Shown: positions 1-43,824 of the stretch, in pieces
Position numbering within the stretch: position 1 is the stretch's first letter
Layout: each line of letters starts with the position of its first letter
NCBI GenBank assembly: GCA_001512885.1
Contig: LFSZ01000038.1
Coordinates: 4,498-48,321 of the forward strand
Reading direction: 5' to 3'
Source of the DNA: Rikenellaceae bacterium DTU001
GTDB lineage: Bacteria; Bacteroidota; Bacteroidia; Bacteroidales; DTU049
Length of the DNA: 43,824 nt
Notes under the pieces: generated by a model
Seen by the model: only the letters and a program-made list of their open reading frames with translations
What the model was told of the DNA's origin: nothing
Database searches by the model: none
Translations under genes and position numbers: made by a program

Positions 1-33
1 GTCTCCCAGTCTCCCAGTCTCCCCGTCTCCTTC
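1..33. repeat. GTCTCCCA octamer repeat
   Basis: Four head-to-tail units of GTCTCCCA or GTCTCCCC (the last one cut short) open the window just upstream of ricT. Bases 4-22 recur as an exact 19-bp match, in inverted orientation, at 31924-31942 after priA. The unit is GC-rich in an AT-rich spacer and has no unique spacers, so it is a low-complexity dispersed repeat and not a CRISPR. Its full extent is unknown because the window begins inside it. Confidence 0.7.
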
Positions 34-79
34 TCAACTTATCAACTAAATATATTAATTTCAGAACTTAAAAATTTAT

Positions 80-87
80 TAAATTTG
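80..87 (+). promoter_or_regulatory. -7 box (TAAATTTG) for ricT operon
   Basis: The sequence matches the Bacteroidota -7 consensus TAnnTTTG and lies 13 nt before the ricT ATG. No clear -33 TTG is visible. The predicted leader is only a few nucleotides long. Confidence 0.5.
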
Positions 88-100
88 CAAAAATAATTAA

Positions 101-1195
101 ATGGACTCAGATACTATAAAAAGTTTAAATGCAAGAGGATTGATAGCTATAAATATTGATAGCAAAACAGAGTTGCTTTTTACTAATAGATGGCAAAAGC
201 TCACTTCTTATAAAGATGCTAAGCATGATAAAGATTTTTATATAGCTTTTCCCGAGGCGATAGAATACGTAGAGGTACAATTCAAAAATGATAGAAAACA
301 ATTTTATAGAAATACAACTGGAATGCCATTAGAAATAGGTTCATTAGTAGCGGTAGAAGCTAATCCCGGTCATGATATTGGAGTAGTATGCCTGACAGGT
401 CGCGAAGTCATACAACAAATGAAACGTAAAAAATCAAAGAATAACAATGGTGAATTATTGAATTTGTATAGAATAGCAAAAGAAAATGATATAGATAAAT
501 TTTTAGATGCTATCAAAAATGAGGAGAAAGTCATAAAGCAAACTAAAAAAATTATCAAAGAAAAAGGCTTAGAAATGAAATTGATAGATGTAGAATATCA
601 GGGTGATGGCACTAAAGCTACTTTTTATTATATAGCTGATGAGCGTGTAGACTTTAGAGAACTCATTAAAACTTTAGCAAGTAAATTTAGAATAAGAGTA
701 GAGATGCGTCAGATAGGTGCTAGACAAGAGACAGCTAAACTAGGATGGATAGGACCTTGTGGTAGAGAATTGTGTTGTTCTACATATAAATGTGTGTTTA
801 GTTCTGTATCTATCACTGCTGCTAGTATTCAGCAATTAACATTAAATCCTCAACGTCTTGCTGGTATGTGTACTAAACTAAAATGTTGCTTGGCATATGA
901 ATTACCACTTTACGAAAAATTTATTACTAGTTTACCACCTACAGATATCCCATTAATTACTAAAGAAGCTAAAGCCACATATGTAAAAGCTGATATTTTC
1001 AAAAATGTAATGTATTACTCGTATGAAAATAGTGATTTATTGTTTGGCTTGCCTATATCTGCTGTTATACAAATACAAGAATTAAATAAAAAAGGCGAAA
1101 TACCGGAAAAACTTGAAGAATTTGCGGTAATTAGTGAATACACTGTAGAAGAGAGTGTAAGTCAAGAAGATTTATCAAAATTAGAAGATGAATAA
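101..1195 (+). CDS. ricT: PSP1/RicT-family protein
   Basis: 364 aa cytoplasmic protein of the PSP1 C-terminal-domain family (RicT/YaaT). In Bacillus RicT is part of an iron-sulfur complex that affects RNA processing and phosphorelay signalling; its role in Bacteroidota is not established. The sequence shows the family's cysteine pattern: C220, C225, C226 and C231 in a GPCGRELCC context, then C257, C262 and C263 in an MCTKLKCC context, which fits [4Fe-4S] binding. The conserved core runs from about residue 85 to 270 and the acidic C-terminal tail is variable. The ATG is the first after a -7 box at 80-87. The gene overlaps gldH by 8 bp and heads the ricT-gldH-mrcA-ispG operon. The family call is firm; the function is inferred from homologues. 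Confidence 0.88.
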   Translation: MDSDTIKSLNARGLIAINIDSKTELLFTNRWQKLTSYKDAKHDKDFYIAFPEAIEYVEVQFKNDRKQFYRNTTGMPLEIGSLVAVEANPGHDIGVVCLTGREVIQQMKRKKSKNNNGELLNLYRIAKENDIDKFLDAIKNEEKVIKQTKKIIKEKGLEMKLIDVEYQGDGTKATFYYIADERVDFRELIKTLASKFRIRVEMRQIGARQETAKLGWIGPCGRELCCSTYKCVFSSVSITAASIQQLTLNPQRLAGMCTKLKCCLAYELPLYEKFITSLPPTDIPLITKEAKATYVKADIFKNVMYYSYENSDLLFGLPISAVIQIQELNKKGEIPEKLEEFAVISEYTVEESVSQEDLSKLEDE

Positions 1196-1664
1196 TAATT
1201 TTTTTATTTTAATATTTATAGTAATATTATTACTTAGCTCTTGCAAGCAGGATAAGTATTATGATATACAATCCTTTGATGATGAAGTATGGGTTTATAC
1301 AGAATGGAAGGAATTTGCTATTCCCATACCTGATACCATTAATCTATACAATTTTCATTTGCTTTTGCGTACTTCTCAAGAGTATCCGTATACTAATTTA
1401 TATTTATTTGTGCAAAATATTCCTCCTACTGGATCTATATACGAAGATACATTATTGCTGATATTATATGATGAAAATGGCAAGCCTATCGGAAAAAAAA
1501 GCAATAAAAATTATATCTATGATTTTTTAATAAGAAAAAATTATATCTTCCCATCTACTGGTGTTTACACACTTTTAGTAACACATGGTATGAGAGATAG
1601 TATTTTGCCAGGTATAATAGAAATAGGATTCAAATTTGAAAAAGTAAATAAAAATGAAAGATAA
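1188..1664 (+). CDS. gldH: Gliding motility lipoprotein GldH
   Basis: 158 aa lipoprotein. The hydrophobic signal (residues 4-15) ends in a lipobox LLSSC with C19 as lipidation site. Features I recognise from GldH are the W-x-x-F entry strand near residues 35-48, the R-x-x-x-x-YPYTNLYLFV block (about 62-77), a DTLLL strand, and the closing HGMRDSILPGIIEIG block (about 134-148). GldH is required for gliding in Flavobacterium and is associated with the GldKLMN/type IX secretion machinery; many non-gliding Bacteroidota keep it. The start overlaps the end of ricT by 8 bp and the end overlaps mrcA by 11 bp, so translation is probably coupled. The neighbour order ricT-gldH-mrcA is familiar from other Bacteroidota and supports the call, which otherwise rests on a weakly conserved family. 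Confidence 0.78.
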   Translation: MNNNFFILIFIVILLLSSCKQDKYYDIQSFDDEVWVYTEWKEFAIPIPDTINLYNFHLLLRTSQEYPYTNLYLFVQNIPPTGSIYEDTLLLILYDENGKPIGKKSNKNYIYDFLIRKNYIFPSTGVYTLLVTHGMRDSILPGIIEIGFKFEKVNKNER

Positions 1665-4044
1665 TTTTTTTTCGATCTTCAAAACTGAAGATGAAAATTT
1701 TAAAAAATTTTTAAAAAATCTTTGGATAATATTTTTTTGTATTCTAGGATTTATATTTATTTTTTTTATAGGTGTATATTATGGACTCTTAGGCCCTATA
1801 CCTTCTTTTGAGCAATTAGAAAATCCTTTAGATAAATTTTCTAGCGAATTAATAAGTGTAGATGATAATGTGATAGGTAAATATTATTATGAAGAAAATA
1901 GATCTTGGGTTAGCTACAATGAGATAAGTCCATACGTTATACAAGCTTTAATAGCTACCGAAGATAAACGTTTTTATAAACATAGCGGGATAGATTTTAA
2001 AGGATTAGCTAGGGTATTTTTCAAAACTATAATAGGACAACAAAAAGGTAGTGGTGGCGGTAGTACTATTACTCAACAATTAGCAAAAAATTTATTTAAA
2101 CGCCCTGATAATATTAACAAAATCAAACTAATAGGTATTAAATTTAGAGAATGGATGACTGCTATAAAATTAGAAAGAAATTATTCAAAAGATGAAATAA
2201 TTGCAATGTATTTAAATACTGTGCCTTTTGGTTATCAATTATATGGAGTCAAATCTGCTTCATTATATTATTTTGGTAAAAATCCCAATGAAATCGATAT
2301 AGATGAAGCTGCTATTTTGATAGGTATGTTAAAAGCTACTACTAGATTTAATCCTATTCTTAACCCAGAAAATGCCAAAAATAGAAGAAATATTGTTTTG
2401 AAGCAAATGCTTAAAAATCAATTTATTAATAAAGAACAATATGATTCATTAAAGGTAAAGGAAATCACAAAGCCAGAAACAAGTATCACAACTAAAACTG
2501 ACGACCTTGCACCATATTTTCGTGAATATCTACGTCTGTACATGACTGCAAAGGAGCCTGATCATAAAAAATATAAGAATAAAGCTGATTACAAAAAGGC
2601 AAAAGAATTATGGGATAATGATCCATTATATGGATGGTGTAATAAAAATACAAAACCTGACGGCAAACCATACAATTTATATAGCGATGGACTACGTATA
2701 TATACTACCATTGATAGTCGTATACAAAGATATGCTGAGGCAGCTGTAAGGGAGCATCTGAGTCAAGATTTGCAAAAAAAATTTTTCCAAGAAGCTAAAC
2801 GAAGCAAATATGCTCCATTTGTAGGAGCAACTTCTCAAGCCGAAGTAGATAAATTGATGGATATGGCTATTAAACGCACTGATAGATATCTCAGTATGGT
2901 CAGAGATGGTTATAGTGAAAAGGAAATAAATAAAGCTTTTCATACCCCTACAGAAATGAGAGTTTTTAGCTGGCAAGGTATCAAAGATACAGTGATGACA
3001 CCTTATGATTCTATAATATATCATAAATATTTCTTAAGAGCAAGCTTCGTAGCTATAGAACCACAAACAGGCTATGTAAGGGCTTATGTTGGCGGACCCG
3101 CATATAGTTTTTTCAAATATGATAATGCCGCTGTAGGCAAAAGACAAGTAGGATCTACTTTTAAACCTTTTGTATATGCTTCAGCTTTTATCAATGATCC
3201 TACTCTTACACCTTGTACTAAAGTGCCACTGATACCTGTTACTTTTGATATGCCCGATGGTTCTCAATGGACGCCAAGAAATTCTGGAAATGTACAAGAA
3301 GGTACTATGATAGAACTCTCGAAAGCTCTAGCTCTATCTATTAACTGGATTTCGGCTTTTTTAATTAAAGAAAAAACAACACCTGAAGCTGTAGTAGAAT
3401 TAGCAAAATCGATGGGTATTACTGATACCATACCGCCAGTACCATCTATTTGCTTGGGTACAGCTGAATTAAAATTAATTGAGCTTTTAAGCGCCTTATC
3501 TACTTTTGCAAATTCAGGAGTAGCACAAAAACCTATCATGGTTACTAGGATAGAAGACCGCTTTGGTAATATAATTAGTGTTTTCCCTTATGGGGTTACT
3601 CATGAAGTTATGGACGAATTTACTGCTTACAAAATGATATCTTTGATGAAAGGTGTTGTAGATTATGGTACTGGTAGCAGAATTAGATATATTTATAAAA
3701 TTCCTTATCCTGTTGCTGGTAAAACTGGCACCACAGACAATAATAGTGATGGATGGTTTATCGGTATTACTCCAAAATTAGCAGCTGGAGTGTGGGTAGG
3801 CGGTGAAGATATGCAGATACATTTTCGTAGTATGGCTTTAGGTCAAGGTGCTAGCATGGCATTACCTATTTGGGGACTTTTTATGCAAAAAGTCTACGCT
3901 GATGACTCGTTAAATCTGTATAAAGGTGATTTTGATAGACCAGCAGGCATGAGCTACGAGATGCTCTGTAATCCATCCACTACAGATGCTGATGGCTCGT
4001 CTATGCCATTTATTATGCCTAAGAAGAAAAAAACTTGGAATTAA
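1654..4044 (+). CDS. mrcA: Class A penicillin-binding protein 1A
   Basis: 796 aa bifunctional peptidoglycan synthase. One transmembrane segment (about 22-45) anchors it in the inner membrane. The glycosyltransferase 51 domain follows, with catalytic E103 in TEDKRFYKHSGID and the GGSTITQQLAKN motif (135-146). The transpeptidase domain has S501-TF-K504 (nucleophile), S562-I-N564 and K690-T-G692. A segment of roughly 150 residues (about 290-460) rich in K, Y and D separates the two domains. The protein polymerises glycan strands from lipid II and cross-links the stem peptides. The gene overlaps gldH by 11 bp, and ispG starts one base after its stop, so all four genes should be co-transcribed. 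IspG feeds the undecaprenyl carrier on which lipid II is built, which makes functional sense. All active-site motifs are intact. Confidence 0.95.
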   Translation: MKDNFFSIFKTEDENFKKFLKNLWIIFFCILGFIFIFFIGVYYGLLGPIPSFEQLENPLDKFSSELISVDDNVIGKYYYEENRSWVSYNEISPYVIQALIATEDKRFYKHSGIDFKGLARVFFKTIIGQQKGSGGGSTITQQLAKNLFKRPDNINKIKLIGIKFREWMTAIKLERNYSKDEIIAMYLNTVPFGYQLYGVKSASLYYFGKNPNEIDIDEAAILIGMLKATTRFNPILNPENAKNRRNIVLKQMLKNQFINKEQYDSLKVKEITKPETSITTKTDDLAPYFREYLRLYMTAKEPDHKKYKNKADYKKAKELWDNDPLYGWCNKNTKPDGKPYNLYSDGLRIYTTIDSRIQRYAEAAVREHLSQDLQKKFFQEAKRSKYAPFVGATSQAEVDKLMDMAIKRTDRYLSMVRDGYSEKEINKAFHTPTEMRVFSWQGIKDTVMTPYDSIIYHKYFLRASFVAIEPQTGYVRAYVGGPAYSFFKYDNAAVGKRQVGSTFKPFVYASAFINDPTLTPCTKVPLIPVTFDMPDGSQWTPRNSGNVQEGTMIELSKALALSINWISAFLIKEKTTPEAVVELAKSMGITDTIPPVPSICLGTAELKLIELLSALSTFANSGVAQKPIMVTRIEDRFGNIISVFPYGVTHEVMDEFTAYKMISLMKGVVDYGTGSRIRYIYKIPYPVAGKTGTTDNNSDGWFIGITPKLAAGVWVGGEDMQIHFRSMALGQGASMALPIWGLFMQKVYADDSLNLYKGDFDRPAGMSYEMLCNPSTTDADGSSMPFIMPKKKKTWN

Positions 4045-4045
4045 A

Positions 4046-5527
4046 ATGCGTAGAAAAACCCTACAAATTCCCATTGGCAATATATTAATTGGTAGTGAAT
4101 ATCCTATTATTATACAATCTATGACTAATACTTTAACATCTGATATTCAAAGTACTGTAAATCAGTGTATTAGATTATTTGATGCTGATGCTAAACTCGT
4201 TAGAATAACAGCTCGCAATCTGAAAGAAGCTGAATGTCTAAAATTGATTAAAAATGATTTAATAAATATGGGATATGAGCTACCTATTGCAGCAGATATT
4301 CATTTCAATCCACATTTAGCCAAAGTAGCTGCCAATTATGTTGAAAAAATACGCATCAATCCTGGTAATTTTGTTAATTTATTTCCTAATAATAAGTCAT
4401 ATACTAATGAGCAATATAAGTTAGAAGTAGATGCTATTAAAAATGAAATCGAAAAACTTTTACCTATCTTAGTAGCTAATAAAGTAGCTGTGAGAATAGG
4501 TGTAAATAAAGGTTCACTGTCTCAACGATTAATTGATAAATTTGGTAATACTACTGAAGCTCTCGTAGAATCTGCTATAGAAAATGTAAAAATTTTTAAT
4601 AAGTTAAACTTTAATAATATTGTTATTAGCATTAAAACTAGTTCTGTTTATGAGACAATAGCTGCTAATAGGCTATTAGTATCTAAACTCGACAAACTAG
4701 GACTTTATTATCCGATCCATCTCGGCGTCACTGAAGCTGGTATAGACAAAGAGGGTATTATCAAATCCTCAGTAGCCATTGGCAATTTATTATTAGATGG
4801 TATAGGTGATACTATTAGGGTTTCTTTAACTGGTGATCCAGTAAAAGAAATTTCTGTAGCTGAGACAATTATCAAGACCTATCAAAAATTTTTACCTTTA
4901 CCACCAATGCCGACTTATAGTTATACTTTAGAGAATGCTCCTAAAATATTTACTATCAATGATTTAACTACTGAACATCTTGATTTAAATAATCTATTCA
5001 TAGACCTTCCAAAAAATAGGCCTTTCGATTTCATAGCAAATAAATTAAAAACTGTCGAACAAGTGAATATCAAAATAGATATTGATAAATTTGATCTCTA
5101 TGAATTAAGCATAATTCTTGGTAGAGGCTGGATAGATGGATGGCTAAAAGATGTTTATTTAGTTTGTGATAATCTAAAAAATGAAAAAGTAAATGACGTA
5201 TATCAAATTTTACAAGTAACTGGTAAAAAAAAGTTACTCACTGAAGTGATATCTTGTCCATCGTGTGGACGAACCATGTTTGATATTGAGAGCATTACTA
5301 GGCAGGTAAAAAAACGTTTTAGCATATATCCTGGACTTACTTTAGCTGTGATGGGATGCATAGTAAATGGTCCAGGCGAAATGCGAGAAGCTCAAGCAGG
5401 AATAGTAGGTAATGGAATTAATAAAGCAGATATATATGTCTTTGGTAGAGTAGTCGCTAAAAATATCCCAGTAGATAAGGTAGTAGACGAATTTGAAAAA
5501 CAATTAAAAATACATAATCTGATATAA
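4046..5527 (+). CDS. ispG: 4-hydroxy-3-methylbut-2-enyl diphosphate synthase (flavodoxin)
   Basis: 493 aa enzyme of the MEP isoprenoid pathway. It reduces 2-C-methylerythritol 2,4-cyclodiphosphate to HMBPP with a [4Fe-4S] cluster. The TIM-barrel domain covers about residues 5-285 (IIIQSMTNT, ADIHFNP, IRINPGN, LGVTEAG). An inserted domain of about 110 residues (285-398) follows, then the cluster domain with C404 and C407 (SCPSC), C438 (MGC) and E445 (NGPGE). The insert marks the plant/Bacteroidota three-domain type, but it is small here; homologues in Bacteroides are about 600 aa. The ATG at 4046 was chosen over an in-frame ATG 60 bp upstream because the upstream one lies inside mrcA and adds 20 residues unlike the family. 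The gene is the last of the ricT operon. Confidence 0.94.
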   Translation: MRRKTLQIPIGNILIGSEYPIIIQSMTNTLTSDIQSTVNQCIRLFDADAKLVRITARNLKEAECLKLIKNDLINMGYELPIAADIHFNPHLAKVAANYVEKIRINPGNFVNLFPNNKSYTNEQYKLEVDAIKNEIEKLLPILVANKVAVRIGVNKGSLSQRLIDKFGNTTEALVESAIENVKIFNKLNFNNIVISIKTSSVYETIAANRLLVSKLDKLGLYYPIHLGVTEAGIDKEGIIKSSVAIGNLLLDGIGDTIRVSLTGDPVKEISVAETIIKTYQKFLPLPPMPTYSYTLENAPKIFTINDLTTEHLDLNNLFIDLPKNRPFDFIANKLKTVEQVNIKIDIDKFDLYELSIILGRGWIDGWLKDVYLVCDNLKNEKVNDVYQILQVTGKKKLLTEVISCPSCGRTMFDIESITRQVKKRFSIYPGLTLAVMGCIVNGPGEMREAQAGIVGNGINKADIYVFGRVVAKNIPVDKVVDEFEKQLKIHNLI

Positions 5528-5673
5528 AAAATAATTGATTTTTTGTTCTCAAAAAATTAAATAATATAGTACCAAAAACAGAGAGAAAACTAATCTATTA
5601 TATTTTAATTAAAATCATTTAATGTTTAGATATAAAATTATGATTTTTGTATTAAATCAAAGAAGATATTTAT

Positions 5674-5689
5674 TATGATATAAATCATA
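5674..5689. promoter_or_regulatory. Palindrome upstream of His-rich protein
   Basis: TATGAT-ATAA-ATCATA is a perfect 6-bp inverted repeat. It lies just upstream of where the -33 element of the 5716-5723 -7 box would fall. A second imperfect palindrome lies ahead of the TonB receptor gene at 6151-6172. A metal-responsive repressor site is possible, but the regulator is unknown and AT-rich palindromes also arise by chance. Confidence 0.25.
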
Positions 5690-5715
5690 TAGTTAAAGTT
5701 GAAATTAATTATTTA

Positions 5716-5723
5716 TAATTTTG
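5716..5723 (+). promoter_or_regulatory. -7 box (TAATTTTG) for His-rich gene
   Basis: Matches TAnnTTTG and lies 22 nt before the ATG at 5746. The nearest TTG (5699-5701) is too close to be a standard -33 element. Confidence 0.4.
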
Positions 5724-5745
5724 CTTTTGCAATTTTATTACATTA

Positions 5746-6120
5746 ATGAAAAACAACTTTAAACAAACTTTTATTAATCTCCTTTCACTATTTATGGCAG
5801 TATTTATGATATTGCTAATAGTCAATAATATAGTTTTTTTGCATGTTCATAAATTACCAAATGGGGAAATAATTGTGCATGCACATCCTTATAATAAATC
5901 TAATGACACTGAGCCTATTAAAAATCATACTCATTCTAATAGAGAATATTTAGTATTAGATCAATTAAAAAATATATTTGTTATTACATTTATATTTTTT
6001 TCTTTTTTATTTTTTTCAAATAAAATCTTAATTTTCAAAAACAAAATTGTTTATCATGGCTTTGATCATGATAAATTTTATAAAAATAAAGCACCTCCAT
6101 ACTTCATATTAAATTATTAA
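5746..6120 (+). CDS. Histidine-rich two-TM membrane protein
   Basis: 124 aa protein without an assigned function. It has a hydrophobic segment at about 10-32, a hydrophilic loop of about 45 residues, and a second hydrophobic segment at about 77-95. The loop holds histidines 33, 35, 45, 47, 61 and 63 in HVH, HAH and HTHS motifs, with H104 and H108 after the second segment. Similar small proteins with an HVH...HAHPY...HTHS pattern sit directly before TonB receptors in other Bacteroidota. The paired histidines suggest binding of a divalent metal such as zinc; this is inference. The TonB receptor gene starts 96 bp downstream on the same strand, so the two probably act together in metal sensing, storage or transport. 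A palindrome and a -7 box lie upstream. Confidence 0.7.
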   Translation: MKNNFKQTFINLLSLFMAVFMILLIVNNIVFLHVHKLPNGEIIVHAHPYNKSNDTEPIKNHTHSNREYLVLDQLKNIFVITFIFFSFLFFSNKILIFKNKIVYHGFDHDKFYKNKAPPYFILNY

Positions 6121-6150
6121 TAGTAGTACTATTTTATTCATTTTATAATT

Positions 6151-6172
6151 TGCTTAAATGATCATATAAGCA
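6151..6172. promoter_or_regulatory. 22-bp near-palindrome ahead of TonB receptor
   Basis: TGCTTA pairs with TAAGCA around a central ATGATCAT, giving a 22-bp inverted repeat with a single mismatched pair (6157/6166). It lies in the 96-bp gap between the histidine-rich gene and the receptor, 45 bp before the receptor ATG. It could be an operator or a hairpin in the mRNA between the two genes. No binding protein can be named. Confidence 0.35.
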
Positions 6173-6216
6173 GATTAAGATTATTAATTCAATTATAAAC
6201 TAAAAAATTAAAATTT

Positions 6217-8595
6217 ATGAAAAACAAAAAAATAGTTTTTATATTATGTATCATGTTATGTACATTAAATATTTATTCACAAAAAAAAGAAACTGATGCA
6301 AATATAATAGGGCATGTAATGTGCGATGGAGAGCACTTACCCTTTGCATCAATATATATTAAAGGAACAAATATCGGAACAACTAGTGATGAAACTGGAC
6401 ATTATAAAATAATAAATATCCCAATAGGTACTCATATTTTAGTAGCTAGGTCTGTGGGATACAAATCACAAGAAATAGAAATAGATGTTTGCATTGGTGA
6501 AACTAAAGAAATAAACTTTGAATTAGAAAAGGATGTTTTAAATTTATCCGAAGTAGTTATAACAGGGGAGAGGAAAATGATATATAAGAAAAAATCATCA
6601 ATTATTGTTAACACACTTTCTCCTAAATTATTTGATCTGACTCAATCTACATCTATGGGAGAAAATCTAAATTATTGTCCAGGATTAAGAATGGAAAATA
6701 ATTGTCAAAATTGTGGAAGTTCACAAGTAAGAATGAATGGTATGGATGGTCCTTATTCACAAATCTTAATAAATGGTCGTCCAATTTTTAGCAGTTTAGC
6801 TAGTGTATATGGCTTAGAATTAATACCTACTAATATGATAGACAGAATAGAAATAGTTAGAGGTGGTGGATCAGCTCTATATGGTAGTAATGCTATTGCA
6901 GGTACTATAAATATAATTCTAAAAGATCCTTCAATAAATTCTTATGAATTTGGTATAAGTCAAGGAATTATTGGTATTGGGATAGATAGTACTGGAGGCA
7001 TAGCAAATGATTTTTCTATTAAATTCAATACTTCGATAGTATCGACTAATAATAAAACTGGTATGACTTTATATGGTTTTTATCGCAATAGGAATCCTTT
7101 TGATGCAAATAATGATGATTTCTCTGAATTAAGTTTATTAAAAAATCTTTCAATGGGAACTCGATTATACCATAAAATTGGAACTAAAAGTAAATTATCG
7201 ACAGATTTTTTTATAATTTCGGAAAAAAGAAGGGGAGGGGATAAATTTGATTATCCAGTTCATGAATCAAATATAACGGAATCTGCAGAACACTTTATTA
7301 CTACGGGAGCCTTAAACTATGAAAGATATTTTAGAAAAAATGATCTTTTATCAATATATTTATCAGCTCAGAAGGTAGATAGGGATTCGTATTATGGAGC
7401 AAATCAATCTTTAAATTCTTATGGTAAAACTCAGGATGTTTCTTTGGTAGTAGGTGCTCAATATAATGTATATTTTGATAAATCTAATTTGATATTTGGT
7501 GTAGAAAATAATGGATCATGGCTAAAAGATAAAAAATTAGGATATCCAGATATAGACAATGCAATGATAATAAATGATATTATTATAAATATACCTCATG
7601 TTAATAATACTATATTGACAAATCAAACAAGTAATATTATAGCTGGGTTTGCTCAATATGAATATAATTGGGAAAGAATGAAAATAGCTATTGGGTTACG
7701 TTTGGATAAGTATAATATAAAAGATAAAAATAAATCCAAAAATAATATATCTGGTAATATACTTAATCCTCGTATTAATTTTAAGTATGATTTTAATTCT
7801 TTCTGCCAAGGTCGCATTAGTTATTCGCAGGGATATCGTGCACCACAGATATTTGATGAAGATTTACATGTAGAAACCTCAGGTGCTAGGCAGATAATTC
7901 ATATAAATAGTCCTAATCTCAAAATAGAAACTAGTCGTAGCTATATGATGTCATTAGATTTTAATAAAAATTTTTCTAATATATATATTAACTTTTTGAT
8001 AGAAGGTTTTTTTACCAAGTTAAATAACCCATTTACCAATGTTTTTGGTTTGCCAGATTCTAATGGTATAGTGATTTATACACGTATAAATGCAGATGAT
8101 GGAGCCAGTGTAATGGGGGTTAATATCGAATTTAATATTATTCCTTTTGAAAAATTATCAATAAATACAGGATTTACTTTGCAAAGTAGTAAATATGATG
8201 TGCCTCAAGAGTTTAATGAGAAGAGATTTATGCGTACTCCAAATAATTATGGATATATAATATTAGATTACAAACTAACAAAAAAATTTGGAATAGCTTT
8301 ATCGGGTATCTATACCGGTAAAATGCTCGTCCCATATTTTGGCAATCAAATTGCTGATCCTATGGCAGGTGAACTGAGAAATACTCAAAACTTTTTTGAT
8401 TTTGGATTAAAGACATGGTATAATGTAAAAATTAATGGTGCTACATTACAATTATTTATAGGTATTAAAAATATATTTAATTCTTATCAAAAAGATTTTG
8501 ATGTTGGCCTCGATAGAGATCCTGGTTATATTTATGGGCCAGCTTATCCAAGAACAATAAATTTTGGAATTAAAATAGGAAATGCTATTAAATGA
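6217..8595 (+). CDS. TonB-dependent outer-membrane receptor
   Basis: 792 aa outer-membrane receptor for energised import. In order: signal peptide (about 1-21), a carboxypeptidase-D-regulatory-like domain (about 30-108), a TonB-box-like SEVVITG (111-117), a plug domain (about 125-237) ending in the conserved ALYGSNAIAGTINIIL block, and a 22-strand-type beta barrel to the C-terminus. The plug contains an unusual cysteine set (C154, and C163/C166 in NCQNCG) that I recognise from a Bacteroidota subgroup of receptors; it may bind metal or form a disulfide. It has no SusD partner, so polysaccharide import is unlikely. The upstream histidine-rich protein points to a metal or metal-chelate substrate. 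The substrate is not proven; cobalamin or siderophore uptake are alternatives. Confidence 0.88.
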   Translation: MKNKKIVFILCIMLCTLNIYSQKKETDANIIGHVMCDGEHLPFASIYIKGTNIGTTSDETGHYKIINIPIGTHILVARSVGYKSQEIEIDVCIGETKEINFELEKDVLNLSEVVITGERKMIYKKKSSIIVNTLSPKLFDLTQSTSMGENLNYCPGLRMENNCQNCGSSQVRMNGMDGPYSQILINGRPIFSSLASVYGLELIPTNMIDRIEIVRGGGSALYGSNAIAGTINIILKDPSINSYEFGISQGIIGIGIDSTGGIANDFSIKFNTSIVSTNNKTGMTLYGFYRNRNPFDANNDDFSELSLLKNLSMGTRLYHKIGTKSKLSTDFFIISEKRRGGDKFDYPVHESNITESAEHFITTGALNYERYFRKNDLLSIYLSAQKVDRDSYYGANQSLNSYGKTQDVSLVVGAQYNVYFDKSNLIFGVENNGSWLKDKKLGYPDIDNAMIINDIIINIPHVNNTILTNQTSNIIAGFAQYEYNWERMKIAIGLRLDKYNIKDKNKSKNNISGNILNPRINFKYDFNSFCQGRISYSQGYRAPQIFDEDLHVETSGARQIIHINSPNLKIETSRSYMMSLDFNKNFSNIYINFLIEGFFTKLNNPFTNVFGLPDSNGIVIYTRINADDGASVMGVNIEFNIIPFEKLSINTGFTLQSSKYDVPQEFNEKRFMRTPNNYGYIILDYKLTKKFGIALSGIYTGKMLVPYFGNQIADPMAGELRNTQNFFDFGLKTWYNVKINGATLQLFIGIKNIFNSYQKDFDVGLDRDPGYIYGPAYPRTINFGIKIGNAIK

Positions 8596-8912
8596 AATAT
8601 TTTATTGAATTCAAGTTATTACTAATATTATAACAAGATTCTTGTGGTGTATGATCATACGTCCTAATGATGCACAAATTGTATGGGCAATTCACTAATT
8701 GTCCATATAATTTGTCATAAACCTTTTGACAAATCAAGATAATCAGGATAATCAACTGGAAATCTGTGATTCTGACATTATATGCTCTTTGGGACCCCTC
8801 TCTCTAGGTCATCTGTGATGCCCATGCCCCCATCTTTTTAACTTAATAATATATATAACTTATTTTATTTCTTTTTTTTAATTAATTAAACTCTTATGTT
8901 GTAAGTTGTAAG
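8596..8912. other. Convergent spacer rich in palindromes
   Basis: 317 bp between the TonB receptor (+) and the GWxTD gene (-) with no credible ORF. It contains ACAAGA-T-TCTTGT (8633-8645), the perfect palindrome GTATGATCATAC (8649-8660), an 18-bp G-U-tolerant hairpin (8674-8715), GATAATCAGGATAATCA (about 8738-8754), and two copies of ATCTGTGAT (8762-8770, 8811-8819). The stretch 8790-8835 is GC-rich compared with its surroundings. It looks like a degenerate dispersed repeat or a non-coding element, not a gene. Confidence 0.5.
8674..8715 (+). terminator. Long hairpin after TonB receptor gene
   Basis: Left arm 8675-8692 and right arm 8697-8714 pair over 18 bp around a CACT loop, and 8674/8715 add one further pair. 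The only two deviations are G opposite T, which pair as G-U in RNA read from the + strand but become A-C mismatches on the other strand. This polarity suggests a structure selected in the + transcript, about 80 nt after the receptor stop. No T-run follows, so mRNA 3' end protection is as likely as termination. Confidence 0.4.
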
Positions 8913-10145
8913 TTATTTTCTCCATAGGTTTACATTATAAAACCAAAAAGGCTTATATTCATTATTTCTATATAATTTCCAGGTATACATCTTGGTATTG
9001 GGTATATAAGTACGATAAAAATAATAACTTTTAGCATACATTTCGTCTTTAGAACCATAAAGCCAGATTTCTGTATCATATAGTCTGTAAATATAATTTG
9101 GAGGCCCCTGCACGATATAGATCAATCCTTTATCTGTTTGCCAGCCAGGTTGAATATCTGTAAACCATTTATCAGCATCTGTCACTCTAGTATAATATTT
9201 TTTAATTACTTCAGCTGCTCTTTTGGCCTCGCCTATTTGTGCTAGCCAGAATGAATCTACTGTTTTTTTAGGATATTCAGATTTTAGCATACTATTGAAT
9301 TCTGTATCAGTAGTAATATACCTTAGTGGTGGCACAAGTTCATATGGATAAATAATTTCAGGAAAATGGGCTGGTACTACTATAAAGAATATACCTGTAG
9401 AAAAAGTATCTATCGATACATTAATTAGTGTATTTAATAAATCTGAAGTAGCTACCCATGATTGTGATGCAGAAATAGAATGATCTTTGATCTTTTCTAT
9501 TTCAATGTCTTTTAAGTTCAATTCAGTTACAAATGGTGGGGCAGCTACAGGAGGGAATTTATATACAGAAAACACCAAACTATCTATATCAAATGCAGAA
9601 TTATATATTTTAAAAGTATCACTTATTTTTAAAAAATGTTTATCTTGTAGATTAGTATAAAACCATTGTGCACTATATGGGGAGGTTTTATCTATATTCA
9701 AATATTTGACAGTATAATTTTTACCAAAATCTACAGATTTGATGAATAATCTGCAATAACCCTTGAATGGATGATTAATCTGAAGTTTTATGGTAGTATC
9801 CCATCGTGATATTGTATCAGCAATAGAAATTTTAAATATTGAGGATTTCAAAATTTTATCTAATGAATCATAAAGATCAATTTTGCATTCTATTCTTGCA
9901 ATTTTATAAAAAATACTATCTGGCGTTGGTAAGTTGACGAAATGTAAATTAGTAGTATCTATCTCTATATTCAAAATACTAATAGAGTCAGACAAGTGAT
10001 AAAAAAAGGCATTAGATCTAATGTTATAAGGTGTAGCTTGATAAAATTCATAAAAAGGATAGCTAGTAGATATCTTTGAGGTTTTACAACTTATAAATAT
10101 TATAATAAATAAAAGTAAAAATATAATATAATGTTTAATTTTCAT
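8913..10145 (-). CDS. GWxTD domain lipoprotein
   Basis: 410 aa lipoprotein. The hydrophobic signal ends at C20 (FISC), the likely lipidated residue. The C-terminal part holds the signature of the GWxTD family (TIGR03514-like): GWQTDKG at residues 334-340, followed by LIYIVQGPP and a region rich in W, Y and F that ends in a short basic tail. The middle (about 30-290) is beta-rich and has no recognised fold. The function of GWxTD proteins is unknown; they occur in Bacteroidota and related phyla, usually as periplasmic or surface lipoproteins. The ATG overlaps the recR stop as ATGA (10142-10145), so it is translationally coupled to recR even though the two products act in different compartments. 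Confidence 0.82.
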   Translation of the reverse strand: MKIKHYIIFLLLFIIIFISCKTSKISTSYPFYEFYQATPYNIRSNAFFYHLSDSISILNIEIDTTNLHFVNLPTPDSIFYKIARIECKIDLYDSLDKILKSSIFKISIADTISRWDTTIKLQINHPFKGYCRLFIKSVDFGKNYTVKYLNIDKTSPYSAQWFYTNLQDKHFLKISDTFKIYNSAFDIDSLVFSVYKFPPVAAPPFVTELNLKDIEIEKIKDHSISASQSWVATSDLLNTLINVSIDTFSTGIFFIVVPAHFPEIIYPYELVPPLRYITTDTEFNSMLKSEYPKKTVDSFWLAQIGEAKRAAEVIKKYYTRVTDADKWFTDIQPGWQTDKGLIYIVQGPPNYIYRLYDTEIWLYGSKDEMYAKSYYFYRTYIPNTKMYTWKLYRNNEYKPFWFYNVNLWRK

Positions 10146-10768
10146 TTTTTTATAGCTTTTGAAAAATCAATACGATTTTTAATGGCTTTACCTAAGGTTA
10201 ACTCATCGATATATTCTATATCACCACCGATAGATATGCCTCGTGCAATAGCTGAAAAATATAACGAATTCACATCTTTCAACATATTAAATATGTAATA
10301 AGCAGTAGTATCGCCTTCTACTGTAGCTGGCAAAGCAAAAATAATTTCATTTATGTCATTATTTCTTAAACGCTCGGGTATATCATTTACAAATATTTTA
10401 TCAGGTGTTATGCCATCAATAGGAGAGATTAACCCATTTAAAACATGATAAATCCCATTATATACTCTGGATCGCTCTATGGCTATGAGATCTTGAATAT
10501 TTTGTACTACACATAGTATGGTAGTGTCGCGAGCCATATCAGAGCAGATATTACATATTTCAGCATCAGAAACATTATGACATTGCCGACATAGAAATAG
10601 ATTTGTACTAAGCAATGCTATACTTTCACTCAATTTTTTTATATATTGAGGATCTTGCCTTATTAAAAACATTACCAAACGTGTAGCCGTTCGCTTGCCA
10701 ATACCTGGTAACTTAGCTAACTCATTAATAGCATTAGCCATTGTTTTGGATAAGTTTTCTAAATCCAC
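10142..10768 (-). CDS. recR: Recombination mediator protein RecR
   Basis: 208 aa cytoplasmic protein of the RecFOR pathway, which loads RecA onto gapped DNA. Visible are the helix-hairpin-helix (ELAKLPGIGKRTA, about 16-28), a C4 zinc finger (CRQC...CNIC, about 59-77) and a Toprim domain (ILCVVQNIQDLIAIERS). The start is GTG at 10768, supported by an N-terminus of family length and by a -7 box ending 8 nt before it. The alternative ATG at 10741 would cut the N-terminal helix. The gene is followed by the overlapping GWxTD gene. xerD lies 103 bp upstream on the same strand. Confidence 0.94.
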   Translation of the reverse strand: MDLENLSKTMANAINELAKLPGIGKRTATRLVMFLIRQDPQYIKKLSESIALLSTNLFLCRQCHNVSDAEICNICSDMARDTTILCVVQNIQDLIAIERSRVYNGIYHVLNGLISPIDGITPDKIFVNDIPERLRNNDINEIIFALPATVEGDTTAYYIFNMLKDVNSLYFSAIARGISIGGDIEYIDELTLGKAIKNRIDFSKAIKK

Positions 10769-10776
10769 TTTTTTAT

Positions 10777-10784
10777 CAAAATTA
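10777..10784 (-). promoter_or_regulatory. -7 box (TAATTTTG) for recR
   Basis: Reads TAATTTTG on the minus strand, 8 nt before the GTG start of recR. Transcription should begin within a few bases of the start codon, so the mRNA would be leaderless or nearly so. This also supports the GTG over the internal ATG, though the ATG would then have a 35-nt gap. Confidence 0.45.
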
Positions 10785-10871
10785 ATTAAAATATTTGAAT
10801 TGGTAAATAATAAATGACCGTATGATATTAAGCTAAAAATGAAGGAATTGTTAAAAATATGATAAAAAAAA

Positions 10872-11771
10872 TTAAGATATTTTATTTCTAGGATGACAAC
10901 TTTCTATAACATCTCGTAAGTATGACATAGAAATATGTGTATAGATTTCTGTAGTAGTGATAGATGAGTGTCCTAGCATTTCTTGTATGGCAAATAAATC
11001 TGCACCATTTTCGATCATATGTGTAGCGAAGCTATGTCTGAATGTATGAGGGTGCACATTTTTGCTAATACCCGCTTTAGCAGCACAATCTTTTACTATT
11101 ATAAATATCATTTCTCTACTCAATTTTTTACCACGTCTATTCAAAAAAATATATTGCTGATATTGAGTTATCACAGGATAGTGGGGCCTGCTATATTCTA
11201 TATAATAGTGTAGAGCTTTTTTAGCTTTACTGCCTATTGGGACATATCGTTCTTTATCACCTTTGCCTATGACCCTTATCATTGTCTCTTCTTCGAAGTA
11301 GTCTATCATTTTCAAGTTGACAAGTTCACTGACACGTAATCCGCAACCATATAAAACTTCTATTATGGCTTTATTGCGATGCCCTTCAAACTTGCTTAGA
11401 TCTATCACTGCTATTATTTGCTCTATTTCTTCTACAGATAATACTTCTGGCAATTTTCGAGTTAATTTTGGCAATTTTAATCGTTCAGCAGGATTTTCTT
11501 TAATTATTTCTTCTTCTAATAAAAAATTATAAAATGATCTGATACCTGAGATAATACGTGCCAAGCTACTACTTTCTAGCTCTAATTCTGATAAAAAACT
11601 TACAAAACCTTCTAAATCTTTTAAATTAGCGTCTAAGAAAGATTTATTTATATTATTAAAGTAATTCATCAATTTTTTCACATCCCTCAGGTATGCATCT
11701 ATAGTATTTTTACTATTATGCTTATCGAGCATCAAATAAGTGTGAAAACTTTTAAGATATTCTTCATTCAT
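10872..11771 (-). CDS. xerD: Tyrosine recombinase XerD/XerC
   Basis: 299 aa site-specific recombinase that resolves chromosome dimers at dif. An N-terminal SAM-like core-binding domain (about 1-90) is followed by the catalytic domain with R146 (GCGLRVSEL), K170, H242 and R245 (HTFRHSFATHM), H268 (LGHSS) and nucleophile Y277 (EIYTHIS). The length and the complete catalytic set match Xer proteins and not phage integrases. Whether it is XerC or XerD cannot be settled from the sequence alone. It starts 16 bp after the purB stop, so it should be the second gene of a purB-xerD transcript. No att site or phage gene is adjacent, which supports a housekeeping role. Confidence 0.9.
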   Translation of the reverse strand: MNEEYLKSFHTYLMLDKHNSKNTIDAYLRDVKKLMNYFNNINKSFLDANLKDLEGFVSFLSELELESSSLARIISGIRSFYNFLLEEEIIKENPAERLKLPKLTRKLPEVLSVEEIEQIIAVIDLSKFEGHRNKAIIEVLYGCGLRVSELVNLKMIDYFEEETMIRVIGKGDKERYVPIGSKAKKALHYYIEYSRPHYPVITQYQQYIFLNRRGKKLSREMIFIIVKDCAAKAGISKNVHPHTFRHSFATHMIENGADLFAIQEMLGHSSITTTEIYTHISMSYLRDVIESCHPRNKIS

Positions 11772-11787
11772 TTTTTTTAAAAAAATA

Positions 11788-13125
11788 TTAAATGCCGTAA
11801 TAATTATGTGGTGAGAGATTTAATAATTTTTCTTTTATTTCGTCATTTACATCTAATTGATTAATAAAATCAACAAAATCATGTTTTTTTAAACCTGATT
11901 TACCTCTTGTGAATTGTTTAAGGGCCTCATAAGGATTGGGATAACCATATCTGCGTAAGATAGTTTGTATGCCTTCGGCTATTATTTCCCAATGATTATC
12001 TAGATCTTCATCAATTTTAGATTTGTTTACATCTAATTTATTCAATCCAAATTTCAAAGAATTATATGCAATGAGAGAATGAGCATAGGGTACTCCAATA
12101 TTTCTCAAAACGGTAGAATCACTTAGATCTCTCTGTAATCTAGAAATTGGTAATTTATTAGATAAATGCTCTAGCTGTGCATTAGCAATACCTAAATTGC
12201 CTTCAGCGTTTTCAAAATCTATAGGATTGACTTTATGTGGCATAGTAGAGCTACCGACTTCTCTTTTATCTATTTTTAAATGAAAATAATCTAACATGAT
12301 GTAAAGCCAAAAGTCTCTACTAAGATCTAATAAAATGTTATTAATACGTTTCAAAGCATCAAAAAAAGCTGCAGAATAATCATAATGATCTATTTGTGTA
12401 GTGTTTTGCAATCGTATAAGTCCCAAACTACTAAGAAACTCATTGCTAAATTTAACCCAATCTATATCTGGATAAGCCACTATGTGAGCATTGAAATTAC
12501 CTACCGCTCCGCCAAATTTACCAGCAAAAGGAATGAAATTGATCAGATGAAGTTGATTATTTAGTCTTTCGATAAAAACAGCTATTTCTTTACCAAGTCG
12601 TGTAGGTGATGCTAATTGACCATGAGTACGAGCAGGCATTATTATTTGCCACCATTTGTTAGAATAATCATTTAAAATATTTAAAATTTCTTCTATAGAT
12701 GGATATAAAACTTCAAACCATGCATCTCGCATCATCATGGGGAAAGCTGTATTATTAATATCTTGGGAGGTGAGCCCAAAGTGAATAAATTCTTTTTCTT
12801 TTTCGAATCCTTTTTTATCAAATTGTACTCTAAGCCAATTTTCTACAGCTTTCACATCATGGCGTATTTCATTTTCTATTGCTTTGATCTCATTAGCTGC
12901 TTGGATAGAAAAACTTTCGTATATCGATAGTAGCCATCTTTCTCGTTCTTCATTTAAAAAATTTTCTAATTCTGGTAATGGTATTTTACATAATGCTATG
13001 AAATATTTTATTTCTACATTTAATCTATATTTTATTAATGCAAATTCAGAAAAATAATTTTCTAAAATTTTTGTCTGTTCGCAGTATCTACCATCTATTG
13101 GAGATATTTGTAATAAATTGGTCAT
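11788..13125 (-). CDS. purB: Adenylosuccinate lyase
   Basis: 445 aa cytoplasmic enzyme of purine synthesis. It releases fumarate from SAICAR and from adenylosuccinate. Seen are TSQDINN (about 119-125), ARTHGQ with the acid/base histidine near 168, and the flexible signature loop GSSTMPHKVNP (about 291-301) with the catalytic serine. The ATG at 13125 was preferred to an in-frame TTG at 13137 because the peptide then begins MTNLLQISPIDGRY, as in relatives of the E. coli-type enzyme, and because the -7 box (13135-13142) overlaps the TTG. The box ends 9 nt before the ATG. xerD follows 16 bp downstream. Confidence 0.95.
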   Translation of the reverse strand: MTNLLQISPIDGRYCEQTKILENYFSEFALIKYRLNVEIKYFIALCKIPLPELENFLNEERERWLLSIYESFSIQAANEIKAIENEIRHDVKAVENWLRVQFDKKGFEKEKEFIHFGLTSQDINNTAFPMMMRDAWFEVLYPSIEEILNILNDYSNKWWQIIMPARTHGQLASPTRLGKEIAVFIERLNNQLHLINFIPFAGKFGGAVGNFNAHIVAYPDIDWVKFSNEFLSSLGLIRLQNTTQIDHYDYSAAFFDALKRINNILLDLSRDFWLYIMLDYFHLKIDKREVGSSTMPHKVNPIDFENAEGNLGIANAQLEHLSNKLPISRLQRDLSDSTVLRNIGVPYAHSLIAYNSLKFGLNKLDVNKSKIDEDLDNHWEIIAEGIQTILRRYGYPNPYEALKQFTRGKSGLKKHDFVDFINQLDVNDEIKEKLLNLSPHNYYGI

Positions 13126-13134
13126 TTTTTTATA

Positions 13135-13142
13135 CAAATATA
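13135..13142 (-). promoter_or_regulatory. -7 box (TATATTTG) for purB
   Basis: Matches TAnnTTTG on the minus strand, 9 nt before the purB ATG. No -33 TTG at the expected distance. It implies a leader of only a few nucleotides. Confidence 0.45.
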
Positions 13143-13159
13143 AAGTAAAAAATGTAATT

Positions 13160-13195
13160 AATTAATACATTTGAAATTGATGATTTGTATTAATT
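13160..13195 (-). terminator. AT-only hairpin after M43 protease gene
   Basis: AATTAATACA (13160-13169) and TGTATTAATT (13186-13195) form a perfect 10-bp inverted repeat with a 16-nt loop, about 118 bp past the protease stop. The stem is nearly all A and T, so a terminator role is weakly supported. Confidence 0.22.
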
Positions 13196-13312
13196 TTAAT
13201 TATATTAATTTGATTAAGTGTATAATAAATAAAAACTATAACCAAAATTTTAGAAGATTAAAAAAAATAAGGAGTCAAGGGCCTAATGAGTTGAAATATT
13301 TATTTTAATATT

Positions 13313-15556
13313 TTACAGCTTCAAAAGTGGCAAAAATGTTTCATTATTATCTAATCTGACTCTGATGTAATAGATTCCATTAGATAAATTATTTAGATTG
13401 TTTAAAGGAATCGAATAATTACCATTGTTCATATAATCATTTAAAATATTATGAACTAAGTTACCATTAATATCTATTATTTGTAGAGAAACTTTATATG
13501 AATTATTCAATTCTAAATATATTTGAGTATTCTCGTTTAAAGGATTAGGATATAATTGAATTTGATTACCTGCTAACACTTGAGTATTGATATCAGACAT
13601 CGATAAAATATTAATATCATCTATATAAATATTGTTGCCACCATTAGAATAAAAGCTAAATTTCAATCTAAGATTATCATAATTTTGAACATAAGATGAT
13701 TGAATAATAAAGCTAAATTCGGCCCATTGAGTTGTGGATGAAGGTGTAAATTCTGATTCTATAGGAGCCGTAGTTATAAGGTTTTGACCAGATTTTACTA
13801 ATCTACTTTGCCATGTTTTACCACAATCATTAGAAATATAAACCGTCAATTTATCATAGATAGTATCAGCAGGAGTTAAAATAGTACTTGGTATTATTTT
13901 ACCAGAATAAGCTACTTTAAACGAAACTTTAGCATGACCAGAAGGTAAAGAAGTAAGATTGTAAGCAGGTGTGATGAACTCGTCTTTACTGCCAGCCACA
14001 TTATCTACGAAATTAGCTAAATAGATGCATTTATTTCCAGAATAGCTTGTTCCAGTTTTTATTTGCCATACGGAGCCAGTATCATTAATTACTATAAAAT
14101 CATTAATAGGAGTGTACTCAAAAGATTCACTAATAGGTGCTGTGTTATTGGTCGTAGAGCTATAAACATGAATATAATTGGCCTTAGTAAGCGTGTTAGT
14201 TCCTTGAGCATTATTTACCTGAAATGTAACAGAATAAACACCAGGACTATTGTATATAATAGTCGGATTTTCTAGTGTAGAATTATCAGGATTACCACCT
14301 TGAAAAGTCCAATTAAATGTTGTAGCTGTACCATTAAATGAAGCATTGAAAAAGCTTATTTCACTACCAGCACAGACATATTGAGTATTAGAGAAAAAAT
14401 CTGCTATAGGTGCACATTCATGTGAATCTTCTTCTAATACACCTGTTGCTTGTAAATTTTCTACAGACCATAAATTACGCCTGTAACCATTAAGTGTAGC
14501 ATCTATTCTTTGATATTGGCCCAATGTGAATATATTATTACAATAGCCCCATTGATAGTCCATATAATTTTCTATCATATCTGGTTCATCTGGATCTTCA
14601 GTACAAGTATTTCTAGATCCTGGCGTAAAACAACTAATTGATGTATTCTGTGTAGCTTGATCTACTGGTGGTGTGTCATCTACCTCGTCACCCGTTGTTG
14701 CTAACATAGACGGACAGCCACTGCTAGTAGGTATAAGTCCTAATATCAAATTTTGAAAAGTATGATATAAATTGAAATAATGGCCAGATTCGTGAGTAAA
14801 ATAGCGATTTACCATATTTAAAGGCATGCCTGCAAAATTTTCAGCAGTACCTATACCACCTATACAATCATGACGAATCAGTACACCATCTATATCTGTA
14901 TCTCCACCTGTAAGAGCTTGGCTAAGTGGATTGTCGGGAGGAAAGGGCGACATACCACCTATCAAAGCTCCTTCTGGCAAAGCTAACCCTTCGGGATAAA
15001 TGAAATTAACTACAAAAATATTCATATATTTTGTAGGATCCCACACATACTTTTTCATAGTATTGAAATATGCATAATTAGTCTCTGGTGTGTAATGCCT
15101 CACTATCCCATCAGTGCAGTTACCATTAGGATCTTTTTGGGCTAGACGAAATTCTATATTACAGTTAGCAGCTCTACTTTTAAATAAGTCATAAGTATTA
15201 ACAGTGTCTGCATTTTGTTTATTAAAATCAATATTTATCTTTTCTAATCCATCCAGTATTTGAGCTTTATTAATATTTTCGCTACCATAAGTATGTATTA
15301 TATGAAATACTACGGGGATAATCCTTTTACCATCAATCAGTGTATCAGTTTTTTCAAATGAAAAATCTTTATTAAAAAGTGCTTTGAAGTTATCCTCATA
15401 AATCATATAATCTACAATTAGATGGGGATCTTCTATCACTTTTAGCTTTAATAATACATCATCAGCTGGATATAAATAAATATTTTGGTTATTTTGCGTT
15501 TTAGCTATTAAACAAGCTAAAATCATAAAAAATGAAAAAATAATAGTACTTTTCAT
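13313..15556 (-). CDS. Secreted M43-type metalloprotease with PKD and T9SS signal
   Basis: 747 aa secreted protein. A signal peptide (about 1-20) is followed by a pappalysin-like M43 metalloprotease domain (about 80-360). Its zinc motif is H255-ESG-H259 with H265 as third ligand (HESGHYFNLYH); it also has the DTPP and ENYMDY segments with the Met-turn. A PKD-like beta-sandwich (about 385-465; FNWTFQGGNP, PGVYSVTFQV), a beta-rich domain of jelly-roll type (about 480-655), and a type IX secretion C-terminal signal (about 665-747; YPNP, IIDINGNLV, NGIYYIRV) complete it. It should cross the outer membrane through T9SS and be attached to the surface or released, degrading external protein. Its -7 box is at 15572-15579. 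The substrate is unknown. Confidence 0.9.
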   Translation of the reverse strand: MKSTIIFSFFMILACLIAKTQNNQNIYLYPADDVLLKLKVIEDPHLIVDYMIYEDNFKALFNKDFSFEKTDTLIDGKRIIPVVFHIIHTYGSENINKAQILDGLEKINIDFNKQNADTVNTYDLFKSRAANCNIEFRLAQKDPNGNCTDGIVRHYTPETNYAYFNTMKKYVWDPTKYMNIFVVNFIYPEGLALPEGALIGGMSPFPPDNPLSQALTGGDTDIDGVLIRHDCIGGIGTAENFAGMPLNMVNRYFTHESGHYFNLYHTFQNLILGLIPTSSGCPSMLATTGDEVDDTPPVDQATQNTSISCFTPGSRNTCTEDPDEPDMIENYMDYQWGYCNNIFTLGQYQRIDATLNGYRRNLWSVENLQATGVLEEDSHECAPIADFFSNTQYVCAGSEISFFNASFNGTATTFNWTFQGGNPDNSTLENPTIIYNSPGVYSVTFQVNNAQGTNTLTKANYIHVYSSTTNNTAPISESFEYTPINDFIVINDTGSVWQIKTGTSYSGNKCIYLANFVDNVAGSKDEFITPAYNLTSLPSGHAKVSFKVAYSGKIIPSTILTPADTIYDKLTVYISNDCGKTWQSRLVKSGQNLITTAPIESEFTPSSTTQWAEFSFIIQSSYVQNYDNLRLKFSFYSNGGNNIYIDDINILSMSDINTQVLAGNQIQLYPNPLNENTQIYLELNNSYKVSLQIIDINGNLVHNILNDYMNNGNYSIPLNNLNNLSNGIYYIRVRLDNNETFLPLLKL

Positions 15557-15571
15557 AATTAAATTTTTTTA

Positions 15572-15579
15572 CAAAAATA
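15572..15579 (-). promoter_or_regulatory. -7 box (TATTTTTG) for M43 protease
   Basis: Matches TAnnTTTG on the minus strand, 15 nt before the ATG. No clear -33 element. Confidence 0.4.
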
Positions 15580-15603
15580 AAAAAATTATTTAATTTCATT
15601 CTC

Positions 15604-15635
15604 TTTGTTGATTCAAAATATTTTTTTTAATTTTG
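15604..15635 (+). promoter_or_regulatory. Orphan forward promoter for candidate sRNA
   Basis: TTTG (15604-15607), a 20-nt spacer and TAATTTTG (15628-15635) match the Bacteroidota -33/-7 arrangement. It points away from both flanking genes, which lie on the minus strand. There is no ORF downstream, but two stem-loops are. The 14-mer TAATTTTGCATATA that starts at the -7 box recurs exactly at 29162. Confidence 0.45.
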
Positions 15636-15639
15636 CATA

Positions 15640-15720
15640 TAATCTAATTTAAATTTTTACAAATTAGATTTATCCATAATTATCTAAGGGAGCATATTTT
15701 TTATGCTCCCTTTAATTTTA
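15640..15720 (+). ncRNA. Candidate small RNA with two stem-loops
   Basis: Predicted from the orphan promoter at 15604-15635. The transcript of about 80 nt would fold into a 5' hairpin with 10-bp arms (AATCTAATTT 15641-15650, AAATTAGATT 15661-15670) and a 3' hairpin with an 11-bp GC-containing stem (AAGGGAGCATA 15686-15696, TATGCTCCCTT 15702-15712) followed by a T-rich tail. A single-stranded linker (15671-15685) joins them and could be the pairing region. It lies between two minus-strand genes and is not coding. It does not match 6S, tmRNA, SRP RNA or RNase P RNA as far as I can see. Alternatively the 3' hairpin is only the terminator of the phospholipase transcript. Confidence 0.4.
15686..15720 (+). 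terminator. Intrinsic terminator
   Basis: AAGGGAGCATA-TTTTT-TATGCTCCCTT is an 11-bp perfect stem with a 5-nt loop, followed on the + strand by TTAATTTTA. The T-rich side is on the + strand; the minus-strand flank (TAGATAATTATGG) is less T-rich, so it fits best as the end of the forward candidate sRNA. It could also stop the phospholipase mRNA, whose stop lies 73 bp away. Confidence 0.55.
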
Positions 15721-15784
15721 TATAATACCAAATTATTAAAGATTAAAAAAAAACTACCTTAATCGATGTATTAAAGAGATAATT

Positions 15785-16762
15785 TTATTCAGGGTTAGGT
15801 CTACCAAGTGGTTTACCGTGTTTCCACAGATAATCTAATTCTTCTTCCTCTTTTTTTTGTTTTGCAATAAAATCTTTTGCATCTAGAATATCTAAATTTG
15901 GTTGCCCAGCAGCTACCCATGCTGTATACCAGAATGAAGCTACATTGTGTATAGCACGTCTAAAATTTCTTTCTATCATATTATGCAGTAGAGCATTAAA
16001 CTCTTGGACAAATTCTCTAGAATATTGCTTGATCAATATATTATTTCTATCCTCCATAGTATAAATTTGAGAGGGCGTATAATGCTTTAGCATATAAGCA
16101 TATACACTTAAAACGGTATCACTTTGTAGATAACCTAATTTAATCCAGTTCCAAAATTCATCTACTGGTTTGGATATATATTTAGCTCTACCTACGAAGA
16201 GATTGAAATTATCATATAGCACCTCTACAGCTCTGCTTTCCCACAATGCATGTATTCCCTTTTCTTCTATAGTTCTACCATCGTAATATTCGTTACAATG
16301 TAATGGAACATGTGCATCAGCTACATAATGTCCTATATTAGCGCTTAGATAAAGTATTTTGCCAGCATCACCTTCTTTGAAGGCGTCAACAAGTCTATAA
16401 TACATTTTTATTAGGTGGTAAGGTAAGATGCCATAAGCATAAAGTGTATCTTCAGTATATTTTTTCACAGCATCATTCCATGTCTTTGGAACCATATCAA
16501 AAGGATATTGTCCATAGTGATTTATATCCATATAATGACGAGCTGCTTCTATAGGATCTACGTATGAACGCTTATCAGGATCTACTGCATGCTGCGAAAT
16601 ATAATCCTTGTGTCTTTTATAAAAACCTACCATCTCTGGTGGCAAACAATAAATAGCATGTTCATTGATCCTAGGATGGGCAAAAAATCCCCAACCAAAG
16701 AGATTTATAGATATAGTTGTAGTTATTAAAATTATTATTAATTGCTTCGCTAATTGTTTCAT
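15785..16762 (-). CDS. Zinc-dependent phospholipase C family protein
   Basis: 325 aa exported protein with the all-helical fold of zinc-dependent phospholipase C/S1-P1 nuclease. After a signal peptide (about 1-23) the chain probably begins at W24, since in this superfamily the N-terminal tryptophan of the mature enzyme is itself a zinc ligand. Further likely ligands are H29 (GFFAH), the histidine and aspartate of EAARHYMDIN, the LSANIGHYVADAHVPLHC block (typical HxxxD and H motifs) and GIHALWESR. It would act in the periplasm or on the surface, on phospholipid or nucleic acid phosphodiesters; the substrate cannot be told from sequence. Its -7 box is at 16791-16798. Its C-terminal 30 residues are charged (KKEEEELDY) and not part of the core fold. 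Confidence 0.82.
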   Translation of the reverse strand: MKQLAKQLIIILITTTISINLFGWGFFAHPRINEHAIYCLPPEMVGFYKRHKDYISQHAVDPDKRSYVDPIEAARHYMDINHYGQYPFDMVPKTWNDAVKKYTEDTLYAYGILPYHLIKMYYRLVDAFKEGDAGKILYLSANIGHYVADAHVPLHCNEYYDGRTIEEKGIHALWESRAVEVLYDNFNLFVGRAKYISKPVDEFWNWIKLGYLQSDTVLSVYAYMLKHYTPSQIYTMEDRNNILIKQYSREFVQEFNALLHNMIERNFRRAIHNVASFWYTAWVAAGQPNLDILDAKDFIAKQKKEEEELDYLWKHGKPLGRPNPE

Positions 16763-16790
16763 TTTTTTTTAAAAACATGATTTATTTATT

Positions 16791-16798
16791 CAAAATTA
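16791..16798 (-). promoter_or_regulatory. -7 box (TAATTTTG) for PLC-family gene
   Basis: Matches TAnnTTTG on the minus strand, 28 nt before the ATG. It lies in the 80-bp gap after comB, so the gene has its own promoter. Confidence 0.35.
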
Positions 16799-16842
16799 AT
16801 AAAAAAAATTAATAAAAAAAAGTTTTTATAATCTAATTTTTA

Positions 16843-17565
16843 TTAGCTTAAATCTATGATTTTTTCTCCATCAAAAAATGGTATGACATTTGTAATATTT
16901 AATTGTAATGAGTAAGGTACTATATGGGCTAAATTTAATTTGTCGTGAAGTCTCTTGTAATGAGAAGCTTTTTTTATATAAGCTTCTAAATTATTATTTG
17001 ACATCTCCCATAAATCTAATGCGATATATGCACTATCTTCTATACATTGATAACCATGAAGCAATAAATATTGTACAAAAGCACCTGCACAGATAGTATC
17101 TTCTAAGTTAGGGAAATCCTTCCATCCACTTGAAATCAATACAATAGGTTTATTTTCTTGAATCAGGTGGTCGGCTAATGCTCTAATATTAAGAAAAGAT
17201 CCTAAATAAACCTCAGCTATGGAATAAGCTCTCAAGATAGTCTTAGTACCATTAGTAGTGAAATATGCAATAGATTTACCTCTCACACGGTTTATACTAA
17301 ATTCATCAGCACTATTGCCCAAATCTGCATGTGGTAATTTGATACCATCGCGTTCAGCAGCTAAAAGATAACCTTTGTTTTTGTATTCATATGTTTTAGC
17401 TTCATTTTGTAAAGGTATTATTTCTTTCGCTCCATTCATAAATGCAGTGCATATACTTGTAGTAGCTCTCAATACATCTATTACTATACTATTAAATGGT
17501 GGCTTTGTTATGACCTTTGGTTCATCCAAAAATAGTGGACTTAAAACAACTTCTACACTTAACAT
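16843..17565 (-). CDS. comB: 2-phosphosulfolactate phosphatase family (ComB)
   Basis: 240 aa cytoplasmic protein. It has the ComB signature: IVIDVLRATTSICTAFMNGAKEIIP (about 28-51, with the phosphate-binding DVLRAT), LLAAERDGIKLPHADLGNS (about 72-90), and TTNGTKTI (about 103-110), all acidic or hydroxyl-rich positions of the Mg-dependent active site. ComB hydrolyses 2-phosphosulfolactate to sulfolactate and phosphate in coenzyme M synthesis of archaea. Many bacteria carry it without coenzyme M, and its bacterial role is uncertain (sulfonate metabolism has been proposed). No comA or comC homologue is nearby. The -7 box at 17574-17581 ends 8 nt before the ATG. Confidence 0.88.
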   Translation of the reverse strand: MLSVEVVLSPLFLDEPKVITKPPFNSIVIDVLRATTSICTAFMNGAKEIIPLQNEAKTYEYKNKGYLLAAERDGIKLPHADLGNSADEFSINRVRGKSIAYFTTNGTKTILRAYSIAEVYLGSFLNIRALADHLIQENKPIVLISSGWKDFPNLEDTICAGAFVQYLLLHGYQCIEDSAYIALDLWEMSNNNLEAYIKKASHYKRLHDKLNLAHIVPYSLQLNITNVIPFFDGEKIIDLS

Positions 17566-17573
17566 TTTTTTTA

Positions 17574-17581
17574 CAAAAATA
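17574..17581 (-). promoter_or_regulatory. -7 box (TATTTTTG) for comB
   Basis: Matches TAnnTTTG on the minus strand, 8 nt before the ATG, implying an almost leaderless mRNA. No -33 at standard spacing. Confidence 0.42.
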
Positions 17582-17721
17582 AGTACAACTTATCAATAAA
17601 ATAAATATTTCTAATCATTAATTTTAATAAGATATCTACACTTGTTGTATTTTTATTTTAGCTTTTATATTTGTATACTTGGTCTAGTATTGTAGTCATT
17701 ATAAATTATTTGTAATCTGTA

Positions 17722-18966
17722 TTAATTTTTTATAAATACATTGAAATTTGGATATAAAGAATCAGCTTTTTGTAAATAAAAATTAGCTTTTACACTGTCA
17801 TTATTTTTTAGATGCCATTTTACTTGAAAATATAGCATATCTTTATTATCAGGTTCTATATATTCATAAATATTTAAGATAGATTGCATAGCAGGATTAT
17901 TTTGTTGAAAAAGATTTGCAGAATATGAAAAAGATATTATACCGATAAAAGATAATAAACGTTGTGCTAGTGCATAATTCATTTCGTCAATAATATGATT
18001 AGAATTTAGAGAAATATTTCTAAGAGAATCTATATATTTTATTAGTTTTTTATCATCAGCAAAATTAAAAAAATTAATAATTTTTTGTTGTTCTGACCAT
18101 TCTTTTTCAAAAATATCGAATAATATAGGCATAGTTTTTTTACTAAAAATTTCATAAGATTTTATCAATTGATCTTCAGATGTTAAAAAATTGAATTTTT
18201 TCATACTTAATAGAGTAGGGTAGAGAAAAAATTCAGGAATAGAGTCTAATGAATAATTGGGTTGCTTTTTCATTTTAGTTTTATCAAAAATCAACATTTT
18301 AATAGCTAAATCTACAATGTTTTGAGGTGGCCAATGGTGTTTACCATCAAAAAAAATAATAGCTATCGAAGGCGAATTTGCATATTGAGTAAAAAGATGA
18401 AAAAATTCTGAAAAATTAAAATCTTTTATACCCACGATATGAACAATAGGAATCATATTTTTAGAATAAAATTCTGGATTGTAAGCAGATGCACCAGTCA
18501 ATATGAGTCCTTTGGCTGGTTGAAACTGTTCCTGTACTATAGTAGCCACTCTACTACCACCTGAGAAACCAACAAAAAATAATTTAGCAGTATCTACTGG
18601 TAATTTGCGATTTATATCTCTTATGAAAATTTCGAAATATGATAATGAAAAATTAGCAGGTGTCTCATTAGATGATAGTGTATATCCAATAAATATTACA
18701 CCTAAACTGTCTGCAATAGATTTATACTTTTTCATTGCTAACTCAGGATGACCATGAGGGTCAAAAAATATGAAGGTTGGTAATTTTTTATGTTTATATC
18801 TCTCTGGTATATATGCTGAATATTTGTAATTAGTATTTGCTAACTTGATACTATCTATTAATTTGCCTCGATGTATTTTGTCACAATAGATACATTCGCT
18901 ATTTTTACAAGCTATGAAAATAGCTGACAATGAGATGATTAACGCTATTGAAACTGTTCTTTTCAT
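17722..18966 (-). CDS. Alpha/beta-hydrolase lipoprotein
   Basis: 414 aa lipoprotein with an N-terminal signal and lipobox IAC (C20). Residues about 45-230 form an alpha/beta-hydrolase domain: FFDPHGHP (68-74, oxyanion side), nucleophile elbow G133-F-S135-G-G-S, likely acid D182 (VGIKD), and the catalytic histidine in GKHHWPP (210/211). The layout resembles esterase D/acetyl-xylan-esterase-like hydrolases. The C-terminal half (about 240-414) is helical and has alternating aromatic and small residues, possibly TPR-like, ending in FYLQKADSLYPN. The substrate is unknown. It is divergent from plsC, with 74 bp between the starts. No TAnnTTTG box is visible before its ATG. Confidence 0.72.
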   Translation of the reverse strand: MKRTVSIALIISLSAIFIACKNSECIYCDKIHRGKLIDSIKLANTNYKYSAYIPERYKHKKLPTFIFFDPHGHPELAMKKYKSIADSLGVIFIGYTLSSNETPANFSLSYFEIFIRDINRKLPVDTAKLFFVGFSGGSRVATIVQEQFQPAKGLILTGASAYNPEFYSKNMIPIVHIVGIKDFNFSEFFHLFTQYANSPSIAIIFFDGKHHWPPQNIVDLAIKMLIFDKTKMKKQPNYSLDSIPEFFLYPTLLSMKKFNFLTSEDQLIKSYEIFSKKTMPILFDIFEKEWSEQQKIINFFNFADDKKLIKYIDSLRNISLNSNHIIDEMNYALAQRLLSFIGIISFSYSANLFQQNNPAMQSILNIYEYIEPDNKDMLYFQVKWHLKNNDSVKANFYLQKADSLYPNFNVFIKN

Positions 18967-19020
18967 TATAAATTTTTTTTAAAAAATATTAATAGATAAA
19001 ATTAAATAAAAAATAAATCT

Positions 19021-19028
19021 TAATTTTG
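19021..19028 (+). promoter_or_regulatory. -7 box (TAATTTTG) for plsC
   Basis: Matches TAnnTTTG and ends 12 nt before the ATG at 19041. It overlaps the in-frame TTG at 19026, which argues that the TTG is not the start. Confidence 0.45.
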
Positions 19029-19040
19029 GGAAAAATAAAC

Positions 19041-19592
19041 ATGCCATTGTCGAGTTTACTATTAAAATTATTAGGATGGAAAGTAGAAACTGAAGAGGAT
19101 GTAACTAAATATAAAAAAGCAGTACTAATAATGGCACCACATACTTCTATTTATGATTTTATAATAGGATGGTTGGCTTTAAAAAAATTAAATGTAAAAG
19201 CAAAATTTTTGATTAAAAAAGAGTTCTTTTTTTTTCCATTATCAATAATTTTAAAATCTTTAGGAGCTATACCAGTAGATAGAGGAGATCCCAAAAACTT
19301 ACCAAGGTATCTAGTTAAACTAATTAATAAATCATCAGAAATGTGGTTGATAATAACTCCTGAAGGCACTCGCAAGCCTGTTAAAAATTGGAAAAGGGGT
19401 TTTTATTATATAGCCGATAGTGCACAGATACCTATCATTCCTTCTTATTTAGACTATCAAAAAAAAATAGCTCATGTTTTGCCAGCTTTTTATCCGACAG
19501 GTAATTACTATTCTGATATACAACCTTTCATTGATATTTTAGCAAATGTGAATGCGAGAAATAAAAATAATTTTGTTTTACCTAAAAATTAA
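19041..19592 (+). CDS. plsC: Small lysophospholipid acyltransferase (PlsC family)
   Basis: 183 aa membrane-associated acyltransferase that would acylate lysophosphatidate, or a related lyso-lipid, in phospholipid synthesis. The HX4D motif is H34-TSIY-D39. The second block, KKEFFFFPLSIILKSLGAIPVDRG (about 59-82), and the third, PEGTR (107-111), are typical of the family. The ATG at 19041 was chosen over an upstream TTG at 19026, which lies in the promoter box. At 183 aa the protein is short; many Bacteroidota have this short form next to larger PlsC paralogues, so the exact substrate is open. It is co-transcribed with the phospholipase D-like gene 6 bp downstream, which fits a phospholipid pathway. 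Confidence 0.85.
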   Translation: MPLSSLLLKLLGWKVETEEDVTKYKKAVLIMAPHTSIYDFIIGWLALKKLNVKAKFLIKKEFFFFPLSIILKSLGAIPVDRGDPKNLPRYLVKLINKSSEMWLIITPEGTRKPVKNWKRGFYYIADSAQIPIIPSYLDYQKKIAHVLPAFYPTGNYYSDIQPFIDILANVNARNKNNFVLPKN

Positions 19593-19598
19593 TATAAA

Positions 19599-20669
19599 AT
19601 GCAAGAAACTAATTTTTTAGCTTTATTTAGATATCCTAGAGAATGGATAGAAGATTTGATAAACGAAATAAATAATGCTAAAAATTGGATATATATTGAG
19701 ATTTATAGATTTGTAAATGACCCGACTGGCATCAGAGTCAGAGATGCACTAGTCGAAAAAGCAAAAGAAAATATTAAAGTTTATGTGCTAGTAGATAGTT
19801 TCGGAGCAAAATCAGACACAAATTTTTTTAAACCACTGATAGAAGCTGGTGGACAAGTACGCTTTTTCACACCGATACCTATATCATTAGCTATATTTTC
19901 AGAAGCTCACCGAAGAAATCATCGCAAGATCATAGTTATAGATCAAATATCATACCTCGGTTCGGCTAATATTTCAAATTATTCACTCGATTGGCGCGAG
20001 AGTATTTTTAAATTTGATGATCCTGATCTAGCACGTAGATTGGTTTATTTTATAAAATTATATTTCAAACATTATAAGACTTATACTTTTAATCAAAAAA
20101 AATTTCATCGAATACATAATGTAAATGGAATGGAATTAATCAGAGAAATACCATCAATATGGAAGCAAAGAATCAGAAAAAAACTTAATTGGTTATTAGA
20201 TAATTCTCAAAAATCTATAAAACTGGCAACTCCATATTTTTTGCCTATGGGATCTACTATAGATGCTTTGATAGAAGCTGCCATTAGAGGTGTAGATACA
20301 CAAATATATTTGCCTTTTCGTAGCGATGTAAGCTCTATGGATGTACTTAGAAATTATTATTTAGGAAAATTGTGGAGAGCGGGCATTAGAATATTTTTTT
20401 ATTTACCTACAAACTTGCATGCCAAATTACTTTTGTTAGATAATGAACAATATATGATAGGTAGTTGTAATTATGATTATAGAAGCTATCTGTATATGCA
20501 CGAAATAAATATGGTAGCAAAAGATCCAGTAGTAGTAAATGAATTAGAAAAATATTTTAGTGAACTAAAACAAGATAGCATAGAATTTGATTATGATCGT
20601 TGGCGAGAAAGACCTGTGCTAGATAAGATAATAGAAAAAATATTAATACCTTTTAGATTTTTATTCTGA
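19599..20669 (+). CDS. Phospholipase D-like / cardiolipin synthase family
   Basis: 356 aa protein with two HKD motifs: H108-R-K110-IIVI-D115 followed by GSANIS, and H274-A-K276-LLLL-D281 followed by GSCNYDYRS. Both are complete, so the pseudo-dimeric active site should work. Cardiolipin synthases of this family join two phosphatidylglycerols or transfer a phosphatidyl group. The protein lacks the two N-terminal transmembrane helices of E. coli ClsA and resembles ClsB/ClsC in that respect. It starts 6 bp after plsC, pointing to phospholipid synthesis. A nuclease or phospholipase activity of the same fold cannot be excluded. Confidence 0.83.
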   Translation: MQETNFLALFRYPREWIEDLINEINNAKNWIYIEIYRFVNDPTGIRVRDALVEKAKENIKVYVLVDSFGAKSDTNFFKPLIEAGGQVRFFTPIPISLAIFSEAHRRNHRKIIVIDQISYLGSANISNYSLDWRESIFKFDDPDLARRLVYFIKLYFKHYKTYTFNQKKFHRIHNVNGMELIREIPSIWKQRIRKKLNWLLDNSQKSIKLATPYFLPMGSTIDALIEAAIRGVDTQIYLPFRSDVSSMDVLRNYYLGKLWRAGIRIFFYLPTNLHAKLLLLDNEQYMIGSCNYDYRSYLYMHEINMVAKDPVVVNELEKYFSELKQDSIEFDYDRWRERPVLDKIIEKILIPFRFLF

Positions 20670-20839
20670 ATAATTGTCTAGGTTTATGTTTTTTAAATAT
20701 TTTGTTGTGAAACTAAATATCTAATTTATTTAATTTTTTCATAATAAAGAACAGAGAGTTTAAAAATAATTTAAGGTACAATAATTTTATATTTTCAGTA
20801 TAAATAGTTTTGTTTTTTTATTGTGAATAATATTTTTTT

Positions 20840-20847
20840 TATTTTTG
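20840..20847 (+). promoter_or_regulatory. -7 box (TATTTTTG) for porin-like gene
   Basis: Matches TAnnTTTG, 27 nt before the ATG. It lies in the 205-bp gap after the phospholipase D-like gene. Confidence 0.35.
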
Positions 20848-20874
20848 TAAATTAAAAAAAATATTGCAATAGCA

Positions 20875-21942
20875 ATGAAATATTTTTGTTTATTTATTTT
20901 TATCTTTTTAATTTCTTTTAATTTATTTTCACAATTAGGCGATAGCATTGATAAAAGCAAACCAATCTTGCATGTATTTGGTAATTTTCAATATGATGCT
21001 ACAAAAGGTGCAAATAAAAAATTTGGTTTTGGCATTGGTAGAGCTTATTTAGGTTATCAGTATCAATTTAATGATAATTTTATTGGTCAAGTAATAGTAG
21101 AAGCTGATAAACCAACTACAATAGACAAGATAGAAGTAAAAGATTCTTTAGATAATTTGCTATATGTCATTTACCAAGAACGAATAGGTAGTAATTATAC
21201 GATGCAATTAAAAATAGTCTCGTTACAATGGAAGCCAAATGACAAAATCAAAATACAGATCGGTTGTATAGAATTAAATAATTACAATACTCAAGATAAA
21301 TTTTGGTCTTATAAATATATTAGTGAAACTTTTCAGGATAAATATTTCAAATTGCCTAGTGCTGACTTAGGTATTATTAGTTATTTTTCTATTAATGATT
21401 ACATAGATCTGGACCTTGCTCTCACAAATGGAGAGGGTAATCGATTTGATCAAGATTTATTTGGTGATTTACAAGTCGCTTCTGGTATTGATATTAAACC
21501 AATTGAGAGTTTGCATATTCGTTTTTATTATGATTATTCCAAATCTAAAGATTCACTTAGACCAGCTGAGAGGCAACTTTTTTCTATTTTTACTGGTTAT
21601 CAATATGATAATAGATTCAAAATAGCAGCAGAGTATAATTATAGAAAAAACAATATTTTTATTAATAATAATGATTTATATGGTTTTTCTATTTATAGTA
21701 TTTATAATTTCTATAATAAATTTAGCTTTATTGCTAGGTTTGATAAGTTATATGTAAAAAATATATATATTGACAATGAAAGCTGGTACAGTCATTATCC
21801 AGGTAATGGATATGTTATAGGGTTTAATTATAATCCAGCGCAAAAAATAAATTTTTCTATTAATTATCAATTATGGCAACCTAAAGACAAGAATATTTTT
21901 CTACAACATAATATTTTTTTCAACTTTGAGTTTAAGATTTGA
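20875..21942 (+). CDS. Porin-like outer-membrane beta-barrel
   Basis: 355 aa exported protein. A signal peptide (about 1-19, ending LFSQ) is followed by alternating amphipathic strands rich in aromatic residues and glycine (for example ARAYLGYQYQF-like GIGRAYLGYQYQF, ALTNGEG, FSIFTGYQYD, YVIGFNYNPA), and the protein ends in a strand with terminal aromatic residues (NIFFNFEFKI), as expected for BAM-assembled barrels. The middle segment (about 105-140) resembles phosphate-selective/OprO-type porins (a LKIVSLQW...GCIELNNYNTQDKFW block), but I cannot assign the substrate. The stop lies only 8 bp from the stop of the convergent S4 gene, so the two transcripts must overlap. Confidence 0.72.
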   Translation: MKYFCLFIFIFLISFNLFSQLGDSIDKSKPILHVFGNFQYDATKGANKKFGFGIGRAYLGYQYQFNDNFIGQVIVEADKPTTIDKIEVKDSLDNLLYVIYQERIGSNYTMQLKIVSLQWKPNDKIKIQIGCIELNNYNTQDKFWSYKYISETFQDKYFKLPSADLGIISYFSINDYIDLDLALTNGEGNRFDQDLFGDLQVASGIDIKPIESLHIRFYYDYSKSKDSLRPAERQLFSIFTGYQYDNRFKIAAEYNYRKNNIFINNNDLYGFSIYSIYNFYNKFSFIARFDKLYVKNIYIDNESWYSHYPGNGYVIGFNYNPAQKINFSINYQLWQPKDKNIFLQHNIFFNFEFKI

Positions 21943-21950
21943 TAATTTTT

Positions 21951-22328
21951 TCAATTATTTAGTATATCATTTAAAAAATTATCTATATCTCTTCTATCTT
22001 TTTTGGTAGGTCTACCTTTCCATTTCGGCTTGTATGGAGATAAATCATAACGTATCATATCCGATTTTTGATACTCCTCATCAGGTGTTAGATCTTCTAT
22101 AAATTGATTTACGATTTTAGGCCCGATTCTCTGATGTGGTAAAGCAGTAATTTTTATAGTTTTTACATAATAGGTACATTTTATTTCTACTATGTCTCCT
22201 TCGTGCACTTCTTTAGATGGTTTAGCTATTTGATTATTTACTTTTATTCTAGATTTTTTGCATTGTTCAGATGCTAGCGACCTTGTTTTAAATAATCTCA
22301 CATACCATAAAAATTTATCTAATCTCAT
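21951..22328 (-). CDS. S4-domain RNA-binding protein (Hsp15-like)
   Basis: 125 aa cytoplasmic protein. The S4 domain occupies residues 1-60: MRLDKFLWYVRLFKTRSLA, then SRIKVNNQIAKPSKEVHEGDIVEI. This arrangement is typical of Hsp15/HslR and RqcP-like proteins, which bind the large ribosomal subunit carrying stalled nascent chains. The basic C-terminal part (PKWKGRPTKKDRRDI) is a usual extension. It starts 3 bp after the der stop, so it should be the second gene of a der operon; both products act at the ribosome. The convergent porin gene ends 8 bp away. Confidence 0.84.
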   Translation of the reverse strand: MRLDKFLWYVRLFKTRSLASEQCKKSRIKVNNQIAKPSKEVHEGDIVEIKCTYYVKTIKITALPHQRIGPKIVNQFIEDLTPDEEYQKSDMIRYDLSPYKPKWKGRPTKKDRRDIDNFLNDILNN

Positions 22329-22331
22329 ATT

Positions 22332-23633
22332 TTATTTTTCTCTGAAATATATTATCACTGGGTTGCCATCAAAACCGAAATGTTGACGTATTTTGTTTTC
22401 GGTAAATCTTTTATATGGTTCTTTTATATATCGTGGTGAATTGCAAAAAAATACAAATGATGGGTATGGAGTGGGTAGCTGTGTGCAATATTTTATTTTT
22501 ACCTTTTTGCCTTTATATAATGGTGTTGGATTTTTTTCAAACTCATTAAGCATGATTTTATTTAATGTAGATGTAGGAATTCTTTTTTTTCGCTCATCAT
22601 AAACTTTTTTCACTACTTCCAAAACTTGCAAAAGTCTCTGTCGTTTTATTGCACTAGTAAATATAATAGGTATATGATCTTGTGGAGCGAGTTTTTCCAT
22701 CAACATTTTTCGATATTCATTAGCAGTTTTAGTATCTTTGTCTATTAAATCCCATTTATTTACAGCTAAAACTACGCTTTTTTTATTATCATTGATAATG
22801 CTTAAAATATTTAAATCTTGAGCACCTATCCCTTCGGTAGCATCTAGTACTAATATACATACATCTGCACTTTCTATTGCCCGTATACTACGAGTGATAG
22901 AATAGAATTCTATATTATCATTTATTTTACTTTTTTTTCGTATTCCTGCAGTATCTACTAGATAAAATTTATGATCAAATTTATTGTACACTTCATAAAT
23001 AGTATCTCGAGTAGTACCTGCTATAGGTGTTACTATAGACCTCTCTGAACCAAGCAAAGTATTTAATATAGTAGATTTGCCTACATTTGGTTTGCCTACT
23101 ATAGCTATGCGTGGATAGTCTAATTCATCATCTTTCATTTCTGGTAAAAGTTCTACTACTACATCTAACATTTCTCCTGTGCCTAAGCCATTTTTGGCAG
23201 AAATAGGAAAGATTTTGTCGAAGCCTAATTGATAAAATTCGGTATGATAATGATATATAGAACTACTATCAGTTTTATTTGCTATTAATAATACTGGCTT
23301 TCTCTGAGGTCTTAATAAATTTGCTATATCTATATCTAATGGAGTGATACCATCATGAGTATCTACGACAAATAATATCAGATCAGCCTCATCAATGGCT
23401 AAATCTACTTGTTTTTTTATTTCTTGTTGAAAAATATCATCTGATTTTATAACTACACCGCCAGTATCTATTACTGTAAATTCTACCCCATTCCAATAGC
23501 ATTTACCATAAATCCTATCTCGCGTTACTCCACTTGTAGGATCTTCTATAGCCAATCTGCTACCAATTAATCTATTAAATAATGTGCTTTTACCTACATT
23601 AGGACGACCTACTATCGCTACTATACCTCTCAT
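22332..23633 (-). CDS. der: Ribosome assembly GTPase Der (EngA)
   Basis: 433 aa cytoplasmic GTPase with two tandem G domains and a C-terminal KH-like domain; needed for 50S subunit assembly. G domain 1: P-loop G9-RPNVGKST17, DTGG and NKTD. G domain 2: GKPNVGKST (about residue 175-185), DTAGIRKK and NKWD. The KH-like domain covers about 350-433 (LNKIMLNEF, KIKYCTQ, FVFFCNSP, RKR-type helix). The start was set at the ATG at 23633; the ATT two codons upstream is unlikely. A -7 box at 23682-23689 gives a 48-nt gap, the longest among the promoters found here. The S4 gene follows 3 bp downstream. Confidence 0.95.
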   Translation of the reverse strand: MRGIVAIVGRPNVGKSTLFNRLIGSRLAIEDPTSGVTRDRIYGKCYWNGVEFTVIDTGGVVIKSDDIFQQEIKKQVDLAIDEADLILFVVDTHDGITPLDIDIANLLRPQRKPVLLIANKTDSSSIYHYHTEFYQLGFDKIFPISAKNGLGTGEMLDVVVELLPEMKDDELDYPRIAIVGKPNVGKSTILNTLLGSERSIVTPIAGTTRDTIYEVYNKFDHKFYLVDTAGIRKKSKINDNIEFYSITRSIRAIESADVCILVLDATEGIGAQDLNILSIINDNKKSVVLAVNKWDLIDKDTKTANEYRKMLMEKLAPQDHIPIIFTSAIKRQRLLQVLEVVKKVYDERKKRIPTSTLNKIMLNEFEKNPTPLYKGKKVKIKYCTQLPTPYPSFVFFCNSPRYIKEPYKRFTENKIRQHFGFDGNPVIIYFREK

Positions 23634-24003
23634 TATCAATTAAATAATAATATTGTTTTAACTTTTGAATTAAATTTTATGCAAAATTAATAAATTTCTT
23701 TTAGACTACTGATACATCTCATTATCTTTATTGTTTTCAATAAATAATTTTATCTTTTATATTAATAATCTCACTTTACAATTAATTTATAATAAAGATA
23801 AACCAAATCAATACAAGGGAGTATTGCAATGCCATATACTTTTGCAACATAAATCCTAGGTAACATGAATGCTTCTTAAAATGTTTGAAAATTGATGAGA
23901 TTTAATTTGAACATAATTTTTAAATGAATTATTTTGCGAGTTATGAGTTTATTCTAAATCTTTTTTTTTAAAAAAAAAACAAACAAATCAGAATTCAGAC
24001 AAT
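23634..24003. other. Gene-free spacer before der
   Basis: 370 bp between der and the M14 gene, both on the minus strand. It holds the der -7 box (23682-23689), a CAATAC/GTATTG inverted repeat (23809-23826) and a run of nine T followed by ten A (from 23961), which could stop transcription of the M14 gene. No ORF of note was seen. Confidence 0.5.
23682..23689 (-). promoter_or_regulatory. -7 box (TAATTTTG) for der
   Basis: Matches TAnnTTTG on the minus strand, 48 nt before the der ATG. It is farther from the start than the other boxes in this window. Confidence 0.35.
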
Positions 24004-25779
24004 TCACTCATTTACTTTTTGATAATTTTCTTTATCCATCACTTTAAAAACTGGAATAGTTCGCATACGCTGATCCTTCCAGGGTGAATTATCAAAAAAC
24101 CACATTAATTGTGCCCAAGGATCATTAGCAAATTCAGGTTCTTTTAATTTTTTTTCTCGAAAAGCATCAGCAATATTTTTATCATTTAACATATTTTGAG
24201 CTAAAGTATCTAGAACGTATATTTCTCCATATTCTTTTCTTTCAAACATAGAATTGAAATAGCCCATTTGCATAAAACCAACTGTAGATTCAGGTTCTAA
24301 AAGATAGACTAAACTTTTCCAAGCTTTTTGATTAATTGGAATAAAATAACTACCTCTAGGCAAATCAATAAATGTATCACGTAATTGATATGAAAAAATA
24401 GGGCTAAAAGTACCTTCAAAAATTGCATTATCAAATTTTAATTTAGTCAAATAATAATATTGCACTTTTATTTTTGAGATTTCAGAAAGAGTATAAGAAG
24501 TTACTTGATGAAGTTCAAGTATTTCTATCAAATGTTCCCACTCTGGCCCTAGTAAATATCCATAGGGCAAAACGACATTAGTTTTTACCTCAATAGAATC
24601 CCAAAAGTCTAAAGCTACCTCCATCGGCTTAGTATTATCATATGTATAATAAGATATACCTGTGACAGGACTTATGGCTTTATGATACTCATATCCTTTC
24701 AATATTTTTTTATTTTGATGTTCTGTGAGCTTATACGTTATCGGAAAAGTTTTATTTGGTTTTGCCATTGATAGAGAGTAATTATCTTCATTTAATAAAA
24801 GATTTTTTAAAAGATTTTTATTATTACTTAACCATTCTAAAACTATAAGTAAAGCTTGATGAGTAGCCATAACCCTTTGTTTATAAGATTTTAACATATG
24901 AGTTTCTAGTAATAATGCTGGTTTATTATTCAGAAGTGGATAGCCATGAGATAGAATAGGACTATAAATAGAAGCAGTCAACCCACTCTCAGGACTAAAC
25001 CAATCTCTAAAAGCCACATATTGTGTAGAAAGAAAGCCATTATTGTCCATTTCATCTATAAAATATGTAATAAAATTATGTTCAAAAAAATTATTAAAAT
25101 CAGTACTTACGAAAGACGGTAATTGCATATCAAAAGTCATCACATATTGATAATCAGCACCGTCAGTGGTGTGACAATCTATAAAAAAATCTGGATTCCA
25201 ATAATAATAAAATTTTAACCAATTTTTCATCTCAATAGAGCTAGCTTTTAGATAATCCCTATTCAGATTTAGATTATGTGCATTAGCTCTCCAGCCTTGA
25301 AGCTCAGGACCATTTTGATTGATACGATGATAGGGACTTAATAATTTCAATCCATCCACATTGAAAGCTGGAATAAAAATAATAGTAACATTATTTAGCA
25401 AATTCATATATCTAGGATTAGATAATAATGATCTAATAAGCATAAATCCTCCATCTATTCCATCAGGTTCTCCAGCATGTATTCCAGCCTGTATCATCAG
25501 AGTCACTTTATTTTGCTTAGCAATTTCTGTTGGATTATTTGCTTTATCTTTAAAAATAATCAACGCCGCTATAGTGTCATTCTGCTCAGATAAACCTAAA
25601 TATGTGAAATGAATATTATCGCTATATTGTTTAGCTAGTTCATGCGAAAGCTTCATTACTTGCTCATAAGACAAACTTTTATCAGGTTCATTGTCTATAG
25701 GTAAAGTGAAAATTTTATTGTTTTGACCTGATAATAAGCTCGAAATTATTAGTGTAAAAAATATAAATGCTATTTTCAT
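24004..25779 (-). CDS. Secreted M14-family zinc carboxypeptidase
   Basis: 591 aa exported metallopeptidase. A signal peptide (about 1-18) precedes the M14 domain (about 35-320). Zinc ligands are H101 and E104 (HAGEPDG) and H203 (DCHTTDG). N173-R174-D175 form the NRD substrate-binding motif. The catalytic glutamate is E292 (LLLETH). The C-terminal half (about 340-591) has no recognised domain but is beta-rich, as in large Bacteroidota M14 peptidases. There is no T9SS signal, so a periplasmic location is likely. The complete catalytic set predicts activity on peptides. The -7 box is at 25795-25802. Confidence 0.88.
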   Translation of the reverse strand: MKIAFIFFTLIISSLLSGQNNKIFTLPIDNEPDKSLSYEQVMKLSHELAKQYSDNIHFTYLGLSEQNDTIAALIIFKDKANNPTEIAKQNKVTLMIQAGIHAGEPDGIDGGFMLIRSLLSNPRYMNLLNNVTIIFIPAFNVDGLKLLSPYHRINQNGPELQGWRANAHNLNLNRDYLKASSIEMKNWLKFYYYWNPDFFIDCHTTDGADYQYVMTFDMQLPSFVSTDFNNFFEHNFITYFIDEMDNNGFLSTQYVAFRDWFSPESGLTASIYSPILSHGYPLLNNKPALLLETHMLKSYKQRVMATHQALLIVLEWLSNNKNLLKNLLLNEDNYSLSMAKPNKTFPITYKLTEHQNKKILKGYEYHKAISPVTGISYYTYDNTKPMEVALDFWDSIEVKTNVVLPYGYLLGPEWEHLIEILELHQVTSYTLSEISKIKVQYYYLTKLKFDNAIFEGTFSPIFSYQLRDTFIDLPRGSYFIPINQKAWKSLVYLLEPESTVGFMQMGYFNSMFERKEYGEIYVLDTLAQNMLNDKNIADAFREKKLKEPEFANDPWAQLMWFFDNSPWKDQRMRTIPVFKVMDKENYQKVNE

Positions 25780-25794
25780 TTCAATTTTTTTTTA

Positions 25795-25828
25795 CAAAAA
25801 TACAAAAATGTAATATAAGATTTTCAAA
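25795..25828 (-). promoter_or_regulatory. Promoter for M14 carboxypeptidase
   Basis: On the minus strand TTTG (25828-25825), 22 nt, then TATTTTTG (25802-25795). The -7 box ends 15 nt before the ATG. The spacer is slightly long compared with the usual 19-21 nt. Confidence 0.42.
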
Positions 25829-25834
25829 TATATT

Positions 25835-25942
25835 TTATTTATCACGATGTTGTTTATTTACTAATAACAAAATTAATGGAAATAAAGGCTCAATCATCAT
25901 TATTGCTACGATTTTAATTATATTTATAAAAAAAACTTTCAT
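25835..25942 (-). CDS. Candidate 35-aa single-TM small protein
   Basis: An ATG-to-TAA frame of 35 codons on the minus strand. The peptide begins MKVFFINIIK, is hydrophobic through about residue 27 (IIKIVAIMMIEPLFPLILLL) with a central proline, and ends in a short charged tail (NKQHRDK). This is the profile of a single-pass small membrane protein. It lies 55 bp upstream of the M14 ATG in the same direction. No TAnnTTTG box precedes it, and AT-rich DNA yields hydrophobic frames by chance, so it may not be real. Confidence 0.28.
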   Translation of the reverse strand: MKVFFINIIKIVAIMMIEPLFPLILLLVNKQHRDK

Positions 25943-26273
25943 ACTTTAATATTTTAAAATATATTACTAGTAACATAAGGCCCTTGATTTGCTCTCTATA
26001 TTTTGCTCCAGTCACCAGGTTTGCCTTGTCATGTTAGTGTTTTGATATTTAGATTTATTTATACGATAAACCAAAGTAATTAAATTAGTCTTATTTATAA
26101 GGTAATAGAGTAGGGGAGAGAAATTTTTTTTTAAAAATTAATTACATTTTGTGTCAGTTCTGAAATTGCAATAGGTGATTTAGTATACACACAATTACTT
26201 ATTCGTCTATAAATATTGAGTTTTTATCTTAATAAAATATAAAATCACAACAACTTAATTATAACTAATGATT

Positions 26274-26873
26274 TCACTTATTAATATATCTATAAATTTC
26301 ACTATTTTTGAAATCGATCATCATTTTTTGAATAAAAACCAAAAAATCATTTTCAAACTCTGAATAATTATCTAGTAAAACTTCTACGGCACTAGGTAAC
26401 TCAGAATCGAAGCTTGTTTTACCTGACATCCATTCAAAAACATTTTGTAAGCCCGAAATATCCTTGTACATCAATAACCAATTATTTGTAATCATGTGAT
26501 CTACAGCTTTCTGAGCTTTAGTAGGTAAAATGTTATAATTATTTTCAAGTAAAATATAGAACTCATTAATAGCTATCAAAAAAGGTTTAGTAGCAAATTG
26601 TTCCCAATGATTTGCCATAAAATGATCATAGATAATATCCACCGCTACCGGGGCATAATGTTGTAATAGAGGATTTAAACGACGGATAGATTTTTTTACA
26701 CTAGAGTTACTATCTGAGTAATTATCTATCCATTGATGTAGTTTTATTCCTTTTTGTATATTTTTTGTATATGATTTAAGTCTATTAAAACCCCTTATAT
26801 AATCAGCTATAAAATTACCTAAAATGACTTCATCATCATCAGGAGCAAAAAATAAATGTACTAAAATATTCAT
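26274..26873 (-). CDS. acpH: Acyl-carrier-protein phosphodiesterase (AcpH/DUF479)
   Basis: 199 aa cytoplasmic protein of the AcpH family, which removes the 4'-phosphopantetheine group from acyl carrier protein and so governs the apo/holo balance. Seen are the N-terminal MNILVHLFFA, GNFIADYIRG (about 20-29), GIKLHQWIDNYSD (about 42-54) and VDIIYDHFMANHWEQF (about 78-93), which carry the metal-binding aspartates and histidines of this HD-like fold. The length is typical. The start lies 31 bp after the htpG stop, and its own promoter appears to overlap the 3' end of htpG, so it may be expressed both ways. Confidence 0.85.
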   Translation of the reverse strand: MNILVHLFFAPDDDEVILGNFIADYIRGFNRLKSYTKNIQKGIKLHQWIDNYSDSNSSVKKSIRRLNPLLQHYAPVAVDIIYDHFMANHWEQFATKPFLIAINEFYILLENNYNILPTKAQKAVDHMITNNWLLMYKDISGLQNVFEWMSGKTSFDSELPSAVEVLLDNYSEFENDFLVFIQKMMIDFKNSEIYRYINK

Positions 26874-26890
26874 TTTTACTTATTCACAAA

Positions 26891-26921
26891 CAAACATACA
26901 TAAATTATTTCATAATTTCAA
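26891..26921 (-). promoter_or_regulatory. acpH promoter inside htpG end
   Basis: On the minus strand TTG (26921-26919), 20 nt, then TATGTTTG (26898-26891). The -33 element lies within the last codons of htpG. The -7 box ends 17 nt before the acpH ATG. Confidence 0.42.
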
Positions 26922-28788
26922 TACTTCTCTTAATGAAATCAGTAAGTTTTTCGCCATCGAGTAAATTTTGAGATATCAATGCCAGATCTATCAATTGTTC
27001 AACTTTTTTATTTTTTTCATTATTATCATTATAATTTAAAATCTCTTCGATGAGAGGGTGAGCAGAGTTTATGATCATAGTGTATTCTTTTTTTAATCCT
27101 TCTAAGTATTCCATACCACCAAGCGCTGCCATTTCTCTAAATCTACGTAATATTTCAGGTTGCACCATTACTACAGGGAGAGATTCATCTGGCATATTAC
27201 GAATAGATATTGAGATATTTGCATTTTTTAAATCTTTAGGAAGGAGCGATTCAAATAATTTTTGTAACTCTTGTTCTTGTTGTTCAGATATTTTTGCTAC
27301 ATCAGATTTTTTATCCTTTTCTATTAAACTATCTAAGGTATCTGAATCTATACGTTTAAAACTAAGATCTTCATATTCTCTGTCTAGAAAATCTACAAAA
27401 TGAGAATCTAAAATAGAATTTAGTAAAATCACAGTATAGCCTTTATCGATTGCAGGTTTTATAAATGAATGTTGTGAATCAATATCTGTAGCGTAAGGCA
27501 CGACAATTTTTTTATTTTTATCTGTTTGAGTATCTTTTATTTTTTCTTTTAACTCATTAAGAGTATAAAAATTATGATTGATATCTTCGAATAAAGCGAA
27601 ATTAATAGCTTTTTGTTTAAAATCTTGATGAGTCATTATGCCAAATCTAACAAAATCTCTGAGAGCTGGCCACTTATTTTCGAAATCTTTTCTATCTTTC
27701 AAAAACATCTCTTCTAGGGTATCAGCTACACGCTTAGTAATATGATTTTTTATTTTACGAACATTAGCATCAGCTTGCAGAGTACTTCTACTGACATTGA
27801 GAGGTATATCTGGTGTATCTATTACTCCATGTAGCAACATCAGAAAATCGGGGACTATATCTTCTAGATTATCAGTGACAAAGACTTGATTACAATACAG
27901 TTGAATTTTGTTACGTTGAGGTTCTATTGTATTTTTAATCTCTGGAAAATACAAAATACCATTAAGTGTAAATGGGTAATCTACATTTAGATGAATCCAA
28001 AAAAGTGGTTTTTCTAATGAATATGGATAAAGCTCTTCGTAAAAATTGAGATAATCCTCATCTTTTAGCTCATTTATATTTTTTTTCCATAATGGTTGAG
28101 TATTATTTATTATACGAGGTATATCTATGTATTCTGGTTTTTCAGGTGTACCTATATTTTTCTTTTCTGTACCGAATTGAATAGGATAGGGCAAGAAACG
28201 GCAATACTTTTTTAATATGTTCAAAATATTATATTCATCATTATATTCATTAGCATCCTCACTAAGATGCAAGATTACTGTAGTACCGCGGTCGGGCAAA
28301 TCTACCTCTTCAATAGTATATTCTGTAGTACCTTCGCAAACCCAATGTACACCTTTGGTTTCGGGTAAATAAGATTTTGAATATATTTCTACTTTGTCAG
28401 CTGCCATAAAAGCAGAGTAAAATCCTAACCCAAAATGACCGATTAGATCTTCGACTTTTTCTTGATTTTTTAAATATTTTTCAACAAATTCTTGTGCACC
28501 GCTAAAAGCTATTTGAGTAATATATTTTTCTACCTCTTCTGTCGTCATGCCGATACCTCGATCTATTACTTTAATGATTTTTTTCTTTGGATCATGTTCT
28601 ACTTTTATGGTAAGGTCGCCCAATTCGAGTTCAGCTTTTCGTAGCGAAACTAATTTAGACAATTTAGCTGTAGCATCTATAGCATTAGATATTAACTCAC
28701 GCAAAAATATATCTGTATCAGTGTATAAATATTTTTTGATGATAGGAAAAATATCTTCACTTTTTACATCTATGAATCCTTTTCTCAT
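26905..28788 (-). CDS. htpG: Molecular chaperone HtpG (Hsp90)
   Basis: 627 aa cytoplasmic ATP-dependent chaperone dimer. The N-terminal GHKL ATPase domain shows ELISNAIDA (catalytic Glu and Mg-binding Asn), DRGIGM and IGHFGLGFYSAFM as the lid. The middle domain carries NVSRS (PLNVSRSTLQ), with the arginine that contacts ATP. The C-terminal dimerisation domain ends in RSIEIMK. The ATG at 28788 gives MRKGFIDVKSEDIFPIIK, matching the usual N-terminus; an in-frame ATG 57 bp upstream adds residues unlike the family. No CIRCE element or TAnnTTTG box is seen upstream, only a one-base-short TATTTTG. Confidence 0.95.
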   Translation of the reverse strand: MRKGFIDVKSEDIFPIIKKYLYTDTDIFLRELISNAIDATAKLSKLVSLRKAELELGDLTIKVEHDPKKKIIKVIDRGIGMTTEEVEKYITQIAFSGAQEFVEKYLKNQEKVEDLIGHFGLGFYSAFMAADKVEIYSKSYLPETKGVHWVCEGTTEYTIEEVDLPDRGTTVILHLSEDANEYNDEYNILNILKKYCRFLPYPIQFGTEKKNIGTPEKPEYIDIPRIINNTQPLWKKNINELKDEDYLNFYEELYPYSLEKPLFWIHLNVDYPFTLNGILYFPEIKNTIEPQRNKIQLYCNQVFVTDNLEDIVPDFLMLLHGVIDTPDIPLNVSRSTLQADANVRKIKNHITKRVADTLEEMFLKDRKDFENKWPALRDFVRFGIMTHQDFKQKAINFALFEDINHNFYTLNELKEKIKDTQTDKNKKIVVPYATDIDSQHSFIKPAIDKGYTVILLNSILDSHFVDFLDREYEDLSFKRIDSDTLDSLIEKDKKSDVAKISEQQEQELQKLFESLLPKDLKNANISISIRNMPDESLPVVMVQPEILRRFREMAALGGMEYLEGLKKEYTMIINSAHPLIEEILNYNDNNEKNKKVEQLIDLALISQNLLDGEKLTDFIKRSIEIMK

Positions 28789-29418
28789 AATAATTTTTTC
28801 ATTTATGCTATCAAAATACATTCCTAATGTAATAATTAGTGCCAAAATGACAGAAAGGAATAATTATAAATAAATAATTTTATAAATATCTTTAAAAAAA
28901 AATAATGATAGAATAAATCAAAAATTTTCAATAAAAAATATTAAGAAATAATTGTAATTATAATAATAATAAAACATAAAATAAATTTTAACAGAAAAAT
29001 ATTATGTTGCCACAATGAAATAATAATTCTAATTTTTTTCCTGTTAATTAAAAGTTCTATATGTTTTAAAAAAAATAACACATGAAATACTCATTTAGAA
29101 TAAACTCAATAGTACAGTAAATATATGTTATATAGATTATATCTATCATATTTTAGTTTTGTAATTTTGCATATATTCTTTTGTCCTATAATTTATATTA
29201 TGTTAAATAGAATTTTAAATAAGTTTAAAAGTTAATATCTAGCACTTTGCTACCTGGCCCTTAATGGTGAATCACTTATCTATTTTTAGGCCAAAGGCCA
29301 TCCCCATTCCTTTGTCTAACCCTAAGCTAAAGGTCGATGTTTGTGTGTTAAAAGAGAGATATCACCATTACATTTTATTAACATTATTGTTATATTTGTA
29401 AAATATAAAATAATTTTA
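28789..29418. other. Divergent spacer htpG-priA
   Basis: 630 bp between two divergent starts. It holds a perfect IR ATAGAT-TAT-ATCTAT (29132-29146), a forward -7 box TAATTTTG (29162-29169) that shares the 14-mer TAATTTTGCATATA with the candidate sRNA promoter, and a GC-rich patch at about 29235-29340 with GGCC-AAA-GGCC (29289-29299) and CCTTT...AAAGG (29309-29333). The priA -7 box is at 29391-29398. Only very short frames were found (12 codons or fewer). The GC patch looks like a dispersed repeat. Confidence 0.45.
29391..29398 (+). promoter_or_regulatory. -7 box (TATATTTG) for priA
   Basis: Matches TAnnTTTG, 20 nt before the ATG at 29419. No -33 at standard spacing. Confidence 0.4.
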
Positions 29419-31908
29419 ATGCTAGTAAATGTTGCTTTGCCATTGCCAATAGATAAAACTTTTATTTATCGTGTACCATCAGATATAGAGCATGATATTC
29501 AATGGGGAATTCGAGTAATAGTGCCATTCGGTGCTAAAAAATTATATGCTGGTGTAGTAATAGACATTCTTTCAGATGAACAATTGCAATACATAGATGT
29601 ATTTACCAATAATATAGATGAAATCAAATATATTTTAGAAGTATTAGATGATAAACCAATAATAAATAATGAGCAATGGGAACTCTATAAATGGGTAGCT
29701 GACTATTATCTAGCAAATATCGGAGATGTATTGAATAATGCCCTACCTAGTGGACTAAAGATACAATCTGAAACTAAATATCAACTACATCCAGATATAG
29801 ATCTCTCCTCTATCAAGACTGAAGAGGAAAATTTAATTTATGAAATTTTGCTAGAACGAGAATTTATCACAAATGAGGATATACAAAAATTATTAGGTAT
29901 AAAAAATATACAAAGATTTATCAAATCTTGCATTGATAAAAATATAATATATCCTACTGAAGAATGCGAGGAGAAATATATTCCCAAAAATGTTAAATTT
30001 ATTAATCTGAGTGAAGAGTTTCTCGATTCAAAAGATTTCAATGACAAAATAAATAAATTAGAAAGAAGGGCTCCTAAACAGATAGATGTTATTCTTTATC
30101 TACTTCAGAAGCGCTCGCAGGGACAGACTAAAATACCCAAAGCTGAGCTAACAAATAAGTTTTCTATCTCAGCTATACAATCATTAATAAAAAAAGGATA
30201 TATAATAGAAACTTCTGAAACTATATCTAGGATTGAAAACAAATTTGCTACTACAAATGAGATTGAGGAAATTATATTATCAGATATACAAAAATCAGCT
30301 TATCAAGAGATAAAAAATTACATAAACAAAAACAAGCATGTACTTTTGTATGGTGTACCAGGAAGTGGTAAAACAGAGATATATTCCTCATTGATACAGG
30401 AATATCTAGATGCGGGCAAGCAGGTGTTGTATCTTTTACCCGAAATTAGCCTTACAACTTATTTAGTTAATAGGTTACAGAAATATTTTGGGGATAAAAT
30501 ATTAGTTTATCATAGTAAATTCAATTTGCATGAACGTGTAGAAATTTGGAATAAACTATTGGATCTTTGGGAAAAAGACGATCCATCATGTATAGTTGTA
30601 GGACCGCGCTCAGCATTATTTTTGCCATTTTACAATTTAGGTTTGGTAGTAGTAGATGAAGAGCATGATCCATCTTATAAACAACAAGATTTAAATCCAA
30701 GATATCATGCTCGAGATATGAGTTATATATTAGCAAACAATCATCATGCTAATCTAATTATGGGAAGTGCTACACCGAGTTTAGAAAGTTGGTATAATGC
30801 TAAAATTAAAAAGATAGGTTTCGTAGAAATAAAAGAAAGATATTCTGGCATCATACCGCCATTGATAGAAATTGTGGATATGAAATCTATGATGCAGCAA
30901 GGCAAAGTGAGAGGGCACTTCAGCCATCCATTATTAAAAGCTATTGACGATGAAGTAAAGGCAGGAAGACAAGTTTTGCTATTTCAAAATCGTCGTGGCT
31001 ACTCATCGTGGATGGAATGCAAAAATTGTGGATATATTTTTCCTTGCCCACATTGTGACGTTAATCTCACCTATCACAAAAGCGAAAATGTGCTAAAATG
31101 CCACTACTGCGGTTATACGATTGATATACCTACTTTTTGTCCAAAGTGTAAATCTAATAAGTTGATATTCAAAGGATTTGGAACAGAAAGAGTAGAAACC
31201 GAGTTGCAAAAATATTTTCCTGATTATCGAATTGATAGATTAGATTTAGATACCACTAGACGAAAGCATGCTTTCAAGGAGATAATTCAAAGATTTGAGC
31301 GACGTGAAACTCAAATACTCGTGGGTACACAAATGATATCAAAAGGATTAGACTTTTCTAATATTCAGTTAGTTGGAGTCTTGAATGCAGATAATTTACT
31401 TGCCTACCCTAATTTTCGCGTTTATGAGCATGCTCTGCAACTGCTGATGCAGGTAGCTGGTAGAGCTGGACGTAGAGAGGTACAGGGTAGAGTTTATATT
31501 CAGACTTATGCTCTCAATAATCCTATCCTACCCTATTTAGTAAATAATAATTATGAAGATTTTGCCGAAAATGAATTAAAAGATAGATGGCAATTCAAAT
31601 ACCCACCATATTATAGATTAATACAAATACAATTGAGACACAAAAAAGAAGATATTCTAAAAATAGCTGCCGATGCTCTAACAGAAAAAATACGAAATAT
31701 CATAGATGCCGAATATGTGAAAGGACCTGTAGAACCAGTAATTTCAAAAATCAGAGATTATTATTATCGTCAGATTTTGATAAAAATACCACGTGATAAC
31801 TTACTAAAAGACAAAAAACAAAAAATAAATGAGGTAGTATTCTATACTCTTAAAAGAAATAAAGCGTGGCGAGGAGTGCTTGTGGATATAGATGTAGATC
31901 CTGTTTAG
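29419..31908 (+). CDS. priA: Primosomal protein N' (PriA helicase)
   Basis: 829 aa cytoplasmic 3'-5' DNA helicase that reloads the replisome at stalled forks. The 3'-binding domain is N-terminal (MLVNVALPLPIDKTFIYRVP). The helicase core has Walker A GVPGSGKTE (from about G312) and DEEH (about 413-416). Eight zinc-binding cysteines sit between about 533 and 577 (CKNCGYIFPCPHC, CHYCGYTI, CPKC), followed by GTERVE and the motif V/VI block AGRAGR. The ATG at 29419 was chosen over an in-frame ATG 78 bp upstream because it yields the family N-terminus and follows a -7 box. The GGAGACTGGGAGACTGGGA repeat begins 16 bp after the stop. Confidence 0.95.
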   Translation: MLVNVALPLPIDKTFIYRVPSDIEHDIQWGIRVIVPFGAKKLYAGVVIDILSDEQLQYIDVFTNNIDEIKYILEVLDDKPIINNEQWELYKWVADYYLANIGDVLNNALPSGLKIQSETKYQLHPDIDLSSIKTEEENLIYEILLEREFITNEDIQKLLGIKNIQRFIKSCIDKNIIYPTEECEEKYIPKNVKFINLSEEFLDSKDFNDKINKLERRAPKQIDVILYLLQKRSQGQTKIPKAELTNKFSISAIQSLIKKGYIIETSETISRIENKFATTNEIEEIILSDIQKSAYQEIKNYINKNKHVLLYGVPGSGKTEIYSSLIQEYLDAGKQVLYLLPEISLTTYLVNRLQKYFGDKILVYHSKFNLHERVEIWNKLLDLWEKDDPSCIVVGPRSALFLPFYNLGLVVVDEEHDPSYKQQDLNPRYHARDMSYILANNHHANLIMGSATPSLESWYNAKIKKIGFVEIKERYSGIIPPLIEIVDMKSMMQQGKVRGHFSHPLLKAIDDEVKAGRQVLLFQNRRGYSSWMECKNCGYIFPCPHCDVNLTYHKSENVLKCHYCGYTIDIPTFCPKCKSNKLIFKGFGTERVETELQKYFPDYRIDRLDLDTTRRKHAFKEIIQRFERRETQILVGTQMISKGLDFSNIQLVGVLNADNLLAYPNFRVYEHALQLLMQVAGRAGRREVQGRVYIQTYALNNPILPYLVNNNYEDFAENELKDRWQFKYPPYYRLIQIQLRHKKEDILKIAADALTEKIRNIIDAEYVKGPVEPVISKIRDYYYRQILIKIPRDNLLKDKKQKINEVVFYTLKRNKAWRGVLVDIDVDPV

Positions 31909-31923
31909 TGACTTGGGAGAATT

Positions 31924-31942
31924 GGAGACTGGGAGACTGGGA
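31924..31942. repeat. Second copy of the octamer repeat
   Basis: GGAGACTGGGAGACTGGGA is the exact reverse complement of 4-22. A related GGAGACT follows at about 31949-31955 and a GGGAGA at 31915. The repeat sits 16 bp after the priA stop, 31.9 kb from the first copy. Confidence 0.7.
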
Positions 31943-32107
31943 TGACAAGGAGACTGAAGGTGTGATTTAGTGGTTAAATATAAATAATAATCATACTTAA
32001 TTTGTCTAAAATAAAAAATATCTATTTTTTACTACTTTCTTTTTTGTGTTTTTTGTTAATTTATATATAATTAATATTAATTAATATAAAAAATATATTT
32101 ATTTGTT

Positions 32108-32150
32108 AATAATACTTTTTACCAAATTAGATTTGGTAAAAAGTATTATT
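32108..32150. terminator. 20-bp perfect inverted repeat, bidirectional terminator
   Basis: AATAATACTTTTTACCAAAT (32108-32127) and its exact complement (32131-32150) flank a TAG loop. It lies between two convergent genes, about 200 bp after the priA stop and 54 bp after the beta-helix stop, so it can end both transcripts. The stem is AT-rich but carries three G/C pairs. It could also be a miniature mobile element remnant. Confidence 0.6.
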
Positions 32151-32204
32151 GATTATGCATTATTAAATAATTTATTTTAATTATAATTACAGCTCTCTTA
32201 ATGT

Positions 32205-33794
32205 TTAATTTATAATAATTTTGCTATTATATTCTTTGTTATTACTTAAAATGTTTAAAATATAAATTCCTGGCATTATATTTTCTAGTGAAATGATATT
32301 ATTTGTATTGTTATTAATAGAATATACTATAGAGCCATTTATATTATATATATTGATGTTAGAAGGTATCTGATCGTAGAAATAGATTTTATTATTATTT
32401 ATGAAATAATTAAATTCACTATTATAGAAATCATCTGTATAAACGTTATCGGGATGATACATAAAGATTACTTCACCCAGGTTAGGATCATCATTTTTAT
32501 GATAAATGACCTCTTCGATACTTACAGAATCTTGTACTTCTACATTCCATGTATTACCTTGAGCATAGATAGTATTTGGAGAATTGTTGTACAAATCATA
32601 CAGTATACCATTATTACCATTATTTACAAAAACATTTAGTCCAGGATTAAATTCACTATCAGTAGAGTCTACACATAATTTACCAATATTTACATTGCCA
32701 CCGCTCACTATTGTAATACCCCATAAATTTTCTTCGATATGATTACCGGTAATCATTGTATTTTGTATATTATTTTGATCATAGATACTAATGCCACTAC
32801 CACCAGTCATAGGATCAGGATCATATTTATTGTCAATTATTTGATTATTTGATATCAATGCATTCATCTTTCCATTAGTCGTGATACCATAACGGCAATT
32901 ATTAACGAAATTATCACTAATAATTACATTATTGACTCCTGAAACTCCCAACAAATTAGCTACTCCTATACCACCAACTTTTGATCTTTGTGCTCCTATT
33001 ATTACATTTCCTACAATCTCTATTGTACCATCTCCGGATGGTCCCATATTTATTTGAGGTCTATTAGTATTGTTAGTGTTATTATCATATAGATAATTAT
33101 ATTTAAAAGATAAAGAACAAGATACATTAGATCCACTAGCTACTGCTGAACTTTGATTACTTATAAATATACAGTTTTCGATAACATTATTACCATTTAG
33201 TAAGTTAATAGCCGAAGAGCTAAGTTTGGTATTTACTAGAGTAAATGTACAATTTCTTATCTCTATACCTATAGGGCTACTAGATTTAATACCAGCATAT
33301 TCAAATCTCATATTTTGTATTGTAGCACGAGAATTGTCTCCTTTTATATAAATGCCTTTAGGGTTTGCAGAAGCATCTGATCTAGTAACTAAAGCAGTAT
33401 CTGAAGGAGTAAAATCAGCATAACCTTCAATATTAATTGTAACGCCATTACTTAATATAATGGTATCATTATTATTGATTTTTAAAATGTCTCCATTAGA
33501 TATAGTAAAGCTAGTATTAACAATAAATGAATTTGAAAATAGTTTTTCAACACCTGAAGTAGGTATAGTGCTTAATGAGTCAAAAGTATAGACAGTGCCA
33601 TCTCCATCTGAAATAAATTCTAGAGTCTCCTTTGCATTTTTATTGTCATAATTTTCGTAATAAACATCTTGAATGAGGTTTACAGTGATTATTGCATTAT
33701 TATCTTTAAAGATTTCAGTATGATTTACTTTTTGTGCAAATAGATTTATTGACATCACCATTATGAGTGTCGTACATAAATTTTTTACTTTCAT
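32205..33794 (-). CDS. T9SS-secreted parallel beta-helix protein
   Basis: 529 aa exported protein. A signal peptide (about 1-20, ending LFAQ) precedes a right-handed parallel beta-helix. Its rungs are rich in asparagine and serine and repeat N-x-I/F patterns (IRNCTF, IENCIF, ISDNFV, ISNNQI, ITGNHI), covering about 110-390. The last 70 residues (IYFYDQIPSNINIYNINGSI ... GIYILNIL ... KIIIN) form a type IX secretion C-terminal signal. There are no recognised catalytic residues. Such proteins bind or degrade polysaccharides, or serve as adhesins; which applies here is unknown. The ATG at 33794 was chosen over a TTG at 33839, which is part of the -33 element. Confidence 0.83.
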   Translation of the reverse strand: MKVKNLCTTLIMVMSINLFAQKVNHTEIFKDNNAIITVNLIQDVYYENYDNKNAKETLEFISDGDGTVYTFDSLSTIPTSGVEKLFSNSFIVNTSFTISNGDILKINNNDTIILSNGVTINIEGYADFTPSDTALVTRSDASANPKGIYIKGDNSRATIQNMRFEYAGIKSSSPIGIEIRNCTFTLVNTKLSSSAINLLNGNNVIENCIFISNQSSAVASGSNVSCSLSFKYNYLYDNNTNNTNRPQINMGPSGDGTIEIVGNVIIGAQRSKVGGIGVANLLGVSGVNNVIISDNFVNNCRYGITTNGKMNALISNNQIIDNKYDPDPMTGGSGISIYDQNNIQNTMITGNHIEENLWGITIVSGGNVNIGKLCVDSTDSEFNPGLNVFVNNGNNGILYDLYNNSPNTIYAQGNTWNVEVQDSVSIEEVIYHKNDDPNLGEVIFMYHPDNVYTDDFYNSEFNYFINNNKIYFYDQIPSNINIYNINGSIVYSINNNTNNIISLENIMPGIYILNILSNNKEYNSKIIIN

Positions 33795-33808
33795 AACTTT
33801 GTTTTTGG

Positions 33809-33839
33809 CAAAATTACAAAAGTCTTTATATTTTTTCAA
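33809..33839 (-). promoter_or_regulatory. Promoter for beta-helix gene
   Basis: On the minus strand TTG (33839-33837), 20 nt, then TAATTTTG (33816-33809), which ends 14 nt before the ATG. One of the best -33/-7 matches in the window. Confidence 0.55.
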
Positions 33840-33919
33840 GTTTATTTTGTAAAAATTTAAATCCTTTTAATAAAAATTAGAAATAATAATTTTTTTTTTG
33901 ATCTTTAAGTACTAAATCA

Positions 33920-33948
33920 ATTTTTTAATATATTATGTATTAAAAAAT
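33920..33948 (-). terminator. AT-rich hairpin after nrnA
   Basis: TTTTTTAATA (33921-33930) and TATTAAAAAA (33938-33947) form a perfect stem, with one more A-T pair outside and a 7-nt loop. It lies 27 bp past the nrnA stop. A/T-only stems are weak, so this is tentative. Confidence 0.35.
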
Positions 33949-33974
33949 GTTTCTAATTTGTTGTATATTGATAC

Positions 33975-34982
33975 TCAAAACAATTCTTCTATTGCTTTTA
34001 GTAATATTTTTTCTGCATCATCTAAAGAGCCATAAAAATCGGCTCCAGAGGCATTTTTGTGTCCACCGCCATTAAAATATCGTTGAGCTAAATATCTCAC
34101 GTCATAATTCGTTTTACTACGCAAACTAATCTTTATTCGATCCTTTCTCTCGGAGATCAAAGCTGAAATATTTACTTTTTCTATACTCAGAGGCATACTC
34201 ACTATACCTTCGGTATATCCTGGTTCATAATTAAACTTTTGTAGTTCTTTTTGTGTCAAAATAATATAAGCTGCACCTTTATTTTCAATAAAATTAAGTT
34301 TTTTGTAAATACTATAACCTAAAAGTTTAAATCTATCATAAGTATAAGAATTATAAATGAGGTTATTAATTTTATTAACATTCACTCCCATTTTAATCAG
34401 ATTAGTCATTATTTCATATGGATGTGAATGATCACAGCAATGAAAAAATTTGTTAGTATCAGTATAAATGCCAGTATAAATACACTCAGCTATCTCTTTA
34501 TCAAACATACTAGGATTTATGAAATCTATAATATCATAGATAATCTCAGAAGTCGAAGAAACCTTAGTATCAGATATCAATAAATTCCATTCATCCTCAG
34601 GAGGATTTAAATGATGATCTATACAAATACTAAAAGCTTTAATACTTTGTGTCGAACACGACATTTTTAAATTGCGGGTTAAGGAATTGAAATCTGTAGC
34701 AATAAATATATCAGAATCAGATATCAAAGAATCACATAACTCATGATCATTATCAAATATGTAGCTATCATCGATACCTGGCATCCATTTGTAAAATGAA
34801 GGGATAGCATCAGGTATAATAGTATTGACGTTATGTCCAATTTTTTTTAGGAAACGACTAAGGGCTAAGGATGATCCTAAAGCGTCGCCATCGGGGTTTT
34901 TATGAGTAGTTACTACTATTTTGTGTTTCTTCTTACTCATAAAAATTGATTTCAATTTTAAAAGTTTAGCATTATTTTTCAT
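33975..34982 (-). CDS. nrnA: DHH phosphoesterase (NrnA type)
   Basis: 335 aa cytoplasmic phosphatase/exonuclease of the DHH/DHHA1 family. It would degrade short RNA oligomers and 3',5'-pAp. The DHH domain shows TTHKNPDGDALGS (HNPDGDA), IATDFNS and CIDHHLNP (the DHH motif). The DHHA1 domain ends in GGGHKNASGADF. The start was set at the ATG at 34982; an in-frame TTG lies upstream at 35012 and another ATG at 34940. The gene is divergent from ndk, with only 59 bp between the starts and a 12-bp palindrome at 35009-35020. Standalone NrnA complements the lack of Orn in many Bacteroidota. Confidence 0.88.
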   Translation of the reverse strand: MKNNAKLLKLKSIFMSKKKHKIVVTTHKNPDGDALGSSLALSRFLKKIGHNVNTIIPDAIPSFYKWMPGIDDSYIFDNDHELCDSLISDSDIFIATDFNSLTRNLKMSCSTQSIKAFSICIDHHLNPPEDEWNLLISDTKVSSTSEIIYDIIDFINPSMFDKEIAECIYTGIYTDTNKFFHCCDHSHPYEIMTNLIKMGVNVNKINNLIYNSYTYDRFKLLGYSIYKKLNFIENKGAAYIILTQKELQKFNYEPGYTEGIVSMPLSIEKVNISALISERKDRIKISLRSKTNYDVRYLAQRYFNGGGHKNASGADFYGSLDDAEKILLKAIEELF

Positions 34983-35008
34983 ATTAAAAAAATATTTTAA
35001 TTTAGCAT

Positions 35009-35020
35009 GCAAAATTTTGC
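35009..35020. promoter_or_regulatory. GCAAAATTTTGC palindrome between nrnA and ndk
   Basis: A perfect 12-bp palindrome centred in the 59-bp divergent gap. It contains AAATTTTG on both strands, one mismatch from the -7 consensus TAnnTTTG, so it may give overlapping divergent -7 elements, or it may bind a regulator. Confidence 0.35.
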
Positions 35021-35041
35021 AAATTTAAAAAATATATTATT

Positions 35042-35461
35042 ATGGCAATACAACGTACTCTTGCAATTATTAAACCTACAGCAGTGCAAAATGGTCATAC
35101 AGGTGCTATCCTACATACCATTTGTGCAAATGGTTTCAAGCTTAGGGCTCTAAAAATGATGAAAATGACTAAAACATTAGCCTCTACTTTTTATCAAGAA
35201 CATAAAGATATGGAATTTTTCAATGAATTAGTAGAGTTTATGAGCTCTGGGCCTATTGTGGCAACAGTTTTAGAAAAAGAAAATGCCATAGAAGATTTCA
35301 GAAATCTAATGGGAACAACTGATCCTGCTACTTCTAAACCTGGTACTCTTAGATATCAATATGGTACTAGTATCAGAGCTAATGCTATTCATGGAAGCGA
35401 AAACGAAGAAAGTGCTAAAAGAGAGATAGAGTTGCTTTTTACTAAAAAAGAAATATTTTAA
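35042..35461 (+). CDS. ndk: Nucleoside diphosphate kinase
   Basis: 139 aa cytoplasmic enzyme that equalises nucleoside tri- and diphosphates. The N-terminal RTLAIIKPTAVQNG (5-18) contains the conserved lysine of the fold. The active-site block NAIHGSENEESAKREI carries phospho-acceptor H117. GTTDPATSKPGTLRYQYG (91-108) is the nucleotide-binding loop. The length and all catalytic residues match the family. It is divergent from nrnA with 59 bp between starts. Confidence 0.96.
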   Translation: MAIQRTLAIIKPTAVQNGHTGAILHTICANGFKLRALKMMKMTKTLASTFYQEHKDMEFFNELVEFMSSGPIVATVLEKENAIEDFRNLMGTTDPATSKPGTLRYQYGTSIRANAIHGSENEESAKREIELLFTKKEIF

Positions 35462-35586
35462 TCTAACTTGACATTTGTATATTTTTAGTAGCTTTAGTGT
35501 TTGAATAAATGATTAGAGTGTTATAAAAATATTGTGACTTTATAATAAATATCTAATTATATTAAGTTGCATTTACTTGATATATT

Positions 35587-36087
35587 TTAACTTTCAGGAT
35601 AAAAATATTTATAGGTTCCATCAGAAAAGAACCATACTATACTAATGATATCTTTTTGTCTGATTGGTTTCATTTCAGCTTTTGAGATATCATCCTCTTG
35701 AATATCTGCTATAGGGCTCTCAGTTTGCTCGGTAGTAGATGGTGGTACTGTTTCTTTTGTTTGCTCATTTATTGACAAATCATCTATTATCTTATCGTCT
35801 TTAATTTTTTGTTTAGTTTTTTCAGGAATGATCAAATCTAATTCTCCTGTTTGTAATTGATCTTTACTAAATATTTTCTTCTTAAACATATCCCCTTTGT
35901 CAAATAATAACCATTCTGAACTAATATCAGGAAAATTCTCGAGTATTTTCATAACTACTTCTAGAGATGGTTTATTACGGCCATTTAGAATATGAGATAA
36001 ACGTGAACGATCGATTTCTAGAGTATCTGCAAATTCTGATGGAGTGAGTTTATAATATTCCATTATTTTAATAATTCTATCTAACAT
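35587..36087 (-). CDS. XRE-family helix-turn-helix protein
   Basis: 166 aa cytoplasmic DNA-binding protein. A lambda-repressor-like HTH covers residues 1-60 (LTPSEFADTLEIDRSRLSHILNGRNKPSLEVVMKIL). A low-complexity polar linker (about 85-140: T, E, Q, P, K and D) follows, and a conserved hydrophobic tail closes the protein (KDIISIVWFFSDGTYKYFYPES), a C-terminal strand pair often seen in Bacteroidota HTH proteins of this type. The target is unknown. The 640-bp spacer upstream contains a 16-bp palindrome and three sets of exact direct repeats that could be binding sites, including for autoregulation. The -7 box is at 36101-36108. Confidence 0.82.
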   Translation of the reverse strand: MLDRIIKIMEYYKLTPSEFADTLEIDRSRLSHILNGRNKPSLEVVMKILENFPDISSEWLLFDKGDMFKKKIFSKDQLQTGELDLIIPEKTKQKIKDDKIIDDLSINEQTKETVPPSTTEQTESPIADIQEDDISKAEMKPIRQKDIISIVWFFSDGTYKYFYPES

Positions 36088-36727
36088 ATTTTTTTATTTA
36101 CAAAATTAAATTATTTTTTTAAATTGAATTATTTTAATCAATTTAAAAATGTATAATTATAAGTTGATTAATGTAAACATTAAAGTAAAGGTTTAATATT
36201 TTAACTTATTTGATTGATATACAGCTAATTACTAATTATAATAATCTATTTTGAAATAAAATAATTTTTGTTTAATATTTTAAAGTATTACTTGAACATA
36301 TCAATATTAATATACTGATAATCAATTATTTAAAGGCAATTATAAACGAGATATAAGCATATTTATAATACTTTATAATAATATTAGATAATTTTTGTTT
36401 AATTTACCATTGTAAATATATTTACTTTTGTAAATTAGTAATAAATTGATTAATGTAAACTGATTATTTTATAAAAATTAATTAGTATCTAATAAATAAT
36501 TTACATATGTTAATGTTTTGGTATTCTTCTAAACTATTTATTGTTGTTTATATTTTATCGATTTAATTATTTGATGATGCATGTTGAGATGTAATAAAGG
36601 TATTAAACAAACTATTGAATGACTAAATGAAATGATAACAGTAAAAAATTGTTAAAACTAACAAACAAATGTTAAAATTTGATTTAAATGTTTAATTATT
36701 TTCAGTTAAACCTTAAATTGAAAATAA
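36088..36727. other. 640-bp AT-rich spacer with direct repeats
   Basis: No credible ORF. Exact direct repeats: TTGATTAATGTAAAC (36164-36178 and 36446-36460), GTTTAATATTTTAA (36191-36204 and 36270-36283), ATAATTTTTGTTTAAT (36261-36276 and 36388-36403). One inverted repeat TTAATGT-AA-ACATTAA (36168-36183) overlaps the first direct repeat. TTGTTA-AAAC-TAACAA lies at 36649-36664, and the 13-bp menA hairpin at 36692-36731. I saw no TTATCCACA-like DnaA boxes, so an origin is not supported. The spacer ends in the menA terminator. Confidence 0.5.
36101..36108 (-). promoter_or_regulatory. -7 box (TAATTTTG) for XRE gene
   Basis: Matches TAnnTTTG on the minus strand, 13 nt before the ATG. Confidence 0.42.
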
Positions 36728-36731
36728 TTAA
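36692..36731 (-). terminator. 13-bp perfect hairpin at menA end
   Basis: TTAATTATTTTCA (36692-36704) pairs exactly with TGAAAATAATTAA (36719-36731), with a 14-nt loop that itself has TTAA arms. It begins at the menA stop codon (36728-36730). The stem is AT-rich and there is no strict T-run, so it is a plausible rather than a certain terminator. Confidence 0.42.
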
Positions 36732-37636
36732 TTAATGCATAATGCAAATGCTATGACAAGTAACAAGCTAAATAGAGAAGTATATTTCAAATAAGGATCC
36801 AAGTCTTTACCACTTTTATGAAAAATTTTAAAAAACATTATAAAAGACAATAAAAAGACAAATGTATATAAATATCTATGCCAAGGAAATGACGCATAAA
36901 TAATACTATAAGAAATAAAGCATAAACACATTGAGCATGTGAGAATAAGGTGATAAATCTTTGCATTTTTCAATCCAAGCTTGACAGCAATAGTAATTTT
37001 GCCAGAAGCGAGGTCATTGTCAATATCTCGCATATTATTAATATTCAGAATCATTGTACTAGTCAATCCCATACCAATGGCTGGTAGTACAGGTTGAAAA
37101 TCAAGAGAATGCACATGTAAAAAATAAGTACCAATAACAGCAACAGGACCAAAAAATAAAAAAGCGAAGAAATCGCCCCACCCTTTATATCCATAAGCAT
37201 GTTTGCTCAAGGTATAAAAAACTGCCGCTAATATGCAAAGAAGTCCAATAATAAGCATAATGATTGTCGATTTCCATCCAATAAACTTAGTAGAGTAATT
37301 AACAAGTGTTAATCCGATAATAGCTACCCATATTATAACCAATCCTACAGCTTTTTTCATTTGCTTTACAGAAATATATCCACTCTGAAGGGTGCGAATG
37401 GGACCCTTACGATCTCCAGTAGTATCTGTACCTTTTTGATAATCTCCCAAATCATTTGCCAAGTTAGACAAGATTTGTAATGATACAGCTAAAATCAGTG
37501 TCAGAAAGAATATTTTACCATAAAACATTCCTTCGTGCCAGGCTAGACTGCTTCCTAATATCACAGTTGCTATGGCCAAAAAAAGTGTTCGTAATCTAAA
37601 AGCTGATATCCAATTTTTTATGGTGGGCATATTCAT
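36728..37636 (-). CDS. menA: 1,4-dihydroxy-2-naphthoate polyprenyltransferase MenA
   Basis: 302 aa inner-membrane prenyltransferase of the UbiA superfamily. It joins a polyprenyl chain to DHNA in menaquinone synthesis. About eight to nine hydrophobic segments are visible. The first aspartate-rich motif is N61-D-L-G-D65-YQKGTD71, the second NNMRDIDNDLASGK (about 203-216), which binds Mg and diphosphate. GPIRTLQSG (78-86) is typical of MenA. ATG at 37636 was used; MPT two codons later is an alternative. Its product is the quinone of anaerobic or low-oxygen respiration. No other men gene is adjacent. A nitroreductase lies 93 bp upstream on the same strand. Confidence 0.93.
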   Translation of the reverse strand: MNMPTIKNWISAFRLRTLFLAIATVILGSSLAWHEGMFYGKIFFLTLILAVSLQILSNLANDLGDYQKGTDTTGDRKGPIRTLQSGYISVKQMKKAVGLVIIWVAIIGLTLVNYSTKFIGWKSTIIMLIIGLLCILAAVFYTLSKHAYGYKGWGDFFAFLFFGPVAVIGTYFLHVHSLDFQPVLPAIGMGLTSTMILNINNMRDIDNDLASGKITIAVKLGLKNAKIYHLILTCSMCLCFISYSIIYASFPWHRYLYTFVFLLSFIMFFKIFHKSGKDLDPYLKYTSLFSLLLVIAFALCIN

Positions 37637-37729
37637 TTATTAAAAAAAGATTCATTATGTTGCGATTATTACAGACTGTTTTAATATATATTATCAAAAA
37701 AGCTTCCTTGTTTGCCTTTATTTGTCATT

Positions 37730-38305
37730 TTAATCATTCATTTTGCCTTTATAATCATTGAAGTTGTAGATTTTTTCGAAGGGTTTACGTTTTTTCTCTG
37801 GAAATTCATCATTTTTAGGATAACCTATAGTGATAATCAGAACAGGCCTACTAGATGCAGGAATATGAAGTAATGACCGTACTTTTTTCTCATTAAACCA
37901 ACCAACAATACAAGTACCAAGCCCTAATTCTGTCGCTTGTAAACAGAAATGAGCCGTAGCAATGCCAATATCTATCAAATTATAAGGCTTATCTTTGATT
38001 ACTGAACCTAAGGTAGATGATATATTTGGTCTTTCCATTATCACAACTACATGAACTGGAGCCTGTTTAGTAAAATGATTAATAGGTACTATGCCCTTAG
38101 ATGTAGCATCAGCAATTTGATTTTTAAGATTAGGCTCATTAACAACAATAAATTTCCACGGTTGAGCATTACAGGCAGATGGTGCTAAATGAACAGCTTG
38201 TAGACATTTTATTATTTTTTTATCTTCTACTGGCTTATCACTGTATGATCTCACACTATAACGACGTTTGACCAGTTCTATAAAAGAAGTATTTTCATTT
38301 TCCAT
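37730..38305 (-). CDS. Nitroreductase-family flavoprotein
   Basis: 191 aa cytoplasmic FMN-dependent oxidoreductase. Seen are RRYSVRSYSDKPV (about 13-25, FMN phosphate binding), LAPSACNAQPWKFIVV (about 36-51) and GIATAHFCLQATELGLGTCIVGWF (about 113-136). The length is typical for a homodimer. The natural substrate cannot be inferred. It precedes menA on the same strand with a 93-bp gap, so a shared transcript is possible. No TAnnTTTG box was found; a TAGTTTG (one base short) lies upstream. Confidence 0.87.
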   Translation of the reverse strand: MENENTSFIELVKRRYSVRSYSDKPVEDKKIIKCLQAVHLAPSACNAQPWKFIVVNEPNLKNQIADATSKGIVPINHFTKQAPVHVVVIMERPNISSTLGSVIKDKPYNLIDIGIATAHFCLQATELGLGTCIVGWFNEKKVRSLLHIPASSRPVLIITIGYPKNDEFPEKKRKPFEKIYNFNDYKGKMND

Positions 38306-38834
38306 AATAACAATTTTTTTAAATCAAACTAAATATGATATTAAAATTAAATGTTTTTGTAAACAATCAATCTATTTAATAATTTTCATACAAAATTAAG
38401 ATTTATTATATTGTTTTTTTCTTTTTAGCATGAAATTATCATTATTTTTTCAATTTTTGATAATATTTTAATATGTCGTTATAATGAGTAATCGGTAAAA
38501 TTATGAATTATAATTAATTGTTTTATTAAATAGACATACAAAAAAGATGGAATTAAAAGGGTTATAAATGGCACTTTGTGGACTTTGTGTAATAACTTGG
38601 TGCCCTTTGTGGTAAAAAAATAACCTAAATAATTAAAAAATAGTTATTTTTTTGTAACAATCTAAAATGTTTTTACCCACAATAAACGTTATAGAACCTA
38701 ATTTTTATATTTAATTAATATATAGGATTGTACAACACACATATCAATAATGTATACTAAAACAAAATTGTGATAGTAAAATTGTAATAGTATTATTATT
38801 TTTCTATAAAAAAATCAGCCTCTCTCCCACTCTA
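38306..38834. other. Spacer with CTTTGTG repeats
   Basis: 529 bp between mfd and the nitroreductase gene, both on the minus strand. A GC-richer patch (38571-38613) has four CTTTGTG-like heptamers (38574, 38583, 38596 as CTTGGTG, 38605) followed by an A-run, and AAAAAATA-GT-TATTTTTT lies at 38635-38652. The rest is AT-rich with no ORF of note. An accidental 15-codon frame in the patch is not considered a gene. Confidence 0.5.
38574..38611. repeat. Four CTTTGTG heptamers
   Basis: CTTTGTG at 38574-38580, 38583-38589 and 38605-38611, and CTTGGTG at 38596-38602, followed by GGTAAAAAAA. I recall similar CTTTGTG-rich intergenic patches in other Bacteroidota genomes; no function is known to me. Confidence 0.55.
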
Positions 38835-41800
38835 TCAGACATTTTCAATGGTTTCTGCTTTTTTTTCTAAGATTTCTTCGAGATATTTTCTCGCCATTTT
38901 GAAATTACGTGTAGGTTCTATGCTGAGTATGATACGATGTGTATCTTGTTTCATATTAGTATTTTTAGGATGATTTTGTATGAAATCTAATATATTTGGT
39001 AATTTTTGAATAATTTTATCTTTGTAATAGTCTTTTGAGGAGAAATAAAGAGTAAGAATATTTTTGTATAAAGTGATTTTTTCTATATACAGCTGCTGAG
39101 CCAACCATTTGAGTTTAATAGCATCTATTAATTCGATTGTTTCTGGAGGTAATGGTCCGAAGCGATCTATCATCATCTCTATGATATCATTTAGTTGATT
39201 CTCACTATTAGATTCATTAAGTTCTCTATACAATTTAATGCGTTCGATGCTAGTAGGCGCATAAAATTCAGGAATAAAAATACTTCGATCAGTATCAATA
39301 GTAATCTCCGAAGAGGGTATATTAAGTTCATTATCAGTTATAGGCATATTCAGTTCTTGACGTAGTTCTATTAGAGTCTCATCGAGTATTTTTTGATACA
39401 TTTCATAACCTACATCTTCTATGAAACCACTCTGCTCAGCACCAAAGATAGAACCAGCTCCACGAATTTCTAAATCTTTTATAGCTACCGAAAAGCCAGA
39501 TCCTAGATCGCTAAACTCCTCAATAGTTTTTAATCTCTTTTGTGCTATCGAAGAGAGAAACCTAGTAGGAGGTATCAGTATATAGCAAAAAGCTTTTTGG
39601 TTTCTACGACCTACTCTACCACGCAATTGATGTAAATCACTGAGTCCAAAATTTTGTCCGTCATTGATAAAAATAGTATTAGCCATAGGCATGTCTATAC
39701 CTGACTCTATAATGGTAGTAGATATCAGCACATCTATTTTGCCTTTTAGAAAAGCCATAGTAACGGTTTCTATTTCATCAGATTTCATGCGCCCATGAGC
39801 TATACCGACTCTAGCTTCAGGTACTAAAGTTTCAATTAAATTAGCTATTTCAGTTATAGTTTCTATATTGTTATGAATAAAAAAAACTTGACCTCCTCTC
39901 TCTATCTCATTTTCAATTGCTTTTTTTATAAATTTATGTTCAAAAGTTCTTACTTCAGTATGTATTGGTTTGCGATTAGGAGGTGGAGTTCGTAGCACAC
40001 TGATATCTCTAGCCCCCATCAGAGACATTTGTAGAGTACGGGGTATAGGAGTAGCAGAGAGGTATAATGTATCTACATTAGTTTTTAATTGTCTTATTTT
40101 TTCTTTAGCTGCTACACCAAATTTCTGCTCTTCGTCTATAATTAAAAGTCCTAAATCGTTAAATTTCACATCTTTGCTTAAAAGTCTATGAGTTCCTATA
40201 ATTATTTCAATTTTCCCTTCTGCTAATTGTCTTAAAATTTCTTTTTGTTCTTTACTAGTACGAAAACGATTTATATATTCTACTGTCACAGGAAATTCTT
40301 TTAATCTTTCAGAAAATGTTAAATAATGTTGAAAAGCAAGTATAGTGGTAGGTACAAGTATAACTGTTTGTTTGCCATCCAAAGCGGCTTTGAATGCAGC
40401 TCTAACGGCAATCTCAGTTTTACCAAATCCTACATCACCACAGATCAGTCTATCCATAGGATAATCACTCTCCATATCTTTTTTTACTTCTTCGATAGCT
40501 TTTAGTTGATCTGGAGTATCTTCATATTCGAAGCTAGACTCTAACTCTATCTGTAAGTAGTTATCTTTTTGAAAAGCGAAACCTTTCATAGCTTTACGCT
40601 GTGCATACAGTGTTATCAGTTCACGAGCAATATCTTTGATGTGTTTTTTTAGCTTATTTTTTTTGTTTTGCCAAGCAATACTACCTAGCTTATGTAATGT
40701 GGGTGGCTTAGCATCAGAACAAATGTATTTAGTGATTTTGTGCATAGACTGTATATTTAGATATAGCACGTCATCATCTTTAAACATTAGCTTTATGACT
40801 TCTTGTTTATTTCCATTTATTTCTAATTGTTCTAGTCCTGCGAAGCGCCCAATACCATATTGTATGTGTACTATGAAGTCGCCGGGTTGTAGCTCCATTA
40901 GCTCTTCTATATTAGTAACTTGTTTTTTATGTATTTTATTAAGTAATCGAGGTTTTAAATATTTTTTGAATAATTGATGTTCTGGTACAACTATTATCTT
41001 AGTTTGGTTATCTATGAATCCTTCATTAAAAACTGTTGGTAAATATTTTATATAGGCTAATACTTCGGTATCATTTTCTATGTCCATATCTTCTATTATA
41101 GCCTGCATTCGTTCCCATGCTGGATAATGTGGACTAGTGAAATATATACTATAACCTTCATAAATTTTTTCTTTACAGAAAAGATGATAATCCTTTAAAA
41201 TTTTAGTAAAAATCGGCAATGGTTTTACATCAAATTGTATTAATTTATCATAATAGTTTACATTTGTATTAGAGAAATTTACATTTGTAAACTCATTGAT
41301 TTGTGTTATAAATTCTTGATAATCAATGAATTCTTTATTGATTTCATCGGATAATTGATTTAAAAAAAATTCTATATTATTATTAGTTAGATCAAAATTA
41401 CTAGTCCATATTATAGAATTTATATTTAAAAGTTGAAAAATAGAAACTTTAGTTTGATTAAGCTCGTCCATGGAACCTAAAATATCTATACACGTAAGCT
41501 CTTGGATACTCATTTGAGAGACTACATCGATGAGTTTCACATGAGACAGTGTCTCATCTTTAAACAATAAACGATAGGGAGCATTAGCATTGAATGGATA
41601 AATATCGCAAATAGCTCCTCGCAGTGCAAACTGTCCTGGCTCATACACATAGTCTACCTCTACATATCCATAATATAATAGAAGCTCAATCAAAAAATTC
41701 AGATCCACTCTATCCCCTATCTTGAGCTTTGTTTTATTTTTAATAATATTTTCAGATTTGGGTATTTTTTCAACTATAGCTTCGGGATAGGTGATAACAA

Positions 41801-42179
41801 GGCTCACTATATCATCATCAGCAAAAAGCTCTGAACACTGCAATCGCATAGCTTCATTAGAGCTATTAATAGAAAAAGTATCGAAATTTTTGTAACTCGA
41901 TGGCAAATATTGTAAATAAATTTTGTCATTTAATTGTAATTGCTCTATCCAATAATCTAAGTTATTATATATCTGTAAAGCATCATCCTCATTATTGGCT
42001 ATATAAATACCTTTATTAGCTTTAGTTTTTCTATAAAAAAGTAAAAGTATAATAGAAGATAGAGCACCTGCTACCTGACTGATTTGAATATTTTTATATG
42101 TTTTAATAGATTTTTGCAATTCAGTAAAAGCAGGATGCTTAGATTCTTTATTAAAAAAATCCTCTATTATATTAATCAT
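38835..42179 (-). CDS. mfd: Transcription-repair coupling factor Mfd
   Basis: 1114 aa cytoplasmic translocase that removes RNA polymerase stalled at DNA damage and recruits UvrA. The UvrB-homology modules lie at the N-terminus (about 1-350). The RNA-polymerase-interacting CarD-like domain shows LQPGDFIVHIQYGIGRFAGLE (about 430-450). The RecG-like motor has Walker A GDVGFGKTE (about 580-588), DEEQKFGV, SATPIPRTLQMS and the C-terminal helicase motifs (GIAHGRM, TTIIESGIDMP, QLRGRVGR). The C-terminal TRCF domain ends the protein. The promoter is nearly perfect: TTTG, 19 nt and TAATTTTG, only 4 nt before the ATG, so the mRNA should be leaderless. Confidence 0.95.
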   Translation of the reverse strand: MINIIEDFFNKESKHPAFTELQKSIKTYKNIQISQVAGALSSIILLLFYRKTKANKGIYIANNEDDALQIYNNLDYWIEQLQLNDKIYLQYLPSSYKNFDTFSINSSNEAMRLQCSELFADDDIVSLVITYPEAIVEKIPKSENIIKNKTKLKIGDRVDLNFLIELLLYYGYVEVDYVYEPGQFALRGAICDIYPFNANAPYRLLFKDETLSHVKLIDVVSQMSIQELTCIDILGSMDELNQTKVSIFQLLNINSIIWTSNFDLTNNNIEFFLNQLSDEINKEFIDYQEFITQINEFTNVNFSNTNVNYYDKLIQFDVKPLPIFTKILKDYHLFCKEKIYEGYSIYFTSPHYPAWERMQAIIEDMDIENDTEVLAYIKYLPTVFNEGFIDNQTKIIVVPEHQLFKKYLKPRLLNKIHKKQVTNIEELMELQPGDFIVHIQYGIGRFAGLEQLEINGNKQEVIKLMFKDDDVLYLNIQSMHKITKYICSDAKPPTLHKLGSIAWQNKKNKLKKHIKDIARELITLYAQRKAMKGFAFQKDNYLQIELESSFEYEDTPDQLKAIEEVKKDMESDYPMDRLICGDVGFGKTEIAVRAAFKAALDGKQTVILVPTTILAFQHYLTFSERLKEFPVTVEYINRFRTSKEQKEILRQLAEGKIEIIIGTHRLLSKDVKFNDLGLLIIDEEQKFGVAAKEKIRQLKTNVDTLYLSATPIPRTLQMSLMGARDISVLRTPPPNRKPIHTEVRTFEHKFIKKAIENEIERGGQVFFIHNNIETITEIANLIETLVPEARVGIAHGRMKSDEIETVTMAFLKGKIDVLISTTIIESGIDMPMANTIFINDGQNFGLSDLHQLRGRVGRRNQKAFCYILIPPTRFLSSIAQKRLKTIEEFSDLGSGFSVAIKDLEIRGAGSIFGAEQSGFIEDVGYEMYQKILDETLIELRQELNMPITDNELNIPSSEITIDTDRSIFIPEFYAPTSIERIKLYRELNESNSENQLNDIIEMMIDRFGPLPPETIELIDAIKLKWLAQQLYIEKITLYKNILTLYFSSKDYYKDKIIQKLPNILDFIQNHPKNTNMKQDTHRIILSIEPTRNFKMARKYLEEILEKKAETIENV

Positions 42180-42183
42180 ATTA

Positions 42184-42214
42184 CAAAATTATTGAAAAAT
42201 AGAGAAATAACAAA
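42184..42214 (-). promoter_or_regulatory. Leaderless promoter for mfd
   Basis: On the minus strand TTTG (42214-42211), 19 nt, TAATTTTG (42191-42184), then TAAT and the ATG. The -7 box ends 4 nt before the start codon, so transcription should begin at or beside it. Confidence 0.6.
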
Positions 42215-42264
42215 ACAATAAAAAGGCGAATTTATCAGAAAAAAGAAAAACTAACAAAAGAAAA

Positions 42265-42373
42265 GTCTCCGCTGGTTTTAAAACCCCTGTCTATGTGAGA
42301 CATCCCCTCTACAAGAGGAGAATACGATGTGATTCCCCTTCTCCGAAGGGGTGTCAGGCATAGCCTGACGGGG
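42265..42373. repeat. Multi-hairpin GC-rich intergenic element
   Basis: In order: GTCTC (42265-42269) pairs with GAGAC (42297-42301) and encloses the 12-bp palindrome GGTTTTAAAACC (42274-42285). Then CCTCT-ACA-AGAGG (42306-42318), CCCCTTC-TCC-GAAGGGG (42335-42351) and GTCAGGC-ATA-GCCTGAC (42353-42369), each a perfect stem with a 3-nt loop. The last two are 7-bp stems placed one base apart. I recall similar CCCCTTC...GAAGGGG...TCAGGC intergenic elements in other Bacteroidota; this looks like a REP- or MITE-like family member. No transposase is present. Confidence 0.65.
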
Positions 42374-42559
42374 TAATTAAAAAAACTACGCTGGCCAGCC
42401 CTACCCAACCCTGCTTGCTTGTTTTATTGCAAATCATTTGCCAATGTGGATGGGACACATCTAAAGATTTGTTTTAAGAAAAATAATGATTTCTCTATGA
42501 GACAAATAGCTTGCCATAAGGAAGATACTGGAGATGAAATTTCATAAAGAAAAATTAGA

Positions 42560-43009
42560 TTAGGTACTTTCGTCTTTTATCTTAACTAAATACCATTTGC
42601 TATTATAAATTTTGAAAATATAGTTAACACTAACTCCAGTATCTTCTATCTGAATGTTGTAATTAATTTCATCATCACTTATCTTGATTATTTTTTTCAA
42701 GTAATTTTCAGGGAGTTTTGAGAAATCAATATACTTCCATTCATTTTTATTGATATACATTTCATTAAATGAATCGTTTTCTGTATCATAGAAACAGCAC
42801 TTAAGTGGGAAAATAATCCTTTCTTTCTGAAAAATTGAATCTTTTTGAAATTTATTCAAAAAAATATCAAAATTTTCTTCTTCCTGGAATGAAATAATGT
42901 TAGCAGTGTTTTTAATACTTTTAGTTTCATTTGTATTCTTTTGTATGATACTGCAACTATCTAACATTAAATTAAATAAACAAATTAATATCAAAAGAAA
43001 TTCACTCAT
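42560..43009 (-). CDS. DUF4348-like lipoprotein, candidate immunity protein
   Basis: 149 aa protein with a hydrophobic N-terminus (about 3-16) and a lipobox-like LDSC (C19), so probably a periplasm-facing lipoprotein. The body resembles DUF4348: NFDIFLNKFQKDSIFQKERIIFPL (about 47-70), followed by a beta-rich half with INKNEWKYIDFS and a terminal KWYLVKI strand. DUF4348 has no established function. It starts 39 bp after the stop of the upstream RHS-peptidase gene on the same strand, the usual position of an immunity gene. A periplasmic lipoprotein would be in the right compartment to block a peptidoglycan peptidase. That role is inference. The DUF4348 match is from memory of the motif. Confidence 0.6.
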   Translation of the reverse strand: MSEFLLILICLFNLMLDSCSIIQKNTNETKSIKNTANIISFQEEENFDIFLNKFQKDSIFQKERIIFPLKCCFYDTENDSFNEMYINKNEWKYIDFSKLPENYLKKIIKISDDEINYNIQIEDTGVSVNYIFKIYNSKWYLVKIKDEST

Positions 43010-43048
43010 ATTATTTTTATTTAAATAGTTAACACTTATAATTTAATT

Positions 43049-43824
43049 CTACTCAATATTATCTATTATTTGTTTTTCTTGTAAAGTTGCTGATATTGTA
43101 ATCTTAGGTAATATCCCACCATTATAAATTTTACTATCTGGTGTAATCCATTTTTGAGGGTCTAAAATATTAGATATTTCATTCTCTTGATCACCAGTTG
43201 GATTAATAGAAACCCATTCGCCATCTTTTAATATTTGGATTTCATAATGTAAATGACTTGTTCTGCCAAAATCATCACCATATGCACTTCCACCCATCTG
43301 TGCAATATTATAAGACTCAGAAACATATTGTCCATCTTCAATATTAATTTCACTTAAATGAAAATATCGAGTTCTAAAAGTTCCATCAGGCGAAGTAATG
43401 ACCACAGAACGTCCTTCTCCTCCACTTGGATTATTATCTACACTTGCAAAACCCTCATGCGTCGCAAATATAGGTGATCCATAATCTGTGTTACATCCTC
43501 CCGAATAATTAAAGTCTAATCCTTTATGATAATTACTTGCTCCTGGTAAACCTGTATTACGAGTTCCAAACCAAGAATCAACTTTTACGTACCAATTATT
43601 ATATGGATTGTCAAGCGGTAAAGGTCTTTCTCCATTCGGATCAATCAATTTTACTGGATTACCCAAACAATACATATACGCCGACGTGCTCGGATACTTA
43701 TCGCTCATCGGATCCACTGACAGCCACGCACTCAGCTCACTATCATAATACCTCGCCCCGAAATATGTGTAGCTGGTCTCATTGTCTAGCTCCTTGGCAG
43801 TGAATTTGTACCTACTATCAAACT
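43049..43824 (-). CDS. RHS-repeat protein, C-terminal M23 peptidase (partial)
   Basis: The 3' part of a gene that runs off the window; the frame is open to the last base. The upstream end encodes the end of an RHS core: FTAKELD, TYFGARYYDSEL, WLSVDPMSDKYPSTSAYMYC, GNPVKLIDPNGE. After the DPNG junction (about 43631) the protein changes to an M23 (LytM) metalloendopeptidase. Counting from the GTG at 43717, ligands are H64 and D68 (HKGLD), with H120 (YFHLS), H155 and H157 (HLHYE), so it should be active against peptidoglycan cross-links. A 50-residue tail follows. The RHS part uses more G/C codons than the AT-rich peptidase tail, typical of exchangeable toxin tips. Such proteins are exported and kill neighbouring cells or remodel the wall. 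The next gene may encode immunity. Confidence 0.85.
   Translation of the reverse strand, partial: FDSRYKFTAKELDNETSYTYFGARYYDSELSAWLSVDPMSDKYPSTSAYMYCLGNPVKLIDPNGERPLPLDNPYNNWYVKVDSWFGTRNTGLPGASNYHKGLDFNYSGGCNTDYGSPIFATHEGFASVDNNPSGGEGRSVVITSPDGTFRTRYFHLSEINIEDGQYVSESYNIAQMGGSAYGDDFGRTSHLHYEIQILKDGEWVSINPTGDQENEISNILDPQKWITPDSKIYNGGILPKITISATLQEKQIIDNIE

What the first reader, a model, noticed from the sequence alone, without database searches (positions are those of the whole stretch)
42560..43824. RHS protein with active M23 peptidoglycan peptidase tip and adjacent lipoprotein: candidate toxin-immunity pair
The RHS core ends at DPNGE and is joined to an M23 domain with its full set of zinc and catalytic residues (HKGLD, YFHLS, HLHYE). 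A 149-aa predicted lipoprotein resembling DUF4348 starts 39 bp after the stop. RHS tips are exchangeable toxins (known), and immunity genes sit directly downstream (known). A lipoprotein facing the periplasm is where immunity to a wall hydrolase is needed (inference). Immunity for M23 tips by DUF4348-like lipoproteins is not described to my knowledge. The composition shift at the DPNG junction supports modular exchange.
Basis: partly seen in the sequence, partly recalled or inferred. Interest (0 to 1): 0.65.

Follow-up and report, generated by a model that had tools for sequence, protein, structure and literature searches.

The report
RHS wall-cutting toxin with periplasmic immunity
A Bacteroidales genome carries the tail of an RHS toxin that ends in a cell-wall-cutting enzyme, followed by a small exported protein of unknown function that recurs behind the same kind of toxin in other genomes and is therefore probably its antidote.

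Summary
Window 43049-43822 (-) is the C-terminal 257 aa of an RHS protein, cut by its contig end: an RHS core to DPNG, then an M23 (lysostaphin-fold) peptidase with all five active-site residues. A 149-aa lipoprotein, PF22057/DUF4348 with an NTF2-like fold, starts 39 bp downstream.

The toxin-immunity reading gained support. The pair recurs in a congener (Rikenellaceae bacterium DTU049; tip 37%, immunity 41% identical) and in a Bacteroidales genome of another family. Over 74 RHS tips with a downstream ORF, a DUF4348-like gene follows 3 of 8 M23 tips and 0 of 66 others (Fisher p = 0.0009; 0.008 without the window's genome). Other M23-tipped proteins are followed by different exported proteins (DUF4738, Sel1, unknown).

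Limits: no assay; lipid anchoring is not conserved (the DTU049 homologue has a plain signal peptide); most DUF4348-like genes are not beside RHS; no T6SS sheath gene was found in this lineage; delivery, and whether this copy is full length or an orphan cassette, are unknown; a linked tip+lipoprotein model gave no confident interface. New member of a known kind.

The parts
43631..43822 (-). C-terminal end of the RHS core (Rhs_assc_core), cut by the contig end; ends in DPNG (43631-43642)
   Evidence: TIGR03696 E 3.9e-17; 78-94% DNA identity with other RHS cassettes of the genus, one match ending exactly at DPNG; GC3 53%
43049..43630 (-). Exchangeable tip with stop codon; contains the M23 peptidase domain
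   Evidence: GC3 14% against 53% in the core; homologous tips in G002, G445, G415, G1015
43232..43531 (-). Peptidase family M23 domain (residues 98-197 of the 257-aa ORF); Zn ligands H99, D103, H192, catalytic H155 and H190
   Evidence: PF01551 E 8.8e-14; lysostaphin and ShyA are the best structural matches of the model; residues invariant in alignment A3
43010..43048 (-). 39-bp gap between RHS stop and lipoprotein start
42560..43009 (-). 149-aa predicted lipoprotein, BACOVA_00961-like/DUF4348, NTF2-like fold: candidate immunity protein
   Evidence: PF22057 E 8e-7, DUF4348 E 1.1e-5; PDB 3sbu E 9.1e-10 by sequence; model pLDDT 82.4, Foldseek 3sbu E 2.5e-7, 4mjf 1.6e-6
42953..43009 (-). Signal peptide with lipobox-like LDSC; acceptor Cys at residue 19
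   Evidence: MSEFLLILICLFNLMLDSC, heuristic scan; not tested by a trained predictor

Best explanation
The two genes are a toxin-immunity module at the end of an RHS polymorphic toxin locus. The tip is an active zinc M23 endopeptidase that cuts peptide cross-links of the wall once it reaches the periplasm of a competing cell. The gene behind it makes a small exported NTF2-like protein, here probably lipid-anchored, that stays in the producer's periplasm and blocks the peptidase, most simply by binding over its groove. Shown: gene order, domain identity, intact active-site residues, junction at DPNG, recurrence of the pair, specificity for M23 tips among the RHS tips examined. Inferred: toxicity, inhibition, mode of inhibition, delivery.
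For: Active-site set complete. Pair conserved in G002 = Rikenellaceae bacterium DTU049, where the genes overlap by 11 bp. Pair found in G389, another family of the order, through the toxin alone; its lipoprotein matches a profile built without the window and G002 at E 2.5e-23. Enrichment 3/8 against 0/66, p = 8.6e-4 (0.008 without the window's genome). In the M23 tree the G389 tip lies apart from the window/G002 group (branch support 96/92, but long branches), so DUF4348 appears beside at least two M23 lineages. The same genome has RHS cassettes ending in VanY/M15, Ntox44 and HELGH tips, and cassette-downstream genes in the genus carry signal sequences. The closest lipoprotein (58%, G228) stands alone among short ORFs, as an orphan immunity gene would.
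Against: No activity data. Most DUF4348-like genes in 393 Bacteroidales genomes are not beside RHS, so the family has other roles too. Five of eight M23 tips have a different gene downstream. The signal peptide has an acidic n-region (MSE) and an atypical lipobox (LDSC). A read-through-linked AlphaFold2 model had pTM 0.49, so no interface is predicted with confidence. The RHS N-terminus is missing, and no YD repeats were found in the own genome.
Confidence: 0.72

Rival explanations
1. The pair is a real toxin-immunity pair but a silent cassette: an orphan RHS tip with its immunity gene kept as a reservoir for recombination, not delivered in this strain. (This is compatible with the best explanation of the biochemistry; it differs on whether this copy is used.)
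For: Other cassettes in the genome start inside the core at MKIHYHSDHLG without a signal peptide; no YD repeats in G000 or G002 at E <= 1e-3; G002 and G005 carry tips with only a short piece of core; no TssC in the genus.
Against: The contig ends inside the core, so a full-length carrier cannot be excluded; a congener (G006) has a YD-repeat RHS ORF.
Confidence: 0.35
2. The lipoprotein is a housekeeping DUF4348 protein that happens to sit beside the RHS gene and has nothing to do with the toxin.
For: DUF4348-like genes are widespread and mostly stand alone.
Against: Adjacency recurs in G002 and G389; 3/8 against 0/66; only one such gene was detected in G000 and one in G002.
Confidence: 0.08
3. 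The M23 domain is not the toxin but helps the RHS protein pass a cell wall, and the next gene is an accessory factor.
For: M23 domains also serve as wall-piercing parts of phage particles; Gp16 (PDB 9m7n) is the best sequence match in the PDB.
Against: The domain sits at the extreme C-terminus behind DPNG, where the exchangeable toxin of RHS proteins lies, and nothing else follows it; other tips occupy the same place in the same genome.
Confidence: 0.05

Closest known systems
RHS polymorphic toxins of Bacteroidetes (Zhang et al. 2012, PMC3482391)
   Same: RHS core, DPxG-type junction, exchangeable C-terminal tip, downstream immunity gene, standalone cassettes; peptidoglycan-acting tips such as L,D-peptidase, whose immunity proteins are partly secreted or TM
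   Different: M23 does not occur in the held main text of that catalogue; it names Imm65, paired with Tox-JAB-1, as its only lipobox lipoprotein immunity
T6SS effectors with M23 domains (A. baumannii Tpe4/14/18/24/29, PMC6833914; WHIX effectors such as Awe1, PMC12135965; SARI_02625, PMC12992299)
   Same: M23 domain as periplasm-directed antibacterial domain, signal-peptide-bearing neighbour as immunity
   Different: Not RHS tips; delivered by T6SS, of which no sheath gene was found in the window's genome or congeners
Imm-NTF2 and Imm-NTF2-2 immunity families (PMC3482391)
   Same: NTF2-like fold used for immunity
   Different: Those are paired with Tox-NucA and Tox-JAB-2; the window protein is exported and belongs to DUF4348/BACOVA_00961-like
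Lysostaphin/zoocin A with Lif/Zif
   Same: M23 (lysostaphin-type) wall peptidase with dedicated immunity
   Different: Zif is FemABX-like (reference title in PMC9662197; Lif likewise from my own knowledge) and acts by altering the wall; the window protein has no FemAB match and is an NTF2-like exported protein
DUF4348 structures 3sbu (BF2862), 4mjf (BVU_2238), 4r4k, 2ml5, 2ml6
   Same: Sequence and fold
   Different: No function known; no paper in the held library mentions DUF4348

Membership tests
RHS polymorphic toxin | Rhs_assc_core followed by DPxG and a variable tip | tested here: met
   TIGR03696 E 3.9e-17; different tips on similar cores in the same genome
RHS polymorphic toxin | RHS/YD repeat shell and N-terminal trafficking domain | tested here: inconclusive
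   Lost at the contig end; no YD repeats at E <= 1e-3 in G000
RHS polymorphic toxin | Immunity gene directly downstream | tested here: inconclusive
   Met as gene order and recurrence; protection not tested
Peptidase family M23 | HxxxD and HxH zinc motifs plus further catalytic His; lysostaphin-type fold | tested here: met
Peptidase family M23 | Peptidoglycan endopeptidase activity | not testable with these tools
   Needs an assay
DUF4348 / BACOVA_00961-like, NTF2-like fold | Pfam score above cut-off; NTF2-like fold | tested here: met
   PF22057 29.3 bits over cut-off 27; PF14254 25.4, just under 27.2; model matches 3sbu and 4mjf
T6SS-delivered Rhs effector | T6SS sheath gene in the genome | tested here: not met
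   PF05943 and PF17541 not found in G000 (97.8% complete) and five congeners; PF17541 found in G030 and G1015 in the same search
Lif/Zif (FemABX) immunity | FemAB-type acyltransferase | tested here: not met
   No such match in Pfam or NCBIfam
Bacterial lipoprotein | Signal peptide with lipobox | tested here: inconclusive
   LDSC at residues 16-19 by heuristic; the DTU049 homologue has no lipobox

The most novel reading that the evidence does not exclude
DUF4348-like NTF2-fold proteins are a general class of periplasmic inhibitors of M23 peptidases in Bacteroidota; RHS loci have recruited them as immunity at least twice, and the many stand-alone copies either control the cell's own M23 wall hydrolases or are orphan immunity genes against M23-tipped toxins.
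Probability: 0.2. Interest if true: 0.6.

Novelty: new member of a known kind. Interest (0 to 1): 0.42.

Why it matters
It gives a testable function to DUF4348, a Bacteroidota family with several solved structures and no known role, and adds M23-tipped RHS proteins to the known toxins, with several unrelated exported immunity candidates (DUF4348, DUF4738, Sel1). It also shows a lineage without a detectable T6SS sheath gene keeping arrays of wall-directed RHS tips, which leaves their delivery route open.

Tried and rejected
The tip alone as query in order-wide searches mostly returns cell-wall M23 proteins of about 320 aa, so core plus tip had to be used. A genome-contig scan with the lipoprotein alignment gave only three loci; a viral scan gave none. 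A first version of the enrichment count was wrong, because a spurious second core match pushed the core end into the tip and dropped G000 and G002; found and corrected. T6SS delivery was tested and not supported for this lineage. A complex of tip and lipoprotein, modelled by reading through the in-frame stops as a linker, folded both domains well but gave no confident arrangement. An L259 motif hit is not an M23 tip.

Full report
What is there. On the minus strand the window begins inside an RHS gene. The ORF 43049-43822 has no start in the window, and the window end is also the end of contig C8 of a 117-contig, 1.9 Mb assembly (97.8% complete), so the rest of the gene is not available. The genome belongs to the same genus-level group as G002, whose contig is the public record of Rikenellaceae bacterium DTU049. 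Residues 3-64 are the Rhs-associated core (E 3.9e-17) and residues 98-197 a peptidase M23 domain (E 8.8e-14). All five active-site residues are present and invariant over five RHS-M23 tips. The core is GC-rich for this genome (GC3 53%) and the tip is not (GC3 14%); three other cassettes of the genome show the same step. A BLASTN match at 86% to a congener cassette with another tip stops exactly at DPNG. The modular junction is thus real.

The downstream gene. 42560-43009 encodes 149 aa with a hydrophobic N-terminus ending in LDSC and a domain that passes the PF22057 cut-off and narrowly misses that of DUF4348. By sequence it matches PDB 3sbu (E 9.1e-10) and 4mjf; its own model (pLDDT 82.4) matches the same entries. 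It is an NTF2-like domain. The signal is somewhat odd (acidic n-region, D before S in the lipobox), but the 58% identical G228 homologue has a standard lipoprotein signal.

Is the pairing more than chance? In G002 an M23-tipped RHS gene (37% identical tip) overlaps by 11 bp a gene whose product is 41% identical to the window's lipoprotein. That was the only DUF4348-like match in G002, and G000 also had only one. In an order-wide search with a core-plus-M23 profile, G389 (another family) showed an M23 tip followed by a lipoprotein that hits a DUF4348-like profile built without the window and G002 at E 2.5e-23; Pfam alone sees it weakly (E 8e-4). The G389 core is frameshifted just upstream of the tip, so that copy is a cassette or broken. 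Over all fetched loci, 74 distinct RHS tips have a downstream ORF; a DUF4348-like gene follows 3 of 8 M23 tips and 0 of 66 others, p = 8.6e-4, or 0.008 without the window's genome. The sample is not random: loci came from core, M23 and lipoprotein searches, and G000 and G002 are the same genus. A further DUF4348 protein lies in an RHS cassette array of a Paludibacteraceae genome (L135), though not directly behind a tip.

What else goes with M23 tips. G445 has one followed by a DUF4738 lipoprotein (E 1.1e-10) and another followed by a REP-type transposase; G415 one followed by a Sel1-repeat lipoprotein; G096 by an unassigned lipoprotein; G330 by an unassigned secreted protein. G1015, which has a T6SS sheath gene of the Bacteroidetes type, carries a 1138-aa SLT+M23 protein whose M23 part is like the window's, followed by a lipoprotein weakly related to the G445 one (E 1e-4). 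In the M23 tree the window tip groups with G002, G445, G415 and G1015 (96/92), apart from G389, G096 and G330; long branches make finer claims unsafe. So the same toxin type is paired with different exported proteins, and DUF4348 with more than one M23 lineage.

Surroundings. Other RHS cassettes in the genome end in a VanY/M15 peptidase, Ntox44, an HELGH tip and an unassigned tip. All 16 genes listed behind or between cassettes in G000, G002 and G005 have a hydrophobic signal-like N-terminus: 14 by a crude scan, two more by eye. Over the wider set the scan finds 59 of 74, but also 15 of 32 ORFs in the window at large, so that number alone is weak. No T6SS sheath gene was found in G000 or five congeners with either of two families, one of which detects it in G030 and G1015. 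No YD repeats were found in G000 or G002, while G005 and G006 have them; whether this copy is a full-length toxin or an orphan cassette cannot be decided.

Mechanism. From the anatomy: a zinc M23 endopeptidase reaching the periplasm of a rival and cutting wall cross-links (known chemistry of the family, PMC9662197), and an exported NTF2-like protein in the producer that blocks it. Binding over the groove is the simplest mode; it is inferred. I modelled the two as one chain by reading the in-frame stops as glycine: both domains folded well (lysostaphin and 3sbu as PDB matches), but pTM 0.49 gives no confident placement.

Comparison with what is known. The 2012 catalogue of polymorphic toxins does not mention M23 in its held main text and lists Imm65 as its only lipobox lipoprotein immunity, and Imm-NTF2 against NucA and JAB-2. 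M23 effectors are known for T6SS (PMC6833914, PMC12135965, PMC12992299). No held paper mentions DUF4348 or DUF4738. The library lacks most subscription papers, so absence there is weak evidence of novelty. I file this as a new member of a known kind: an RHS toxin-immunity pair with a tip and an immunity family that I did not find described together.

Noticed in passing
L012 (G000:C80) 3479-4207 +; L011 (G000:C62) 1180-2169 +; L012 1650-2480 +; L015 (G000:C58) 1146-2003 +: Other RHS cassettes in the same genome end in VanY/M15, Ntox44, an HELGH metallopeptidase-like tip and an unassigned tip, each followed by an exported protein.
   Followed up: partly
L154 (G1015:C13) 3796-7820 -: A 1138-aa SLT+M23 protein in a genome with a T6SS sheath gene, its M23 part close to the window tip, followed by a lipoprotein weakly related to DUF4738.
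   Followed up: partly
L130 (G445:C22) 1290-2928 +: M23-tipped RHS followed by a DUF4738 lipoprotein (E 1.1e-10): candidate second immunity family for M23 tips; DUF4738 is in no held paper.
   Followed up: partly
L087 (G228:C6) 11660-14921 +: Closest relative of the window lipoprotein (58%) stands alone among short ORFs that are preceded by a similar repeated element, with a REP-type transposase in the row: possible orphan immunity island.
   Followed up: partly
L135 3-4539 +: Paludibacteraceae MAG (horse faeces): two RHS cassettes with HExxH-like tips, then a 313-aa protein with a C-terminal DUF4348 domain.
   Followed up: partly
L229 (G006:C107) 80-3694 +: 1204-aa ORF that contains the core and the start of the same tip twice, with YD repeats between: looks like an assembly collapse of two RHS copies.
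   Followed up: no
window 42280-42400: Intergenic stretch between mfd and the lipoprotein with GC-rich palindromic REP-like sequence (seen).
   Followed up: no
window 43610-43642 and homologues in L083, L130, L132, L264: Many M23 tips begin right after the DPxG-like junction with a G-[EKN]-I-P-W motif (ERPLP in the window), perhaps a processing or junction feature.
   Followed up: no
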